In this document: positions 1-64,000 of the stretch, one piece after another | Layout: each line of letters begins with the position of its first letter | Position numbering within the stretch: position 1 is the stretch's first letter | Source: Carbonactinospora thermoautotrophica | GTDB taxonomy: Bacteria; Actinomycetota; Actinomycetes; Streptomycetales; Carbonactinosporaceae | Direction: 5' to 3' | DNA: 64,000 nucleotides | Assembly (NCBI RefSeq): GCF_001543895.1 | Contig: NZ_JYIJ01000010.1 | Span: 62,001-126,000 of the forward strand | Notes under the pieces: generated by a model | The model's input: only the letters and a program-made list of their open reading frames with translations | What the model was told of the DNA's origin: nothing | Database searches by the model: none | Made by a program: the position numbers and the translations under genes

Positions 1-689
1 CGCGGCCAGTACGGGGTCTCGACGGTGACGTACTGGCCGGCCACGTACGGCAGGGGCTGGTGCGGCCGGACAACGATTACCGCGATGCGGCCGGGGTAGC
101 GCTGGTGGTGCAGCACCTCGGCGTCCCACCATCGGGGAGTGCCGGGCGGGACACTCTGCATCGCCTGGAGCATCACCTTGGCCGCCAGGTCGTACGTGCT
201 CCGCCACGCCTCCGCGACCTGCGGGGTCCAGGCCTCGCCCGCGTACTTCTCGAGTGTGATCATCAGTGCCTCGCCGACGTACGCGAAGTGCTCGGTACGG
301 ATGTCGTACTTGCGGTGATCGCGGCCGAGCTGCTGCAGGAAGGGGACGAGGGTCCCGGTGGAGACGATGCGCTGGACGATCGTGGTGATCGCGTCGAAGA
401 GGCCCCCGCGCAGCTCGGACATGGCGACCGGGAACAGATCCCGCAGCTCGGGGTGGCGCAGGAAGAGCTCGGCGAAGAAGTGCAGCGCCACCCGGTCGCT
501 GTGCTGGGCGATGACCTGGAAGCTTTCCCGGATCAGGCGTGCTTGCTCGGTCTGGTCGAGGGGTTGGGGGCGGTCCAAGCCGTCCGCCTCCCGGCTCCAA
601 TCCTCCATTCCGCTGACCTTACTCGTCGTGCCGTGCCGCGGAGGTGAATCCGAATGATTGACCGTGCTGTGTTCGGCTGTCTCTGTCAA
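1..689 (-). CDS. hmp: Flavohemoglobin (globin plus FAD reductase start), 5' part only
   Basis: Flavohemoglobins oxidise nitric oxide to nitrate in the cytoplasm. The visible part is an all-helical globin domain with the proximal-His region GRDHRKY (the His aligns with F8), followed by a linker and the start of a ferredoxin-reductase-type FAD barrel (PYVAGQYVTVETPYWP). The gene runs off the left edge just before the expected RxYS flavin motif, so the FAD and NAD domains cannot be judged. The start is uncertain. TTG at 689 has a strong AAGGAGG at 700-706 and adds 27 polar residues with low third-position GC. ATG at 608 gives the compact form MEDWSREADG with a weak site. The class is clear; whether the enzyme is complete is unknown. 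Confidence 0.85.
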   Translation of the reverse strand, partial: MTETAEHSTVNHSDSPPRHGTTSKVSGMEDWSREADGLDRPQPLDQTEQARLIRESFQVIAQHSDRVALHFFAELFLRHPELRDLFPVAMSELRGGLFDAITTIVQRIVSTGTLVPFLQQLGRDHRKYDIRTEHFAYVGEALMITLEKYAGEAWTPQVAEAWRSTYDLAAKVMLQAMQSVPPGTPRWWDAEVLHHQRYPGRIAVIVVRPHQPLPYVAGQYVTVETPYWP

Positions 690-1444
690 TCTTGATAAAC
701 CTCCTTGGCCCGTGATTTCCGGACAGGCGCGAGTAATGAATAGGCAAGATCCTACGCGACGCGCGTATCCGGCTTGAGGAATCTTGTGCGATGCATGCAC
801 AGCAAAGCGGATGACCCGTACTTCACTCGCTGCCGTACGCGTTCACCCAGGGTCGGGTCAGGCCCTTGGTTAATTCCCGCCCGCGCGCTTCAGTCGTGCC
901 TCCCCTAGCCCCGCCGCCGTGGCAGCTTGCTGAGGCGAGGGATGTGCTTCGAACAGTGGATGTGGGCCTCTTCGGCCCGGACCCGCACCCACACGGGCGG
1001 TCGGCGGCCCGGCCCGCGCAGTCGCACTCGCCCTCTTGTCCGCTGTCGCGACGAACATCTTTCCTGACACGCGATGAATTCACACATCTTGTCGTTCATC
1101 CGGTCGAGTACCTGGTCCGCGTAGAACTTCCGGGCTCGTTCCCCGGTGCCGAGAATGCGGTGGAGTTCGTGCTCACCCGCGGACCCGGGCGGGGTGAGTT
1201 GAAATCGATCACCATCCTGCGTTGACGCGTGCCGTTAAGGAGTACAGCGCGTCAGTGTTCGGTCACGTTCGGTGGTCCGCGCGTACCGCGGTCGAAGGAT
1301 CTTGCAAGACCAAATGCAAGAAAATGCCCGCCAGCGTGCCGAATCCCGCTGTCCGCGGGGCGACCCTGTCGCCCGGGTTCTCGGTTTTCGTCAAACGCGG
1401 GAACGGGCATTCGCGCGGGGACCGGCGTGTTTCCGACACTCCGG
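690..1444. other. Intergenic stretch without a supported gene
   Basis: Several short open frames exist here (for example 866-1225 on + and 905-1099 on -), but none has a good ribosome site, a recognisable domain or consistent codon bias. Positions 690-790 are noticeably less GC-rich than the surroundings and probably hold the promoter of the leftward flavohemoglobin gene. The right part may be decayed material continuing from the ABC pseudogene next to it. Confidence 0.5.
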
Positions 1445-1781
1445 ATCGGTCGCCTTGCCTCCGCACGCGAAGGATCGTGCCCGCGTCGTACCGCGAGCAC
1501 GAGATCCTTCAGGTCGGCCCGGGGCCGGGGTGGGCGAACGGCTCGTCCATGCCGCGGCGCCGGCCGGTACGCGGGTGCGCGGGCGATCGCCACCCGCCGC
1601 CGCGTGCCGCCGGACAGCTCCCGGGTACTTGCGGGCGGACAGGCCCACCGCCTCCAGTGCCTCGGCGGCCCGCCGAGTGCCGCTCCGCGCGGCCGACCGC
1701 GACCCGGGTCACCCGGTCCGGTACGGACAGCGCGCGGGGCGCCCGTGCCGGACCGGGTTCGAGCAGCGCGGTGCTGCTCAC
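1445..1781 (-). pseudogene. Decayed ABC transporter ATP-binding subunit (nitrate/sulfonate/taurine type)
   Basis: Read leftward, the fragments follow the order of an ABC ATPase but in different frames. They are ALLEP near the Q-loop, AEALEAVGLSARKYP, the signature ELSGGTRRRVAIARA, the Walker B-like MDEPFAHPGP, then DLKDLVLAVR and HDPSRAEA, which resembles the H-loop region. At least three frame changes are needed to join them, and no Walker A is present. It starts two bases after the stop of the solute-binding lipoprotein gene, where the ATPase or permease of the importer would normally sit. I infer an importer operon that has lost its energising subunit. No permease was recognised next to it. 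Confidence 0.75.
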
Positions 1782-1782
1782 G

Positions 1783-2751
1783 TCAATTGCTCGGCGCCTG
1801 AATCAGCGTTGGGACGTCGATGTGCTTCTTCAAGTAGCCGAACTGCTGCATCAGGTTGGGGACCCGCTGCAGGCGGTCCGGGTTCAGCGTGGTCGGGTAC
1901 GTGCCGAGGGTCACCAGCGCCGCGGTCTCCGGCGGGATCTTCGCGTGCGCCGGCAGGACCTCCTCGACCGTCTTGCGGTCCTCGGCCATCTCCTGCGCTT
2001 CCCTCATCGCCCGCTGGAACGCTGCTGCGGTCTTCGGGTACTTCTTCACGAAGTCGGTCGTCGTGATGTAGCCGGCGATGGGGAAGCTCGCCGTGGGACC
2101 GGACAGCGGCTCCAGGACCGGCCGGGCGCCCACCTGCTTCTTCGCCTGCGAGACGAACGGCTCGACCGCGAAGATCGCGTCGACCCGGCCCTGCTCCAGC
2201 GCGGCGATCATGTCCGGGAAAGGGATCTCGACGTACTTCGCGTTCCCGGCCCGCACCCCGTGGTTCACCAGCGCCTGTTCGGTGAGCAACTGCAGGATGT
2301 TCCGGGTGCCGTTCAGCGCGATCTTCTTCCCGGCCAGGTCGCTCGGCCGTTTGATCGGGGAGTCCCCCTTGACCAGGATCTGCATCGTCCCGGTCCGGCC
2401 CTCGTACCCGTCGGCCAGGATGCGCAGGGGGGAGCCCTTCTCGATGGCCGTGAAGAACGAGCCGTAGTCGGAGAAGGCCACGTCGTAGTCACCGGCCACC
2501 AGGCCCTCGGTGGCCTGGGCGCCACCGGTGACCGGCAGCGTCTCGACGGTGAGGCCCTGCTCCTTGAACAGGTCCTTTTCGATCGCGATCCGGTACGGCG
2601 CGCTGTCGGTCACGGGCAGCATACCGACCTTGATCCGGCTCTTCTCCAGCCCTCCCCGGGCGGCGTCGAGGGAACCGCCGCTGCAGGCGGTCAGCAGGGC
2701 TGCGAGCAGCGTGCCAACAGCGGCGACGCGACTCACCTGACGAAGCCTCAT
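1783..2751 (-). CDS. ABC transporter substrate-binding lipoprotein, NMT1/SsuA-like
   Basis: A 322-residue protein with a lipoprotein signal peptide ending in a lipobox (LLTACSGG; lipidated Cys at about residue 23), so it should be tethered outside the membrane. The mature part matches the two-lobed binding proteins of nitrate, sulfonate, taurine or thiamine-precursor importers, with IKVGMLPVTDSAPYRIA at the start, GDYDVAFSDYGSF and ALEQGRVDAIFAVEPF. The ATG is preceded by AAGGAG with good spacing. No intact ATPase or permease adjoins it, and an ATPase remnant follows directly. It is therefore either an orphan binding protein using a distant transporter or a gene on the way to loss. The ligand cannot be read from the sequence. 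Confidence 0.88.
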   Translation of the reverse strand: MRLRQVSRVAAVGTLLAALLTACSGGSLDAARGGLEKSRIKVGMLPVTDSAPYRIAIEKDLFKEQGLTVETLPVTGGAQATEGLVAGDYDVAFSDYGSFFTAIEKGSPLRILADGYEGRTGTMQILVKGDSPIKRPSDLAGKKIALNGTRNILQLLTEQALVNHGVRAGNAKYVEIPFPDMIAALEQGRVDAIFAVEPFVSQAKKQVGARPVLEPLSGPTASFPIAGYITTTDFVKKYPKTAAAFQRAMREAQEMAEDRKTVEEVLPAHAKIPPETAALVTLGTYPTTLNPDRLQRVPNLMQQFGYLKKHIDVPTLIQAPSN

Positions 2752-3444
2752 AACTGCTCCTTGGCGGCGCGGCCCGCGCCTGCCGCGGGTCCGCCGCCAG
2801 GCGGCGGCAGCGCGAGCACGGTCATTCCGGGGACGAGATCACGTCGGGGGCCGGGGCATGCTGGTCGGGGGAGAAGCATAGTTGGGAGGCCCGCAAGCCG
2901 AGGAAGATCGATTCAGCCCACGGGTTCGATTGTCCGGCCCGATCATGATCGGTCGATGTGACGCGAATTCTTCGCAACATCTTCTCGACGATGCGGTTAC
3001 CGGACATGGATATTCGTGCCGGTGGCGTCGGCCACTCGGAGCGCGGCGAAATCGCCTGTCTTCACCGATTCGCCCTGGTGTGTTCTTGACGAGTTGTTTT
3101 CTAGTGGTGAAGGTTTTTTGAGGCAGAACGGCTTGTCGTAGCTGTGCGCAAAGCAGGAGAAACCGCTGCGTATCCACCTCGGAGGTGCGGACCGGGGGCG
3201 CTCGGGCACGAGCAGGGCGCATAGACTCCCGGCGGCATCCCCTTAACGATGCGAGTCGGGCGGAGATCACGATCTGGCCCATGGTCTTGGCCCAGTCCCG
3301 CACGGTGTGCTGAAATGCGTTGCTCGATGTAGTCCGAGCAGTCCGACAATCGATAAGGGGCGTCCACCTGGGCGAGTGGCACCCGTTCCGCCCGGACTCG
3401 GTGACTCGGGCGCATCGGGGCTTAGGGAGAGGTTGCGAGGGTTA
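2752..3444. other. Long divergent intergenic region
   Basis: This 690-bp gap separates the leftward lipoprotein gene from the rightward conservon. Open frames on both strands lack ribosome sites and domain similarity. The stretch 3060-3130 is AT-richer than average. The region presumably carries the promoters of both flanking units, but no promoter boxes could be assigned with confidence. Confidence 0.5.
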
Positions 3445-6400
3445 GTGCGAACACGACCCACGAATCAGCGCGCGGGCGAACCGGAGCGCGCCTCAACGGA
3501 GGTGTTCCGCGAGGCGACGGAGGCGCCGGGCAGTCAAGCGGCGAAGTCGCACGAGCGGGAGGCTCGCCAGGTCAGCCCGCGGTTCGAGCGACTGCGGGAC
3601 AGGTTCTTGCTGCGCCACCAGCGGGTCCACACGCGCCTGCTCGCCCTCATCCTGCTTCCGCTGCTCGTCGCGGTCGTGTCCAGCGCCGTGAACGTCGCGC
3701 ACAGTTGGCAGGACCGCAACCGGCTGGCCGGTGTCCAGAAGCTGACCGTGCTCGTCCGCGACATCGGCATCCTGGTCCACCACCTGGAGGAGGAACGCGA
3801 CCACACCGCGGTCTACATCGCCAAGGGACGCCGGGGCGACGTGGACAGTGTGACCAAGTACCAGGAGGCGGCCGACAGCGCCGTCGACGAGGTGCGCGAG
3901 GCCGCGAGCGAGATCGACGGCTCGTTCGATCCCTCGGTGCGCCGGGTCGTCCAGACCGTCCGGGACCGGCTGGACAACCTGCCCGCCCTCCGCGAGGCGA
4001 CGGTGCAGAGCAGGATGCGCACCGAAGACGCGGTGGCGATGTACACGTCGTTCATCAAGGACCTGCTCGACACCAGCGTCCAACTCAGCGAGAGCGCCAC
4101 GGAGGCCAGCCTCGGCCGGAGCGCCCGCGCCATCGCCGCGTTCACCCGGCTCAAGGAACTGACCTCCCGTGAGCGCGCGCTGTTGATGGACCCCGCCATC
4201 AACCACCGCTTCGACCCCATCGACTACCAGAACTTCCTGGTCGTCCACGCCGAGCGGCAGAGCGTGCGCGCCGAGTTCCTACGCAGCGCCTCGCCCCGGC
4301 AGCGGCAGTACCTGGAGGACGGGGTCACCGGCCCCGAGGTCGACTCCGCGGAGGGCGTCATCCAGCAGGCGACTCTCTCCCCGGTGTTCCTCGCCCCGCA
4401 GCAGGCGGCCGGGGACAACGCCGCCCGGCAGCAGGCGGCCGAGGACAAGACCCCTGCCGCCGTCGCCCCGAAAATCGACGCCGATCTGCTGTTCCGTTCC
4501 CTGCAGACCGAGTTGCGGCTGATGTACTCGGCCGAGCAGCGGCTCGTGCACGACCTGGAGCAGGAGATCGCCGCCAAGAAGGACGCGGCGCAGCGCAACG
4601 CCCTGCTCACCATCGTGATCGTGCTGATCTCGCTGCTGCTCACCATCGCCGCGACCCTGTACGTGGCCCGGTCGATGGCCGGCCCGCTGCTGCGGCTGCG
4701 GCGCGCCGCGCAGGAGATCGCGAACGAGCGGCTGCCCAACCGCGTCCGGGAGCTCAACGAGTCCGATCCCCACAAGGTCGACCTCACCGTCGAGCCCATC
4801 GACATCACCTCGCGCGATGAGATCGGCGAAGTGGCGCGCGCGTTCGACGAGGTGCACCGCGAGGCGGTCCGGCTCGCGTCCGAGCAGGCCCTGCTGCGCA
4901 GCAGCGTCAACGCGATGTTCGTGAACCTCTCCCGCCGTACCCAGAGCCTGGTCCAGCGTCAGCTCAAGCTCATCGACGAGCTGGAGCGCAGCGAGCGCGA
5001 CCCCGACCAGCTGGCGAACCTCTTCAAGCTCGACCACCTGGCCACGCGCATGCGGCGCAACGGCGAGAACCTGCTGATCCTGGCCGGCGAGGAGCCGGGC
5101 CGGCGGTGGAACCAGCCCATCCCGCTGATCGACATCCTGCGGGCCGCCGCCTCCGAGGTGGAGCAGTACGAGCGGGTGCAGGTCAGCAACGTGCCGAGCG
5201 TGGACGTGGTCGGCCGCGCGGTGAACGACCTCGTCCACCTGATCGCCGAGCTGCTCGAGAACGCCACCTCGTACTCCGCGCCCGGCACGAAGGTGTGGGT
5301 CTCCGCCCAGACCCTGCCGGGCGGGGGCGTCATGGTCGAGATCGAGGACAATGGCATCGGCATGAGCCCCGATGAGCTCGCTGACGCCAACCGGCGGCTG
5401 GCCGAGCCCCCCGCGATCGACGTGTCGGTGTCCCGCCGGATGGGCCTGTTCGTGGTCGGCCGCCTGGCCGCCCGGAACAACCTGCGCGTTCGGCTCCGCT
5501 CCTCGGCCGGCGGCGGCGTGACCGCGCTGGTCACGATCCCGGCCGAGCTCATCGCTGACCCGACCCGCCTGACGGCCTTGGGCACCCCGGACACCGGGAG
5601 CGCCCCGGTGTCGGACACCTCCCCGGTGGCCGAGGGCCCGAGCGCGTCGGAGCGGTTGTCTCCCCGCCGGGCCATGCCCGAAGCATCCGGGATCCTTATC
5701 CCGCGCCAGGTGACCGCCGGGGAGTTGGGTCGCCGGCGACCGGCCCTGCCGTCCGGCAGGGCGACGCCTCCGCACTCCCCGCCGGTCGGCGTGGACCTCA
5801 GCAGTATCAGCGGGCCGCGTCACGCCAGCGGACGCCGGTCGGTCGGCCCGGCCCAGGGTGCCGACGGCCGCCCCGGCCGGTCCGGGTCCGCGCAGCCGAC
5901 GCAGGACCAGCCCACCCCGGCCAGCGGGGCGGCGACGCCGGGTGACCCGCGGGACCAGGCCGGCGCTCCGGGCTGGCCGGTCGTTCCGCCCCCGGGCGCT
6001 CCGTTCGGGTACCCGATCCGGCTGGCGGACCCGGGCGCGGCGGGCCAGCGGCCCGGTGTTCCGCAGCCGGCCGAGCCGGCGCCGGTCGAGGGGACGCGGC
6101 CGGCGGAGCAGCCCGCTGGTGAGGCCGATGCCACCCCCCTCGCGGGGCTACGCCCAGTGCCGCCCAGCGCGCCGGAAGACGACGCCCGCGAGAACACCGC
6201 CGTCCGGCTTCGACCGGCGCCGAAGGAACCGGACATCCTCGACCCGTCCACCCCGCTCGAGGGCGTCCGGGTGGAGCGTCTCCCGATCTTCGAGGCGATC
6301 GAGTCGGAATGGTTCCGGCGGCGTACCGGGCCGAAGGCGATCCCGGCCGGCGAGAACGGCGTGGTCCCGCTCCCGGCGACGCCGCCCGCGGGGAGCCCGA

Positions 6401-6831
6401 CCCCGGACGCCGGGACCCGGGCCGACCGGCCGCAGGAAGCGGTGGCGCAGGTCGAACAGTCGACTCCCGCGGTGTCTCCGCCCCCGGTCGAGGAGCAGGA
6501 GTCCCCGCCGTGGCGTTCGGCGGCCGACGAGGGCTGGAAAGCCGCGGAGATGATCAGCAAGCCCATCGCGAGTGGGCTGACACCCGCGGGCTTGCCGAAG
6601 CGTATCCCGAAGGCCAACCTGGTCCCCGGCTCCGCAGGGGGCCCGGACCAGATCAAGAAGGTGCGGGCGAACCCTGCGGCGCGGTCCCCGGAGGCCGTCC
6701 GCGGCCGCCTGGCCAGCTACCACCAGGGCATCCGCCGTGGCCGGCTGGCCGGGCGCGAGCTACGTGAGCGTAGCGGGGGAACTCTCCCCGACCTCCCTGC
6801 CGTCAGTTCGGATGAACAGGAGAACTCGTGA
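3445..6831 (+). CDS. cvnA: Conservon sensor histidine kinase with nitrate/nitrite-sensing domain
   Basis: First gene of a cvnABCD conservon, the membrane kinase-like part of a G-protein-type signalling complex. A transmembrane segment lies near residues 60-80 ([15 protein letters not shown]), followed by an extracytoplasmic helical NIT-type sensor to about 390. A second transmembrane segment ([18 protein letters not shown]) is followed by HAMP, then a dimerisation-like region and a HATPase fold with [20 protein letters not shown] and [10 protein letters not shown]. The last roughly 400 residues are a Pro/Ala-rich tail. I chose GTG 3445 because of GGAGAGG and GAGGG just upstream; the frame is open back to ATG 3307 but that stretch is atypical. 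The final codons overlap cvnB. Confidence 0.9.
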
Positions 6832-7253
6832 CGAAGCTGAGCCAGGCAGCGCAGAACCTCAACTGGCTGATCACGAACTTCGTCGAGCGTGTGCCAGGGG
6901 TCTCCCACACCGTCGTCGTCTCAAGTGACGGTCTGCTGCTGGCGGTGTCGGAGGGCTTTCCACGGGACCGGGCCGACCAGCTCGCCGCCGTCGCTTCCGG
7001 TTTGGCCAGCCTGACGACCGGTGCGGCCCGGGTGTTCGAGGGTGGCAACGTCACGCAGACCGTCGTGGAGATGGAGCGCGGTTTCTTGTTCGTCATGTCG
7101 ATCAGCGACGGGTCGATCCTTGCCGCGCTCGCCTCCACGGAGTGCGACATCGGTCTGGTCGGGTACGAGATGGCGCTGCTCGTCGAGCGGTGCGGCGATG
7201 TGCTCACGCCGGCGCTGCGTCACGAGTTGCATGCTGCTCTGCCCAGGTCATGA
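6828..7253 (+). CDS. cvnB: Roadblock/LC7 domain protein of the conservon
   Basis: A 141-residue roadblock/LC7 protein. This family includes the MglB-like partners and GTPase-activating proteins of small bacterial GTPases. It has the typical N-terminal [17 protein letters not shown], a central [18 protein letters not shown] strand pair, and a C-terminal helix ending in an AALPRS tail. It begins with GTG overlapping the stop of cvnA by four bases (GTGA), which implies translational coupling. In conservons this protein is thought to link the kinase-like membrane protein to the GTPase CvnD. Confidence 0.93.
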
Positions 7254-7269
7254 GGGTGAGGGTTGAGCC

Positions 7270-7629
7270 GTGACGATTGGTCAGGAGGATGAGCCAGGCC
7301 CGTTGGTGCGGCCGTATGCGGTGACCGGCGGTCGCACTCGTCCCCGCTACCAGCTCGCCATCGAGGCGCTGGTATCGACGACCGAGCGGGGGCGGCGTGA
7401 ATCGATCGGACTGATTCCCGAGCACCGCAGGATCTGCGAGTTGTGTCTGGAGGTCCGGTCGGTTGCGGAGGTCGCGGCGTACATCGGCGTACCGCTCGGT
7501 GTCGCCCGGGTCCTGGTGGGAGACATGGCCGAGGTGGGCCTGGTTCAGGTCCACCAGCCTGGAAACGTCGAGGGGCAGCCGGAAGTGACGCTGCTCGAAA
7601 GGGTGCTCAGTGGACTTCGGAAGCTCTAG
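7270..7629 (+). CDS. cvnC: DUF742 protein of the conservon
   Basis: A 119-residue DUF742 protein with the family's N-terminal LVRPYAVTGGRTRP and a winged-helix-like core containing RRICELCLEVRSVAEVAAYIGVPLGVARVLVGDM. This suggests a DNA- or protein-binding helix-turn-helix. It starts with GTG 16 bases after cvnB, and its last codons overlap the GTG start of cvnD. Its molecular role in conservons is not established. Confidence 0.92.
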   Translation: MTIGQEDEPGPLVRPYAVTGGRTRPRYQLAIEALVSTTERGRRESIGLIPEHRRICELCLEVRSVAEVAAYIGVPLGVARVLVGDMAEVGLVQVHQPGNVEGQPEVTLLERVLSGLRKL

Positions 7630-8206
7630 GACCGCCGAGCAAGCGGAGGTGGTCCCCACGACGACGTCGGTCAAGATCGTCGTCGCGGGTGGCTTCGGCG
7701 TCGGTAAGACGACGTTCGTCGGATCCGTCTCAGAGATCGTCCCGCTGACGACCGAGGCGGTGATGACCGAGGCCAGCGTCGGCCATGACGACCTGGCCAA
7801 GACCCCGAACAAGACGACGACCACGGTCGCGATGGACTTCGGCCGAGTGTCGCTCGACTCGGATCTGATCCTCTACCTGTTCGGGACACCAGGTCAGCAC
7901 CGCTTCTGGTTCATGTGGGACGACCTGGTCAAGGGCGCGATCGGCGCGGTGGTGCTGGTCGACACCCGTCGGCTCGCCGACTGCTTCCCCGCGATCGACT
8001 ACTTCGAGAACTGTCAGCTGCCGTTCATCATCGGCATCAACTGCTTCGACGGCGTCCTGGCCCACGCGGTGGAGGACGTACGGGAGGCTTTGTCGATCGG
8101 ACCGGACGTTCCGATCGTGACGCTCGACGCCCGTAACCGCGAGTCGACCAAGGCTACGCTCATCACCCTGGTCGAGCACGTGCTCGCGGTTCGGACCGGC
8201 GGGTGA
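7610..8206 (+). CDS. cvnD: Conservon GTP/ATP-binding protein
   Basis: A 198-residue small Ras-like GTPase. The P-loop GGFGVGKT sits at residues 27-34, a switch region with conserved Thr residues is near 65, and the G3 motif reads FGTPGQHRFWFMWDD, so the usual DxxG Asp is replaced, as is common in this family. The G4-like motif is NCFDG. It overlaps cvnC by 20 bases and ends the four-gene operon, with a strong hairpin 17 bases downstream. It is the presumed nucleotide switch of the complex formed with CvnA, CvnB and CvnC. Confidence 0.93.
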   Translation: MDFGSSRTAEQAEVVPTTTSVKIVVAGGFGVGKTTFVGSVSEIVPLTTEAVMTEASVGHDDLAKTPNKTTTTVAMDFGRVSLDSDLILYLFGTPGQHRFWFMWDDLVKGAIGAVVLVDTRRLADCFPAIDYFENCQLPFIIGINCFDGVLAHAVEDVREALSIGPDVPIVTLDARNRESTKATLITLVEHVLAVRTGG

Positions 8207-8222
8207 CGTACTCGGTACGGCA

Positions 8223-8249
8223 CGGCCCCGCGGATGCGCCGCGGGGCCG
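8223..8249 (+). terminator. Hairpin terminator of the conservon
   Basis: An 11-bp perfect GC stem (CGGCCCCGCGG at 8223-8233 and its complement at 8239-8249) with a 5-base loop, right after cvnD. There is no long U-tract, which is normal for actinomycete terminators. Confidence 0.75.
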
Positions 8250-8413
8250 CATGCTGTTTAGTTGGAGTAGCTGAGGAGTTAGGCGACCCGGCCGTGAGCG
8301 ACGTCCACGGGTGCCTGCCGAGCCGGGTCTGCGCAGAGAGCATGGTCGCGCGGCGGAGAAACGCGCGACCAAGCAGCGACTAGGTCACGGCGTGCGAAGC
8401 GGGGTGAACCACT

Positions 8414-8668
8414 ATGGACCTGCGAGTTATCCCTCTGCGGTCCGTGACCGCGCGGGCGCTCCCGGCCGGGGTCCTGCTGGTGGCCCAGACCGGCACGCCG
8501 CCGTCCTGGATCATGATCGGTGTCGGCTTCCTGGTACTCGGGATCAGCCTGGGCAGCCTGTACCTCGTGGGCTGGGCGAGCAAACACCGCAGACACCTGG
8601 GCGCCGACGACCAGTTGCCCGGAGCTCCCGACCGCACCCACTACCAGGGCCCGCCGCCCCCGAGCTGA
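8414..8668 (+). CDS. Small single-pass membrane protein, unknown function
   Basis: An 84-residue protein with a short N-terminal region, one clear transmembrane helix (WIMIGVGFLVLGISLGSLYLVGW, about residues 36-58) and a polar, Pro-rich tail (GPPPPS end). The region upstream holds only a weak GGGG ribosome site. It stands in the same direction as, and 120 bases before, the CDP-alcohol phosphatidyltransferase gene. I do not recognise a named family. The membrane helix in the proper frame supports it as real, but the evidence is modest. Confidence 0.55.
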   Translation: MDLRVIPLRSVTARALPAGVLLVAQTGTPPSWIMIGVGFLVLGISLGSLYLVGWASKHRRHLGADDQLPGAPDRTHYQGPPPPS

Positions 8669-8789
8669 CCGACGGCCCACCGGCACGTCGTATCCACGCC
8701 ACCCGCACGACGGGATGGCGCGTAGGCGGTATCCGTCTGCAGATCCTGCCCAGGTAGGGTCTTAGCGGGCACATGAGACGGGAGGCGAT

Positions 8790-9395
8790 GTGGCGGTCGG
8801 CGGGACTGGGGTCCAGACCACGCGAGTGGCCACGGTGCCCAACGTCCTGAGCCTGCTGCGGTTGCTCGGCGTGCCGGTGTTCCTGTGGCTGATCCTGTCA
8901 CCGCGACTGGGCGGGGCCAACCGGGACGGCTGGGCGCTCGCCCTGCTCGTCGCGGGCGGCTTCAGCGACTACCTGGACGGCAAGATCGCCCGCCGGTTCA
9001 ACCAGGTGAGTCGCGTCGGCCAGATACTGGACCCGGCGGCAGACCGCCTCTACATCCTGAGCACCCTGGTGGGACTGACGTTGCGGGACATCATCCCCGC
9101 CTGGCTGGCCGTCGGAATCGTCGCCCGTGACGTTCTGCTCGCGCTGCTCTACCCGCTCCTGCGCGCCCACGGGTACGGGCCGCTGCCGGTCCACTTCCTC
9201 GGCAAGGCGGCGACCCTGAACCTGCTGTACGCGTTCCCATTGCTGCTGCTCGGCGACGGGGACGGGCGGATCGCGACTCTCGCCAAGATCTTCGGTTGGG
9301 CGTTTGTGGGCTGGGGTACAGCTCTGTACTGGTGGGCCGGCGTGCTGTACGCCCTGCAAGTGTGGCAATTGATTAAGGCGGACTCCGTGACGTAG
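8790..9395 (+). CDS. CDP-alcohol phosphatidyltransferase family membrane enzyme
   Basis: A 201-residue integral membrane enzyme that transfers a phosphatidyl group from CDP-diacylglycerol to an alcohol in phospholipid synthesis. The CDP-alcohol phosphotransferase signature DG-x2-AR-x8-G-x3-D-x3-D is complete (residues about 60-85, SDYLDGKIARRF...GQILDPAADR). About five or six hydrophobic helices surround it. The GTG start has GGAGG four bases upstream. Homologues at this conserved locus are annotated as PgsA-like or cardiolipin synthases. The acceptor (glycerol phosphate, phosphatidylglycerol or inositol phosphate) cannot be told from the sequence. Confidence 0.9.
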   Translation: MAVGGTGVQTTRVATVPNVLSLLRLLGVPVFLWLILSPRLGGANRDGWALALLVAGGFSDYLDGKIARRFNQVSRVGQILDPAADRLYILSTLVGLTLRDIIPAWLAVGIVARDVLLALLYPLLRAHGYGPLPVHFLGKAATLNLLYAFPLLLLGDGDGRIATLAKIFGWAFVGWGTALYWWAGVLYALQVWQLIKADSVT

Positions 9396-9506
9396 CGGCG
9401 GCCAGGGCGACGGCGATCTCGCCGCATCGGATCCACGCCCGATGCACGGAGCATCTCCGGCCGAGCAGAACCCAGTTGACACGATCGACAAAGGAGGGAC
9501 TCGGCG

Positions 9507-12002
9507 ATGAAGGCCGTCGTCATGGCAGGCGGTGAGGGAACCCGCTTGCGCCCCATGACCTCGAGCATGCCCAAGCCGCTGCTCCCGGTTGTCAACCGAC
9601 CGATCATGGAGCACGTGCTGCGTCACCTCAAGCGGCACGGATTCACCGAGACGGTCGTCACGGTCCAGTTCCTCGCCTCGCTCGTACGCAACTACTTCGG
9701 CGACGGCGAAGACCTCGGCATGCGCCTGCAGTACGCCAACGAGGAGATGCCCCTGGGCACGGCCGGCAGCGTCAAGAACGCCGAGTCCGCCCTGAAAGAC
9801 GACACGTTCCTGGTCATCTCCGGTGACGCCCTGACCGACATCGACCTGACCAAGCTGGTCGAGTACCACAAGCGCAAGGGCGCGCTCGTCACCGTCTGCT
9901 TGACCCGCGTGCCCAACCCGCTGGAGTTCGGCATCACGATCGTTGACGACGAGGGTCGCGTCGAGCGGTTCCTGGAGAAGCCCACCTGGGGCCAGGTGTT
10001 CTCCGACACCGTCAACACCGGCATCTACGTGATGGAGCCGGAGATCTTCGACTACGTCCCGGCCGGTGAGGCCGTGGACTGGTCCGGCGACGTGTTCCCG
10101 CGGCTGCTGCAGGAGGGCAAGCCGGTCTACGGGTACGTCGCCGAGGGGTACTGGGAGGACGTCGGCACCCATGAGAGCTACCTCAAGGCCCAGGCCGACG
10201 TGCTCACCGGCCAGGTCGACGTCGAGATCGACGGCTTCGAGATGTCGCCCGGCGTGTGGGTCGCCGAAGGCGCCGAGGTCGACCCCGAGGCCGTGCTCAA
10301 AGGCCCGCTCTACATCGGCGACTACGCCAAGGTCGAGGCGGGTGCGGAGATCCGCGAGCACACGGTGCTCGGCAGCAACGTGGTCGTGAAGAGCGGGGCG
10401 TTCCTGCACCGGGCCGTCGTGCACGATAACGTTTACATCGGCCCACAGACCAACCTGCGCGGCTGCGTGGTGGGCAAGAACACCGACGTCATGCGCGCCG
10501 CCCGGATCGAGGAGGGCGCGGTCATCGGGGATGAGTGCCTCATCGAGGAGGAGGCGATCGTCTCCGCCGGCGTCAAGATCTACCCGTTCAAGACCATCGA
10601 GGCCGGCGCCGTCGTCAACACCAGCGTGATCTGGGAGTCGCGCGGCCAGAAGTACCTGTTCGGCCCGCGCGGCGTCTCCGGCATCATCAACGTCGAGATC
10701 ACCCCCGAGCTCGCGGTCCGGCTGGCCAGCGCGTACGCCACCATGCTGAAGAAGGGCGCCACGGTCGTCACGGCCCGCGACCACTCCCGGGCCGCCCGGG
10801 CGCTCAAGCGGGCGGTGATCTCCGCGCTCACCTCCAGCGCGTTGAACGTACGCGACCTGGAGTGCGTGCCCATGCCGGTGGCGCGCCTGGAGACCGCGCG
10901 CGGCTCGGCCGGCGGCGTGATGATCCGCACCTCGCCGGGCATGCCCGACTCGGTCGACATCATGTTCCTGGAGGGCACTGGCGCCGACCTGTCCCAGAGC
11001 GCGCAGCGCAAGCTCGACCGGGTGTTCTCGCGGCAGGAATTCCGGCGGGCGTTCCCCGGTGAGATCGGCGATCTGACCTTCCCGTCGCGGGTCTTCGAGT
11101 CGTACGCCAACGAGCTGCTCGCCAGCATCGACACCAGCGGCATCGCGGAGGCGGAGCTCAAGATCGTGCTCGACACCGCCGGCGGCACCACCGCCCTGGT
11201 CATGCCCGCGCTGCTCGGCCGGCTCGGGGTGGACGTGCTCACCGTCAACACCGGCATGGACGAGGCCCACCCCACCGAGACGTACGAGGAGCGCCAGCAG
11301 GCGATGGCCCGGCTCGGCGAGCTGGTGGCCTCGGCCAAGGCCGCGTTCGGAGTGCACTTCGACCCGGTCGGGGAACGGATCTCGCTGGTGGACGAGCGCG
11401 GTCAGATCGTCGACGACGACCGGGCGCTGCTGGTGTTCCTGGACCTGGTCGCGGCCGAGCGGCGCAGCGGCCGGATCGCGCTGCCCGTCACCACGACCCG
11501 GATCGCCGAGCAGGTGTGCGCCTTCCACGGCGTACAGATCGTCTGGACCAGGACATCCCCCGACGACCTCACCCGGGTGGCCAGCCAGGACGGCGTGATC
11601 TTCGGCGGCGACGGCCGTGGCGGGTTCATCATCCCCGAGTTCACCCGCGTCCTGGACGGGGTGGCCGCGTTCGTCCGGCTGCTCGGCCTGGTCGCGCGCA
11701 CCAAGCTTACGCTCAGCCAGATCGACGCGCGGATCCCGCAGGAGCACGTGCTGCGCCGCGACGTGCCCACGCCGTGGGCGGCCAAGGGAATGGTCATGCG
11801 CTCGGTCGTTGAGGCGGCCGGCGACCGGAAGCTGGACACCACCGACGGCGTGCGCGTGGTCGAGGACGACGGCCGCTGGGTGCTCGTGCTGCCCGACCCG
11901 GCCGAGGCGGTCACCCACCTGTGGGCCGAGGGGCCGGACATCGAGTCGGCCACCCAGCTCCTCGACGAGTGGACCGAGGTCGTGGAGCGTGCCGGGCAGT
12001 AG
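9507..12002 (+). CDS. Mannose-1-phosphate guanylyltransferase/phosphomannomutase-like fusion
   Basis: An 831-residue fusion. Residues 1-235 are a nucleotidyltransferase with [13 protein letters not shown] and PKPLLPV, which would form an NDP-sugar (GDP-mannose is the usual guess). Residues 250-370 are left-handed beta-helix hexapeptide repeats. The remainder has the fold order of a phosphomannomutase. In that last part the normal phosphoserine loop (TASHNP) appears as MIRTSPGMP and the metal loop (DGDGDR) as FGGDGRGG, so mutase activity is doubtful. The start ATG follows AAAGGAGGG. It lies in the conserved run between the phosphatidyltransferase and the DUF881 genes. Confidence 0.9.
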
Positions 12003-12194
12003 CGACGACCGGTCGCACACCGCCAGGTGAAGCATGCCTTCGCCCGCGCGCGGGTGTGTTGGCCGCGGGCCTTCGCCCTGCGGCTCAGTGGTCGCGCGCG
12101 GGCTCCGCTCGCTGGTGGGAGGGCATGCGAGGATGTAAACGGCAGGTGTCGCCTGAAGCGGTGGGCGGCGACCGCGGCCGGATGGAGCGGAGTG

Positions 12195-13085
12195 ATGTCG
12201 CTGCTGAACCAGTCGTCCGAGACGCGGGCCGGGCGGCCGCGCCCCGACGAGTCGATGTCGCTGTTGAACCAGTTCATGGAGAACAGCATCGAGGAGGGGT
12301 ACGCGGAGGCCGCCCGTCACCGTACGGGTCCGCCCGGCCGGGCGGAGCGGATCCGGGCGACCAGTGTGATGCTGGGCGCGGTCGTCATCCTCGGGCTGCT
12401 CATGTCGACCAGTTACTACCAGGTGCAGCAGAACAAGCCGGTGCTGGAGCAAGAGCGGGAGGCGCTCATCCAGCGCATCGAGCAGCGCACCGAGACGGCC
12501 GACGAGCTCCAGCAGCGGGTGGAGGCCCTTCGCAACGAGGTGGATCGGCTCCAGGAGAGCGCGCTCAACGCGGCCAATGCCGCGCAGCGGGAGCAGCGGG
12601 AAAGGCTGGAAGTGGCCGCGGGCGCGGTGCCAGTGAGCGGGCCCGGCGTCCGAGTCATCGTGGAGGACGCCAAGGGGGCCGGGGCGGACGGTGACAACAG
12701 CGACCCGCGCGGCAACGACGCCCAGCCGGACCTGGGCCGCGTCCTCGACAGCGACGTGCAGAAGCTGGTCAACGCCCTCTGGCTGGCGGGGGCCGAGGCG
12801 ATCGCGATCAACGGGCAGCGGCTCACCTCGCTGTCCGCGATCCGGTCCGCCGGGGAGGCGATCCTGGTGGACTTCCGGCCACTCAGCCCGCCGTACCGGA
12901 TCGAGGCGATCGGGAACCCGAAGACCCTGGAGGCCCGGTTCATGGACGGTCCGGGCGGCGGGCTGCTATACGCCCTCAACGACGAGTACGACATCCGGTA
13001 CGACGTGCAAACCGAGGACGAGCTGCGACTGCCTGCCGCATCGAGCACCACGCTGGACACCGCACAGGAGAAGGGAACCTCGTGA
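12195..13085 (+). CDS. DUF881 membrane-anchored protein (first copy)
   Basis: A 296-residue protein with a short cytoplasmic N-terminus, one transmembrane helix (about residues 55-75, VMLGAVVILGLLMSTS), a coiled coil rich in Glu/Gln/Arg (about 80-145) and the DUF881 domain (GVRVIVEDA, LVNALWLAGAEAIAINGQRL, PLSPPYRIEAIG). I chose ATG 12195 (MSLLNQ) because GGAG precedes it and the open frame upstream does not look coding. Its stop overlaps the GTG of the next gene. DUF881 pairs around a small basic protein occur near division and sporulation loci in Gram-positives; the role is unproven. Confidence 0.88.
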   Translation: MSLLNQSSETRAGRPRPDESMSLLNQFMENSIEEGYAEAARHRTGPPGRAERIRATSVMLGAVVILGLLMSTSYYQVQQNKPVLEQEREALIQRIEQRTETADELQQRVEALRNEVDRLQESALNAANAAQREQRERLEVAAGAVPVSGPGVRVIVEDAKGAGADGDNSDPRGNDAQPDLGRVLDSDVQKLVNALWLAGAEAIAINGQRLTSLSAIRSAGEAILVDFRPLSPPYRIEAIGNPKTLEARFMDGPGGGLLYALNDEYDIRYDVQTEDELRLPAASSTTLDTAQEKGTS

Positions 13086-13414
13086 TCGCGATCATCGGAC
13101 TGTTGATCGGCCTGGCCGTGGGCTTCCTGGCCCAGCCGGTGGTGCCGATCTGGTTGCAGCCGTACCTCCCGATCGCGGTGATCGCGGCGTTGGACGCCGT
13201 CTTCGGCGGCTTGCGCGCCTACCTGGACGGCATCTTCAACGACAAGGTGTTCGTGGTGTCGTTCATCGCGAACGTCCTGGTGGCGGGCCTGATCGTGTTC
13301 GTGGGCGACCAGATCGGCGTGGGCGCGCAGCTCACCACGGCGGTCGTGGTCGTGTTCGGCATCCGGATCTTCACGAACCTGGCGGCCATCCGGCGCCGCC
13401 TTCTCAAGGCATGA
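13082..13414 (+). CDS. sbp: Small basic protein (DUF1290)
   Basis: A 110-residue very hydrophobic protein with about three or four membrane helices and the family pattern AVGFLAQPVVPIWLQPYLPIAVIAALDAVFGGLRA and a basic C-terminus (RRRLLKA). It is embedded between two DUF881 genes with ATG/GTG stop-start overlaps on both sides, so the three proteins are almost certainly co-translated. The family is conserved in Gram-positive bacteria next to cell-division genes. Its function is not settled. Confidence 0.92.
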   Translation: MIAIIGLLIGLAVGFLAQPVVPIWLQPYLPIAVIAALDAVFGGLRAYLDGIFNDKVFVVSFIANVLVAGLIVFVGDQIGVGAQLTTAVVVVFGIRIFTNLAAIRRRLLKA

Positions 13415-14559
13415 ACGAGCAGCAGGAAACCCCAGAGACCACCACGCGTCCGGACCGGAGCGGTACCCACCGCAAGCCACCGAAGCGCGTGCTGCCGCCG
13501 CCAGCGGGTGACCAGGACGAACCAGCGGGCAGGGCGGGCACGTCCCCGCGGCCCGGCGCCCTCGCACTCCGCGGGGGAACACCGGCCCCCGCACCGGCGC
13601 AGCCGGCCGGCACGTCCGAGCCCCCGTCTCGGGAGGACGTCAGCGCGACGGCCGACACCGTCCCGGCCGGGCTGCGGATCACCGGCGCCGGGCAGCCGCC
13701 CGACGACGAGCCCTCGCCGGCCGGCGAGCCGCCTGCCGATCCCGGGGCAGCGCGTCCGTCGCCTGCCGCGCGACCGGAGAGCGCGGTCGGGGGTCCGGGT
13801 GGGGCGGCGCCGGGGCCGGACCACGCGGGCGCGGACGGGCGCACCCCCGGGGAGCGATTGCGGGCGGCGTTCTTCCGGCCCGGGCGCGGTCAGCTCGTCG
13901 CCGCGGTGCTGCTCGCCCTTCTGGGGTTCGCGCTCGCCGTCCAGGTGCGCGCCAACACCGCGGAGAGCCAGCTGCAGGTGGCCCGGCAGTCCGACCTGGT
14001 GCGGATCCTCGACGACGTCACCGACCGCACGGAGCGCCTGGAGGAGGAGGCCCGTCGGCTGGAGAGGCAGCGGGACGAGCTGCTGACCGGCACCAACCAG
14101 GAGAAGGCCGCGCTGGAGCAGGCCCGGGAGAAGGAGCGCGTGCTCGGCATCCTCGCCGGCACGGTCAGAGCCGAGGGCCAGGGGATCATCCTCGAGATCC
14201 AGGATCCGGAGGGGAAGGTCACCGCTGAGGCCCTGTTGGACGCGCTGCAGGAACTGCGCGACGCGGGCGCTGAGGCCGTGCAGATCAACAGCGTCCGGGT
14301 GGTCGCGAACACCGAATTCGTGAACGGCGGACCCGGCCGAGTCCTGGTGGGCGGCCAGCAGGTCTCCCCGCCGTACACGTTCAAGGTGATCGGTGACGCG
14401 GCGACGCTCGCGTCCGCGTTGGAGATCCCCGGCGGTGTGCGCGAGACGCTGAAGGAGAAGGGAGCCCAGACGGAGGTCAAGCAGATGACCAACGTCACGG
14501 TTGACGCGGTCCTGCCGTTGCGGGAAAACCGGTACGCGAAGCCGTCGCGGGACAGCTGA
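13411..14559 (+). CDS. DUF881 membrane-anchored protein (second copy, Pro-rich N-terminus)
   Basis: A 382-residue protein. Residues 1-150 are a disordered Pro/Ala/Gly-rich cytoplasmic region. One transmembrane helix follows (about 165-185, LVAAVLLALLGFALAVQV), then a coiled coil (about 190-240) and a DUF881 domain with GQGIILEIQDP, LDALQELRDAGAEAVQINSVR and VSPPYTFKVIGD. ATG 13411 overlaps the stop of the small basic protein (ATGA). Compared with the first copy, the long disordered N-terminus is the main difference and may be a docking region. Confidence 0.9.
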   Translation: MNEQQETPETTTRPDRSGTHRKPPKRVLPPPAGDQDEPAGRAGTSPRPGALALRGGTPAPAPAQPAGTSEPPSREDVSATADTVPAGLRITGAGQPPDDEPSPAGEPPADPGAARPSPAARPESAVGGPGGAAPGPDHAGADGRTPGERLRAAFFRPGRGQLVAAVLLALLGFALAVQVRANTAESQLQVARQSDLVRILDDVTDRTERLEEEARRLERQRDELLTGTNQEKAALEQAREKERVLGILAGTVRAEGQGIILEIQDPEGKVTAEALLDALQELRDAGAEAVQINSVRVVANTEFVNGGPGRVLVGGQQVSPPYTFKVIGDAATLASALEIPGGVRETLKEKGAQTEVKQMTNVTVDAVLPLRENRYAKPSRDS

Positions 14560-14711
14560 CCGTACTCCGCGGCCGACACACCCCGGCCCTCGTTCCCTGG
14601 CACGAGGGCAGCCCGTACGATTCCGGCACGGGATCTTCGCGCTTCGGGTCGGCGACTCCGGACGCGAACGGCACCAGTCGAGAGTGCAGAGAGGTAGGGG
14701 CAGCTCCCGCT

Positions 14712-15101
14712 ATGTATCCCGAGGACTTGAGGTACACCCGTGAGCACGAGTGGGTGCGCGACCCGGGGGAGGCGGAGGGCAGCGTGCGGGTCGGCATCAC
14801 CGACTACGCGCAGCACGCCTTGGGTGACATCGTGTTCGTCACGCTGCCCGAGGTCGGTGCCGAGGTCACGGCCGGGGAGCGGTGTGGCGAGCTGGAGTCC
14901 ACCAAGAGCGTGAGCGACCTGTACGCGCCGGTGTCCGGGACGGTGGTCGCGCGCAACACCACGCTCGACGCCACGCCCGAGGTGATCAACTCCGACCCGT
15001 ACGGCGAGGGCTGGATGATCGAGATCAAACCTTCGGACCCGGCTCAGCTCGAGCAGCTGTTGAACGCCGCCGAATACCAGGCGCTGCTGGACAGCGGCTG
15101 A
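14712..15101 (+). CDS. gcvH: Glycine cleavage system H protein
   Basis: A 129-residue lipoyl carrier that shuttles the aminomethyl group between the P, T and L proteins of glycine cleavage. The lipoylated lysine is in LESTKSVSD (Lys65), preceded by the typical GITDYAQHALGDIVFVTLPEVG. It has full family length. The ATG follows AGAGGTAGGGG. gcvP lies 3.2 kb downstream under a glycine riboswitch; gcvT is not in this window. The spacing and order match the conserved actinomycete gcvH–FHA–ftsR arrangement. Confidence 0.97.
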   Translation: MYPEDLRYTREHEWVRDPGEAEGSVRVGITDYAQHALGDIVFVTLPEVGAEVTAGERCGELESTKSVSDLYAPVSGTVVARNTTLDATPEVINSDPYGEGWMIEIKPSDPAQLEQLLNAAEYQALLDSG

Positions 15102-15320
15102 TCAGCGGTCTGGCGTGTCGCGATCGCACCTCTTCAGACGAGGCATGCTGCGCGAAATAGTGTTGGTGTCGTTGACCGGCGCGGGGTTACCCGCGTAATT
15201 TGCGGGCAACGTGACCGTCGGGAGTGGTGGTTAGGTATCAAGCTCAACTGGTGGTCGAGGCGAAAGTCCTCGCCTGAGGAACGCAAAGCGACCGTGGACC
15301 AGCCGCGGGAGGCCATATCC

Positions 15321-15860
15321 ATGCCGTACTGCACCCAGTGCGGGCACCCGAACCCCGAGGGCAGCCGTTTCTGCTCCCAGTGCGGGGCCCGGCTGCACAC
15401 GGCGGGTGCCGCAGCCGGTGCGGATCGGCTGAGTGACTCCACGTCGACGATCTCGCTGTCGGCGATCGCCGCGCTGGAAGGCGAGCGCGAGGAGCTGTCG
15501 GCGGCCGACAAGGCGGCCGTGGACGCGCTGCCGGTCGGGTCGGCGCTGCTCGTCGTGCAGCGTGGCCCGAACTCCGGGGCGCGTTTCCTGCTGGACGCCG
15601 AGCTCACCACGGCCGGGCGGCACCCCGACAGCGATATCTTCCTGGACGACGTGACCGTGTCCCGCCGGCACGCGGAGTTCCGGCGTACCCCCGAGGGCTT
15701 CGTGGTCAAGGACGTCGGCAGCCTGAACGGCACGTACGTCAACCGGGAGCGCATCGAGGAGGCGTTGCTCTCCAACGGCGACGTGGTGCAGATCGGCAAG
15801 TACCGGCTCGTGTTCTTCATGAGCCAGTACGGGATGCGGGGCGCCGGAGGCACCCAGTGA
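15321..15860 (+). CDS. Zinc-ribbon plus FHA domain protein (GarA/OdhI-like)
   Basis: A 179-residue cytoplasmic protein. An N-terminal zinc ribbon (MPYCTQCGHPNPEGSRFCSQ, CxxC twice) is followed by a Ser/Thr-rich linker (DSTSTISLSA, near residue 45) and an FHA phosphothreonine-binding domain with GRHPDSDIFLDD, SRRHAEF and SLNGTYVN. GarA/OdhI relatives bind 2-oxoglutarate dehydrogenase and glutamate dehydrogenase until phosphorylated on N-terminal Thr residues; the STST stretch is the natural candidate site. ATG 15321 is favoured over GTG 15294 because GGGAGG sits eight bases ahead. Its stop overlaps ftsR. Confidence 0.92.
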   Translation: MPYCTQCGHPNPEGSRFCSQCGARLHTAGAAAGADRLSDSTSTISLSAIAALEGEREELSAADKAAVDALPVGSALLVVQRGPNSGARFLLDAELTTAGRHPDSDIFLDDVTVSRRHAEFRRTPEGFVVKDVGSLNGTYVNRERIEEALLSNGDVVQIGKYRLVFFMSQYGMRGAGGTQ

Positions 15861-16591
15861 GTTCGGCCGTCCCCGCCGGTAGCGCTTTCATGAGCATCGG
15901 TGAGGTGCTCGCGAAGCTGCGCCCGGAGTTCCCGGACGTGACGATCTCCAAGATCCGCTTTCTGGAGTCCGAGGGTCTCATCCAGCCGAGGCGCAGCCCC
16001 TCGGGGTACCGCAAGTTCTCGCACGCCGACGTGGAGCGACTGCGGTACGTGCTGACCCAGCAGCGTGACCACTACCTGCCGCTGCGGGTGATCAAGGAGC
16101 AGCTGGACCTGATCGACAAGGGGATCGAGCCGCGGCGGTCGGCCTCCGGCCGCCCGCCGCGCGCCCTGGTCGCGGTGGACGGGACCGCGCCCGAGGCGGC
16201 GGGCGACGTCCTAGAGGGGGGCGAGGTCAGGCTCACGCGCGCCCAGCTCCTGGAGAGCGCTGGCATCACCGAGGAGCAACTGACCCAGCTCGAGGACTAC
16301 GGGCTGGTCACCGCCCGGGGCAGCCACTTCGACGGCGAGGCCCTGACCATCGCCCGCGTCGTGGTTCAGCTCGGCAAGTACGGCTTGGAGCCGCGCCACC
16401 TACGCCTGGTCAGGACCGCCGCGGAGCGTGAGCTCGGGTTGGTCGAGCAGATCGTGCTGCCGCTCTCCAGGCAGCGCAACCCAGAGGCGCGAGCTCGGGC
16501 CGAGGAAACCGCGCGGGAGATCACGGCGCTCATGGTGAAGCTGCACGCGGCGCTGGTGAAGGCCGGGTTGCGCGACGGTTTGATTCGCTGA
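15857..16591 (+). CDS. ftsR: MerR-type transcriptional regulator FtsR
   Basis: A 244-residue regulator with an N-terminal MerR winged helix (SIGEVLAKLRPEFPDVTISKIRFLESEGLIQPRR and SGYRKFS) and a second helical half (residues about 125-240) with LTRAQLLESAGITEEQLTQLEDYGL. The doubled architecture and position directly after the FHA gene match FtsR, described in corynebacteria as an activator of ftsZ. GTG overlaps the FHA stop codon (GTGA), so the two are coupled. No metal- or drug-binding cysteines of classic MerR proteins are seen. Confidence 0.9.
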   Translation: MSSAVPAGSAFMSIGEVLAKLRPEFPDVTISKIRFLESEGLIQPRRSPSGYRKFSHADVERLRYVLTQQRDHYLPLRVIKEQLDLIDKGIEPRRSASGRPPRALVAVDGTAPEAAGDVLEGGEVRLTRAQLLESAGITEEQLTQLEDYGLVTARGSHFDGEALTIARVVVQLGKYGLEPRHLRLVRTAAERELGLVEQIVLPLSRQRNPEARARAEETAREITALMVKLHAALVKAGLRDGLIR

Positions 16592-16697
16592 TTGCCGTGA
16601 GAGACTTAGAGTTGATGGTTGCTGGCACGGCGGAGACCCGCCCTTGATTCGAGTGCGAGGGCGGCATTATCGGCGGTTCACGAAGTAGGGTGGCAAT

Positions 16698-17174
16698 GTG
16701 AACGAGCTCGACGTCGTGGGCGTCCGCGTCGAGATGCCCACCAACCAGCCGATCGTTCTCCTGCGTGAAGTAGCGGGCGACCGGTACCTGCCGATCTGGA
16801 TCGGTGCCGTGGAAGCGACGGCGATCGCGTTCGCGCAGCAGGGCGTGGTCCCTCCGCGTCCATTGACGCACGACCTGTTCCGCAACGTGATCGACGCGTT
16901 GGGACAGCGGTTGACCCAGGTGCAGATCACCAGCCTGCGTGACGGCGTGTTTTACGCCGAGCTGGTGTTCGCCAGCGGAGTCCGCGTGAGTGCACGCCCG
17001 TCGGACGCCATCGCGTTGGCGCTGCGCACCGGGGCCCAGATCTTCGGCAGCGACGAAGTCCTCGATGAGGCGGGCATCACGATCCCGGACGAGCAGGAGG
17101 ACGAGGTCGAGAAGTTCCGGGAGTTCCTCAACCAGATCTCGCCTGAGGACTTCGGCACCGGCGGCAACAAGTAA
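16698..17174 (+). CDS. Bifunctional nuclease domain protein (DUF151)
   Basis: A 158-residue protein of the DUF151/BFN family, whose plant founder has both RNase and DNase activity; bacterial members are little studied. The core LPIWIGAVEATAIAFAQQG, THDLFRNVIDALG and ARPSDAIALALRTGAQIF matches the family. The C-terminal acidic tail (EQEDEVEKFREF) is also typical. It follows ftsR by about 100 bases in the conserved gene order. A short hairpin follows the stop. Confidence 0.92.
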   Translation: MNELDVVGVRVEMPTNQPIVLLREVAGDRYLPIWIGAVEATAIAFAQQGVVPPRPLTHDLFRNVIDALGQRLTQVQITSLRDGVFYAELVFASGVRVSARPSDAIALALRTGAQIFGSDEVLDEAGITIPDEQEDEVEKFREFLNQISPEDFGTGGNK

Positions 17175-17187
17175 AGGACCGCCTCAC

Positions 17188-17221
17188 GGCCCCGTCGGAT
17201 GCTTTGCGTCCTCGGGGCTTT
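17188..17221 (+). terminator. Weak hairpin terminator after the nuclease gene
   Basis: GCCCCG (17189-17194) can pair with CGGGGC (17213-17218), followed by a TTTATAT tract. The stem is short and the loop long, so this is a moderate candidate only. Confidence 0.45.
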
Positions 17222-17411
17222 ATATCTGGAATATCCTTATTGAGTAAGGCTTTCTCTCGTCCCGAGGGGCGACACGGCGTGGCGTGTCGGGGGATCGTTG
17301 ACGCGGGTCATACAGAGCCCTACCGTCGAAAAACGAACGTCCCGGTTGTAACTCCGTCGCCGTATTTCACGGCGACGGAGTCTCGTGGGTCCGACGAGAC
17401 GGAGGTCCGGC

Positions 17412-18008
17412 GTGGGTAACACCGGCGATAGCCCAGCGGAGGGCAAGGTCCGGCGGTCCTCATCCCTCACCGGGCGGCAGGAGACCCTGTTCAACGACAC
17501 CCTGACCGTCATCCCGGAGGATGTCGGCTTCCGTGGCCCCACCGCCTGCGCTGTGGCCGGGATCACGTATCGCCAGCTCGACTACTGGGCCCGTACGGGG
17601 CTCGTCGAGCCCAGCATCCGGCCCGCGCACGGTTCTGGCACGCAGCGTCTTTACAGCTTCCGGGACATTCTCGTCCTCAAGGTCGTCAAGCGACTGCTCG
17701 ACACCGGGGTGTCGCTGCAGAACATTCGGACGGCGGTGCAGCACCTGCGGCAGCGCGGGGTCGAGGACCTGGCGCAGATCACGCTGATGAGCGACGGGGC
17801 GAGCGTGTACGAGTGCACCTCGCCCGATGAGGTCGTGGACCTGGTCCAGGGCGGCCAAGGCGTCTTCGGCATCGCGGTCGGCGCGGTCTGGAAGGAGGTC
17901 GAGTGCTCACTCGCCGAACTCCCGCACGAGCGCCCCGGCCAGCCGGTCGTCGACGACCACCCGCACGACGAGCTCGCCGCGCGCCGGCGTCGCAGCCACG
18001 CCGTGTAG
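17412..18008 (+). CDS. MerR-family transcriptional regulator
   Basis: A 198-residue regulator. The MerR helix-turn-helix is near residues 45-110 (ITYRQLDYWARTGLVEPS, SGTQRLYSFRDILVLKVVKRLL), followed by a dimerisation helix and a C-terminal region with GVFGIAVGAVWKEVE. It is the usual second MerR gene of this neighbourhood, between the bifunctional nuclease and gcvP. The start is GTG 17412, six bases after GGAGG. No Cys cluster is present, so a metal ligand is unlikely. Its target is unknown; the adjacent glycine riboswitch offers a separate control for gcvP. Confidence 0.9.
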   Translation: MGNTGDSPAEGKVRRSSSLTGRQETLFNDTLTVIPEDVGFRGPTACAVAGITYRQLDYWARTGLVEPSIRPAHGSGTQRLYSFRDILVLKVVKRLLDTGVSLQNIRTAVQHLRQRGVEDLAQITLMSDGASVYECTSPDEVVDLVQGGQGVFGIAVGAVWKEVECSLAELPHERPGQPVVDDHPHDELAARRRRSHAV

Positions 18009-18076
18009 CGCGGGCGAGCCAGGGCACATGCGCCCTGGCTCGCCCGGACTGGTACCGTCGATACAGCTGTTGACCT

Positions 18077-18270
18077 CGTACGGGAGAGACCTCGCCCCGC
18101 GCGGGCACGAGGCGCCGAAGGAGCAACTCCTCCCCGGAATCTCTCAGGCACAGCGACCGTACGAGCGAGGCGACTCTGGAAAGCAGGAGCGGCGCTGGTC
18201 CCGCTCCTCACCGACGGTGCAAGCCGGTCCGCCGGCCGGCGAAGCTCTCAGGTACCGATGACAGAGAGGG
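18077..18270 (+). ncRNA. Tandem glycine riboswitch (gcvT RNA) upstream of gcvP
   Basis: Two consecutive glycine aptamers. The first (18077-18163) is closed by CGTACGG pairing with CCGTACG and carries the hallmarks GGGAGAGACC, GGCGCCGAAGGAGCAA and AATCTCTCAGGC. The second (about 18171-18266) has P1 CTCTG/CAGAG, the core ACCGACGGTGCAAGCC and GAAGCTCTCAGG. Both bind glycine in known examples and usually switch glycine-cleavage genes on. It ends about 60 bases before the gcvP ATG, so control of gcvP is direct. Confidence 0.93.
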
Positions 18271-18327
18271 GAGGCCACCGGACGCGCGACACGCGTCATG
18301 GGTCCACGGCACCCAGGAGGCCCCCAC

Positions 18328-21210
<2,883 letters not shown>

Positions 21211-21221
21211 GACGGTTCCCC

Positions 21222-21255
21222 GGGGGCTCCGCGGAGCGCGGAGCCCCCGTTTTTT
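21222..21255 (+). terminator. Strong intrinsic terminator of gcvP
   Basis: An 11-bp perfect stem (GGGGGCTCCGC 21222-21232 with its complement 21238-21248), 5-base loop, then G and six T. It is a textbook Rho-independent terminator and the clearest in the window. Confidence 0.93.
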
Positions 21256-21368
21256 AACTCGCTAGGTTGACAGCGAGCCGTGGAAACTTCAGTCGGATAG
21301 TCGTATCGGGTTATAAAGAGTCATCTTCTTCTCGCGGAGGACTGTTGCGGGCAGCACTGACTGTCGGT

Positions 21369-21390
21369 TGTGACAAGCTTGGTCATCACA
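21369..21390. promoter_or_regulatory. Candidate operator upstream of the PadR gene
   Basis: TGTGA and TCACA are separated by 12 bases with AAGCTT inside, 21 bases before the PadR start. Position and symmetry fit an autoregulatory site, but the PadR consensus is not obvious. Confidence 0.35.
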
Positions 21391-21411
21391 CGGAGTTAGG
21401 GCGGCAACCAG

Positions 21412-22011
21412 ATGAGCATCGCCATCAGGCAGAGCCTGCTGGCTCTGCTGGAGGAAAGGCCGATGTACGGCTACCAGCTCAGGGCCGAATTCGAGGCGCG
21501 CACCGGCTCCACCTGGCCCTTGAACGTCGGCCAGGTCTACATGACGCTGCGCCGGCTCGAACGGGACGGGCTGGTGGAGTCGACTGGCGAGGATGACGAG
21601 GGCCACGTCTTCTACCGGCTGACCGAGGCCGGCCGCAGCGAGGTGCGCCGCTGGTTCGAGACGCCCGTGGACCGTACCGTGCCCCTGCGGGACGAGCTGG
21701 CGATCAAGCTGTCCTTCGCGCTGGCACTGCCCGGGGTCGACACGCGGCAGGTGATCCAGCAGCAGCGGGCCCACGCGATCCGGGTGCTGCAGGACTATAC
21801 GCGGCTGAAGGCCCGGGCGAGCCACGACCAAGACGTGGCCTGGCTGCTCGTCCTGGACTCGTTGATCTTTCAGACCGAGGCTGAGATCCGGTGGCTGGAC
21901 CACTGCGAGACATGGCTCGCCCGGCACCGGCGCCAGCAGCCGAGATCACTGGCGAACCGCGCTGGGCAGCCGGCGCTCGCCGAGCCACCGAGGGAAGAGG
22001 CGGCGGGCTGA
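21412..22011 (+). CDS. PadR-family transcriptional regulator
   Basis: A 199-residue PadR-type repressor. The N-terminal winged helix reads LLALLEERPMYGYQLRAEFEARTG, then WPLNVGQVYMTLRRLERDGLVE and a wing with GHVFYRLTEAGR. A C-terminal alpha-helical dimerisation domain follows (about residues 95-180), with a disordered Ala/Pro tail. PadR genes often sit beside an ABC exporter they control, but here the next gene converges from the other strand and no transporter is close. Ligand and targets are unknown. Confidence 0.92.
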   Translation: MSIAIRQSLLALLEERPMYGYQLRAEFEARTGSTWPLNVGQVYMTLRRLERDGLVESTGEDDEGHVFYRLTEAGRSEVRRWFETPVDRTVPLRDELAIKLSFALALPGVDTRQVIQQQRAHAIRVLQDYTRLKARASHDQDVAWLLVLDSLIFQTEAEIRWLDHCETWLARHRRQQPRSLANRAGQPALAEPPREEAAG

Positions 22012-22038
22012 GCCCTGCCCGGCGAGCCACCGGTCCGG

Positions 22039-22719
22039 TCAGGGGCCGCGCAGCTCCACGCAGCAGTGGCCGGGGTCCGGGTTGAGGACCGCGGTGACGG
22101 TCTCGTTGCCGAGCCCCCGGAGCAGGCCGTCGATGAACGCCTCGTTGATGCCGCAGACCAGGCGGCACTGGCGCTGAGCCAGGCGGTGGAAGGGGCAGTT
22201 GCGCAGCAGGATCAGCCGCTCGCCGGCGCGGACGGGCTCGAACCCCAGGCTCGCCAGCAGCTGCTGGGCCAGCCGCAGGGTCCGGTCGGTGCCGGGGCGG
22301 GCGAGCTGGTGCTCGGCGCGGGCCGCCTCGCCGATCGTGCGCCCTCGCTCGTGCGCGATCCGCAGCGCTGCCCGCTCGGCGTCGATCGGATGGCCGGCGA
22401 CCGCGTCCACGAGGATCTCGCCGATCAGGTCGTACCGCCGGGCCGGGATGGTGAGGCTGATCTGCGTGCCGGAGGGCTCGTAGACCTTGGGGCGGCGGCC
22501 CGAGGTGCGACGGCGGCCGACGGAGGCGCCATAGCGGGCGCTGAGCAGCCCGGCCTCGACCAGCTTGTCCAAGTGGAACGCGGCGAGCTTGCGGGAGATG
22601 CCGACCGCGGCCGCGGCCTCCTCGCGGGTGACCGGCTTGTCCTGCCCGCGGATGAACTGGTACAGGTCGCGGCGCAGTTCGTCGGCCAGCACGGCCACAC
22701 CTCGCCACGTGTTGCTCAC
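22039..22719 (-). CDS. SufR-like winged-helix regulator with C-terminal Fe–S-type cysteines
   Basis: A 226-residue regulator with a DeoR/ArsR-type winged helix at residues 10-60 (REEAAAAVGISRKLAAFHLDKLVEAGLL) and a C-terminal half carrying Cys residues in the arrangement NCPFHRLAQRQCRLVCGIN ... GHCC. This pattern is that of SufR-type repressors that bind an Fe–S cluster. Classical actinobacterial SufR heads the suf operon. Here the gene stands alone, divergent from folE with 118 bases between starts. An imperfect inverted repeat (ACACC...GGTGC, 22733-22753) lies in that gap and may be an operator. Confidence 0.82.
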   Translation of the reverse strand: MSNTWRGVAVLADELRRDLYQFIRGQDKPVTREEAAAAVGISRKLAAFHLDKLVEAGLLSARYGASVGRRRTSGRRPKVYEPSGTQISLTIPARRYDLIGEILVDAVAGHPIDAERAALRIAHERGRTIGEAARAEHQLARPGTDRTLRLAQQLLASLGFEPVRAGERLILLRNCPFHRLAQRQCRLVCGINEAFIDGLLRGLGNETVTAVLNPDPGHCCVELRGP

Positions 22720-22837
22720 GGCTCGACGATAACACCGAAACTCATTGGTGCTAGATCTCTGTTTGTCCTGGTGGTCTGGCAGCTAGGGTGAATATCGCCT
22801 AGAAGTGCTGGCGAAATTATCGAGGCGGGAGCGAGCG

Positions 22838-23464
22838 ATGGCGCTGTCCCCTGAACTGCCCGACGCGGCGCAGCGGCGTCCGGTGCTGCAGGTGGTCCGT
22901 GACCACGGAGAGCGTGACCTGGCGGCGGCGGAGCGAGCGGCCGCGGAGTTCCTGACCGCGCTCGGCGTGGAGCTGGACCGTGAGAGCCTGCGCGACACGC
23001 CCCGGCGGATGGCTCAGGCGTACGCGGAACTGCTCACCCCGCGGCCGTTCAACCTGACTACCTTCCCCAACGAGGAGGGGTACGACCAGTTGGTGCTCGC
23101 CCGGGAGATCCCGGTGCGATCGGTGTGCGAGCACCACCTGCTGCCGTTCGTGGGGGTCGCCCACGTGGCGTACCTGCCCGGCGAGCGCATCCTGGGGTTG
23201 TCGAAGCTCGCGCGGGTGGTGGAGCTGTTCGCGCACGGTCCGCAGGTGCAGGAGCGGCTGACCAAGCAGGTGGCGGACTGGCTGGCCGAGCACCTGCGTC
23301 CCAAGGGGGTCGGCGTGGTGCTGGAGGCCGAGCACCTGTGCATGACGCTGCGTGGGGTGCGGGCGGCCGGCACCAAGACGATCACCTCGGCGCTGCACGG
23401 CACGCTGCGTGAGGACTCGCGCTCCCGCCAGGAGTTCTTCTCCCTCGTCGGCGTCACGCCCTGA
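22838..23464 (+). CDS. folE: GTP cyclohydrolase I
   Basis: A 208-residue zinc enzyme that converts GTP to dihydroneopterin triphosphate, the first step of folate synthesis. The signature SVCEHHLLPFVGVAHVAYLP is present with the Zn-binding Cys and His, plus the later Cys in EHLCMTLRG and SALHGTLREDSRSRQEFFSL. ATG 22838 follows GGGAG with good spacing; GTG 22805 in frame is less likely. The gene is alone here: the usual folP, folB and folK neighbours are not in the window, and it is divergent from a SufR-like regulator. Confidence 0.96.
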   Translation: MALSPELPDAAQRRPVLQVVRDHGERDLAAAERAAAEFLTALGVELDRESLRDTPRRMAQAYAELLTPRPFNLTTFPNEEGYDQLVLAREIPVRSVCEHHLLPFVGVAHVAYLPGERILGLSKLARVVELFAHGPQVQERLTKQVADWLAEHLRPKGVGVVLEAEHLCMTLRGVRAAGTKTITSALHGTLREDSRSRQEFFSLVGVTP

Positions 23465-23614
23465 CCGGTCATCCGGCAGGCCTGCGTCGCTGGGGCGCCC
23501 CGGCGACGCAGGCTGTCACCCGAGCCCGGGCGGAGATCGGCGCACGTTATACCGCCCCGGCGGTCCCGCCTGCGGACACACCCGGCACGCGTCGGCGGGC
23601 TGAGCTCCGGGGCC

Positions 23615-23821
23615 TTAGATGGCGGGCATTGCTCGCGGGCCGTCGGTCGGGCGATGCGGAGCCACGACCGTGCCGTCCGGAAGCAGCTCGCCGGTGTCCT
23701 CGAAGAGCACCACGCCGTTGCAGAGCAGGCTCCACCCCTGCTCGGGGTGGAACGCAATCGTATGCGCGGCTTCCCGGTCCGGGGCGTCCGCGCGCGGACA
23801 CGGTGGGTTGTGAGGGCACAT
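23615..23821 (-). CDS. DUF5999 family small protein
   Basis: A 68-residue protein matching the actinomycete DUF5999 family: MCPHNPPCPRADAPDREAAH, HPEQGWSLLCNGVVLFEDTG and ELLPDGTVVAPHRP are the conserved pieces. The N-terminal Cys/His cluster (CPHNPPC) could bind a metal. Function is unknown; in streptomycetes it is widespread and often solitary, as here. The flanking 23465-23614 and 23822-24093 hold no other supported gene. Confidence 0.85.
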   Translation of the reverse strand: MCPHNPPCPRADAPDREAAHTIAFHPEQGWSLLCNGVVLFEDTGELLPDGTVVAPHRPTDGPRAMPAI

Positions 23822-24093
23822 CGCCGTACCTTCGCTCTCACCCGATCGTCTACTACTTCATTGTCTGCCTTATAGACGTCGGGCTCCCCGGATCTGATGC
23901 CTTCCGAACCGTGTCGTGACCCGATTGGACGAACATCGGGCGGGCATTGGGGGGACGCTGTCCGCGAACTGTCCGGCGCCTGCCCCCACCGCTTGGTTTC
24001 CCCGGCGAGATGACCGACGGCCGCTTGACCAGGTCTAGGCGAACGCCTGGCGGGTACATGCGAGGCGAGTATGAGCCCGGCCGAGGGAGGCTT

Positions 24094-25158
24094 ATGACGC
24101 GCATCGTCGCCACCCGGGTCGTGTTCCCGCCGTACAGGTACCCGCAGGAGGAGATCACCGAGGCGTTCGCCCGGATGGGCGCACAGGATCCGGAGTGGCA
24201 GGCCCTGCTGCGGCGGCTTCATGCCGCCACACGAGTGCGGGCCCGGCACCTGGCACTGCCGCTGGAGAGGTACGAGAAGCTCGACGGGTTCGGGGCGGCG
24301 AACGACGCGTTCATCCGCTGCGCCCTGGACCTGGGGGAACAGGCCGTGCGTGGCGCGCTGGACGCGGCCGGCCTGGAACCGGCCGAGGTGGATCTGATCC
24401 TGAGCGCCTCGACGACCGGGGTGGCCGTGCCCAGCCTGGAAGCGCGGCTGGTGCACCGGGTCGGGCTGCGGCCGGACGTGAAGCGGGTGCCGGTGTTCGG
24501 CCTGGGCTGCGTGGCCGGCGCGGCCGGCCTGGCGCGGGTGCACGACTACCTGCGCGCCTGGCCGGATCACGTGGCGGTCCTGCTCGCCGTCGAGCTGTGT
24601 TCGCTCACCGTGCAGCGGGACGACGACTCGGTGCCGAATCTGGTCGCCAGCGGCCTGTTCGGGGACGGCGCGGCGGCGGTCGTCATGGCGGGCGCGGAGC
24701 GAGCGCGTCACCTGCTATGCGGCGGGCCCCGGGTGGTGGCGACGCGCAGCCGGTTGTACCCCGACTCCGAGCGCGTCATGGGGTGGGACATCGGCGGCAG
24801 CGGGTTCCGCATCGTGCTGGCCGCGTCCGTGGCGGACATGGTCGACCGGTACCTGGGGGAGGACGTGCGGGGCTTCCTCGCCGACCACGGCCTGGCGGTG
24901 CCGGACGTGCCCGGGTGGATCTGCCACCCGGGCGGGCCGAAGGTGCTCGACGCGGTGCGGCGGGTCCTGGACCTGCCAGCGGGCGCCCTGGACCTGACCT
25001 GGCGGTCGCTCGCCCAGGTCGGCAACCTGTCCTCGGTGTCGGTACTCCACGTGCTCCAGGCCACCACGGCCGAGCGGCCGGGCGCCCCGGGCGCGCCCAG
25101 CTTGCTGCTCGCCCTGGGGCCTGGGTTCTCCTCGGAGTTGGTCCTGTTGACGTGGTAG
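24094..25158 (+). CDS. Type III polyketide synthase (chalcone-synthase-like)
   Basis: A 354-residue thiolase-fold enzyme that condenses an acyl-CoA starter with malonyl-type extenders on one active site. The catalytic triad is visible: Cys139 in VFGLGCVAGAAG, His in WICHPGGPKVL and Asn in QVGNLSSVSVLHVL. ATG 24094 has GAGGGAGG just upstream; the longer open frame from 23947 is not supported. A membrane methyltransferase overlaps its 3' end, an arrangement like srsA–srsB of Streptomyces, which makes methylated alkylresorcinol phenolic lipids. Alkylresorcinol or alkylpyrone is the likely product class; the chain length is unknown. Confidence 0.93.
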   Translation: MTRIVATRVVFPPYRYPQEEITEAFARMGAQDPEWQALLRRLHAATRVRARHLALPLERYEKLDGFGAANDAFIRCALDLGEQAVRGALDAAGLEPAEVDLILSASTTGVAVPSLEARLVHRVGLRPDVKRVPVFGLGCVAGAAGLARVHDYLRAWPDHVAVLLAVELCSLTVQRDDDSVPNLVASGLFGDGAAAVVMAGAERARHLLCGGPRVVATRSRLYPDSERVMGWDIGGSGFRIVLAASVADMVDRYLGEDVRGFLADHGLAVPDVPGWICHPGGPKVLDAVRRVLDLPAGALDLTWRSLAQVGNLSSVSVLHVLQATTAERPGAPGAPSLLLALGPGFSSELVLLTW

Positions 25159-25691
25159 CCGAGAATGCCTCGCTGAGCGCCTATACGGTGCTGGTGCTGC
25201 TGTTCGGATGCGAGCGGCTGTGGGAGCTGGTGCTCAGCCGGCGGCACATGCGCTGGGCCCGGCTGCGTGGCGGGGTCGAGTTCGGGGCCGGCCACTACCC
25301 GTACCTCGCCGCCGCGCACGTGTCGCTCTTCGCCGGCTCGCTGCTGGAGCCGTGGCTGCTGCGGCGGCCATTCGTGCCGGCGCTGGGCTGGCCGATGCTG
25401 GCGCTGGCGCTCGGGGCGCAGGCGCTGCGCTGGTGGTGCATCGCCACGCTCGGGCACCGCTGGAACGTCCGCGTGGTCGTCATCCGGGGCCTGCCGCTTG
25501 TGCGCCGCGGCCCGTACCGCTGGCTGAGCCACCCCAACTACCTGGCGGTCCTCGTCGAGGGGTTCGCGCTGCCGCTGGTGCACACCGCCTGGCTGACCGC
25601 CCTGGGGTTCACGCTCGTGAACCTGGCCGTGCTCGGCGTGCGGATCAAGGTCGAGGAGCGCGCGTTGCGCTGGGCGGTGGAGGGCGGGTGA
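25152..25691 (+). CDS. Isoprenylcysteine-carboxyl-methyltransferase-family membrane protein
   Basis: A 179-residue integral membrane protein with about four or five helices and the ICMT-type C-terminal motif RRGPYRWLSHPNYLAVLVEG followed by an Arg/Glu-containing last helix (VRIKVEERAL). In type III PKS pairs such as srsAB the partner methylates the phenolic hydroxyl of the lipid product, using S-adenosylmethionine at the membrane. The GTG start at 25152 overlaps the PKS stop by seven bases, so the two are translationally coupled. The substrate is inferred from this context. Confidence 0.85.
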   Translation: MVAENASLSAYTVLVLLFGCERLWELVLSRRHMRWARLRGGVEFGAGHYPYLAAAHVSLFAGSLLEPWLLRRPFVPALGWPMLALALGAQALRWWCIATLGHRWNVRVVVIRGLPLVRRGPYRWLSHPNYLAVLVEGFALPLVHTAWLTALGFTLVNLAVLGVRIKVEERALRWAVEGG

Positions 25692-25772
25692 CCGACCAGT
25701 CCGCGCATCCGGGGCCGGCCGCGGGCGTCAACGGATGCCGCCGGCGGCCGCTGCGGCAGGCGAGGATCGCCC

Positions 25773-26261
25773 TCAGGTACGACCCTCGCGCTCCTGGGCC
25801 TCGACCAGGGTGGGGGAGGACTCCATCCAGTCCGCGTGCAGGACCTGGAACCCAGCGGCCCGGGCCGCCTCGACCACCTGGATGTCGTCGTCCACCAGCA
25901 CCGTGACCGGGCGTTCGCAGGCCAGCCGGCGCAGCAGCTCCAGCTTGGTGACCCGTGCCGGGCGGAAGTCCCCGGGCCGGCGCATCAGCAGCCGGCCAGG
26001 CGGCAGGTCGTGCTTGGCCAGCCAGTCCAGGGTGTCCTGGCGGCAGCGGAACGGCCGGCCGGTCAGGTACACGATGCGGTGCGTGCCGGCCAGTTGGCGG
26101 ACGAGGGCGATCCCTTCCGCCAGCGGCGGGTCGTCGACGGCCGCGGCGAAGAACCGGTCCCAGTCCTTGGGCCGCCGGCTGACGTGGTGCAGCCGATGGC
26201 GCACGTCGGCGAGCACCCCGTCGATGTCGATGACGGCATAACCCTGCTTCTCCCGTGCCAT
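25773..26261 (-). CDS. HAD-superfamily phosphatase-domain protein
   Basis: A 162-residue single-domain HAD protein. Motif I is DIDGVLADVRHRL, motif II YLTGRP, and the acidic motif is VLVDDDIQVVEAA. The layout resembles polynucleotide-kinase 3'-phosphatase-type or LNS2-like HAD domains (RHRLHH after motif I, TGR for motif II), so a nucleic-acid-end or nucleotide phosphatase is possible but unproven. ATG 26261 is preceded by a GGAGGGGG stretch 12 bases upstream. It converges with the methyltransferase gene. Confidence 0.8.
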   Translation of the reverse strand: MAREKQGYAVIDIDGVLADVRHRLHHVSRRPKDWDRFFAAAVDDPPLAEGIALVRQLAGTHRIVYLTGRPFRCRQDTLDWLAKHDLPPGRLLMRRPGDFRPARVTKLELLRRLACERPVTVLVDDDIQVVEAARAAGFQVLHADWMESSPTLVEAQEREGRT

Positions 26262-26643
26262 GGCGGCGCGGCACCCCCTCCTCGATGAGCCGGGCTGCGG
26301 GCGATTCTCCCTGTCAGGCCTTGATGTTTTGGCGGCTTTGTCCCCACGTCAATCGCCGGACGGCCGGAGCGTCGCCGGCTGATCGTCGCACCTCCGCAGC
26401 TGAGCAGCTCACCCAGGTCCCATGACCCGATCGGACGCATATCGCGTATCGACCTTTCGGGTAACCGGCTCCGCTCAGCCCGCGCGACCCCGGCCGGCCC
26501 CGGGCCGGGCCAGCGCCCCGAACACGCGGATTTACCTGCGCGAATACCACGCTGACCAGGCTGGAGCGTGGATAACGGGCCGGTGCGAGCCTGACGAACC
26601 CGAGGGCGGGGCCTGCGGCCAGCCGGGTGCCAGACTCTGGGGC
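26262..26643. other. Intergenic region before the cystathionine-type gene
   Basis: A 380-bp gap between a leftward HAD gene and the rightward PLP enzyme. The open frame continues upstream of ATG 26644 to 26422, but residues there look non-coding. No riboswitch or clear promoter was recognised; it must hold divergent promoters. Confidence 0.45.
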
Positions 26644-27762
26644 ATGGGTGAGCAAGCGATCGAGTACGGCGACGGGACCCGGGTGGTGCACGCGGGCATC
26701 CCCGCACCGGTCGACGGGCAGCCGCTGCGCCCCGGGCCGGTGTTCGCCGCGCCGTACCACCTGTCCGGCGACCCGGCGAGCACGCCGTACGGGTACGGGC
26801 GGGACGCCAACCCGACCTGGACCTGGTACGAACGGGCGCTGGAGGAGTTGGAGGGCGGGCCGGCCGTGGTGTTCGCCTCGGGCATGGCGGCGATCAGCGC
26901 CGTGCTGTTCACGGTGCTCCGGCCCGGCGACGCGGTCGTCATGCCGTCCGACTGCTACTACTCGGCGCGGGCCCTGGCCCAGGAGGAGCTGGCCGCGTAC
27001 GGCGTGGAGGTGCGGCTCGCCCCGACCGCCGGGGACGCGCAGGGCGCCCTGCTGGACGGCGCCCGGCTGCTGTGGCTGGAAACCCCCAGCAACCCCGGGC
27101 TGGAGGTGTGCGACATCCGCCGGCTTGCCAACGCTGCTCACGCGGTGGGGGCGCTCGTCGCCGTGGACAACACCACCGCGACCCCGCTGGGGCAGCGGCC
27201 TCTGCAGCTGGGCGCGGACTTCTCGGTCGCGTCGGACACCAAGGCGCTCACCGGGCACAGCGACCTGCTGCTCGGCCACGTCGCGGCCCGCGACCCGCAA
27301 TGGGCCGCCCGGGTCCGCCGCTGGCGCAAGCTCACCGGCGGGGTGCCGGGCCCGATGGAGACCTGGCTGGCGCACCGCTCGCTGGCCACGCTCGACGTGC
27401 GGCTGGAGCGGCAGTGCGCCTCGGCGCGAGCGATCGCCGAGTGGCTGCTCGGCCGCCCCGAGGTGCGACACGTCCGGTATCCGGGGCTGCCCACCGACCC
27501 GTCTTACGAGGTGGCGGCCAAGCAGATGCGGCGGTTCGGGTTCCTGATCGGTTTCGAGCTGCCGGACGCCGCGCGGGCCGAGGCGTTCCTGGCCGCGTGC
27601 CGCCTGGTCGGCACGGCCACCAGCTTCGGCGGCGTGCACACCACGGCGGAACGGCGTGCCCGATGGGGCGGGGACGCCGTACCTGAGGGGTTCGTCCGGC
27701 TCAGCGTGGGCTGCGAGAACACCGAGGACCTGATCGCGGACCTCGCCCAGGCGCTCGGCTGA
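26644..27762 (+). CDS. Cystathionine gamma-synthase/lyase-like PLP enzyme
   Basis: A 372-residue Cys/Met-metabolism PLP enzyme (MetB/MetC/MetZ group) acting in transsulfuration. It has the entry motif PYGYGRDANPTWTWYERALEELEGG, ASGMAAISAVL, ETPSNPGLEVCDI, the PLP-binding lysine in SDTKALTGHSDLLLG and SVGCENTEDLIADLAQAL near the end. The order of motifs is complete. The start ATG lacks a strong ribosome site (only GGGG nearby). The sequence alone does not separate synthase from lyase. The repeat element at 27781 begins 19 bases after the stop. Confidence 0.9.
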   Translation: MGEQAIEYGDGTRVVHAGIPAPVDGQPLRPGPVFAAPYHLSGDPASTPYGYGRDANPTWTWYERALEELEGGPAVVFASGMAAISAVLFTVLRPGDAVVMPSDCYYSARALAQEELAAYGVEVRLAPTAGDAQGALLDGARLLWLETPSNPGLEVCDIRRLANAAHAVGALVAVDNTTATPLGQRPLQLGADFSVASDTKALTGHSDLLLGHVAARDPQWAARVRRWRKLTGGVPGPMETWLAHRSLATLDVRLERQCASARAIAEWLLGRPEVRHVRYPGLPTDPSYEVAAKQMRRFGFLIGFELPDAARAEAFLAACRLVGTATSFGGVHTTAERRARWGGDAVPEGFVRLSVGCENTEDLIADLAQALG

Positions 27763-27780
27763 CGCGCCGGCCGGGCCCCA

Positions 27781-27985
27781 GAGCGTGTTACGAAACCACT
27801 TGTCCGGCTCGCCGGCCCCCGCATCCACGCCGGCTACCGGGGGTGCGGGAGTGTCCCCCGCACGGCACAACGTCGCTTCGGCCGAAGGCCGGACAAGCCA
27901 CGCCGGTACGTGGCTTGTCCTCCGCCTTGCCGGCGCGGCGCGGATGACCGGCTCGCTGATCGAACAGCGGCTCCGCAACACGCTC
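27781..27985 (+). repeat. MITE-like palindrome-rich repeat element, copy 1
   Basis: A 205-bp non-coding element bounded by inverted ends GAGCGTGTT and AACACGCTC, extended imperfectly to about 17 bases. It is almost identical (about five point differences and one 6-bp indel by eye) to the reverse complement of 33001-33199. Inside are strong hairpins, including GACAAGCCACG paired with CGTGGCTTGTC and GCTTCGGCCGAAG. The ends resemble IS5-type terminal repeats, but no transposase is present. No target duplication is visible for this copy (CCA left, TCG right). Confidence 0.88.
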
Positions 27986-28176
27986 TCGGCCGAGGCCGAG
28001 CCGGCTGTCTTGGCCCCTTGACGGGCGGGCAGACCTCTGCGGCCGGGATCCGGCGGCGCGGCGGCCAGCGACATGACTCGATCCTTTGACCGACCAACTC
28101 ACGATTGGGTTCGCCTTCTCCTGGTCGGTGCGGTACCCGGTCGCCGGGAACGAAGCCGACGGCGGCCCGGATCCGG

Positions 28177-28560
28177 TCACGGCCGGTACCGGATCGGATG
28201 GTCCGCGGGCACTTCCACCACGCAGATGCGCACCCCATCCGGGTCCGCGATCCACATCTCCAGCAGGCCCCACGGCTCCTGGCGCGGCTCGCGCAGGATC
28301 GGCACGCCCTTGGCGGCGAGTTCGGCGTGTGCGGCGGCCAGGTCCCGGACCTGCAACCACAGCTGCAGCCCGGGCCCTGGTGGGGTCTCGGAGCGGCCCG
28401 ACACCTCCAGGAAGCCGCCGCCGAGGAAGAACACGGTGCCGCGGTCCGGCCCGGTGCCGAACTCGCGGTAGATCGCCAGGCCGAGCGTGTCGCGGTAGAA
28501 GGCCCGGCTGCGTTCCAGGTCCGTCGGCCGCAGCAGGACGCGGCTGCTCAACACCTCCAT
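28177..28560 (-). CDS. VOC (glyoxalase/bleomycin-resistance) family protein
   Basis: A 127-residue vicinal-oxygen-chelate protein with the paired beta-alpha-beta-beta-beta modules: VLLRPTDLERSRAFYRDTLGL, a central QLWLQVRDLAAAHAELAAKGV, and the closing LLEMWIADPDGVRICVVE. Members are dioxygenases, isomerases or drug-binding proteins, and the substrate cannot be told. It lies 16 bases downstream of the FadR-type regulator on the same strand and is probably co-transcribed with it. It is the first gene inside the interval bracketed by the two repeat copies. Confidence 0.85.
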   Translation of the reverse strand: MEVLSSRVLLRPTDLERSRAFYRDTLGLAIYREFGTGPDRGTVFFLGGGFLEVSGRSETPPGPGLQLWLQVRDLAAAHAELAAKGVPILREPRQEPWGLLEMWIADPDGVRICVVEVPADHPIRYRP

Positions 28561-28576
28561 GCGAGCGCTCCCGGGC

Positions 28577-29248
28577 TCACAGCGCGCTGTGCAGCCACTG
28601 CTCCACGCCCGCGATGTGCACCGTCGCCCAGGCGCGCGCCACCTCCGGGTCGCGGGCGGCGAGCGCCTCGTGGATCGCCTGGTGCTCAGCGAGCGTACGC
28701 TCCACCGCCCCTTCCTGCGTGATCCCCCGCCAGATGCGGGCCCGGGTGGTGGGGCCGGACATGTGGTCCACCAGCCCGGCGAGCACGCTGTTCCCGGACG
28801 CGGCCGCGACCCGGCAGTGGAACTCCAGGTCGTTGCGGATCAGCTCCTCGATCGGGGTGGCCGGCGTGATCTCCTCCATGAGCTTGCCCAGCTCGCCGAG
28901 CTCCGCCTCGCTGATCCGGGTGGCGGCCAGCGCCGTCGCCGCCGGCTCCAGGATGCGGCGCACCTCGAAGAACTCCAGCACCGTGTCGTCGCGGTGGAAG
29001 TCCACGAGGAACGTGAGCGCTTCGAGCAGCAGCGCCGGCGCCAGGCTGGTCACGTACGTCCCGTCGCCCTGCCGTACGTCGAGGATGTTCATCAGCGACA
29101 GGGCGCGCACCGCCTCGCGCAGCGAGTTGCGGGATAGTCCCAGACGGGCGGCGAGATCGGCCTCCTTGGGCAGGCGATCACCTGGCTTTAACTCACCGGA
29201 GACGATCATCTCCTTGATGCGTTCGATCGCCTCGTCAGTCACCGCCAT
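28577..29248 (-). CDS. FadR/GntR-family transcriptional regulator
   Basis: A 223-residue regulator with an N-terminal GntR winged helix (IKEMIVSGELKPGDRLPKEADLAARLGLSRNSLREAVRALS) and a C-terminal all-helical FCD effector domain (FEVRRILEPAATALAA, NDLEFHCRVAAASGN, EHQAIHEALAARD). The Asp/His residues of the FCD metal site appear present. I chose ATG 29248 because the GTG at 29260 overlaps the GGGAGG site. FCD regulators respond to sugar acids or other carboxylates. The adjacent VOC gene is the likely co-regulated partner. Confidence 0.9.
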   Translation of the reverse strand: MAVTDEAIERIKEMIVSGELKPGDRLPKEADLAARLGLSRNSLREAVRALSLMNILDVRQGDGTYVTSLAPALLLEALTFLVDFHRDDTVLEFFEVRRILEPAATALAATRISEAELGELGKLMEEITPATPIEELIRNDLEFHCRVAAASGNSVLAGLVDHMSGPTTRARIWRGITQEGAVERTLAEHQAIHEALAARDPEVARAWATVHIAGVEQWLHSAL

Positions 29249-29418
29249 GGAGCGTTCCACCTCCCGGCCACGGGTCCGACGGTGCCGTTAGTATGCCGCG
29301 AAACCGCAGCGCAACGGGGGTGAGGAGGCGCCCTGCGCCAGGCAACGCAGGACCGCTCGCGGCGCCGCTGCGCACCGTCGCGTTCCGGCGCCGCCCCCGC
29401 TGGCGGTCCCGCTCCCGG

Positions 29419-30342
29419 CTAGGCGGGCGGGCCGAACGAGTACCCGGCGCGCAGCAGTTGCGGGATGAGCACGCGCAGCGCCGCCACGGTCGCGGCGCGG
29501 TTCCCGCCGCCGTCGTGCAGCAGGATCACCGAGCCGGGCGCGAGCTGCCGGTGTACCTGCCGGACGATGCTCGCGGCACTGCGGCCGCGCTCCCAGTCAC
29601 GTGGGTCCACCGACCACCCCAGCGGTTGCATCTCCTGCGCGGCCGCCGCCGTCGTGAGCCGCGGCGACCAGTTCCCTCCCGGGGCGCGGAAGTACCGCAC
29701 GCGCGCGCCCGGGGCGACCTGCTCGATCAGCCGCTTGGCGGCGCCGATCTCGTACTGGACGCGGTCGTCCGGCCTGCGCCGCAGCCGATCGTCATGGGTC
29801 ATGGTGTGGTCGCACAGCCAGTGGCCGTCCGCCACGATCTGCCGGACCAGCTCGGGGTGGGCGCGGACCTGCGTGCCGATCAGGCAGAACGTGGCCCGCA
29901 CCCGGTACTGGCGCAGCAGTGCCAGCACTTGCGGCGTGTACCGGGGGTGGGGGCCGTCGTCCAAGGTGAGCGCTACCCACCTGCCCGGCCGGTGCGCCAT
30001 GCCGGTCATGACGGCAGCGGTCACCGGGTCAGCGGTCACCGGCTCCTGGCGGGCCGGCTGCGGCGGCGTGACCCGCCCGGTCGAGGGCGGCCGGGTCGGC
30101 GGCGTGACCCACCCGGTCCAGGACGGCCGGGTCGGCCGTGGCATGGGGGACGGCGTGAGCACGGCCAGCGTGTTCGCCGACGGCAGCGCGGCTGTCCCGA
30201 TCGGCACTCCAGGGGCCGTGCGCACTCTCGCGGACGGGGCCGGCTGGGCCGCGGCGACGCCGAATACCAGCACGGCCAGCGTCAACCCCATGCTCAGCGC
30301 GGGCAGCACCCAACGGTGAAGCGGAAACCCGAATCGCGACAT
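29419..30342 (-). CDS. Secreted polysaccharide deacetylase (NodB domain)
   Basis: A 307-residue exported enzyme. An N-terminal signal or anchor helix (about residues 8-32, HRWVLPALSMGLTLAVLVFGVAAA) is followed by a Pro/Thr-rich spacer to about 115 and a NodB deacetylase domain. The domain has VALTLDDGPHPRYTPQVL (catalytic and metal Asp), HTMTHDDRLRRR (metal His pair), YFRAPGGNWSP and SVILLHDGGGNRAAT. It would remove acetyl groups from peptidoglycan or another cell-surface glycan. ATG 30342 follows AGGGGG. The open frame extends upstream to 30618 but without coding character. Confidence 0.92.
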   Translation of the reverse strand: MSRFGFPLHRWVLPALSMGLTLAVLVFGVAAAQPAPSARVRTAPGVPIGTAALPSANTLAVLTPSPMPRPTRPSWTGWVTPPTRPPSTGRVTPPQPARQEPVTADPVTAAVMTGMAHRPGRWVALTLDDGPHPRYTPQVLALLRQYRVRATFCLIGTQVRAHPELVRQIVADGHWLCDHTMTHDDRLRRRPDDRVQYEIGAAKRLIEQVAPGARVRYFRAPGGNWSPRLTTAAAAQEMQPLGWSVDPRDWERGRSAASIVRQVHRQLAPGSVILLHDGGGNRAATVAALRVLIPQLLRAGYSFGPPA

Positions 30343-30616
30343 GCGCGAACCCCCTGCTTTACCCACGATGGCGATCACTCTAACCCGACGCACGGCGGCC
30401 TGGTTCCGCTGCGCGTCCCGGCGCGACCGTGGGCCGGCAAGGGCTGTCCGCCCGGCGCCGGGCGGACAGCCAGGATGATCAACAGGCCGGGCGGGAAACC
30501 CGTCACGGCCCGCACCCGTTGGAACGATGGGGCCGATCCGGTCGGAAGACACCCTGTGAGGTACCAGTAGGCCGCCGCCCAGCGACGGGCGCGGTGTCGA
30601 GGATGGATGTGAGCGC

Positions 30617-31924
30617 ATGAGAGCGCGTTCGGCCGTTTCCCGGGTAGGGGCCGTGCTGGCCGTACTCGGCCTGGCCGCCGTGCTGCCGCTGGCGCTGGCG
30701 GCGCCCGCGGCCGGGGCCCAGGACTACGCGGCGCGGGCTGCGGCGGCGTTCAAGTCCGGTGACCGCGTGTACGTGGACCCGGAAGCCCGCCAGGTGCCGC
30801 CGGACCAGTTGGCGCGCATCGAGCAGCGGGTGAGCGGGGCGAACCCGCCGGTGTTCCTGGCGATCCTGCCGGCGCTCAGCGACCAGGAACTGGGCGCCAT
30901 GCCGGAGAAGCTGTTCCAGCAGACCCGCCAGCAGGGCGTGTACGCGGTGCTGGCCGGCACCGTGTTCCACGCGGGCGCCTCCAGAGGGGTCGGTCTGGAG
31001 CGCGGCGAGGCGGGCGAGCTGGCCAAACGCGCCGCCGAGAACCACCCGGGCGACTTCGCGGGCGGCATCGACCAGTTCGTGTCGGACGTGACGGCCGCCG
31101 CCCGAGGCGAGTCCCCGGGCGGCGGGGGCGGTTTGGGCCTGCTGGCCGTGGCCGTGCTCGTGCTCGGCGGGGTGGGCATGTTCGCGTGGCGTCGTTCCCA
31201 GCGGACCAAGGAACGCCTCCGGGCCGCGGAGCTGGCCAAGGTGCGTCGTGTCGTGGACGAGGACATCACCGCGTACGGCGAGGAGCTCCACCGGCTGGAG
31301 TTCGACCCGGCGCGGGTCGACGAGGCGACCCGCGCCGACTACCAGCGGGCGCTTGACCTGTACGAGCGGGCCAAGCTGGAGATGGCGGCCGTGCGCCGGC
31401 CTGAGGACGTCCGCCAGGTGACCCAGGTGTTGGAGGAGGGCCGGTACGCGTTGGCCTGCGCGGCGGCGCGCCTGGCCGGCCGGCCGCTCCCGGAGCGGCG
31501 CCCGCCCTGCTTCTTCGATCCCCGGCACGGGCCCTCCGCGACCGACGTGGTGTGGGCCCCGCCCGGGGGCGCGCCCCGGCAGGTTCCGGTGTGCCGGGCG
31601 GATGCCGCGCGGATCGCCGACGGGCTGGACCCGATGGTGCGGACCGTGGAGATCGAACCCGGGCGGCGGGTGCCGTACTACCATGCCGGCCCCGCGTACG
31701 CGGGGTGGGCCGGTGGCTACTTCGACGCCTTCGGCGGGCTGCTGCCCGCGCTGCTGGTCGGCACCATGCTGGGCTCGATGCTGAGCCCGCCGATGCCGGG
31801 CGGCTGGGGTTTTCCCGGCGGGGAGGCCGGGGGCGAAGACAACGGCTGGGGGGAGGAGCCCGGCGGCGGGGACTTCGACTTCGGGGATTTCGGCGGCTTC
31901 GACGGCGGGGGCGGCGACTGGTGA
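30617..31924 (+). CDS. TPM-domain-like membrane protein with Gly-rich tail
   Basis: A 435-residue protein. A signal peptide (residues 1-34, ends AAGAQDYA) precedes an extracytoplasmic region resembling TPM/YgcG-type domains (SGDRVYVDPEARQ, FLAILPAL, GVYAVLAGTVFHAGA). A transmembrane helix follows near 173-193 (LGLLAVAVLVLGGVGMFAWRR), then a cytoplasmic helical region and a C-terminal Gly/Asp/Phe-rich tail (DFGDFGGFDGGGGDW). Related actinomycete proteins are uncharacterised. The gene is single and ends at a palindromic terminator shared with the convergent neighbour. Confidence 0.8.
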   Translation: MRARSAVSRVGAVLAVLGLAAVLPLALAAPAAGAQDYAARAAAAFKSGDRVYVDPEARQVPPDQLARIEQRVSGANPPVFLAILPALSDQELGAMPEKLFQQTRQQGVYAVLAGTVFHAGASRGVGLERGEAGELAKRAAENHPGDFAGGIDQFVSDVTAAARGESPGGGGGLGLLAVAVLVLGGVGMFAWRRSQRTKERLRAAELAKVRRVVDEDITAYGEELHRLEFDPARVDEATRADYQRALDLYERAKLEMAAVRRPEDVRQVTQVLEEGRYALACAAARLAGRPLPERRPPCFFDPRHGPSATDVVWAPPGGAPRQVPVCRADAARIADGLDPMVRTVEIEPGRRVPYYHAGPAYAGWAGGYFDAFGGLLPALLVGTMLGSMLSPPMPGGWGFPGGEAGGEDNGWGEEPGGGDFDFGDFGGFDGGGGDW

Positions 31925-31950
31925 CGCGCGTCGGCCCGGGCCGACGCGCG
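31925..31950. terminator. Bidirectional terminator between convergent genes
   Basis: A perfect 26-bp palindrome, CGCGCGTCGGCCC and its complement, lies between the stops at 31924 (+) and 31958 (-). It can form the same hairpin from either strand. Confidence 0.8.
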
Positions 31951-31957
31951 CCAGCGG

Positions 31958-32977
31958 TCAGCCGCGCTGCTCGGTGGTGGCCGTGCGCCACGCGCGCAGC
32001 GCGAAGCCGGCCGCGTCGGCCGGGGTGAGCACGGGCTTCGGCAACGTGGGATCCACGCCCTTGTCCCGGGAGAGTTGCGGCCCGGGCACGCCGTCCGGTC
32101 CGCGGAACCCGTCGCGCAGCAGGCTTCGGCGCGCGTCGGTGGTGATCAGGTACCGCCGGAACTCCTCGGCCGCCCGGTTCTCGCCGCGGCCGAGTACGAG
32201 GTACGGGTAGTCCAGGCTCGGCGTGCCGTCCGACGGGTAGATCGCGGCCAGCCGCGAGGCGGTGCCGTTGCTGGAGTTGTGCCGCCAGACCGTCTGCTCG
32301 CTCACCGGGAACGCCACCGCCTCGCTGGACCGGCCGGCGGTCCGGGTCACCTGGTTGACGAGGTCGGTGACGCGCGGGGAGGTGCGGGGAGCGAGGCCGC
32401 GCAGCAGCGCCAGGTACGCGGTGTGGTCCTGGGGTGAGGAGGCGGCCGTGGGCTGGGCGGCGATGAGAGCGGCGAGGCCGACGGCGTTGCGCGTCGGATC
32501 GGGCAGCGCCACGCGGAACCGCTGGACCGCCTGCGCCCAGGTGACCTGCAGGTTCGGCCAGCCCAGCGGCCGCGCCCGTGGCTCGGCCATGGCGAGCACG
32601 ACGGCGCTGGTCGCCACCGAGGCGCCCTTGTCCGGGGTGATGAGTGCCCCGTGCGGAGTGCTGCGCGCCTGGGTGAGCCACAGGGAGGAATCCGGGATCC
32701 AGACGTCCGGCAGCGTGCTCGGGGTCGTGGTGCCGCTCTCCGCGAGATCGCGCGCGACCTTTTCGGGCTCCACGGCCTCGACGGTGACCTCCGCGCAAGA
32801 CTCCTGGAGCCGCTCGCCGTAGCCGGCGGCGATCCGTTGGAGCGAGGGGGCGATGTCCGGCGCCGCCGCGATCGTGATCTCCGAGCAACTGGGGACGCCC
32901 TCCTGGCTGAGCGCCCAGCCGCCCACGCCGAGGAGCGCCGCCACGGTGACGACGCCTGAGATGAGTCCGAGTTTCAA
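31958..32977 (-). CDS. Extracellular solute-binding protein-like, repeat element at its 5' edge
   Basis: About 339 residues with a membrane segment at the start (KLGLISGVVTVAALLGVGGWAL), then a periplasmic-binding fold: ITIAAAPDIAPSLQRIAAGYGERL, VWIPDSSLWL, PLGWPNLQVTWAQAV, GTPSLDYPYLVL and FRRYLITTDARRSLL. It resembles the binding-domain half of actinomycete proteins that often also carry a von Willebrand A domain; no such domain is present here. The start is doubtful. TTG 32977 has GGGG nearby, while the frame stays open into the repeat element to GTG 33070. The element ends only 23 bases upstream, so it may have replaced the native start region. Confidence 0.72.
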   Translation of the reverse strand: MKLGLISGVVTVAALLGVGGWALSQEGVPSCSEITIAAAPDIAPSLQRIAAGYGERLQESCAEVTVEAVEPEKVARDLAESGTTTPSTLPDVWIPDSSLWLTQARSTPHGALITPDKGASVATSAVVLAMAEPRARPLGWPNLQVTWAQAVQRFRVALPDPTRNAVGLAALIAAQPTAASSPQDHTAYLALLRGLAPRTSPRVTDLVNQVTRTAGRSSEAVAFPVSEQTVWRHNSSNGTASRLAAIYPSDGTPSLDYPYLVLGRGENRAAEEFRRYLITTDARRSLLRDGFRGPDGVPGPQLSRDKGVDPTLPKPVLTPADAAGFALRAWRTATTEQRG

Positions 32978-33000
32978 GGCACCCCGCTGTTCCCGCCTCA

Positions 33001-33199
33001 GAGCGTGTTGCGGAACCGCTGTTCGATCAGCGAGCCGGTCATCCCGCCGGCAAGGCGGAGGACAAGCCACGTACCGGCGTGGCTTGTCCGGCCTTCGGCC
33101 GAAGCGACGCTGTGCCGTGCGGGGGACACCCCCGCACCCCCGGTAGCCGGCGTGGATGCGGGGGCCGGCGAGCCGGACAAGTGGTTTCGCAACACGCTC
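33001..33199 (-). repeat. MITE-like palindrome-rich repeat element, copy 2 (inverted)
   Basis: A 199-bp element, reverse-complement of copy 1 at 27781-27985 with about 97% identity by eye. The ends are GAGCGTGTT and AACACGCTC. It is flanked on both sides by TCA (32998-33000 and 33200-33202), a 3-bp direct repeat of the TNA form made by some IS5-family insertions. It lies between the divergent starts of the solute-binding gene and the glutamate–cysteine ligase gene, so it occupies both promoter regions. Confidence 0.9.
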
Positions 33200-33385
33200 T
33201 CAGCCCAGAGCCGTGTCGATCCGTCACTGCTGCTGTCCCTTTCGGACGAGGGATGCTTCCGGGAGAGTGGTCGCGGTGTCAAGAGACAGGCCGTATTTCG
33301 ATCATCTTCACTCGCGCGTCGTTGTGTCCTGGCACACTCGGAGGCGCCGGTTCTTTCCGCAGCGTCATCGGGTAGGGGGGCACTC

Positions 33386-34864
33386 ATGGGCGATAAGCTC
33401 GAGAAAACAGAATTCACGCGCGAGGACCGTGCTCAGTACCGCAAGAAGGTCAAGCGGTGTCTTGAGGTCCTGGAACGGATGCTCCAGGAGAACCGGTTCG
33501 AGAAACACCGTAAGCTCATCGGGCTGGAAATCGAACTGAACCTGGCGGATGATCGCGGGCATCCGCGCATGATGAACGAGGAGGTGTTGGCCCGGATCGC
33601 CAGCCAGGACTTCCAGACCGAGCTCGGCCAGTTCAACATCGAGGTCAACGTCGCCCCCCACAAGCTCGTGGGGACGGTGTTCAGCGAGTTGACCGAAGAA
33701 CTGCGGACCAGCCTCAATTACGCCGACCGCAAGGCGAACGAGCTGGGCGGCCAGATCATCATGATCGGCATCCTGCCGACGTTGATGGACACGCACATGA
33801 GCGCGGAGAACTTCTCTCGAAACGCGCGGTATGCCCTGCTCAACGAGCAGATCATCAACGTGCGCGGCGAGGACATCCACCTGTCCATCGAAGGCGTGGA
33901 GAAGCTGCAGACCAGCGTCAGCTCGATCCTGCCCGAGGCCGGGTGCACCAGCGTGCAGTTCCACCTGCAGGTGGATCCGGAGGCTTTCGCCTCGTACTGG
34001 AACGCGGCCCAGGCGGCGGTCGGCGCGCAGATCGCCCTGGGTGCCAACTCGCCTTTCCTGTTCGGCCGGGAGCTGTGGCGGGAGACCCGGACGGTGCTGT
34101 TCGAGCAGGCGACCGACACCCGCACCGAGGAACTGATCGCCCAAGGGGTCCGGCCCCGAGTCTGGTTCGGCGAGCGTTGGATCGGCTCCGTGCTCGACCT
34201 GTTCCACGAGAACGTCCGCTACTTCCCGGCGTTGCTGCCGCTGTGCGAGGACGAGGACCCGGTGGATGTGCTCGAGCACGGCGGTGTGCCACACCTGCGC
34301 GAGCTGCGGCTGCACAACGGCACGGTCTACCGGTGGAACCGGCCGGTCTACGACGTCGCGCGCGGCAAGCCGCACCTGCGGGTGGAGAACCGGGTGCTGC
34401 CGGCCGGCCCGACCGTGGTGGACACGATCGCCAACGCCGCCTTCTACTACGGCCTGGTGCGCACACTGGCCGAGGAGGAGTGCCCGGTATGGATGAGGAT
34501 GTCGTTCTCGGCGGCTGCTCAGAATTTCCACACCGCGGCCCGGCACGGCATCGACGCGGAGTTGTACTGGCCCGGGCTCGGCACCATGCCGGCCACCGAG
34601 CTGGTGTTGCGGAAGCTGTTGCCGATGGCGTACGAGGGGCTGGACGCCTGGCGCATCGAACCGGCCGAGCGCGATCTTTACCTGGGCATCATCGAGCAGC
34701 GTTGCCTGACCCGCACCAACGGCGCGGCCTGGCAGAGCCGGATGTTCCATTACTGCTATGAGACCAAGAGGATGGACCGGATCGAGGCGTTGGAGACGAT
34801 GACGCGGCGGTACAGCGAGCTGATGCGCGGCAACGAACCGGTGCACACCTGGCCGGTGGATTAG
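33386..34864 (+). CDS. Glutamate–cysteine ligase, GCS2 family
   Basis: A 492-residue ATP-dependent carboxylate–amine ligase of the GCS2 (plant/YbdK/EgtA) group, joining glutamate to cysteine or a related amine. It shows LIGLEIELNLADD at the start, LGQFNIEVNVAP, GANSPFLFGRELWRETR, LRVENRVLPAGPTVVDTIANAAFYYGL and FSAAAQNFHTAARHG. ATG 33386 follows GGGGGG. Because the window also encodes mshC, this enzyme is unlikely to serve glutathione; ergothioneine (EgtA-type) or another gamma-glutamyl compound is possible. No other egt genes are nearby. Confidence 0.88.
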   Translation: MGDKLEKTEFTREDRAQYRKKVKRCLEVLERMLQENRFEKHRKLIGLEIELNLADDRGHPRMMNEEVLARIASQDFQTELGQFNIEVNVAPHKLVGTVFSELTEELRTSLNYADRKANELGGQIIMIGILPTLMDTHMSAENFSRNARYALLNEQIINVRGEDIHLSIEGVEKLQTSVSSILPEAGCTSVQFHLQVDPEAFASYWNAAQAAVGAQIALGANSPFLFGRELWRETRTVLFEQATDTRTEELIAQGVRPRVWFGERWIGSVLDLFHENVRYFPALLPLCEDEDPVDVLEHGGVPHLRELRLHNGTVYRWNRPVYDVARGKPHLRVENRVLPAGPTVVDTIANAAFYYGLVRTLAEEECPVWMRMSFSAAAQNFHTAARHGIDAELYWPGLGTMPATELVLRKLLPMAYEGLDAWRIEPAERDLYLGIIEQRCLTRTNGAAWQSRMFHYCYETKRMDRIEALETMTRRYSELMRGNEPVHTWPVD

Positions 34865-35250
34865 CCGGCCTCGGTATACGTATTCCGGAACGCGGTCAGC
34901 CAATTCCTGTCGTATTTCCGCCAGTTTCATTTCTGGGCGCGTCGTACCCGTTACTCTGCCATACAACGGTCCAAAGAGGGTGAATCGGATCTGCTGACCA
35001 GCGCGTGCGCATGCCGCGCGTCCTCCATCCATCCGGGAGAGCCTGGCAACCACCGACCCGCCGACTCGCCACGGCAGCGTCCCGACTCGGGGCGGTGACG
35101 CTGTCGTGGTGCTGTTCGGCTCGCCGGCCCCGCATCGACGCCGGCTGCCGAGGACGCGGGGGCGTACCGCGAAACGCCGCCCCGTACGGAGCGCACATCG
35201 GACAACCGCGGCGCGCCCGCATCCCGTCACACCGGCGGTACCCGCCCGCC
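34865..35250. other. Intergenic region with a degenerate repeat trace
   Basis: A 386-bp gap between the ligase and the leftward recombinase. Around 35113-35165 the sequence CGGCTCGCCGGCCCCGCAT and what follows resembles the interior of the repeat elements at 27.8 and 33.0 kb, with substitutions and without intact ends. No gene, tRNA or attachment repeat was found. Confidence 0.5.
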
Positions 35251-36192
35251 TCAGCGGCGGCCCGCCAGCAGGCCGGCCACCGCGTAGGTGGGGGATCGGT
35301 CCAGGTTGTGCCGGGCCCGGTCGTATCGCCGGGTCGTGCGCGGATCGGCGTGTCCCAGCAGGTCCTGTACGTCCCGCAGTTCCGCACCGGCGTCCAGGGC
35401 GAGCGTCGCGCAGGCGTGCCGCAGGTCGTGGGGGTGCAACCGGTCCGCCAGGTGCGGCAGGCAGTCCCGGGCGAGCCGCCGCAGCAGCCGCCAGACCGCG
35501 TGCCGGTCCATCGGCCGGCCGGTCGCCGTCGCCACCAGCGGGCCGGAGTCCCGCCCCGCCAGGTACCGCTCCAAGGCGTCGATCGCGCGCGGCGGGATCA
35601 CCATGCGCTGGCGGCGCCCGCCCTTGCGGGTCACGGTGAGCACCCGGTGGCCGCGCTCGTACCCCAGGTCCTCCACCCGGGCCCGGCACAGCTCGCTCAC
35701 CCGCAGCCCGAGCAGGAGCAGCAGCTGCACCACCACGGCGGTGCGCGGGGAGTGCGCCTCGGCCGCGTCGAGCAGGATGACCGCCTCTTCCTTCGACAGG
35801 CCGGTCGATTGGACGTTGTCCCCGACCTTCGGCCGGCGCACCCGGGCGGCCGGGTTGCGGGCCAGCACGCCCTCCTCGACCGCATACGCGTAGAAGCCGG
35901 ACAGCGCCGACAGCCGGCGGGAGATCGTGGCCGGCGCGGCCCCGTCCCGGCGCTGCTGCTCGGTGTAGGCGTCCAGGTGCGCGCGGGTGACGGCCAGCAT
36001 GTCCACCTCGTGGCGCGCGCACCAGGCGGCGAAGTGCGCGAGATCCCGCTGGTACGCCTCGCGGGTGTTGCCCTGGTGCGACAGCAGGAACGCGGCGGCC
36101 AGCCGCTCGACGGTCGGCCGCGACCCGGCGGAGCCGGGCAGCCGGGCCGCGACCGGGACGAGTTCACCCTCAACGATCATGTCGCTGTTCAC
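35251..36192 (-). CDS. Tyrosine recombinase / phage-type integrase
   Basis: A 313-residue site-specific recombinase with a SAM-like N-terminal domain (TREAYQRDLAHFAAWCARH, AYTEQQRRDGAAPATISRRLSALSGFY) and a catalytic domain holding the full set: Arg in LGLRVSELCRARVEDL, Lys in TRKGGRRQR, His-x-x-Arg in HDLRHACATLAL, His in LLGHADPRTT and the nucleophile in RRYDRARH. The build is XerC/D-like rather than large phage-integrase-like. GTG 36192 follows GAGG at seven bases; ATG 36180 is an alternative. No excisionase, other phage genes or att repeats are adjacent. Confidence 0.9.
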   Translation of the reverse strand: MNSDMIVEGELVPVAARLPGSAGSRPTVERLAAAFLLSHQGNTREAYQRDLAHFAAWCARHEVDMLAVTRAHLDAYTEQQRRDGAAPATISRRLSALSGFYAYAVEEGVLARNPAARVRRPKVGDNVQSTGLSKEEAVILLDAAEAHSPRTAVVVQLLLLLGLRVSELCRARVEDLGYERGHRVLTVTRKGGRRQRMVIPPRAIDALERYLAGRDSGPLVATATGRPMDRHAVWRLLRRLARDCLPHLADRLHPHDLRHACATLALDAGAELRDVQDLLGHADPRTTRRYDRARHNLDRSPTYAVAGLLAGRR

Positions 36193-36354
36193 GGTAACGC
36201 CTCGCGCCCGCTCCGGGCGGCACGGATGGAGGCGGCGACGCCGGCGCGGCGGGCCAGCGCGGAACACCTCGCGTGGTCTGCCTTCGCGGCACACAGCGCT
36301 GAGCAGCCTCGCAGAAGGCCGGTCCGGTATCCGTGATCCTGGCCAGGGACTCGG

Positions 36355-37659
36355 CTACCCGCCCAGCCGCGCGACCGCGTTCACCATCCCGGACGTGACC
36401 AGGGCGCAGTCGGCCTCGTCGATCACGTACGGCGGCATCGTGTAGACCAGCCGGCCGAACGGGCGGATCCAGATGCCCTGCTCCACCAGCAGTGGCTGGA
36501 AGGTGGCCAGGTCGACCGGCTCGCGGGTCTCGATCACCCCGATCGCGCCGAGCACGCGCACGTCGGCCACGGCCGGCAGGTCGCGGGCCGGGGCCAGGCC
36601 CTCGCGCAGCCAGCCCTCGATCGTGGTGATCTTCTCCTGCCACGGCTGGGAGAGCAGCAGCTCGACGCTGGCCGCGGCGACCGCGCAGGCGAGTGGGTTG
36701 GCCATGAAGGTGGGCCCGTGCATGAGCGCGCCGGTCCGGTTGACGGTCTCGGCCACGCGCTCGGTGGTGAGCGTCGCGGCGAGCGTCAGGTACCCGCCGG
36801 TGAGCGCCTTGCCCAGGCACATGATGTCCGGGCTGATCCCGGCGTGCTCGGACGCGAACAGCCGGCCCGTCCGGCCGAACCCGGTCGCGATCTCGTCGCA
36901 GATCAGCAGCACGTCGTACGCGTCGCACAGCTCGCGCACCCGCTTCAGGTAGGCGGGGGAGTAGAACCGCATGCCGCCCGCGCCCTGCACGACCGGCTCC
37001 AGGATGACCGCGGCGACCTCCTCCCGGTGGGCGTCGAGCAGCCCGGCCAGCTCGGCGACGTGCGACTCCTCGAACGGGGTGTCGAAGCCGGCGGGCGGTT
37101 CGGGGGCGAACAGGTGGCGGGGCAGCACCCCGGAGAACAGGTGGTGCATGCCGTTCACCGGGTCGCACACCGACATGGCCGCGAACGTGTCGCCGTGGTA
37201 CCCGCCGCGCACGGTGAGCAGCCGGGACTTGCGCGGCCGGCCCAGCGCGTACCAGTACTGGACCGCCATCTTGATGGCCACCTCGACCGACACCGAGCCC
37301 GAGTCGCAGAAGAACACCCGGGTCAGCGGCTCCGGCGTGAGGGCCACGAGCAGTTCGGCGAGCCGCACCGCCGGCGGATGGGTGAGCCCGCCGAACATCA
37401 CGTGCGCCATCGCGTCCAACTGGTCGCGGACCGCCTGGTTCAGCACCGGGTGGTTGTAGCCGTGGATCGCCGCCCACCACGACGACATCCCGTCGACCAG
37501 CTCGCGCCCGTCGGCCAACCGCAGGCGCACCCCGGATGCGGCGACCACCGGGTACACCGGGTACGGCGGCGGCACGGCCGTGTACGGGTGCCAGATGTGC
37601 TCCCGGTCGAAGGCGAGCAGCTTCCCTGTGTCGATGGCGGGGTCGATAGCAGCGTCCAT
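36355..37659 (-). CDS. bioA: Adenosylmethionine–8-amino-7-oxononanoate aminotransferase
   Basis: A 434-residue PLP aminotransferase of biotin synthesis that converts KAPA to DAPA with S-adenosylmethionine as amino donor. It has [10 protein letters not shown], the BioA-typical [55 protein letters not shown] and the PLP lysine in [11 protein letters not shown]. The WW pair and Tyr residues near the N-terminus separate BioA from other class III transaminases. Full length; ATG 37659 lacks an obvious ribosome site. bioF, bioD and bioB are not in the window. Confidence 0.95.
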
Positions 37660-37760
37660 GGCAGGGGAGCGTGCCAAACGCTCGCCCAGTGCCGGTGGCC
37701 GGGGTCACGTTGGCGGACCGCTGACGTTGCGCTCCGGGTTCGGCGTCCCGAAGGCGAGGG

Positions 37761-38369
37761 TCAACCGAAGAGCAGGCGGAAATCCCGCACCGCAAAGCTC
37801 GCCAGGGGACGGCGCCCGGCCAGGAACCCCAGCGGCCCGTCCGGGGCCGCGGCCAGCCGGCCGCTGCCGAGCTCGACCCGCCCGGACATCACCGCCCGCG
37901 TCCGCAGCGCCCGCCCGGCCAGCTCCTGGACGACCTGCCCACGCAGCGGCACGCGGCCGGGCAGGGCGAGCCATGCCCGGAACCCTCCCCGGGCCAGCTC
38001 GCGCTCCCCCGCATACGCGGTCGCCCGGAACACCGGCTCGTGGACCAGCTCGAAGCGGGCCAGCTCCTTGGGAAACCCCCACAGCTCCCGTCCGCCGTCC
38101 CGAGACTCCGGGCTGTCCACCCAGATACGGGTGACCGTGGCCAGCGGTGCCGCGCCGGACCGCAGGAGGACCAGCGTGAGCAGCTCGTGGTAGCGCAGGA
38201 CACCGCCCGCCTGGTAGTCCACCCAGGCGGTGACGACGACCCCGTGCCGGCCGAAGGTGACCGGCCGCGTGCCCGGCGGCAGCGGCCCGGGCAGGTCCGC
38301 GGCCGGGACGCGCCACACCGAGCCGTACAGCTGGCCGCACAGGCGCCAGGGAGCGGGCGGGTACGCCAT
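37761..38369 (-). CDS. Acetoacetate decarboxylase-like (ADC superfamily) protein
   Basis: A 202-residue protein with the beta-barrel layout of the acetoacetate-decarboxylase superfamily: APWRLCGQLYGSVWRVPA, GVVVTAWVDYQAGGVLRYHELL, RIWVDSPESRDGGRELWGFPKELARFE and a C-terminal SGRVELGSGRL. A lysine is present in GFPKELA, where the Schiff-base region of the superfamily lies, but catalytic equivalence is uncertain. ATG 38369 gives the compact protein; an upstream extension to 38483 in frame looks non-coding. It is one of many actinomycete homologues of unknown substrate. Confidence 0.78.
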   Translation of the reverse strand: MAYPPAPWRLCGQLYGSVWRVPAADLPGPLPPGTRPVTFGRHGVVVTAWVDYQAGGVLRYHELLTLVLLRSGAAPLATVTRIWVDSPESRDGGRELWGFPKELARFELVHEPVFRATAYAGERELARGGFRAWLALPGRVPLRGQVVQELAGRALRTRAVMSGRVELGSGRLAAAPDGPLGFLAGRRPLASFAVRDFRLLFG

Positions 38370-38494
38370 GGCGTCACGGTACCGGGGAATGTCGCCGGGT
38401 TTGCGAATGATGTGGGTGGGAATCCCGTTACCGGCGAGTAGTACCAATGAGTAACATTTGAGTGCGACAGGGATCACACCCAAGGGGGTGGCCC

Positions 38495-40468
38495 ATGACT
38501 GCGGTGACCACGCCTGGCCCCGGCCAGCAGCCCACCGAACCCACCCGCCCGACTCCCCCGACCCAGGTCGGCGAGCACGAGGCCCGGCAGGTGGCCGAGG
38601 CCGCGCGGGAGACCGTCTGGCGCAAGCCCAGCTTCGCCAAGGAGCTGTTCCTCGGGCGGTTCCGGCTGAACCAGATCCACCCGCATCCCAGAGCGACCGA
38701 GGAGGCCCGGCTCAAGGGTGAGGCGTTCCTGCGCAAGCTCCGGGCCTTCTGCGAGACCATCGACGGGCGACGCATCGAGCGCGAGGCGCGCATCCCCGAC
38801 GAGGTGGTGCGCGGCCTGAAGGAGCTCGGCGCCTTCGGCATGAAGATCGACGAGAAGTACGGCGGGTTGGGCCTGTCGCAGGTCTACTACAACCGCGCGC
38901 TCATGCTCGTCGGCTCGGCCAGCCCGGCCATCGGCGCGCTGCTGTCGGCCCACCAGTCCATCGGCGTGCCCCAGCCGCTCAAGCTCTTCGGCACCGAGGA
39001 GCAGAAACGCCGCTTCCTGCCCCGGCTCGCGGCCGGTGAGATCAGCGCGTTCCTGCTGACCGAGCCGGACGTCGGCAGCGACCCCGCCCGGCTCGCCACC
39101 ACCGCGGTGCCGACCGAGGACGGCAGCGCGTACCTCCTCAACGGCGTCAAGCTCTGGACCACCAACGGCGTGGTCGCCGACCTGCTGGTCGTCATGGCCC
39201 GCGTCCCGCGCGGCGAGGGCCACCCCGGCGGGATCACCGCGTTCGTCGTCGAGGCCGACTCGCCCGGCATCACCGTCGAGAACCGCAACGCCTTCATGGG
39301 CCTGCGCGGCATCGAGAACGGCGTCACCCGGTTCCACGACGTCCGGGTGCCGGCGGAGAACCGCATCGGCCAGGAGGGCCAGGGCCTCAAGATCGCCCTG
39401 ACCACCCTCAACACCGGCCGCCTGTCCCTGCCGGCCATGTGTGCGGGCGCCGCCAAGTGGTGTGTGAAGATCGCCCGGGAGTGGTCCGACGCGCGGGTCC
39501 AGTGGGGCCGGCCCATCGCCCAGCACGAGGCGATCGCCCAGAAGATCGCGTTCATGGCCGCCACCACCTTCGCGATGGAGGCCGTGCTGGACCTGTCCAG
39601 CCAGCTCGCCGACGACGCCACCAACGACATCCGCATCGAGGCCGCGCTGGCCAAGTTGTACGGCTCGGAGATGGCGTGGCTGATCGCGGACGAGCTGGTT
39701 CAGATCCGCGGCGGGCGCGGGTACGAGACCGCCGAGTCCCTCGCCGCCCGAGGCGAGCGCGCGGTCCCGGCCGAGCAGCTCCTACGCGACATGCGCATCA
39801 ACCGGATCTTCGAGGGCTCGACCGAGATCATGCACCTGTTCATCGCCCGCGAGGCGGTGGACACCCACCTCTCGGTCGCCGGCGACATCATCGAGCCGGA
39901 CAAGCCGTTCCCGGTCAAGGCGCGGGCCGCCGCCCGGGCCGCCGTGTTCTACGCCGGCTGGCTGCCCAAGCTGCTGGCGGGCAAGGGCACGCTGCCCGGC
40001 GCGTACGGTGAGTTCGGCCCGCTGGCCCGGCACGTCCGGTACGTCGAGCGAGCCAGCCGCAAGCTCGCCCGCTCTACCTTCTACGGCATGGCCCGCTGGC
40101 AGGGCCGGCTGCAGTGGAAGCAGGCGTTCCTCGCCCGCGTCGTCGACATCGGCGCCGAGTTGTTCGCGATGAGCGCCGCCTGCGTGCGCGCCCGGATGCT
40201 CCGCGACGACGAGCCTGAGCACGCCGACGCCGCGTACGAACTAGCCGACGCGTTCTGCTGTCAGGCCCGGCTGCGGGTCGAGCGGCTGTTCCGGGAGCTG
40301 TGGCGCAACACCGATCACACCGATCGCAGGCTCGCCAGGCACGTGCTCGAAGGCCGCTACACCTGGCTGGAGGAGGGCGTCGTCGATCCGTCCGGCGACG
40401 GTCCGTGGATCGCCGCCGCCGTTCCCGGCCCGTCCCAGCGGGAGAACGTCCACCGCCGTATGGGGTGA
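38495..40468 (+). CDS. Acyl-CoA dehydrogenase, VLCAD-like
   Basis: A 657-residue flavoenzyme of fatty-acid beta-oxidation introducing the trans-2 double bond. The N-terminal 450 residues form the classical three-domain dehydrogenase (FAFGMKIDEKYGGLGLSQ-like opening, FLLTEPDVGSDPARL, KLWTTNGVVADLLVVMA, QIRGGRGYET, RINRIFEGSTEIMHLF with the conserved catalytic-type Glu). A helical C-terminal extension of about 180 residues, as in very-long-chain and ACAD9-type members, may mediate membrane binding or dimerisation. ATG 38495 follows AAGGGGG. A palindromic terminator follows. It is a single-gene unit. Confidence 0.93.
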   Translation: MTAVTTPGPGQQPTEPTRPTPPTQVGEHEARQVAEAARETVWRKPSFAKELFLGRFRLNQIHPHPRATEEARLKGEAFLRKLRAFCETIDGRRIEREARIPDEVVRGLKELGAFGMKIDEKYGGLGLSQVYYNRALMLVGSASPAIGALLSAHQSIGVPQPLKLFGTEEQKRRFLPRLAAGEISAFLLTEPDVGSDPARLATTAVPTEDGSAYLLNGVKLWTTNGVVADLLVVMARVPRGEGHPGGITAFVVEADSPGITVENRNAFMGLRGIENGVTRFHDVRVPAENRIGQEGQGLKIALTTLNTGRLSLPAMCAGAAKWCVKIAREWSDARVQWGRPIAQHEAIAQKIAFMAATTFAMEAVLDLSSQLADDATNDIRIEAALAKLYGSEMAWLIADELVQIRGGRGYETAESLAARGERAVPAEQLLRDMRINRIFEGSTEIMHLFIAREAVDTHLSVAGDIIEPDKPFPVKARAAARAAVFYAGWLPKLLAGKGTLPGAYGEFGPLARHVRYVERASRKLARSTFYGMARWQGRLQWKQAFLARVVDIGAELFAMSAACVRARMLRDDEPEHADAAYELADAFCCQARLRVERLFRELWRNTDHTDRRLARHVLEGRYTWLEEGVVDPSGDGPWIAAAVPGPSQRENVHRRMG

Positions 40469-40479
40469 GCTGTCACTCG

Positions 40480-40507
40480 CGGTCCCGGGCCACGTGGCCC
40501 GGGACCG
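40480..40507 (+). terminator. Palindromic terminator after the acyl-CoA dehydrogenase gene
   Basis: A perfect 28-bp inverted repeat (CGGTCCCGGGCCAC and its complement) 11 bases after the stop; no U-tract. Confidence 0.78.
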
Positions 40508-40756
40508 CCGTGCGTCGGCCCCTCACCACGGTGGCGAGCGCTCCGGCCGGCGACCGCGCCCGCCGGCCGGCTACGGACAGCGCCAGCAGCCCGCCGTGCG
40601 CGTCCCGGGGACGGTCCCGTCCCCCAGGCGTCGCGGGGCGTGGCCGGTCGGCCCCGCATCGGGAGTTCCAGCCACCGCACCGCCGGGCGCATGACTCGTC
40701 CGCACGATGCGCGGATGACAGGATGGGCGGGACGGTTTCACGCCTGGAGGTGTCCT

Positions 40757-42100
40757 GTGACCAACGGTCCTGCCGAGAGCCCTGTCACGGCGCTCCAGCC
40801 GCTACGGGCCGAGGACGAGGTCGTCCAGCTGTGCCACGACCTGATCCGGATCGACACCAGCAACTACGGCGACTCGTCTGGCCCCGGTGAGCGGGCCGCC
40901 GCCGAATACGTCGCCGAGAAGCTGTCCGAGGTGGGGCTGGACGTCCAGATCTTCGAGTCCGAGCCGGGGCGGGCGAGCGTGGTGACGCGTGTCGAGGGCA
41001 CGGACCCCAGCCGCCCGGCCCTGCTGATCCACGGCCACCTGGACGTCGTGCCGGCCCGCGCCGAGGACTGGACCGTGCATCCCTTCTCCGGTGAGGTGCG
41101 CGACGGCTGCGTCTGGGGTCGCGGCGCGGTCGACATGAAGGACATGGACGCGATGGTGCTCGCGGTCGTCCGGGACCGGCTGCGGACCGGGCGCAAGCCC
41201 CCGCGCGACATCGTGCTCGCGTTTCTGGCTGACGAGGAGGCCGGCGGGGTGCTCGGAGCCCGCTGGCTGGTCGACCACGAGCCGGAGCTGTTCGAGGGTT
41301 GCACCGAGGCCATCGGCGAGGTCGGCGGGTACTCGTTCACGGTCCACGACGACCTGCGGCTGTACCTCATCGAGACCGCCGAGAAGGGCATCGCCTGGAT
41401 GAAGCTCACCGCAGCCGGGCGCGCCGGGCACGGCTCGATGGTCAATGACGACAACGCGGTCACCGAGCTGTGCGAGGCCGTGGCGCGACTCGGCCGGTAC
41501 GAGTTCCCGGTGCGGATCACTAAGACCGTACGGACGTTCCTGGAAGAGGTCTGCGCGGCGCTCGGGATCGAGTTGGACCCGGACGACCTGGAGAGCACGA
41601 TCGCCCGGCTGGGCCCGATCGCGCGGATCATCGGCGCGACGATCCGCAACACGGTCAACCCGACCATGCTCGACGCCGGGTACAAGGTCAACGTGATCCC
41701 GAGCCAGGCGAGCGCGTACGTGGACGGGCGGTTCCTGCCCGGGTACGAGGAGGAGTTCTTCGCCCAGGTCGATGAGGCGCTCGGACCCGGGGTCACCCGG
41801 GAGTTCGTCCACCACGACATCGCGGTGGAGACCGGCTTCGACGGCGCGCTTGTGGAGGCGATGAGCGCGGCGTTGCGGGCGGAGGATCCGGGCGCCCGGG
41901 CGGTGCCCTACTGCCTGTCCGGCGGCACCGACGCCAAGTCCTTCTCCCGGCTCGGCATGCGGTGCTTCGGGTTCGCGCCGCTGCGGCTGCCGCCGGACCT
42001 GGACTTCGCCGGAATGTTCCACGGGGTTGACGAGCGGGTTCCGGTGGAGGGGCTGCGCTTCGGCGTGCGCGTTCTCGACCGTTTCATCGACGGCTGTTGA
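40757..42100 (+). CDS. M20 family metallopeptidase
   Basis: A 447-residue di-zinc exopeptidase or amidohydrolase of the M20 (ArgE/DapE/CPG2) family. The first metal motif is LLIHGHLDVVP, the second GRGAVDMKDMDAM, and the catalytic Glu pair is FLADEEAGG. The lid/dimerisation domain is near residues 200-340 (GRAGHGSMVNDDNAV), and the last metal His is in GMFHGVDERVP. GTG 40757 follows TGGAGG at six bases; upstream in-frame starts lack a site. The exact substrate (dipeptide, N-acyl amino acid) is not given by the sequence. Confidence 0.93.
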   Translation: MTNGPAESPVTALQPLRAEDEVVQLCHDLIRIDTSNYGDSSGPGERAAAEYVAEKLSEVGLDVQIFESEPGRASVVTRVEGTDPSRPALLIHGHLDVVPARAEDWTVHPFSGEVRDGCVWGRGAVDMKDMDAMVLAVVRDRLRTGRKPPRDIVLAFLADEEAGGVLGARWLVDHEPELFEGCTEAIGEVGGYSFTVHDDLRLYLIETAEKGIAWMKLTAAGRAGHGSMVNDDNAVTELCEAVARLGRYEFPVRITKTVRTFLEEVCAALGIELDPDDLESTIARLGPIARIIGATIRNTVNPTMLDAGYKVNVIPSQASAYVDGRFLPGYEEEFFAQVDEALGPGVTREFVHHDIAVETGFDGALVEAMSAALRAEDPGARAVPYCLSGGTDAKSFSRLGMRCFGFAPLRLPPDLDFAGMFHGVDERVPVEGLRFGVRVLDRFIDGC

Positions 42101-42290
42101 CTCAATCTTTCCTTTCCACCGGGCACATTACCGGCGGGCAGTTGAATCACCCGGTCACGAAGAAGTTCGGGTGAATGATCACACTATCGAGCGAACAATT
42201 ACGTGACGGCGAGCATTTTTACTCTACGTTGTCTCTGGGACACGGAACGTCACGGACCCCGGGGTCCCGCCAGAGAGGACAGGAGTAGGA

Positions 42291-42704
42291 ATGTTCGTCA
42301 AGAAGTGCCTGGTGGTCGCCGTCGTCGCGGGCAGCATGGTGCTCGGTGGCGCGGGAATGGCCTTCGCGGACGCCGCGGCCGGCTCGGTCAGCTACAACCC
42401 GGGCAGCGTTGGCTCCGGCAACAACGTCAACACCGCGGCGAACGCGCCGATCAATGCTTGCGGCAACAGCATCGCCGCCCTCGTTGGCCTGGCCGGCAGC
42501 AACGCTTTCTGCGGGAACACGGATGGCTCCGCTCGTGCCGGCTCGGTCAGCTACAACCCGGGCAGCGTTGGCTCCGGCAACAACGTCAACACCGCGGCGA
42601 ACGCGCCGATCAACGTTTGCGGCAACAGCGTCGCCATCGCCGGCCTGGCCGGCAGCAACGCTCTCTGCCTGCAGGACAGCGGCTTCAAGAGCAGCGGGAA
42701 GTAA
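42291..42704 (+). CDS. Chaplin with two chaplin domains
   Basis: A 137-residue secreted hydrophobic surface protein. The signal peptide runs to about residue 27 (GGAGMAFADA). Two chaplin domains follow, each beginning GSVSYNPGSVGSGNNVN and each with a Cys pair (ACGNS...FC and VCGNS...LC), as in amyloid-forming short chaplins that coat aerial hyphae. There is no sortase motif, so it should be released and assemble at the air interface. GGACAGGAG precedes the ATG. A clear hairpin terminator follows, and a longer chaplin is next in the same direction. Confidence 0.93.
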   Translation: MFVKKCLVVAVVAGSMVLGGAGMAFADAAAGSVSYNPGSVGSGNNVNTAANAPINACGNSIAALVGLAGSNAFCGNTDGSARAGSVSYNPGSVGSGNNVNTAANAPINVCGNSVAIAGLAGSNALCLQDSGFKSSGK

Positions 42705-42734
42705 GCCATTCCTTCCAGCTTCCCTGATTTCTCC

Positions 42735-42765
42735 AGCGGCCCCGGGCAACCAGTCCGGGGCCGCT
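42735..42765 (+). terminator. Terminator of the short chaplin
   Basis: An 11-bp perfect stem AGCGGCCCCGG / CCGGGGCCGCT with a 9-base loop, 31 bases after the stop. Confidence 0.82.
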
Positions 42766-42845
42766 CTGTGGTTCCACGAAGAATCGGCGCTGGTCGAACC
42801 AGATCCCGCCCGGGCTCACTCATAGGGGTGAACTTGAATTTCGCG

Positions 42846-42873
42846 CGTAACTTATCCCCATACGTTTCGTTTA
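42846..42873 (+). promoter_or_regulatory. Candidate BldN-type sigma promoter of the long chaplin
   Basis: CGTAAC (42846-42851), 16 bases, then CGTTTA (42868-42873). The sigma BldN consensus known for chaplin promoters is close to CGTAAC-N16-CGTTGA. The box ends 54 bases before the ATG, leaving a normal leader. Confidence 0.6.
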
Positions 42874-42927
42874 CGCAGAACGCGGAGCGTGGTCGCTCTG
42901 TTTTGTCTCAGGAGTACAGGGGAATTC

Positions 42928-44034
42928 ATGCAACTGTTCGCCAAGAGAGGCCTGGTCCTGGTCACGGCGACGGGAAGTCTCGCACTTTCCGGATTCGGCG
43001 TCGCGTTCGCGGAGGCGAACACGGGTTCGACGAGCTCGAACCCCGGGAGCGTGGGGTCCGGCAACAACGTCAACGCGGCGGTCAACGCTCCGGTGACCGT
43101 CTGCGCCAACGGCGTTGCGGTCCTCGGTTTCGCCTTAGCCGGTGATTGTCTCGCCACGGGCCCCAGGGGATCGGCCTCCTCCGGCTCCCAGAGCTCGAAC
43201 CCTGGGAGCGTGGGGTCCGGCAACAACGTCAACGCGGCGGTCAACGCTCCGGTGACCGTCTGCGGCAACGCCGTCGGAGGCGTTATCGCCGAGGGCGGCG
43301 ACTGTCCAGCGAGCAGCGGGTCGGGCGCCACCGGGGCGACCGCCGGCAGCTCCAGCCAGAACGACGACGCCGTCGGGTCCGGTAACAACGTCAACCCGGT
43401 GGTCAATGCTCCGGTGCTCGTCTGTGGCAACGGCGTCGCCGTGCTGGGCGTGGCCCTGGCCGGTGACTGTGGTTCCGCGGGTGGGTCGGGCGCCTCGTCC
43501 GGTTCCTCGAGTCACAACCCGGGGAGCGTGGGGTCCGGTAACAACGTCAACCCGGTGGTCAATGCTCCGGTGCTCGTCTGTGGCAACGGCGTCGCCGTGC
43601 TGGGCGTGGCCCTGGCCGGTGACTGTGGTTCCGCGGGTGGGTCGGGCGCCTCGTCCGGTTCCTCGAGTCACAACCCGGGGAGCGTGGGGTCCGGTAACAA
43701 CGTCAACCCGGTGGTCAATGCTCCGGTGCTCGTCTGTGGCAACGGCGTCGCGGGCGGCGGCGTGGCGGTGCCGGACGACTGCCCGGTACAGGGCGTCGAG
43801 CCGGATCCGGATCCGAACCCGATCAGCCCGGTGCCCCCCGGGCCGGGGGAGCCTGCGACTGATCAGCCTCCCGGTGGGCCCGCGGAGCCAGAAGACGACG
43901 ACCGGGAGAGCGTCCAGCGCGCGCCGCTGGCGCACACTGGCGCGTCCGGCTGGTGGATCGCGATGCTAGGCGCCGCGTTCGTCGCGGGGGGCCTGGCCCT
44001 CTACCGGCGGTTCCACCCGCGGTCGGCCGGCTGA
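42928..44034 (+). CDS. Long cell-wall-anchored chaplin with five chaplin domains
   Basis: A 368-residue chaplin. After a signal peptide (to about residue 29, GFGVAFAEA) come five chaplin domains, each with an NNVN core and a Cys pair. A Pro/Asp/Glu-rich wall-spanning stretch follows, then the sortase signal LAHTG, a hydrophobic helix (WWIAMLGAAFVAGGLALY) and a basic end (RRFHPRSAG). LAxTG is the class E sortase motif used by streptomycete long chaplins, which normally carry two chaplin domains, so five is unusual. Domains 3 and 4 are exact copies at DNA level. ATG 42928 follows AGGGGAA. Confidence 0.93.
   Translation: MQLFAKRGLVLVTATGSLALSGFGVAFAEANTGSTSSNPGSVGSGNNVNAAVNAPVTVCANGVAVLGFALAGDCLATGPRGSASSGSQSSNPGSVGSGNNVNAAVNAPVTVCGNAVGGVIAEGGDCPASSGSGATGATAGSSSQNDDAVGSGNNVNPVVNAPVLVCGNGVAVLGVALAGDCGSAGGSGASSGSSSHNPGSVGSGNNVNPVVNAPVLVCGNGVAVLGVALAGDCGSAGGSGASSGSSSHNPGSVGSGNNVNPVVNAPVLVCGNGVAGGGVAVPDDCPVQGVEPDPDPNPISPVPPGPGEPATDQPPGGPAEPEDDDRESVQRAPLAHTGASGWWIAMLGAAFVAGGLALYRRFHPRSAG
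43381..43751 (+). repeat. Exact 156-bp tandem repeat inside the long chaplin
   Basis: The segment starting GGTAACAACGTCAACCC at 43381 recurs at 43537 and 43693: two full copies with no differences seen, plus about 59 bases of a third before divergence. The period of 52 codons equals one chaplin domain plus linker, so copy-number changes keep the frame. Confidence 0.9.
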
Positions 44035-44050
44035 GTAGCTGACCCGAGCG

Positions 44051-44081
44051 GCCGCCCGCTTTCAGCCGGAGAGCGGGCGGC
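44051..44081. terminator. Bidirectional hairpin between the long chaplin and the DUF5703 gene
   Basis: GCCGCCCGCT (44051-44060) pairs with AGCGGGCGGC (44072-44081), loop 11 bases, between convergent stops at 44034 and 44108. Confidence 0.75.
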
Positions 44082-44107
44082 CCGCTCTGCCCGCGAACCG
44101 GCTCTCG

Positions 44108-44308
44108 TCATACCCGGTTCGCCTGCAGCGTGCGCTTCACCCGGATGATCTTGCGGCGCAGCCAGACGCGCCGGCTGCCGTCGGCGTACAGCCGCAGGCG
44201 CACGAGTTCCCAGTGGCCGTATTCGGCGTGAGCGGTGAGAAGCTGCCGCACGGCGTTGCGCGACATACCCCGAGGAAGATACAACTGCTGGTATTCGTAC
44301 TCCACCAT
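44108..44308 (-). CDS. DUF5703-like small basic protein
   Basis: A 66-residue protein, MVEYEYQQLYLPRGMSRNAVR, with HAEYGHWELVRLRLYADGSRRVWLRRK and a basic end. The layout (an N-terminal EYEYxxLxLPRG and a central WEL-RLRxYxDGxRR) matches the actinobacterial DUF5703 family. It likely folds as a small beta-sheet protein; no function is known. It is divergent from the acidic protein gene at 44346, with only 37 bases between starts, so they share a compact promoter region. Confidence 0.8.
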   Translation of the reverse strand: MVEYEYQQLYLPRGMSRNAVRQLLTAHAEYGHWELVRLRLYADGSRRVWLRRKIIRVKRTLQANRV

Positions 44309-44345
44309 CGGCCTATTGTGCGCCTGAAACGGTAACGTCGCCCTC

Positions 44346-44966
44346 ATGTCACAGGTCTCGCCGCCAACCCCTGACCGCGTCCGCGCTGCTGCGGAGGCCC
44401 TCAAGAACGCCATCGACCGTCACCTCGCCGCTGTCGAGCAGCGCAAAGGCGAGAGCGACCCGGTGGTCTTCCAGGCGTTTGAGGAGCTGCAAGCCGCGGC
44501 TGAGGCCTATGACGACTTACTGTACGACGCGTACGAGGAGGTCACCCCGTTCGAGTTCGGGGGCTACGCCGAGGAGCCAGAGGAGCTGGAAGCGGTCAGC
44601 ATCCGCATCCGCCGTGACTACCTGATCGAGGACTCCGACGCCGTGCTGGCCGCCGCTCGGGAGGCGTTCCTGGCCGAGCGCCCCGGTGTCAGCGCCGAGA
44701 CCGCCGCGGAGGCCATCAAGACCGTCGAGTCCGCCGTCGCTACGCTGTTCGACGCGTACGAGCCGGACGCACTCGACGAGCACGCCGAGAAGGTCGGCCT
44801 CGCCCCGGTCGGCAGCACCCTCTGGGTGGTCGCCACCGAACCGCACGAGGACGACGAGTGGCTGGACGAGCCGTTCCGGTCCGGCGAGAGCGAGCGCGTG
44901 ATCTACCGCCTCGACGTCACGGTCAGGGACGAGGCCGAGGGAGACGACGACAACAAGGACGACTAG
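44346..44966 (+). CDS. Acidic hypothetical protein
   Basis: A 206-residue cytoplasmic protein, strongly acidic and mostly helical (AAAEALKNAIDRHLAAVEQRKGE, FEELQAAAEAYDDLLYDAYEE), with a mixed C-terminal part (STLWVVATEPHEDDEWLDEPF, ERVIYRLDVTVRD) and a Glu/Asp tail. No signal peptide or membrane helix. I do not recognise a named domain. It resembles conserved actinomycete hypothetical proteins. It converges with the RecD-like gene, with stops only a few bases apart. Confidence 0.78.
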   Translation: MSQVSPPTPDRVRAAAEALKNAIDRHLAAVEQRKGESDPVVFQAFEELQAAAEAYDDLLYDAYEEVTPFEFGGYAEEPEELEAVSIRIRRDYLIEDSDAVLAAAREAFLAERPGVSAETAAEAIKTVESAVATLFDAYEPDALDEHAEKVGLAPVGSTLWVVATEPHEDDEWLDEPFRSGESERVIYRLDVTVRDEAEGDDDNKDD

Positions 44967-44972
44967 GACCGG

Positions 44973-46703
44973 TCACAGCCCGTACTCCGCGCGGAGTAGG
45001 TGGCGCAGGCGGGTGAGACGGCGGCGGCCCTCCTCGCGCGCCACGGCGTGGGCGAGCGCACGGCCGGCCGCGTGGACGACCGACAGGTGCCGCACGCCGC
45101 GCGTGAACGCGGTGAGCACCAGGGCCCGGGAGAGGCTGCCGGCCGCCTCGCCGGGGAGCACGGCCACCGCCGCCGGCCAACAGGAGCCGGTCGCGCGGGG
45201 CACGCTGATCGCCCAGCCGGGTCGGAGCGCCTGCCGGACCAGCGCGCCCCGCACCTCCACCGAACCGTCGGCGAACTGGACCACGAGCCCGGCCTCGTCC
45301 CGCAGCGTCACCACGCCGGTCTCGCCCGCCACCAGGCCGGCGCCAGGAAGCGTGCGCGTCACCACCACCCGGTCGCCCACGCTCGGCCCGGGTGCCGGGC
45401 CCGCGGGGTCGCCCGAGCGCAGCGCGTCGCGCAGGGCCGCGTTGAGCCCACGGGTCCCGGCCAGGCCGCGGTGGCGCGGGGTGAGCACCTGCACCTGATC
45501 GCTCGGGATGCCGAGAGCCCGGGGGATCGAGTCGGTCACGAGTTGTACGACCCGGTGGACCGCCTCGCCGGCGTGTCGGGCCGGCACCACGACGAGCCGC
45601 CGCTGCGGGTCCTCGACCCGCGGCAGCTCCCCGGCCCGCACCCCTGCGGCCAGCCGCGCCAGGGGTGTCGCGCAGCCGTCGCCGGGACCGTCCAGGTCGA
45701 CGACCGGGCAGGCACCGGACTCCACCAGGTCGCCGAACGCCCGGCCCGGCCCGCACGCAGGCAGTTGGTCCGGGTCGCCGGCCAGCACCACCCGGCAACC
45801 GTCGGGCGTGGACTCGAGCAGCGCGCCCGCCGTCGCCACGTCCAGCGCGTGCGCCTCGACCAGGACGATGACCCGCGGCTCTGAAGCGGCGTCGCGCAGG
45901 CCGCCCGCGCGCTCGGCGAACCACCGGCGCAGGCTCCACGGGACGCAGGCGTCGGACAGCCCGTCCAGGGGCTCTTGGGCCGCCGTGGGCGTGATCAGCG
46001 CCGCCGGCACCGCGGCCGCCTGCGCGAGCGCGCCCACGGCGCGGACCAGCTCCCCGTAGCGCCCCGCGTACCGGGCGAGCACCACGCCGTGGCCGGCCAT
46101 CGCGTCCGTGAGCCGGGCGGGTGCTCCCGACCCGATCCGGCCGGGTAGGCCGCCCGGCCACGGCTCGGCCGTGGCGAGCAGCCGCGCCACCGACTCGGCC
46201 ACGGTGTCCTCGGCCATCGCGTACCGGTCGAGGGCGAGCAGCCGCTCGTCCGCCTGCTCCGCACCGGCCGCGTCCCCTGGGGCGTCCCCGACCTGCTCGG
46301 GCAGCGCCGCCTCCGGCAGGGTGAACTCCAGCACGCGCCCGTCCTCCAGGGCGGTCGCCACGGCGGCTGCCGGATCCGGGACCCCGCACCCGGCGAGGGC
46401 GGCCCGTACCTTCCGCGCCGGCACGACGGTGTGCCCGTCCAGGGCCGCGCGTTCCAGCAGCCAGGCGACCAGGCCGCGGCCTCGGCGGGGATCGCCGGGC
46501 CGGGCCGCCGGGCCGAGCTGGGCGCGGGCGAAGGCGTCCGCCTGCTCGGGGCGGATCCCGGGCACGGCCAGCAGCGCCCAGGGATCCTCGCGCAACAACC
46601 CCGGCGCGGCCTCACCGAGGTGGGCCACGGCGAGATCGGCGAGCGCCGGCGGCGCACCGTCCAGCACCCGGGCGGTGGCCTCGATCACGTCCTGAGCCAC
46701 CAT
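44973..46703 (-). CDS. RecD-like helix-hairpin-helix protein with degenerate ATPase motifs
   Basis: A 576-residue protein laid out like RecD2/TraA-type helicases. Helix-hairpin-helix-like motifs are at the N-terminus (PWALLAVPGIRPEQADAFA), then an AAA-type core with VVLAGDPDQLPACGPGRAFGDL (motif III), VQVLTPRHRGLAGTRGLNAALRDAL, an SH3-like insert (VGDRVVVTRT, GETGVVTLRDE) and a C-terminal ALVLTAFTRGVRHLSVV. No GxxxxGKT/S Walker A is seen where expected, and the DEA-type Walker B reads LVEAHALD. ATP hydrolysis is therefore doubtful. It may be a structural or regulatory DNA-end-binding relative. ATG 46703 has a weak ribosome site. Confidence 0.78.
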   Translation of the reverse strand: MVAQDVIEATARVLDGAPPALADLAVAHLGEAAPGLLREDPWALLAVPGIRPEQADAFARAQLGPAARPGDPRRGRGLVAWLLERAALDGHTVVPARKVRAALAGCGVPDPAAAVATALEDGRVLEFTLPEAALPEQVGDAPGDAAGAEQADERLLALDRYAMAEDTVAESVARLLATAEPWPGGLPGRIGSGAPARLTDAMAGHGVVLARYAGRYGELVRAVGALAQAAAVPAALITPTAAQEPLDGLSDACVPWSLRRWFAERAGGLRDAASEPRVIVLVEAHALDVATAGALLESTPDGCRVVLAGDPDQLPACGPGRAFGDLVESGACPVVDLDGPGDGCATPLARLAAGVRAGELPRVEDPQRRLVVVPARHAGEAVHRVVQLVTDSIPRALGIPSDQVQVLTPRHRGLAGTRGLNAALRDALRSGDPAGPAPGPSVGDRVVVTRTLPGAGLVAGETGVVTLRDEAGLVVQFADGSVEVRGALVRQALRPGWAISVPRATGSCWPAAVAVLPGEAAGSLSRALVLTAFTRGVRHLSVVHAAGRALAHAVAREEGRRRLTRLRHLLRAEYGL

Positions 46704-46744
46704 GCGGCTGACAGGTCCTGGCGTTCGGCCTTCACGTCGCCCGG

Positions 46745-47722
46745 TCAATCCTGGGCCCAGCACTCCGGATACCCCATGGCAGGCAGGGAGACGTCGTCGA
46801 GCGCCTCGCGGATCTCCGCCGGCAGCACCAGCTCCTCGGCCCGCAGCGACCCGCGCAGCTGTGCTGCGGTGCGCGCCCCCACGATCGGCGCGACTACGCC
46901 GGGCCGGTCCCGCACCCAGGCCAGCGCCACCTCCAGGGGCGAGACGGCCAGGCCGTCGGCGGCTGTGATGACCGCGTCGACGATCCGCCGGGACCGCTCG
47001 TCCAGGTACGGCTCCACGAACGCCTCGAAGTGTGGGGACGCGCCCCGGGAGTCGGCCGGGATCCCGGTGCGGTACTTGCCGGTCAGCACGCCCCGGCCCA
47101 GCGGGGACCAGGGGAGGATGCCGATGCCGAGATCCAGCGCGGCCGGCACCACCTCCCGCTCGATCCCGCGCTGGAGCAGCGAGTACTCGACCTGTGTCGA
47201 CACGATCGGGGCGCGGCCGGGCACGGCGGCTTGCCAGGTGGCCGCCTTGGCGAGCTGCCAGCCGCAGTAGTTGGAGACCCCCACGTACCGCGCGCGGCCG
47301 GACCGCACCGCGTCGTCCAGGGCGGCCAGGGTCTCCTCGAGCGGCGTGTACACGTCGTACGCGTGCAGCTGCCACAGGTCGATGTAGTCGGTGCCGAGCC
47401 GCTTGAGCGACGCGTCCAAAGCGGCCAGCAGGTGCCGGCGGGAGGCGTCGAACCGCCGGCCCTCGCCGGCCACGCAGACCGCCTTGGTGGCGATGACCAG
47501 CTCGTCGCGGGGCACCAGGTCGCCGAGCAGGGAGCCGAGGATCTGCTCGGCGTCGCCGTCGGCGTACACGTCGGCGGTGTCGACCAGGTTGCCGCCGGCG
47601 TCCACGTAGGTTCGCAGCTGGTCCGCCGCCTCGTGCTCGTCGGTGTCCCGCCCCCACGTCATGGTGCCCAGCGCCAGGCGGGAAACCCGGATGCCGGTTC
47701 GCCCGAGATATCGCTGCTCCAT
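46745..47722 (-). CDS. Aldo/keto reductase
   Basis: A 325-residue (alpha/beta)8 NADPH-dependent oxidoreductase. It shows the family opening MEQRYLGRTGIRVSRLALGTMTWG, NLVDTADVYADGDAEQILG (catalytic Asp/Tyr), the catalytic Lys in VIATKAVC, His in WQLHAYD, and SPLGRGVLTGKYR with a C-terminal cofactor loop (APIVGARTAAQL). It resembles the AKR group near YajO/IolS and potassium-channel beta subunits. The start ATG 47722 is chosen by homology; an upstream extension exists. It is divergent from the F420-type oxidoreductase gene. Confidence 0.9.
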   Translation of the reverse strand: MEQRYLGRTGIRVSRLALGTMTWGRDTDEHEAADQLRTYVDAGGNLVDTADVYADGDAEQILGSLLGDLVPRDELVIATKAVCVAGEGRRFDASRRHLLAALDASLKRLGTDYIDLWQLHAYDVYTPLEETLAALDDAVRSGRARYVGVSNYCGWQLAKAATWQAAVPGRAPIVSTQVEYSLLQRGIEREVVPAALDLGIGILPWSPLGRGVLTGKYRTGIPADSRGASPHFEAFVEPYLDERSRRIVDAVITAADGLAVSPLEVALAWVRDRPGVVAPIVGARTAAQLRGSLRAEELVLPAEIREALDDVSLPAMGYPECWAQD

Positions 47723-47914
47723 GCGGATGGAGGCTAGTGCGTCCGGTCCGGGTGCGCTCGGCGGGACGCGCTGTGGTGACGCCGCGTGTCCGGAGCTCAC
47801 CGGGACACAGCCGGTGTGGACCCCGGCCGGGAGGGACTAAAGTCCCACCTGGCATTCGTCCGAAACAAGGCGTTGATCGGGGCTTCGCGCGCCCGGCCAT
47901 GGAAGGAGAGCGGC

Positions 47915-48964
47915 ATGCGGCTCGGGGTGAACCTCGGCTACTGGGGTGCCGGGAACGACGCCGACAACCTCGCGCTGGCGCGGGAGGCCGACCGGCTCGG
48001 CTACGCCGTGTGCTGGGCGGCTGAGGCGTACGGCTCCGACGCCGCGACCGTGCTCGCCTGGGTAGCCGCGCAGACCGAGCGGATCGACGTGGGTTCGGCG
48101 GTCTTCCAGATCCCCGGCCGGACCCCAGCGCTCACCGCGATGACCGCCGCCACGCTGGACACGCTGTCCGGCGGCCGGTTCCGGCTCGGCCTGGGTGTGT
48201 CCGGGCCGCAGGTCTCAGAGGGCTGGCACGGCGTACGCTTCGACAAGCCCCTCGGCCGCACCCGTGAGTACGTCGAGATCGTCCGCAAGGCGTTGCGCCG
48301 CGAGACCCTGCGGTACGAAGGCGAGCACTTCACGCTGCCGCTGCCCGGCGGGCCCGGCAAGGCGCTCAAGCTGACCGTGCACCCGGTCCGTGAGCGCATC
48401 CCGGTGTACCTGGCCGCGGTCGGCCCCAAGAACCTGGAGCTGGCCGGCGAGATCGCCGACGGCTGGCTGGCGATCTTCTTCTCCCCCGAGCACGCCAAGG
48501 ACTCGGTCGAGCACGTGCGGATCGGCCGGGAGAAGGCCGGGAAGGAACTGGCCGGGTTCGACATCGTGCCCACGGTGCCGGTGGTGGTCGGCGACGACCT
48601 GGAGGCCTGTGCCGCCCCGGTGCGCGCGTACTCGGCGCTGTACATCGGCGGCATGGGCAGCCGGGAGAAGAACTTCTACAACCAGCTGGCCTGCCGCATG
48701 GGGTACGCGGAGGCCGCCAAGCGCGTCCAGGACCTTTACCTCGCCAAGCAGCACCGGGACGCGGCGGCGGCGGTGCCGTTCGAGTTCGTCGACAAGACAG
48801 CGCTGATCGGTCCCAAGGAGCGCATCACCGAGCGCCTGCACGCGTACGCGGAGGCCGGCGTGACCACGCTGTCCGTGGCGACGTACGCGCCGACGCTGCA
48901 GGAGCGCCTGCACACCCTGCGGGTGGTGGCCGAGGCGCTGGAAGCCTCCGGTCTGGGTGACTGA
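47915..48964 (+). CDS. LLM-class F420-dependent oxidoreductase
   Basis: A 349-residue luciferase-like TIM-barrel protein. The N-terminus MRLGVNLGYWGAGNDADNLALAREADRLGY, AQTERIDVGSAVFQIPGRTPA, RFRLGLGVSGPQVSEGWHG and PVYLAAVGPKNLELAGEIADGW are typical of the F420-binding subclass common in mycobacteria and streptomycetes. Substrate unknown. ATG 47915 follows GGAAGGAGAG. The gene stands alone and ends before a strong bidirectional hairpin shared with the convergent M23 peptidase gene. Confidence 0.9.
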   Translation: MRLGVNLGYWGAGNDADNLALAREADRLGYAVCWAAEAYGSDAATVLAWVAAQTERIDVGSAVFQIPGRTPALTAMTAATLDTLSGGRFRLGLGVSGPQVSEGWHGVRFDKPLGRTREYVEIVRKALRRETLRYEGEHFTLPLPGGPGKALKLTVHPVRERIPVYLAAVGPKNLELAGEIADGWLAIFFSPEHAKDSVEHVRIGREKAGKELAGFDIVPTVPVVVGDDLEACAAPVRAYSALYIGGMGSREKNFYNQLACRMGYAEAAKRVQDLYLAKQHRDAAAAVPFEFVDKTALIGPKERITERLHAYAEAGVTTLSVATYAPTLQERLHTLRVVAEALEASGLGD

Positions 48965-49029
48965 CCCCGTACACCTGCCGTCCGCTGGGCTGCTCCAGCG
49001 TCACCCGGCACCCGCTCCCGAAATTACAG

Positions 49030-49071
49030 ACGGCCGCAGCGGAGGCCCTGTGGCAGCTCCGCGGCGGCCGT
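49030..49071. terminator. Bidirectional terminator between convergent genes
   Basis: A 15-bp stem with one mismatch (ACGGCCGCAGCGGAG 49030-49044 and CTCCGCGGCGGCCGT 49057-49071) followed by TTT, between the F420-type gene and the leftward peptidase gene. Confidence 0.82.
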
Positions 49072-49236
49072 TTCACCCTGGATAACGCCGGAACCCACGC
49101 CTGGGTAATTCACCCTTTCGGGTGAACGTGCCGGGTCCGGCCTGGCTCGCCTCGGGCCGCGCGACGGCGAAGCGAGGATCCGGGCGTGTGCCAGGGGTGC
49201 TGCCGCACGCCGAAGAAGTGCCCGGCTGGACCCGGC

Positions 49237-50763
49237 TCAGCGCAGGCCGGGCACCCAGCGTGCCGGATCGACCGGGACGCCGTTCACGCGGACCTCGAAG
49301 TGCAGGTGCGGGCCGGTCGAGTAGCCGGTGGAGCCGATCAAGCCGATCAGCTGGCCCTTGCGGACCCGCTGGCCGACCTCCACCTGGAACGTGCTCTGGT
49401 GCGCGTACAGGGTGGCGACCAAACGGCCGTCCAGGGAGCCGTGGTCGATGACGGTCAGGTTGCCGTACGCGGTGTTGTACGCCTTCATGATCACCACACC
49501 GTTGTCCGCAGCCCGGATCGCGTGGTCGCCGGGTCCGAAGTCCACCCCGGTGTGCAGCTTGCGGTACCCCAGGAGCGGGTGCAGCCGTATGCCGTAGGGC
49601 GAGGTGACCGGCCCGACGACCGGGCGGAGGAGACTCCCGGTGGCCGCCGGCCGGATGCCGGAGTCCTGGTTCCGCTGCTGCAGGGGCAGGATCAGCTGCC
49701 CAATGCGGCCCGACTCGACCTGGCGGACCTGGTACCGGCTCAGGTCCACCTGCCGGGCCGCCCCCAGGGCGGCGAGCGCGGCTTGGCGCTGCTGCACGAG
49801 CCGGGCGATCTCGGCCTGCGCGGCCCGGGCCGCCTGCTGCGCCGCCGCCTTGCGCTTCAGGTTCGCGGCGGTCTGCGCGCGCAGTTCCTCCCGGCGTTCC
49901 CGCAGGCCGGTCACCTGCCGCTGCTTCGCCTTGAGATCGGCCTCGATCCGGGTGAGTTCCCGGATCGAGGCGTTGCCTCCCTGGACTATGGCGTCCACGT
50001 ACGCGAGGCGGTTGAGGAAGTCCTGCGGCGACTCCGCGCCCAGCAGCAGCACCGACCAGTCGCCGACCCCGCCCATCCGGTAGGCGTGGGCGGCCATGGA
50101 CCCGAGCGTCAGCCGGTGCTTGGCCAACTCCTGGTCGATCGCTGTGATCTGCTGCTGGAGGCGCTGCTCGGTCAGCCTCACCGTGGCCAGCTCGGCCGCC
50201 GCCATCGCGTCGGCGTGCAGGGCCGCCCGGTGCTCCCGCTCCGCCGCGCCGGCCCGTTCCCGCGCCGCCGCCAGGGCACGCTCGGCTGCCTGCAGCGCCG
50301 CCACCGCGTCCCGGACCTCCGGCGCGTCCTCCTCGGTCACCCCGTTCGGTCGCGTGTCGCCCGGCGGGGTGACGCTGGGGGAGGAGGGGGCCGGCTCTCG
50401 GGTGGCGGGGGGTTGGGCGGCCGTGGGGCTGCTGGACGGCGTGACGCTCGCGGTGCTCGGGCACAGCGCCGGGCTGGCACCAGCCGACGGCGGCATGGGC
50501 GGTGCCGTCACCGTGGATGGCACGGGCACGGGTTGCGTCGTCGGAGCCATCGACGCGGCGGCCGGGGACTGGGGGGCCAGGAACTGGGGGGTAGGGGGTT
50601 CGGGGGAGGGAGTCTTCGTCGGCTCCGCGGTGGTGGCCCGCGTGCCCGCCGGTTCCGGGCTGGCCGGCTCGGAAACCGCCGGACCGGCTGCGGTGGCCGC
50701 GGGCACGGCCAGGCACAGCCCGGTGACTGCGACGGCGAGCGCGGTGGTACGGCGAGCGGTCAT
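49237..50763 (-). CDS. Secreted M23 peptidase with coiled coil (EnvC/NlpD-like)
   Basis: A 508-residue exported protein. The signal peptide (residues 1-26, TALAVAVTGLCLAVPAATAA) is followed by a Pro/Ser/Thr-rich spacer to about 145, a long Ala/Glu/Arg coiled coil (about 145-350) and a lysostaphin-type M23 domain with LHTGVDFGPGDHAIRA, VIDHG and GPHLHFEVRVNG (zinc His/Asp and HxH). It should cut peptidoglycan cross-bridges. The coiled coil suggests EnvC-like control by a membrane partner. GGAG precedes the ATG. Transcribed alone after a hairpin that ends the corA unit. Confidence 0.93.
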   Translation of the reverse strand: MTARRTTALAVAVTGLCLAVPAATAAGPAVSEPASPEPAGTRATTAEPTKTPSPEPPTPQFLAPQSPAAASMAPTTQPVPVPSTVTAPPMPPSAGASPALCPSTASVTPSSSPTAAQPPATREPAPSSPSVTPPGDTRPNGVTEEDAPEVRDAVAALQAAERALAAARERAGAAEREHRAALHADAMAAAELATVRLTEQRLQQQITAIDQELAKHRLTLGSMAAHAYRMGGVGDWSVLLLGAESPQDFLNRLAYVDAIVQGGNASIRELTRIEADLKAKQRQVTGLRERREELRAQTAANLKRKAAAQQAARAAQAEIARLVQQRQAALAALGAARQVDLSRYQVRQVESGRIGQLILPLQQRNQDSGIRPAATGSLLRPVVGPVTSPYGIRLHPLLGYRKLHTGVDFGPGDHAIRAADNGVVIMKAYNTAYGNLTVIDHGSLDGRLVATLYAHQSTFQVEVGQRVRKGQLIGLIGSTGYSTGPHLHFEVRVNGVPVDPARWVPGLR

Positions 50764-50889
50764 GGGACGGTCTCCGGAGTCAGAGTCGCCGCTGCCCCGC
50801 CGACCTGGTCAAGCGCGCTCCCGGACCGTCCCGCGTCGGGAAAGCCATGTTCTCCCGGTCGCCGCGCTCTCAAGATCGTGGGCATGTCC

Positions 50890-50914
50890 CCCGTTCGGCC
50901 ACCGGCCGAACGGG
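50890..50914 (-). terminator. Hairpin terminator downstream of corA
   Basis: An 11-bp perfect stem CCCGTTCGGCC / GGCCGAACGGG with an ACC loop, 29 bases past the corA stop on the minus strand. Confidence 0.78.
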
Positions 50915-50942
50915 CTCCTGGGTTATGGGTTACATACCCCGT

Positions 50943-51938
50943 TTACAGCCACCCGCTGCGCTTGAACCACCGGTACAGCGCCGCGCACACCGTGAGCATG
51001 AGCAGCAGCACGAGCGGGTAGCCGTACTGCAGCTTGAGCTCGGGCATGTGCTCGAAGTTCATCCCGTAGATCCCGGCCACCATCGTGGGCACCGCGATGA
51101 TCGCCACCCACGCCGAGATCTTGCGCAGGTCGTCGTTCTGCCGCACGCTGACCTGGGCCAGGTTCGCGCTCAGGATGTCGCCGAGCAGTCGGTCGAACGA
51201 TTCCACGGCCTCGACGACCCGCTGCAGGTGGTCGTTGACATCCCGGAAGAACGGCCGGGTGCCCTTGGCCACGCCGGGCACGTGGCCCTCGGCCAGTTGC
51301 CGCATTGGGCTGAGCAGCGGCACCGCCGCCCGCCGGAACTCCAGCACCTCGCGTTTGAGCAGGTAGATCCGCTCGGCCTGGTTCTTGCGATGCGGCGCGA
51401 AGACGGCCGCCTCCAACTCCTCCAGGTCCTGCTCGATCTCCGCGACGATCTCGCCGTAGGTGTCGACGATCGCGTCGCACACCGCGTACAGCACCGACGC
51501 CGGGCCGTGGCGCAGCACGTCGCGTTCCTGCTGCTCCATGCGCAGCCGCACGTCGTGCAGCGGGTTCGCCTCCCCGTGCCGGACGGTGACCGCGAAGCCG
51601 TCGCCGAGGAACAGCGCCACTTCGCCGGTCTCCAGCTGGGTGTTCTCCTTCCGGTACAGCAGGGTCTTCACGACGCAGAACAACGAGTCCTCGTACTGCT
51701 CCAGCTTGGGCCGCTGGTGGGCCTTGATGGCGTCCTCGACCGCGAGCGGGTGCAGCTTCAGCTCGCGCGCCACCAGGTCCAGCTCCTCCGGCGTGGGCTG
51801 GTACAGGCCGAGCCACAAGAAGGTGTCGCCCCGTGCCCGTGCCGCGTCGAGCGCCTCGCTCAGGTCCTGCGGCCGCTCGATGCGTGCTCCGGCGCGGTAC
51901 AGCGCGCAATCCACGATCACGCGCCCATTCTCGCCCAT
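50943..51938 (-). CDS. corA: CorA-family magnesium/cobalt transporter
   Basis: About 331 residues. The long cytoplasmic alpha/beta and helical funnel is followed by two C-terminal transmembrane helices, with the selectivity motif YGMNFEHMPE between them and a basic tail (YRWFKRSGWL). FLWLGLYQPTPEELDLV, HPLAVEDAIKAHQRPKLEQYED and FFRDVNDHLQRVVEAVES are characteristic. It works as a pentameric Mg2+ or Co2+ channel. ATG 51938 is preferred; TTG 51947 and GTG 51920 are possible starts. A gene of unknown function lies 45 bases upstream on the same strand and is probably co-transcribed. Confidence 0.93.
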   Translation of the reverse strand: MGENGRVIVDCALYRAGARIERPQDLSEALDAARARGDTFLWLGLYQPTPEELDLVARELKLHPLAVEDAIKAHQRPKLEQYEDSLFCVVKTLLYRKENTQLETGEVALFLGDGFAVTVRHGEANPLHDVRLRMEQQERDVLRHGPASVLYAVCDAIVDTYGEIVAEIEQDLEELEAAVFAPHRKNQAERIYLLKREVLEFRRAAVPLLSPMRQLAEGHVPGVAKGTRPFFRDVNDHLQRVVEAVESFDRLLGDILSANLAQVSVRQNDDLRKISAWVAIIAVPTMVAGIYGMNFEHMPELKLQYGYPLVLLLMLTVCAALYRWFKRSGWL

Positions 51939-51983
51939 TCGGCCCAACCGTGACCCTTCGGTGCGCCGGGCCGATGGACCGGC

Positions 51984-52763
51984 TCAGGCGTCCTCGTCGT
52001 CCAAGCCGAAGCCGGTGGCGACGTAGGAGCGGCGCAGGCTGGACCGGGGCCAGGCCGGGAAGCGGGTGCGTGCCCACCGGGGGGTGCGGCGGAGCGGCTG
52101 CGCGTCCGGGCAGCCCGCGCGGGCGCGCAGCACTTGTTCCAGCGCGTCGCGGCAGCAGTCGCCGTACGCGCGCAGCGCAGCCGGGAACCAGCTCGCGCGC
52201 AGCTCGGCGATGGGCAGGTCGTCGGGCTCGGCGGACTCCTCCAGGTACCGCTTGAGCCTGGCCTCGGCGACCGTCTCCACCGCTTCCAGCGCCTCCAGGA
52301 CCCGCCGGTGGGCGACGGCCAGCTCGGCGTCGACCTCCGCGTCCCTGATCTGCGTGTGCTCGGGCAGCGCCTTGCGCACCCAGTCGGCGACCTCCTGGCG
52401 GCCGTGCCGGAACTCCGGCGACCGCTGGATGTGTTGCTCGGTCAGCGACTCGCCCGCCACGGCGGCCCGCAGCATGCCGTCCGCGGAGAGCGCGTACGTG
52501 GCGGCGCAGGTGTCCAACTGCCGTTCCAGTTGCTCCCGGTATCCCTTGGCGAGCGCGAACAGTTGGTATGCGCCCAGGTGCGGCAGCGAACCGCGTTGGA
52601 ACCGTACCCCTTCCGGGAGCCCCGGCAGGCCCCGCTGGTAGAAAGCCAACGCTCGCCGTTCGGCCACCTCGGCGGCGTCGTGCTCCACCTCCAGCGCCTC
52701 GCACAGCTGGGACAGGCTGCTCAGTTGGGAGACCAGCACCGCGCTCAGCTCGGATTCGCGCAT
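51984..52763 (-). CDS. Hypothetical helical protein upstream of corA
   Basis: A 259-residue, mainly helical, soluble protein (LSSLSQLCEALEVEHDAAEVAERRALAFYQRGLPG at the start; AVAHRRVLEALEAVETVAEARLKRYLEE in the middle; basic tail near RSSLRRSYVATGFG). No signal peptide, membrane helix or metal motif stands out, and I do not recognise the family. The conserved ALAFYQRGLPGLPEGV segment could be diagnostic. Adjacency to corA suggests a link to Mg2+ handling, but this is only context. Confidence 0.7.
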   Translation of the reverse strand: MRESELSAVLVSQLSSLSQLCEALEVEHDAAEVAERRALAFYQRGLPGLPEGVRFQRGSLPHLGAYQLFALAKGYREQLERQLDTCAATYALSADGMLRAAVAGESLTEQHIQRSPEFRHGRQEVADWVRKALPEHTQIRDAEVDAELAVAHRRVLEALEAVETVAEARLKRYLEESAEPDDLPIAELRASWFPAALRAYGDCCRDALEQVLRARAGCPDAQPLRRTPRWARTRFPAWPRSSLRRSYVATGFGLDDEDA

Positions 52764-53024
52764 GGCAGCCCCTTATGGCCCTTATAGGAGTCCCTGGACG
52801 GACTGCTCCGTTCGCCCCGCAGCCAGGCTAACCAGCTGGAGCGCGCGCCGTGGCCGGAGTAACGGGAAATTCACACAGCCGGCGGCCCGACGCCAGGACG
52901 GCGGGCGGTGCCTGCGCGCCGGGAAGCCGGTTCGTGCCCGGATGCGTACCCGAAGGCGCGGACGGCACGGCCTGCGCCCGCGCCGGCTGAACAGTCGCCG
53001 CCGGACAGGCTCTAGAGTTCCGGT

Positions 53025-53726
53025 GTGACCACTGTGCTGCTCGTGCGACACGGCCGTACCGGCGCGAACGCGCGGGGAAGGCTCGCCGGCTGGACGCCCG
53101 GCGTGTGCCTCGACGAACGGGGCGAGGAGCAGGCCCGGGTCCTCGCCGAACGCATCGCCAAGCTGCCGGTCGCCGCGGTCGTGTCCAGTCCCCTGGAACG
53201 TTGCGTCCAGACCGCGAACGTCATCGCCGCCGTGTACGAGGGGCTCGACGTGGTGACCGATGAGCGTCTCGCGGAGTGCCGGTATGGTGACTGGACCGGG
53301 AAGGAGCTCAAGGCGCTCGCCGAGGAGGACCTGTGGGAGGTCGTCCAGCAGCACCCGAGCGCCGCGGTCTTCCCCGGCGGCGAGGCACTGCGCGACGTGC
53401 AGTTCCGCGCGGTCGCCGCGGTGCGCGACTGGAACGACCGGATCGCCGCCGAGCACGGCCCCGACGCCCTGTACGTGCTGTGCACGCACGGGGACGTCGT
53501 CAAGGCCGTCGTCGCCGACGCGCTCGGCATGCACCTGGACATGTTCCAGCGGATCACCGTCGACCCGTGCTCGCTCACGGTGATCCGATACACGCCGCTG
53601 CGCCCGTTCCTGCTGCGGCTCAACGACACCGGCGGCGAGGTGGACGGCCTGCTGCCGCCCCCGCCGGACCAGAAGCCCGCCAACGCGAGCGACGCGGTGG
53701 TGGGCGGTGGCGCCGGGGCGCCCTGA
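53025..53726 (+). CDS. Histidine phosphatase, MSMEG_4193-family phosphomutase
   Basis: A 233-residue phosphoglycerate-mutase-fold protein. The phospho-histidine motif is LLVRHGRTGANARGRLAGW, with SSPLERCVQTA, ECRYGDW and the second His in VLCTHGDVVKAVV. It belongs to the actinobacterial group that sits before DUF3090 and SCO1664-family genes, exactly as here. The C-terminus is Pro/Gly-rich. It heads a run of four same-strand genes with short gaps that ends in mshC. The physiological substrate is unknown. Confidence 0.9.
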   Translation: MTTVLLVRHGRTGANARGRLAGWTPGVCLDERGEEQARVLAERIAKLPVAAVVSSPLERCVQTANVIAAVYEGLDVVTDERLAECRYGDWTGKELKALAEEDLWEVVQQHPSAAVFPGGEALRDVQFRAVAAVRDWNDRIAAEHGPDALYVLCTHGDVVKAVVADALGMHLDMFQRITVDPCSLTVIRYTPLRPFLLRLNDTGGEVDGLLPPPPDQKPANASDAVVGGGAGAP

Positions 53727-53787
53727 CACCGCGCCGGTCGGTGCCCTCGTGGAAGGAAAAGACCCAGCCCGTCGATGGAGGCTGAGC

Positions 53788-54393
53788 GTGGCCGTCTTCA
53801 ACTACGACCCACCGGAGCGGTTCGTGGCCGGCACCGTCGGTCAGCCGGGCCAGCGAACGTTCTACCTACAGGCCCGCGGCGGCGGCCGGATCACCAGCGT
53901 GGCGTTGGAGAAGGAACAGGTGGCGATCCTCGCCCAACGGATCGAAGAGCTGCTCGACCACGTCGTGCGCGAGACCGGCGGCACCACGTCGGTGCCGGCG
54001 ATCGCGCCCGCCGACCTGGAGGACAACGACCCGCTCGACCAGCCGATCCTGGAGGAGTTCCGGGTGGGCACGCTCACCCTGGCCTGGGAGCCGGAGGCCG
54101 AGCGGCTGGTGATCGTGGCCCGGGCGCTGGTGCCCGGCAGGGAGGGAAGCGCCGAGGGGGAAGCCGACGAGGAGCGGCACGCCGAGGAGGAGGACCCGGA
54201 CGTCGACGTGCTGCGGGTGCGGATCACCGGCGCGCAGGGCCGGGCCTTCGCCAAGCGGGCGCTCCTGGTCGTCGCCGCCGGCCGGCCGCCGTGCCCGTTC
54301 TGCAGCCTGCCCATCGACCCGGAGGGGCACCTGTGCCCGCGCGCCAACGGTCGCCCGCGCTCGGCCTGGGCCCGGCCCTCGGAAGAGCGATGA
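53788..54393 (+). CDS. DUF3090 family protein
   Basis: A 201-residue protein of the DUF3090 family: FNYDPPERFVAGTVGQPGQR, LQARGGGRITSVALEKEQVAILAQRIEELLD, LAWEPEAERLVIVARAL and a C-terminal zinc-ribbon-like PPCPFCSLPIDPEGHLCPRANG (C-x2-C ... C). The acidic middle (EGEADEERHAEEEDPD) is variable in the family. GTG 53788 follows GGAGG. Its stop overlaps the ATG of the SCO1664-family gene (ATGA). Function unknown, strongly syntenic with mshC in actinobacteria. Confidence 0.92.
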   Translation: MAVFNYDPPERFVAGTVGQPGQRTFYLQARGGGRITSVALEKEQVAILAQRIEELLDHVVRETGGTTSVPAIAPADLEDNDPLDQPILEEFRVGTLTLAWEPEAERLVIVARALVPGREGSAEGEADEERHAEEEDPDVDVLRVRITGAQGRAFAKRALLVVAAGRPPCPFCSLPIDPEGHLCPRANGRPRSAWARPSEER

Positions 54394-55220
54394 CCGAACC
54401 GGCCGCCCGCAGCCCGCGCCAGCCGGCGCAGGACCTCGCGCCGGGGGACGCCGTGCGCCTGCTACGCGACGGCGCCCTGGAGATCGAGGGTCGGCTCGCC
54501 GACGCCTCCAACACGACCCTGTACTGCACGGTGACGCTGGACGGCGTGACCGCCGTCTGCGTGCACAAGCCGGTCGCGGGTGAGCGGCCGCTGTGGGACT
54601 TCCCGGACGGCACGCTCGCCGGCCGGGAGGTCGCCGCGTACCTGGTGTCCGAGGCGATCGGCTGGGAGATCGTGCCGCCCACGGTCCTGCGGGACGGCCC
54701 GCTCGGCCCCGGCATGTGCCAGCTGTGGATCGAACCCGACCCGAAGGCCGAGCTGTTCGAGGTGTTCCCGGCCGACGCGGAGCTGACCGGGTGGATCCCG
54801 GTGGTCCGCGCGGTCGCCGAGGGCGAGCCAGCGGTGCTCGCCCACCGGGACGATCCCCGGCTGCGGCGCGTCGCGGTCTTCGACGCCGTGGTCAACAACG
54901 CCGACCGCAAGGGCGGTCACCTGCTGCCCACCCCGAGCGGGCACGTGTACGGCGTGGACCACGGCGTGTGCTTCTCGGTGGACGACAAGCTGCGCACCCT
55001 GCTGTGGGGCTGGCGCGGGCAGCCGCTGCCGGACGACGCGCTCGACGCGCTGGCCCGGCTCGCCCATGACCTCGACTCCGACCTGGGAGAACGGCTCTCC
55101 GAGCACCTCACGGCCGAGGAGATCGCGAAGACCGCCGAGCGTGTTCGGCGGCTCCTGGACACCGGCGTCCACCCCGAGCCGTCGCCGGATTGGCCAGCCG
55201 TTCCCTGGCCTCCCTTCTGA
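54390..55220 (+). CDS. SCO1664 family protein (PI3/4-kinase-like fold)
   Basis: A 276-residue protein of the SCO1664 family, distantly like phosphatidylinositol 3/4-kinase catalytic domains: [21 protein letters not shown] (nucleotide-site Lys), [43 protein letters not shown] (catalytic Asn/Asp) and [23 protein letters not shown] (metal Asp). Those residues suggest it may bind ATP and phosphorylate something, but no activity is known. It overlaps DUF3090 by four bases and precedes mshC by 32 bases, so the set is an operon. Confidence 0.9.
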
Positions 55221-55252
55221 TCTTCGGCCTGTTGGCGGTTAGGCTCCCTACC

Positions 55253-56479
55253 ATGCACGCTTGGCCCGCGCCTGAGGTACCGAGGCTTCCAGGAAAAGGT
55301 CTACCGCTCAAGGTCCACGACACCGTCACCGGACAGGTGCGGCACGCCGCGGAGGATCGAACCGCGCGGCTGTACGTGTGCGGCATCACCCCGTACGACG
55401 CCACGCACCTGGGACACGCCGCCACCTACCTGGCGTTCGACTTGATGCAACGCGTCTGGCTGGACGCCGGGCACGACGTGCGGTACGTGCAGAACGTCAC
55501 CGACGTGGACGACCCCCTGCTGGAACGCGCCGCGCAGACCGGCGAGGACTGGCGGGAACTGGCGGATCGGGAGATCGCCCTGTTCCGCGAGGACATGGTC
55601 GCGCTGCGGTTGCTGCCACCCAGCGTGTACATGACCGTGGTCGAGGCGATCCCCCTGGTGATCCGCATGATCGAGGTGCTGCGGGCCAAGGGCGCCGCGT
55701 ACGAGGTGGACGGCGACGTCTACTTCTCGGTCGGCTCCGACCCGCGCTTCGGCGAGGTCTCCGGACTCGGGCAGCAGGAGATGCTGCGACTGTTCGCCGA
55801 ACGCGGCGGCGACCCGGACCGGCCGGGCAAGAAGCACCCGCTGGACCCGCTGCTCTGGCTGGCCCAGCGGCCCGGGGAGCCGGGCTGGGACTCGCCGTTC
55901 GGCCGGGGCCGTCCAGGCTGGCACATCGAGTGCGCGGCGATCGCGTTGGAGCACCTGGGCTTCGGCTTCGATGTCCAGGGCGGCGGCTCGGACCTGGTAT
56001 TCCCGCACCACGAGATGGGCGCCTCCCACGCGCATGTGACGACCGGGCGGCACCCGTTCGCCCGGTTGTACGTGCACGCCGGCATGGTGGCCCTGCACGG
56101 GGAGAAGATGTCCAAGTCCAAGGGCAACCTGGTCTTCGTGTCCGGGCTGCGGGCCCAGGGCGCGGACCCGATGGCGATCCGCCTGGCCCTGCTCGCCCAC
56201 CACTACCGCAGCGACTGGGAGTGGACTCCGGCGGACCTGGACGCGGGCGCGACCCGGTTGGCCCGCTGGCGGGCGGCGGTGTCCCACCCGGACGGCCCGC
56301 CCGCCGAGCCGCTGCTGGATGAGCTGCGCCGCGCGCTCGCCGACGACCTGGACGCCCCGGCCGCGTTGGCGGCCATGGACCGTTGGGTCGCCGAGCAGGA
56401 GGAGCGCGGCGGCACGGACCCCGGCGCCCCCGGCCTGGCCGCCCGGGCGGTGGACGCCCTGCTGGGCGTGGCGCTGTAG
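55253..56479 (+). CDS. mshC: Mycothiol cysteine ligase MshC
   Basis: A 408-residue ligase joining cysteine to glucosaminyl-inositol, the third committed step of mycothiol synthesis. It is a CysRS paralogue: [23 protein letters not shown] carries the HIGH-like motif and first zinc Cys, [10 protein letters not shown] and [12 protein letters not shown] the rest of the zinc site, and [12 protein letters not shown] the KMSKS loop. The short length and absence of the CysRS anticodon-binding domain separate it from cysteinyl-tRNA synthetase. ATG 55253 (MHAWPAPE) matches typical MshC starts. Last gene of the phosphomutase–DUF3090–SCO1664 run. Confidence 0.96.
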
Positions 56480-56553
56480 CCTCCGCCGCACCTGGTCCCC
56501 CGCAGGCCCGCCGGACGACGTGGGTCATCCGGTCCCCAGGGGGGCCAGGTGCG

Positions 56554-57429
56554 TCAGCCGCCCTCGAACGTGCCGTAGCCGTCGCCGTCGGCGTGGCGGC
56601 GGCGCAGGTACTTCTCGAACTCCCGCGCGATCGCCTCGCCGCTGGCCTCGGGCAGCTCGGCGGTGTCCTTGGCCTCCTCCAGCGACCGCACGTACTCGGC
56701 GATCTCGCTGTCCTCGGCGGCCAGCTCGTCCACGCCGAGTTCCCAGGCACGGGCTTCCTCGGGCAGGTCGCCGAGCGGGATCGGGAAGTCGAGCAGGTCC
56801 TCGACCCGGCGCAGCAGGGCGAGCGTGGCCTTCGGGCACGGCGACTGCGCCACGTAGTGGGGGACCGCCGCCCAGAACGACACCGCCGGCATCCGGACCT
56901 TCGTACAGGCCTCCTGCAGAACGCCCACGATGCCGGTCGGGCCCTCGTACCGGGACTGCTCCAGGCCGAGCTGGCGGGCCAGCCCCGGGTCGGAGGTGGT
57001 CCCGGTCACCGGGACCGGGCGGGTGTGCGGGGCGTCCGCCAGCAGCGCGCCCAGCGTCACCACCATCTGGATCCCGAGGTCGTGGGCCACGCTGATCAGC
57101 TCGGCGCAGAACGACCGCCAGCGCATGTTGGGCTCGATGCCGCGGACCAGGACGATGTCGCGCTGCTGGCGGGGCGGACGCGCGATCGAGAGCCGCGTCG
57201 TGGGCCACGTGATGTGTCGTACCCCCCGCTCGTCGAGCGAGACCACGGGGCGGTTGACCTGGAAGTCGTAGTAGTCCTCCGGGTCGAACGCGGCGATCGG
57301 GTTCGCCTTCCAGACCTGCTCGAGATGCTCGACCGCCGCTGACGCCGCGTCTCCGGCGTCGTTCCAGCCTTCGAACGCGGCCACCATGACCGGGTCGATC
57401 AGCTCGGGAACGCCCTCGAGCTCGATCAC
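56554..57429 (-). CDS. PAC2 family protein
   Basis: A 291-residue protein of the PAC2 (proteasome assembly chaperone-like) family, common in actinobacteria and archaea. It shows VMVAAFEGWNDAGDAASAAVEHLEQVW, IVLVRGIEPNMRWRSF, VVTLGALLADAPHTRPVPVTG, YEGPTGIVGVLQEACTK and FWAAVPHYVAQSPCPKATLALL. GTG 57429 follows AAGGAGG at eight bases. It converges on mshC, as in many related genomes. A chaperone role for the bacterial proteasome is often guessed but not shown, and no proteasome gene lies in this window. Confidence 0.92.
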   Translation of the reverse strand: MIELEGVPELIDPVMVAAFEGWNDAGDAASAAVEHLEQVWKANPIAAFDPEDYYDFQVNRPVVSLDERGVRHITWPTTRLSIARPPRQQRDIVLVRGIEPNMRWRSFCAELISVAHDLGIQMVVTLGALLADAPHTRPVPVTGTTSDPGLARQLGLEQSRYEGPTGIVGVLQEACTKVRMPAVSFWAAVPHYVAQSPCPKATLALLRRVEDLLDFPIPLGDLPEEARAWELGVDELAAEDSEIAEYVRSLEEAKDTAELPEASGEAIAREFEKYLRRRHADGDGYGTFEGG

Positions 57430-57757
57430 CCAGTGCCTCCTTCCGGCCGGTGCCCCGGCACCGCCTCTACTAGCCGTCTCAGGGATGGGCCCGCGGTGTT
57501 ACCTTGTTACCGCGCCGCGGCCCATTGCAAGCCTACGCCGAACGGCCGTCAAGGCGTGGGCGTCCTGATAAGACACGGGACTCATCGCTTCGCTCGCGGC
57601 GGACGCCGGGTGTCCGGGGACCGAGATCGCTTCGATCGGATTTCTTCCGCGCAAGTAGGCTGTAACGGCTGGCTGGCAACGTTGCCGGCCATCGAGCTGG
57701 CTCCCCAGCCGGATCGAGGCAAGCGACCCACAAGAATCAGGATCTGGAGCTGCCCTG
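57430..57757. other. Divergent region between the PAC2 gene and metH
   Basis: A 328-bp leader ahead of metH. It contains a GGCAACGTTGCC palindrome near 57677 and other small hairpins. I looked for cobalamin (GCCACTG box), SAM and SAH riboswitch signatures and did not find a convincing one. It must hold divergent promoters. Confidence 0.5.
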
Positions 57758-60700
57758 ATGTCCGCCACCGTCGAGTCCCTCCGCAAGGCGCTGGCCGAAC
57801 GTGTCGTGGTCGCGGACGGGGCGATGGGGACGATGCTCCAGGCGGCCAACCCCACGCTGGACGACTTCGAGGGCCACGAGGGCTGCAACGAGATCCTCAA
57901 CGTCACCCGGCCCGACATCGTCCGCGGCATCCACGACGCGTACTTCGCCGTCGGCGTCGACTGCGTGGAGACCAACACGTTCGGCGCCAACTTCGGCAAC
58001 CTCTCCGAGTACGGCATCGTCGAGCGCATCTACGAGCTGTCCGAGGCCGGCGCCCGGATCGCCCGGGAGGTGGCCGACGGCTGGTCCACCCCGGACCGGC
58101 CCCGCTGGGTGATCGGCTCGGTCGGCCCCGGCACCAAGCTGCCCACGCTCGGGCATGTGGACTTCCGCACCCTGCGCGACACCTACCAGCAGCAGGTCGC
58201 GGGCCTGATCGCCGGCGGCGTCCACGCGGTGCTCGTGGAGACCGCGCAGGACCTGCTGCAGGCCAAGGCCGCGGTGATCGGCGCCAAGCGCGCGATCAAG
58301 GCGGCCGGCGTCGACGTGCCGGTCTTCGTGCAGGTCACCGTCGAAACCACCGGCACCATGCTGCTCGGCACCGAGATCGGCGCGGCTCTCACCGCGCTGG
58401 AGCCGCTCGGCGTCGATCTGATCGGGCTGAACTGCGCCACCGGCCCGGCGGAGATGAGCGAGCACCTGCGATACCTGGCCAGGCACGCGCGCGTGGGCCT
58501 GTCGTGCATGCCGAACGCCGGCCTGCCGGTTCTGGGCCCGGATGGGGCCACGTACCCGCTGACGCCGAAGGAGTTGGCGGACGCGCACGATGTCTTCACC
58601 CGGGAGTACGGGCTCGCCCTGGTGGGGGGGTGCTGCGGCACCACGCCCGAGCACCTGCGCCAGGTGGTCGAGCGCGTGCGCGGGCGGGAGATCACCCCGC
58701 GCCGGCCGCGGCCCGAGCCGGGTGCGTCCTCGCTGTACCAGCACGTGCCGTTCCGACAGGACGTCTCGTACCTGTCGATCGGGGAGCGGACGAACGCCAA
58801 CGGGTCGAAGGCCTTCCGGGACGCCATGCTCGAGGGCCGGTGGGAGGACTGTGTCGAGATCGCCCGCCAGCAGACCCGCGACGGCGCCCACATGCTGGAC
58901 GTCTGCGTGGACTACGTGGGCCGTGACGGGGTCGCCGACGTCAAAGAGGTCGTCGGCCGGCTCGCGACCGCGTCCACGCTGCCGATCGTCATCGACTCCA
59001 CTGAGCCCGAGGTGATCGAGGCCGGCCTGGAGCTGCTCGGCGGCCGGGCGGTGGTCAACTCGGTCAACTACGAGGACGGCGACGGCCCGGGCTCGCGCAT
59101 CCGCCGCGTGATGCCCGTGATCAAGGAGCACGGCGCCGCGGTCATCGCGCTCACCATCGACGAGGAGGGCCAGGCCCGCACCGCGGAGTGGAAGGTGCGC
59201 GTGGCCGAGCGGCTCATCCGCGACCTGGTGGACAACTGGGGGATGGCCGAGAGCGACATCATCGTCGACTGCCTGACCTTCCCGATCGCGACCGGCCAGG
59301 AGGAGACCCGGCGCGACGGCCTGGAGACCATCGAGGCGATCCGCGAGGTCAAGCGCCGCCACCCGGACGTGCAGACCACGCTCGGCATCTCCAACGTGTC
59401 GTTCGGCCTCAACCCGGCCGCGCGCATGGTGCTGAACTCGGTGTTCCTGCACGAGTGCGTCAAGGCCGGCCTGGACTCGGCGATCGTGCACGCCTCGAAG
59501 ATCCTGCCCGTCTCCCGGATCCCGGATGAGCAGCGGCAGGTCGCCCTCGACCTGATCTACGACCGGCGTCGCGAGGGGTACGACCCGCTGCAGCGGTTCC
59601 TGGAGCTGTTCGAGGGCGTGAGCGCCGCCAACGTGAGGGCGTCGCGGGCCGAGGAGCTGGCCGCCCTGCCGCTGAATGAGCGGCTCAAGCGGCGGATCAT
59701 CGACGGGGAACGCAACGGCCTGGAGGCCGACCTGGAGGAGGCGCTGCGGACCCGGCCGGCCCTGGAGATCATCAACGACACCCTGCTGGAGGGCATGAAG
59801 GTCGTCGGCGACCTGTTCGGCTCGGGGCAGATGCAGCTGCCGTTCGTGCTGCAGAGCGCCGAGGTGATGAAGGCTGCCGTCGCCTACCTCGAGCCGCACA
59901 TGGAGAAGACCGACGAGTCCGGCAAGGGCACCATCGTGCTGGCCACGGTCAAGGGCGACGTGCACGACATCGGCAAGAACCTCGTCGACATCATCCTGTC
60001 CAACAACGGCTACAACGTCGTCAACCTCGGCATCAAGCAGCCGATCTCGGCGATCCTGGAGGCCGCCGAGGAGCACGACGCGGACGTGATCGGCATGTCC
60101 GGCCTGCTGGTCAAGTCCACCGTCGTGATGAAGGAGAACCTGGAGGAGATGAACGCCCGCGGGGTCGCCACCCGCTGGCCGGTCATCCTCGGCGGCGCCG
60201 CGCTCACCCGCGCGTACGTGGAGCAGGACCTCGCCGAGCTGTACCAGGGCGAGGTGCGCTACGCCCGCGACGCGTTCGAGGGGTTGCGGCTGATGGACGC
60301 GATCGTCGCGGTCAAGCGCGGCGTCCCGGGCGCGCAGCTGCCGCCGCTGCGCACCCGGCGGGTGCGCAGCGGGGCGAAGCTCGTCGAGACCCCGCCGGAG
60401 GAGATGCCGCAGCGCTCTGACGTGGCGACCGACAACCCGGTCCCGACCCCGCCGTTCTGGGGTACGCGGGTGGTCAAGGGCGTCGCGCTGGCCGAGTACG
60501 CCGCCTATCTGGACGAGCGGGCCACCTTCATGGGCCAGTGGGGGCTCAAGCCCGCCCGCGGCGGCAAGGGCCCGACGTACGAGGAGCTGGTCGAGTCCGA
60601 GGGCCGGCCGCGCCTGCGCATGTGGCTGGAGCGGTTGCAGACCGAGAACCTGCTGCAGGCCGCGGTCGTCTACGGGTACTTCCCGTGCGTCAGCGAGGGC

Positions 60701-61231
60701 AACGACCTGATCGTCCTCGACGAGGGCGGCGGCGAGCGGGTGCGGTTCACCTTCCCCCGTCAACGCCGCGACCGGCACCTGTGCCTGGCCGACTTCTTCC
60801 GCGCCAAGGACTCCGGCGAGACCGACGTCGTCGCCTTCCAACTGGTCACCATCGGCCCCCGCATCAGCGAGGCCACCGCCGAGCTGTTCGCCCAGAACTC
60901 CTACCGGGAGTACCTGGAGCTGCACGGGCTGTCGGTGCAGCTCACCGAGGCACTGGCCGAGTACTGGCACGCGCGCGTGCGCGCCGAGCTCGGCTTCGCT
61001 CAGGAGGACCCCGACGACCTCGACGGGATCCTGCGCGTGGGCTACCGCGGCGCCCGGTACTCCTTCGGCTACCCGGCCTGCCCCGACCTGGAGGACCGGG
61101 CCAAGATCGTGGAGCTGCTACGGCCGGACCGGATCGGCGTGGCGCTCACCGAGGAGTACCAGCTGGTCCCCGAACAGTCCACCGACGCCCTCATCGTCCA
61201 CCACCCCGAAGCCAAGTACTTCAACGCCTGA
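57758..61231 (+). CDS. metH: Cobalamin-dependent methionine synthase
   Basis: A 1157-residue enzyme transferring methyl from methyltetrahydrofolate to homocysteine via cobalamin. All four modules are present in order. The homocysteine domain (1-310) has zinc cysteines in GLNCATGPAEM and GGCCGTTPEHLR. The pterin domain (about 325-600) has SIGERTNANGSKAF. The B12 domain (about 640-880) has VKGDVHDIGKN with the cobalt-ligand His. The activation domain (about 920-1157) has QGLYYG-type and SFGYPACPDLEDR motifs for AdoMet. Full length. The leader has no clear riboswitch. The downstream HAD gene follows by 67 bases. Confidence 0.97.
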   Translation: MSATVESLRKALAERVVVADGAMGTMLQAANPTLDDFEGHEGCNEILNVTRPDIVRGIHDAYFAVGVDCVETNTFGANFGNLSEYGIVERIYELSEAGARIAREVADGWSTPDRPRWVIGSVGPGTKLPTLGHVDFRTLRDTYQQQVAGLIAGGVHAVLVETAQDLLQAKAAVIGAKRAIKAAGVDVPVFVQVTVETTGTMLLGTEIGAALTALEPLGVDLIGLNCATGPAEMSEHLRYLARHARVGLSCMPNAGLPVLGPDGATYPLTPKELADAHDVFTREYGLALVGGCCGTTPEHLRQVVERVRGREITPRRPRPEPGASSLYQHVPFRQDVSYLSIGERTNANGSKAFRDAMLEGRWEDCVEIARQQTRDGAHMLDVCVDYVGRDGVADVKEVVGRLATASTLPIVIDSTEPEVIEAGLELLGGRAVVNSVNYEDGDGPGSRIRRVMPVIKEHGAAVIALTIDEEGQARTAEWKVRVAERLIRDLVDNWGMAESDIIVDCLTFPIATGQEETRRDGLETIEAIREVKRRHPDVQTTLGISNVSFGLNPAARMVLNSVFLHECVKAGLDSAIVHASKILPVSRIPDEQRQVALDLIYDRRREGYDPLQRFLELFEGVSAANVRASRAEELAALPLNERLKRRIIDGERNGLEADLEEALRTRPALEIINDTLLEGMKVVGDLFGSGQMQLPFVLQSAEVMKAAVAYLEPHMEKTDESGKGTIVLATVKGDVHDIGKNLVDIILSNNGYNVVNLGIKQPISAILEAAEEHDADVIGMSGLLVKSTVVMKENLEEMNARGVATRWPVILGGAALTRAYVEQDLAELYQGEVRYARDAFEGLRLMDAIVAVKRGVPGAQLPPLRTRRVRSGAKLVETPPEEMPQRSDVATDNPVPTPPFWGTRVVKGVALAEYAAYLDERATFMGQWGLKPARGGKGPTYEELVESEGRPRLRMWLERLQTENLLQAAVVYGYFPCVSEGNDLIVLDEGGGERVRFTFPRQRRDRHLCLADFFRAKDSGETDVVAFQLVTIGPRISEATAELFAQNSYREYLELHGLSVQLTEALAEYWHARVRAELGFAQEDPDDLDGILRVGYRGARYSFGYPACPDLEDRAKIVELLRPDRIGVALTEEYQLVPEQSTDALIVHHPEAKYFNA

Positions 61232-61298
61232 CCGCGCCAGCGGGAGCCCGCGCCGGATCCGGTACGCGCGCGATAAGGAAGGACAGCGGAAGGACAGC

Positions 61299-61961
61299 AT
61301 GCCGAGCAGTTCCGGTGGCCTCCAGGCCGTGTTCTTCGACATGGATGGTCTGCTCGTGGACACCGAACCCACCTGGCACGAGGTCGAGGCCGAGGTCATG
61401 GCCGAGTACGGCTACGCCTGGACCCCGGAGGACCGGCTGGCGTGCCTGGGTGGGCCGATGGAGCGGACCTGCCGGTACATGATCGAGCGGTGCGGGGCCG
61501 ACATCACGGTCGAGGCGCTCGGCGCGACGCTGGTCGAGCGGATGGCGCTGCGGGTGCGCGAGGAGGTCGCCGTGCAGCCCGGCGCCAAGGAGCTGCTGAG
61601 CGAGCTGATCGAGGCCGGCGTGCCGCGGGCGCTGGTCTCCTCGTCGTTCCGGGTACTGGTGGACGCGGTGCTGGACGCGGTCGGCCACGACCTGTTCGTG
61701 GTCACGGTGGCCGGGGACGAGGTCGCCCGCGCCAAGCCGCACCCGGAGCCGTACCTGACCGCGGCCGCCCGGCTCGGCGTGGACCCGGCCCGGTGTGTGG
61801 TGCTTGAGGACTCCCCGCCCGGGGTGGCGGCGGCTGAGGCGGCGGGTTGCTTGGTGGTGGCGGTGCCGAGCGTGGCGCCGCTTGAGCCCGCACCGCGCCG
61901 GCTCGTCGTCCGGTCGCTCACCGAGCTGAGCCTGGATCGGCTGCGTGCGCTCATCGCCTGA
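61299..61961 (+). CDS. HAD-superfamily hydrolase (beta-phosphoglucomutase-like)
   Basis: A 220-residue HAD phosphatase with a C1 cap: motif I FFDMDGLLVDTEPTWHE, motif II LVSSSFRVL, Lys in ARAKPHPEPYL and motif IV VVLEDSPPGVAAAEAAG. The subgroup includes beta-phosphoglucomutases and sugar-phosphate or pseudouridine phosphatases; the substrate is not evident. Position directly downstream of metH is seen in other actinomycetes and suggests co-transcription, though a functional link to methionine is not established. Confidence 0.88.
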   Translation: MPSSSGGLQAVFFDMDGLLVDTEPTWHEVEAEVMAEYGYAWTPEDRLACLGGPMERTCRYMIERCGADITVEALGATLVERMALRVREEVAVQPGAKELLSELIEAGVPRALVSSSFRVLVDAVLDAVGHDLFVVTVAGDEVARAKPHPEPYLTAAARLGVDPARCVVLEDSPPGVAAAEAAGCLVVAVPSVAPLEPAPRRLVVRSLTELSLDRLRALIA

Positions 61962-62144
61962 AAACTTCCTGAGAAAGTCGTGATACACGCGAGGATCTCC
62001 AGGAGAGCTGATCTTGGTGGTCGTTGCCGAATCGCTATCAGATTGATGGCGTAACCCCCTCTCGGCGTGATCGTGTCCTCGCTACCCTCCGGCCAGAGCT
62101 GGTTCAACCGAGCCGGCTTCCTTGGCACGCGCGAGGTGATGCGA

Positions 62145-63785
62145 GTGAACGGCAAGCGTCGTCGGCGGCTGCTGGCCCTCGCCCTGGCCGGCACCCTGGC
62201 TGGTGCGCTGGCGGCTTGCGGTGGGCAGGGCGGAGGCGGCGGCAAGGACGTCTTCGTCTTCGGTACCGGCAGTGAGCCGAAAACCATCTACGGCCCGTAC
62301 GCGAGCGACGGCGAGACCTTCCGGGTGGTCCGCCAGATCTACGAGGGCCTGGTCACGAACGAGCCCGGTACCACGAAGATCGTCCCCGCCCTCGCTGAGA
62401 AGTGGGAGGCGGACGCCAGCGGCAAGGTCTGGACCTTCCACCTGCGCCAGGGTGTGAAGTTCCACGACGGCACGGACTTCAACGCCCAGGCCGTCTGCTT
62501 CAACTTCGACCGCTGGTACAACTACACGGGCGCGTCGCAGAGCCCGGACGTCACCTACTACTGGCAGACCGTTTTCGGGGGTTTCAAGAAGAACGAGGAC
62601 CCCAAGCTGGGGCCCAGCCTGTACCAGTCGTGCGAGGCGAAGGACCCCCAGACGGCGGTCATCACGCTCAGCAAGCCGTCGGCGAGCTTCATCCCGGCGC
62701 TCTCGCTGCCGGCGTTCTCCATCGCGAGCCCGGCCGCGCTGCAGAAGTACGGCGACCAGCTCACGATCTCGAACGGCAGCGTCCAGTACACCGGAAAGAT
62801 CGGTGAGAACCCGGTCGGCACCGGACCGTACAAGTTCAAGGAGTGGAAGCGCGGCGACCGGCTCGTCCTGGAGCGCAACGACGAGTACTGGGGCGAGAAG
62901 GCCAAGATCAAGACGCTGGTCTTCCGCGCCATCTCCGACAACCAGGCGCGCCTGCAGGAGCTGCAATCGGGCGGCATCGACGGGTACGACCTGGTCGCCG
63001 CCGAGGACATCCCGAAGCTGCGGGACCAGTACAACCTGCTGGAGCGCGAGGCGCTCAACGTCGCCTACATCGGCTTCAACCAGAAGAAGAAGCCGCTCGA
63101 CGACATCCGGGTGCGCAAGGCGATCGCGCACGCGATCAACCGGGAGGCCCTGGTCAAGTCCAAGTACCCGCCGGGCGCGGAGGTGGCCAAGGAGTTCCTG
63201 GCCCCGGCCATCGAAGGGTGGACCCCGGACGTCCCGCAGTACGAGTACAACCCGGACAAAGCCAAGCAGTTGCTGGCCGAGGCGGGCCAGACCAACCTGA
63301 CGCTGGAGTTCTGGTACCCCTCCAGCGGCGGCTCGCGGCCGTACGCGCCCGACCCGAGCGCCAACTTCCAGTCGTTCAAGGCCGACCTGGAGAAGGTCGG
63401 CATCAAGGTCGTCGCCAAGGGCGTGCCGTGGACGCCGGACTTCCTCGGCGCGGTCGACAGCGGCAAGGCCCAGATGTACCTGATCGGCTGGAACGCGGAC
63501 TTCGCCGACGCGGACAACTTCCTCGGCGTCTTCTTCCAGGCCGAGCAGCCGCGCTTCGGCTTCAACAACCCGCAGATCTTCAACCTGCTGAACCAGGCCG
63601 AGCAGGAGACCGACCCGGCGAAGCGGGTCGAGCTGTACCAGCAGGCGAACAAGGTGGTCATGGACTTCCTGCCGGGCGTCCCGTACGCCCACACCAAGTC
63701 GTACCTGGTCATCCGCAAGGAGTTCACCGGCCTGAAGGCCGACCCGCTCAGCAACGAGGTCTTCGCGAAGGTTTCCCCCGCCTGA
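62145..63785 (+). CDS. Peptide-type ABC transporter substrate-binding lipoprotein
   Basis: About 546 residues, DppA/OppA type. An Arg-rich N-terminus (NGKRRRRLLALALAGTLAG) leads to the lipobox LAACGG. The mature protein has the SBP_bac_5 pattern: QIYEGLVTNEPGTTKIVPALAEKWE, TFHLRQGVKFHDGTDFNAQAV, NPVGTGPYKFKEWKRGD, NVAYIGFNQKKKPLDDIRVRKAIAHAINREALV. GTG 62145 fits GAGG at eight bases; ATG 62139 is possible. It is the first gene of an importer operon whose permease overlaps its stop (TGATG). The ligand may be a peptide, nickel or an oligosaccharide. Confidence 0.93.
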   Translation: MNGKRRRRLLALALAGTLAGALAACGGQGGGGGKDVFVFGTGSEPKTIYGPYASDGETFRVVRQIYEGLVTNEPGTTKIVPALAEKWEADASGKVWTFHLRQGVKFHDGTDFNAQAVCFNFDRWYNYTGASQSPDVTYYWQTVFGGFKKNEDPKLGPSLYQSCEAKDPQTAVITLSKPSASFIPALSLPAFSIASPAALQKYGDQLTISNGSVQYTGKIGENPVGTGPYKFKEWKRGDRLVLERNDEYWGEKAKIKTLVFRAISDNQARLQELQSGGIDGYDLVAAEDIPKLRDQYNLLEREALNVAYIGFNQKKKPLDDIRVRKAIAHAINREALVKSKYPPGAEVAKEFLAPAIEGWTPDVPQYEYNPDKAKQLLAEAGQTNLTLEFWYPSSGGSRPYAPDPSANFQSFKADLEKVGIKVVAKGVPWTPDFLGAVDSGKAQMYLIGWNADFADADNFLGVFFQAEQPRFGFNNPQIFNLLNQAEQETDPAKRVELYQQANKVVMDFLPGVPYAHTKSYLVIRKEFTGLKADPLSNEVFAKVSPA

Positions 63786-64000
63786 TGCTGCGTTTCGTCA
63801 TCCGGCGACTGTTGCTGCTGGTCCCGATCCTGTTCGGGCTCTCGGTGGCGCTGTTCGCGTGGGTCCGCGCTCTCCCGGGATCGCCCGCCCAGGCGCTCCT
63901 GGGAGAGCGGGCCACGCCCGAGACCATCAAGCGGATCGAGGAGCTGTACGGACTCAACGAGCCGCTCCACGTCCAGTACTGGAAGTTCCTGGTCCAGGCG
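63785..64000 (+). CDS. Dipeptide/oligopeptide ABC permease (DppB-like), 5' part only
   Basis: The first 72 codons of an inner-membrane permease: MLRFVIRRLLLLVPILFGLS begins the first transmembrane helix, with RALPGSPAQALLGE and IKRIEELYGLNEPLHVQYWK, which match the N-terminal domain of DppB/OppB permeases. ATG 63785 overlaps the previous stop by one base, so it is coupled to the binding protein. The rest, and presumably DppC/D/F-type genes, lie beyond the right edge. Confidence 0.92.
   Translation, partial: MLRFVIRRLLLLVPILFGLSVALFAWVRALPGSPAQALLGERATPETIKRIEELYGLNEPLHVQYWKFLVQA

What the first reader, a model, noticed from the sequence alone, without database searches (positions are those of the whole stretch)
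42928..44034. Five-domain anchored chaplin growing by exact tandem duplication
Known anchored chaplins carry two chaplin domains. This one has five, with domains 3 and 4 (156 bp) identical at DNA level, showing very recent expansion. Copy number may vary between strains and change surface hydrophobicity or fibre formation.
Basis: partly seen in the sequence, partly recalled or inferred. Interest (0 to 1): 0.6.

Follow-up and report, generated by a model that had tools for sequence, protein, structure and literature searches.

The report
Five-repeat ChpC-type wall-anchored chaplin
This is an ordinary wall-anchored surface-coat protein (a chaplin) whose water-repelling repeat was recently copied once more, making five; relatives carry two to eight repeats at the same chromosomal spot, so the count is not remarkable, but the freshness of the last copy is.

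Summary
Window 42928-44034 encodes a 368-aa secreted protein with five chaplin (PF03777) domains and an LAHTG sorting signal. A 156-bp unit is repeated with 221 bp of uninterrupted identity (43375-43595 = 43531-43751), covering all of the domain 3/domain 4 unit and the first 65 bp of domain 5. This is the longest exact internal repeat among about 145 multi-domain chaplin gene entries examined; the next longest is 124 bp. D4 starts like D5 and ends like D3, the signature of one in-frame unequal crossover in a four-domain ancestor. The claim that anchored chaplins have two domains holds only for Streptomyces. Catenulispora-type relatives have 3-4, other actinomycetes 4-6 with sorting signals, and Streptosporangiaceae mostly 7-8. 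The gene lies in a conserved locus (M20 peptidase - short chaplin - long chaplin - DUF5703 - RecD-like) also found in streptomycetes, matching the chpH-chpC arrangement. The genome holds only this gene and its two-domain secreted neighbour, plus one sortase, of class E, and the gene has a sigma-BldN-like promoter. Best reading: a new member of a known family with one recent duplication. Strain variation and functional effect are untested.

The parts
42846..42873 (+). sigma-BldN-like promoter, CGTAAC-N16-CGTTTA, 54 bp upstream of the start codon
   Evidence: Only match of CGTAAC-N15-17-CGTT in the window (0.09 expected) and only match of CGTAACN{15,17}CGTTNA in the 5.13-Mb genome. Published BldN motif CGTAACN16CGTTGA (PMC2375139). 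The same half-sites lie upstream of 2 other chaplin genes; 3 of 130 upstream regions against 0.1 in shuffles. The last but one base differs from the published motif.
42928..44034 (+). long (ChpC-type) chaplin gene, 368 aa, five chaplin domains, LAHTG sorting signal
42928..43014 (+). signal peptide (MQLFAKRGLVLVTATGSLALSGFGVAFAE), cleavage site inferred
   Evidence: read from sequence; basic start, hydrophobic stretch, AFA-E; not run through a predictor
43051..43149 (+). chaplin domain 1 (VGSGNN...GDC)
43210..43305 (+). chaplin domain 2; 61-bp exact run shared with domain 1 at offset 159
43372..43470 (+). chaplin domain 3
43375..43530 (+). 156-bp tandem unit, copy 1 (D3 core, tail and linker)
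   Evidence: identical to 43531-43686
43528..43626 (+). chaplin domain 4; starts like D5 and ends like D3
43531..43686 (+). 156-bp tandem unit, copy 2
   Evidence: identical to 43375-43530; 221-bp run in all
43684..43782 (+). chaplin domain 5; 43687-43751 identical to the D3 and D4 starts, then diverged
43930..44031 (+). LAHTG sorting signal, hydrophobic segment and basic tail
   Evidence: sequence LAHTGASGWWIAMLGAAFVAGGLALYRRFHPRSAG; helix 340-362 in a low-confidence model
42291..42704 (+). neighbouring secreted chaplin, 137 aa, two domains, no sorting signal (occupies the ChpH position)
   Evidence: Pfam 52 bits; 77-bp exact internal repeat at offset 159
40640..42100 (+). M20 peptidase, upstream marker of the conserved locus
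   Evidence: Pfam; 71-76% identical orthologues beside the long chaplin in L097-L099, L105, L106
44108..44413 (-). DUF5703 protein, downstream marker of the conserved locus
   Evidence: Pfam; conserved position
44346..44966 (+). 206-aa conserved protein, downstream marker
   Evidence: 44-48% identical in L097, L098, L099, L105
44973..47900 (-). RecD-like helicase, downstream marker
   Evidence: Pfam AAA_30, HHH_RecD2; conserved position

Best explanation
This is the long, wall-anchored chaplin of the conserved chpH-chpC-type locus. The protein is secreted, attached to peptidoglycan through LAHTG by the genome's single class E sortase, and presents five hydrophobic, assembly-prone chaplin domains on flexible Gly/Ser linkers outward from the wall. 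These co-assemble with the neighbouring secreted two-domain chaplin into the hydrophobic coat of aerial structures and tether it to the wall. The fifth domain arose by one recent in-frame 156-bp unequal crossover (or replication slippage) between the near-identical D3 and D5 cores of a four-domain gene. Shown here: gene, domains, sorting signal, sortase, synteny, repeat anatomy. Inferred: anchoring, secretion, co-assembly, coat function, developmental control by a BldN-type sigma factor.
For: Five PF03777 domains plus LAHTG. One sortase in the genome, over the class E cut-off (204.7 against 160 bits). Synteny M20 - short chaplin - long chaplin - DUF5703 - orf206 - RecD-like in Streptomycetaceae-like genomes, most of it in f10 and part (M20, DUF5703) in f19. 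chpH and chpC have neighbouring locus numbers sco1675 and sco1674 (PMC5650626). Sortase-mediated coupling of ChpC shown and co-assembly proposed in S. coelicolor (PMC5618241); ChpC + ChpH on a ChpE background restore aerial growth (PMC3079736). BldN-like promoter. Crossover signature: D4 = D5 start + D3 end, 221 bp identity, period 52 codons. Longest exact run among about 145 multi-domain gene entries, next 124 bp.
Against: Domains score weakly with Pfam (22-30 bits each for the listed ones, against about 100 for Streptomyces) and lack the last profile positions; the third GN becomes GD or DD and D1 has CAN for CGN. No structure or expression data; the full-length model is low confidence (pLDDT 53). 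Whether this organism forms aerial mycelium is unknown. Copy number could be affected by assembly. Perfect identity could also come from gene conversion in an older array.
Confidence: 0.85

Rival explanations
1. Domain 4 is an assembly artefact: a repeat of 221 bp was mis-resolved and the true gene has four domains or more than five.
For: 19-contig draft; a 221-bp exact repeat exceeds typical short reads and k-mers; no reads available.
Against: Assemblers usually collapse such repeats; keeping an extra traversal usually needs pair, coverage or long-read support (general knowledge). Reading frame and linkers are intact.
Confidence: 0.12
2. The array is older and D3-D5 are kept identical by ongoing gene conversion, so it is not a recent expansion.
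For: D1/D2 share a 61-bp exact run and the neighbour gene a 77-bp one, so homogenisation or duplication is active locally.
Against: Identity ends sharply as expected of one duplication, with the D3 upstream linker and D5 tail untouched.
Confidence: 0.2
3. The domain number is a tunable, strain-variable trait altering hydrophobicity or fibre formation.
For: A long exact repeat should be recombinogenic (inference); domain number at this locus ranges 2-8 between lineages.
Against: Within Streptosporangiaceae the count is stable: 50 of 77 named loci have 8 and 18 have 7, with diverged repeats. No strain data; no functional data.
Confidence: 0.25

Closest known systems
ChpC, long chaplin of Streptomyces coelicolor (SCO1674), with ChpH (SCO1675)
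   Same: Chaplin domains, C-terminal sorting signal, secreted chaplin partner next to it; streptomycete genomes here have the same flanking genes.
   Different: Five domains instead of two; partner has two domains instead of one; domains shorter and divergent; only two chaplin genes in the genome against eight in S. coelicolor.
Anchored chaplins of Catenulispora-type genomes (f3)
   Same: Same order, LAHTG/LAETG/LAQTG signal, 3-4 domains, short chaplin next to the long one.
   Different: One to two fewer domains; no M20/DUF5703 neighbours within about 4 kb; longest exact internal repeat 17-64 bp.
Multi-domain chaplin-like proteins of Streptosporangiaceae (Microbispora, Nonomuraea, Herbidospora and others)
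   Same: Next to the M20 peptidase and/or DUF5703 genes.
   Different: Mostly 7-8 diverged domains; hydrophobic C terminus without a canonical LPxTG/LAxTG match in my scan.
Six-domain chaplin-like proteins L096 and L107
   Same: More than two domains with LAETG or LALTG near the C terminus.
   Different: Domains lack the paired cysteines; different surroundings.

Membership tests
Chaplin family (PF03777, ChpA-C) | chaplin domain by profile | tested here: met
   73 bits against 21
Chaplin family (PF03777, ChpA-C) | three GN motifs and two cysteines per domain | tested here: inconclusive
   Both cysteines in all five domains; first GN always present, second GN in four of five (CAN in D1), third is GD or DD. 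Definition from PMC13251363.
Chaplin family (PF03777, ChpA-C) | amyloid assembly and surface activity | not testable with these tools
   needs purified protein
Long chaplin, ChpC type | C-terminal LAxTG sorting signal, hydrophobic segment, basic tail | tested here: met
   LAHTG...YRRFHPRSAG
Long chaplin, ChpC type | class E sortase encoded in the genome | tested here: met
Long chaplin, ChpC type | position next to a short chaplin in the conserved locus | tested here: met
Long chaplin, ChpC type | exactly two chaplin domains (as in Streptomyces; variable elsewhere) | tested here: inconclusive
   Five here, so the Streptomyces number is not met; but 3-8 in relatives at the same or similar loci, so the number is not a defining trait outside Streptomyces
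Long chaplin, ChpC type | covalent attachment to the wall | not testable with these tools
   inferred from the motif

The most novel reading that the evidence does not exclude
The 156-bp repeat is a contingency-type element: by recombination the anchored chaplin gains and loses whole domains between strains, tuning coat strength or hydrophobicity in an organism that has only two chaplin genes.
Probability: 0.2. Interest if true: 0.5.

Novelty: new member of a known kind. Interest (0 to 1): 0.25.

Why it matters
It shows that the ChpC position of a conserved actinomycete locus holds proteins with 2 to 8 chaplin domains, and catches one domain being added. With a two-gene complement this organism may be a simple natural system for asking how many chaplin domains are needed for a functional coat. 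The papers read here describe long chaplins as two-domain proteins, which is a Streptomyces-based generalisation.

Tried and rejected
First genome-contig scan with the five-domain protein found no relative, and the seven-protein alignment was too diverse to scan with; an eight-domain relative worked. Plasmid tblastn: no match. No relative by sequence in PDB. No strain comparison possible: only genome of its genus and family. Structure prediction was uninformative: full length pLDDT 53 with about three strands per domain and a C-terminal helix; single domain pLDDT 48; no fold search was run on such models. A first domain HMM was contaminated by wrong-strand seeds and gave false antisense domains; replaced. 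No paper on multi-domain chaplins or chaplin copy number was found.

Full report
Observation. The ORF at 42928-44034 encodes 368 aa: signal peptide, five chaplin domains joined by Gly/Ser linkers, a Pro/acidic stretch and LAHTG plus hydrophobic segment and basic tail. TRF reports period 156, 2.5 copies at 43371-43766. The exact run at offset 156 is 221 bp, 43375-43595. D3, D4 and D5 cores are 98-100% identical in DNA; D1 and D2 are 97% to each other and 86-87% to the rest.

How the repeat arose. D4 compared with D3 is identical from the core onward, through its tail and linker; D4 compared with D5 is identical from the upstream linker through the first 65 bp of the unit and then diverges. This is the product of one unequal crossover or slippage between D3 and D5 cores in a four-domain ancestor, adding exactly 52 codons. 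Zero differences in 221 bp puts the 95% upper bound on divergence at about 1.4% (rule of three, my arithmetic), so the event is recent or the copies are being homogenised.

Is it unusual? In those 77 named loci the tally is 50 with 8 domains, 18 with 7, 4 with 6, one with 5, and the rest cut or broken (tallied by hand). So five is within range. With canonical sorting signals, six domains occur in two genomes (L096, L107), though those domains lack cysteines; among cysteine-bearing proteins with a canonical signal, five is the most in my sample. The exact repeat is the outlier: 221 bp against at most 124 bp elsewhere (the two sets overlap in part).

Locus. The flanking genes (M20 peptidase upstream; DUF5703, a 206-aa protein and a RecD-like helicase downstream) flank the short-long chaplin pair in three Streptomycetaceae-like genomes; f10 has M20, the 206-aa protein and the helicase, and an f19 genome has M20 and DUF5703. 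chpC and chpH of S. coelicolor are sco1674 and sco1675. I did not inspect the S. coelicolor record itself, so equating the locus with chpH-chpC rests on the arrangement. The whole genome has only these two chaplin genes with seven domain matches and one sortase, class E. Three f3 genomes (G014, G016, G020) likewise show only four domains in all.

Control. CGTAAC-N16-CGTTTA lies 54 bp before the start codon; the published BldN motif is CGTAACN16CGTTGA (PMC2375139). The genome-wide count alone is not significant (about 1.6 expected by my base-composition estimate, 1 found), but position and recurrence before other chaplin genes support it (3 of 130 exact, 27 of 130 relaxed, against 0.1 and 0.7 in mononucleotide shuffles). 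I did not test for a BldN orthologue.

Function. By transfer from S. coelicolor: long chaplins are sortase-anchored and proposed to tether the amyloid layer by co-assembly (PMC5618241), and ChpC with ChpH on a ChpE background supports robust aerial growth (PMC3079736). More domains per anchor plausibly gives more tether points. This is inference.

Verdict. Real feature, correctly seen, recent duplication supported; novelty of the domain count not supported; strain variability and phenotype untested.

Noticed in passing
42291-42704: The unanchored neighbour chaplin has two domains, unlike one-domain Streptomyces short chaplins, and a 77-bp exact internal repeat at offset 159.
   Followed up: partly
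G000 (whole genome): Only genome held of its genus and family, in the order of streptomycete- and Catenulispora-type genomes; small (5.13 Mb) with just two chaplin genes and one sortase.
   Followed up: partly
L162: Microbispora rosea orthologue reads as a 431-aa, three-domain ORF with an internal repeat out of frame (offset 533), suggesting a frameshift or assembly break.
   Followed up: no
30052-30136: 36-bp tandem repeat, 2.3 copies, in the window.
   Followed up: no
4392-4448: 30-bp tandem repeat, 1.9 copies, in the window.
   Followed up: no
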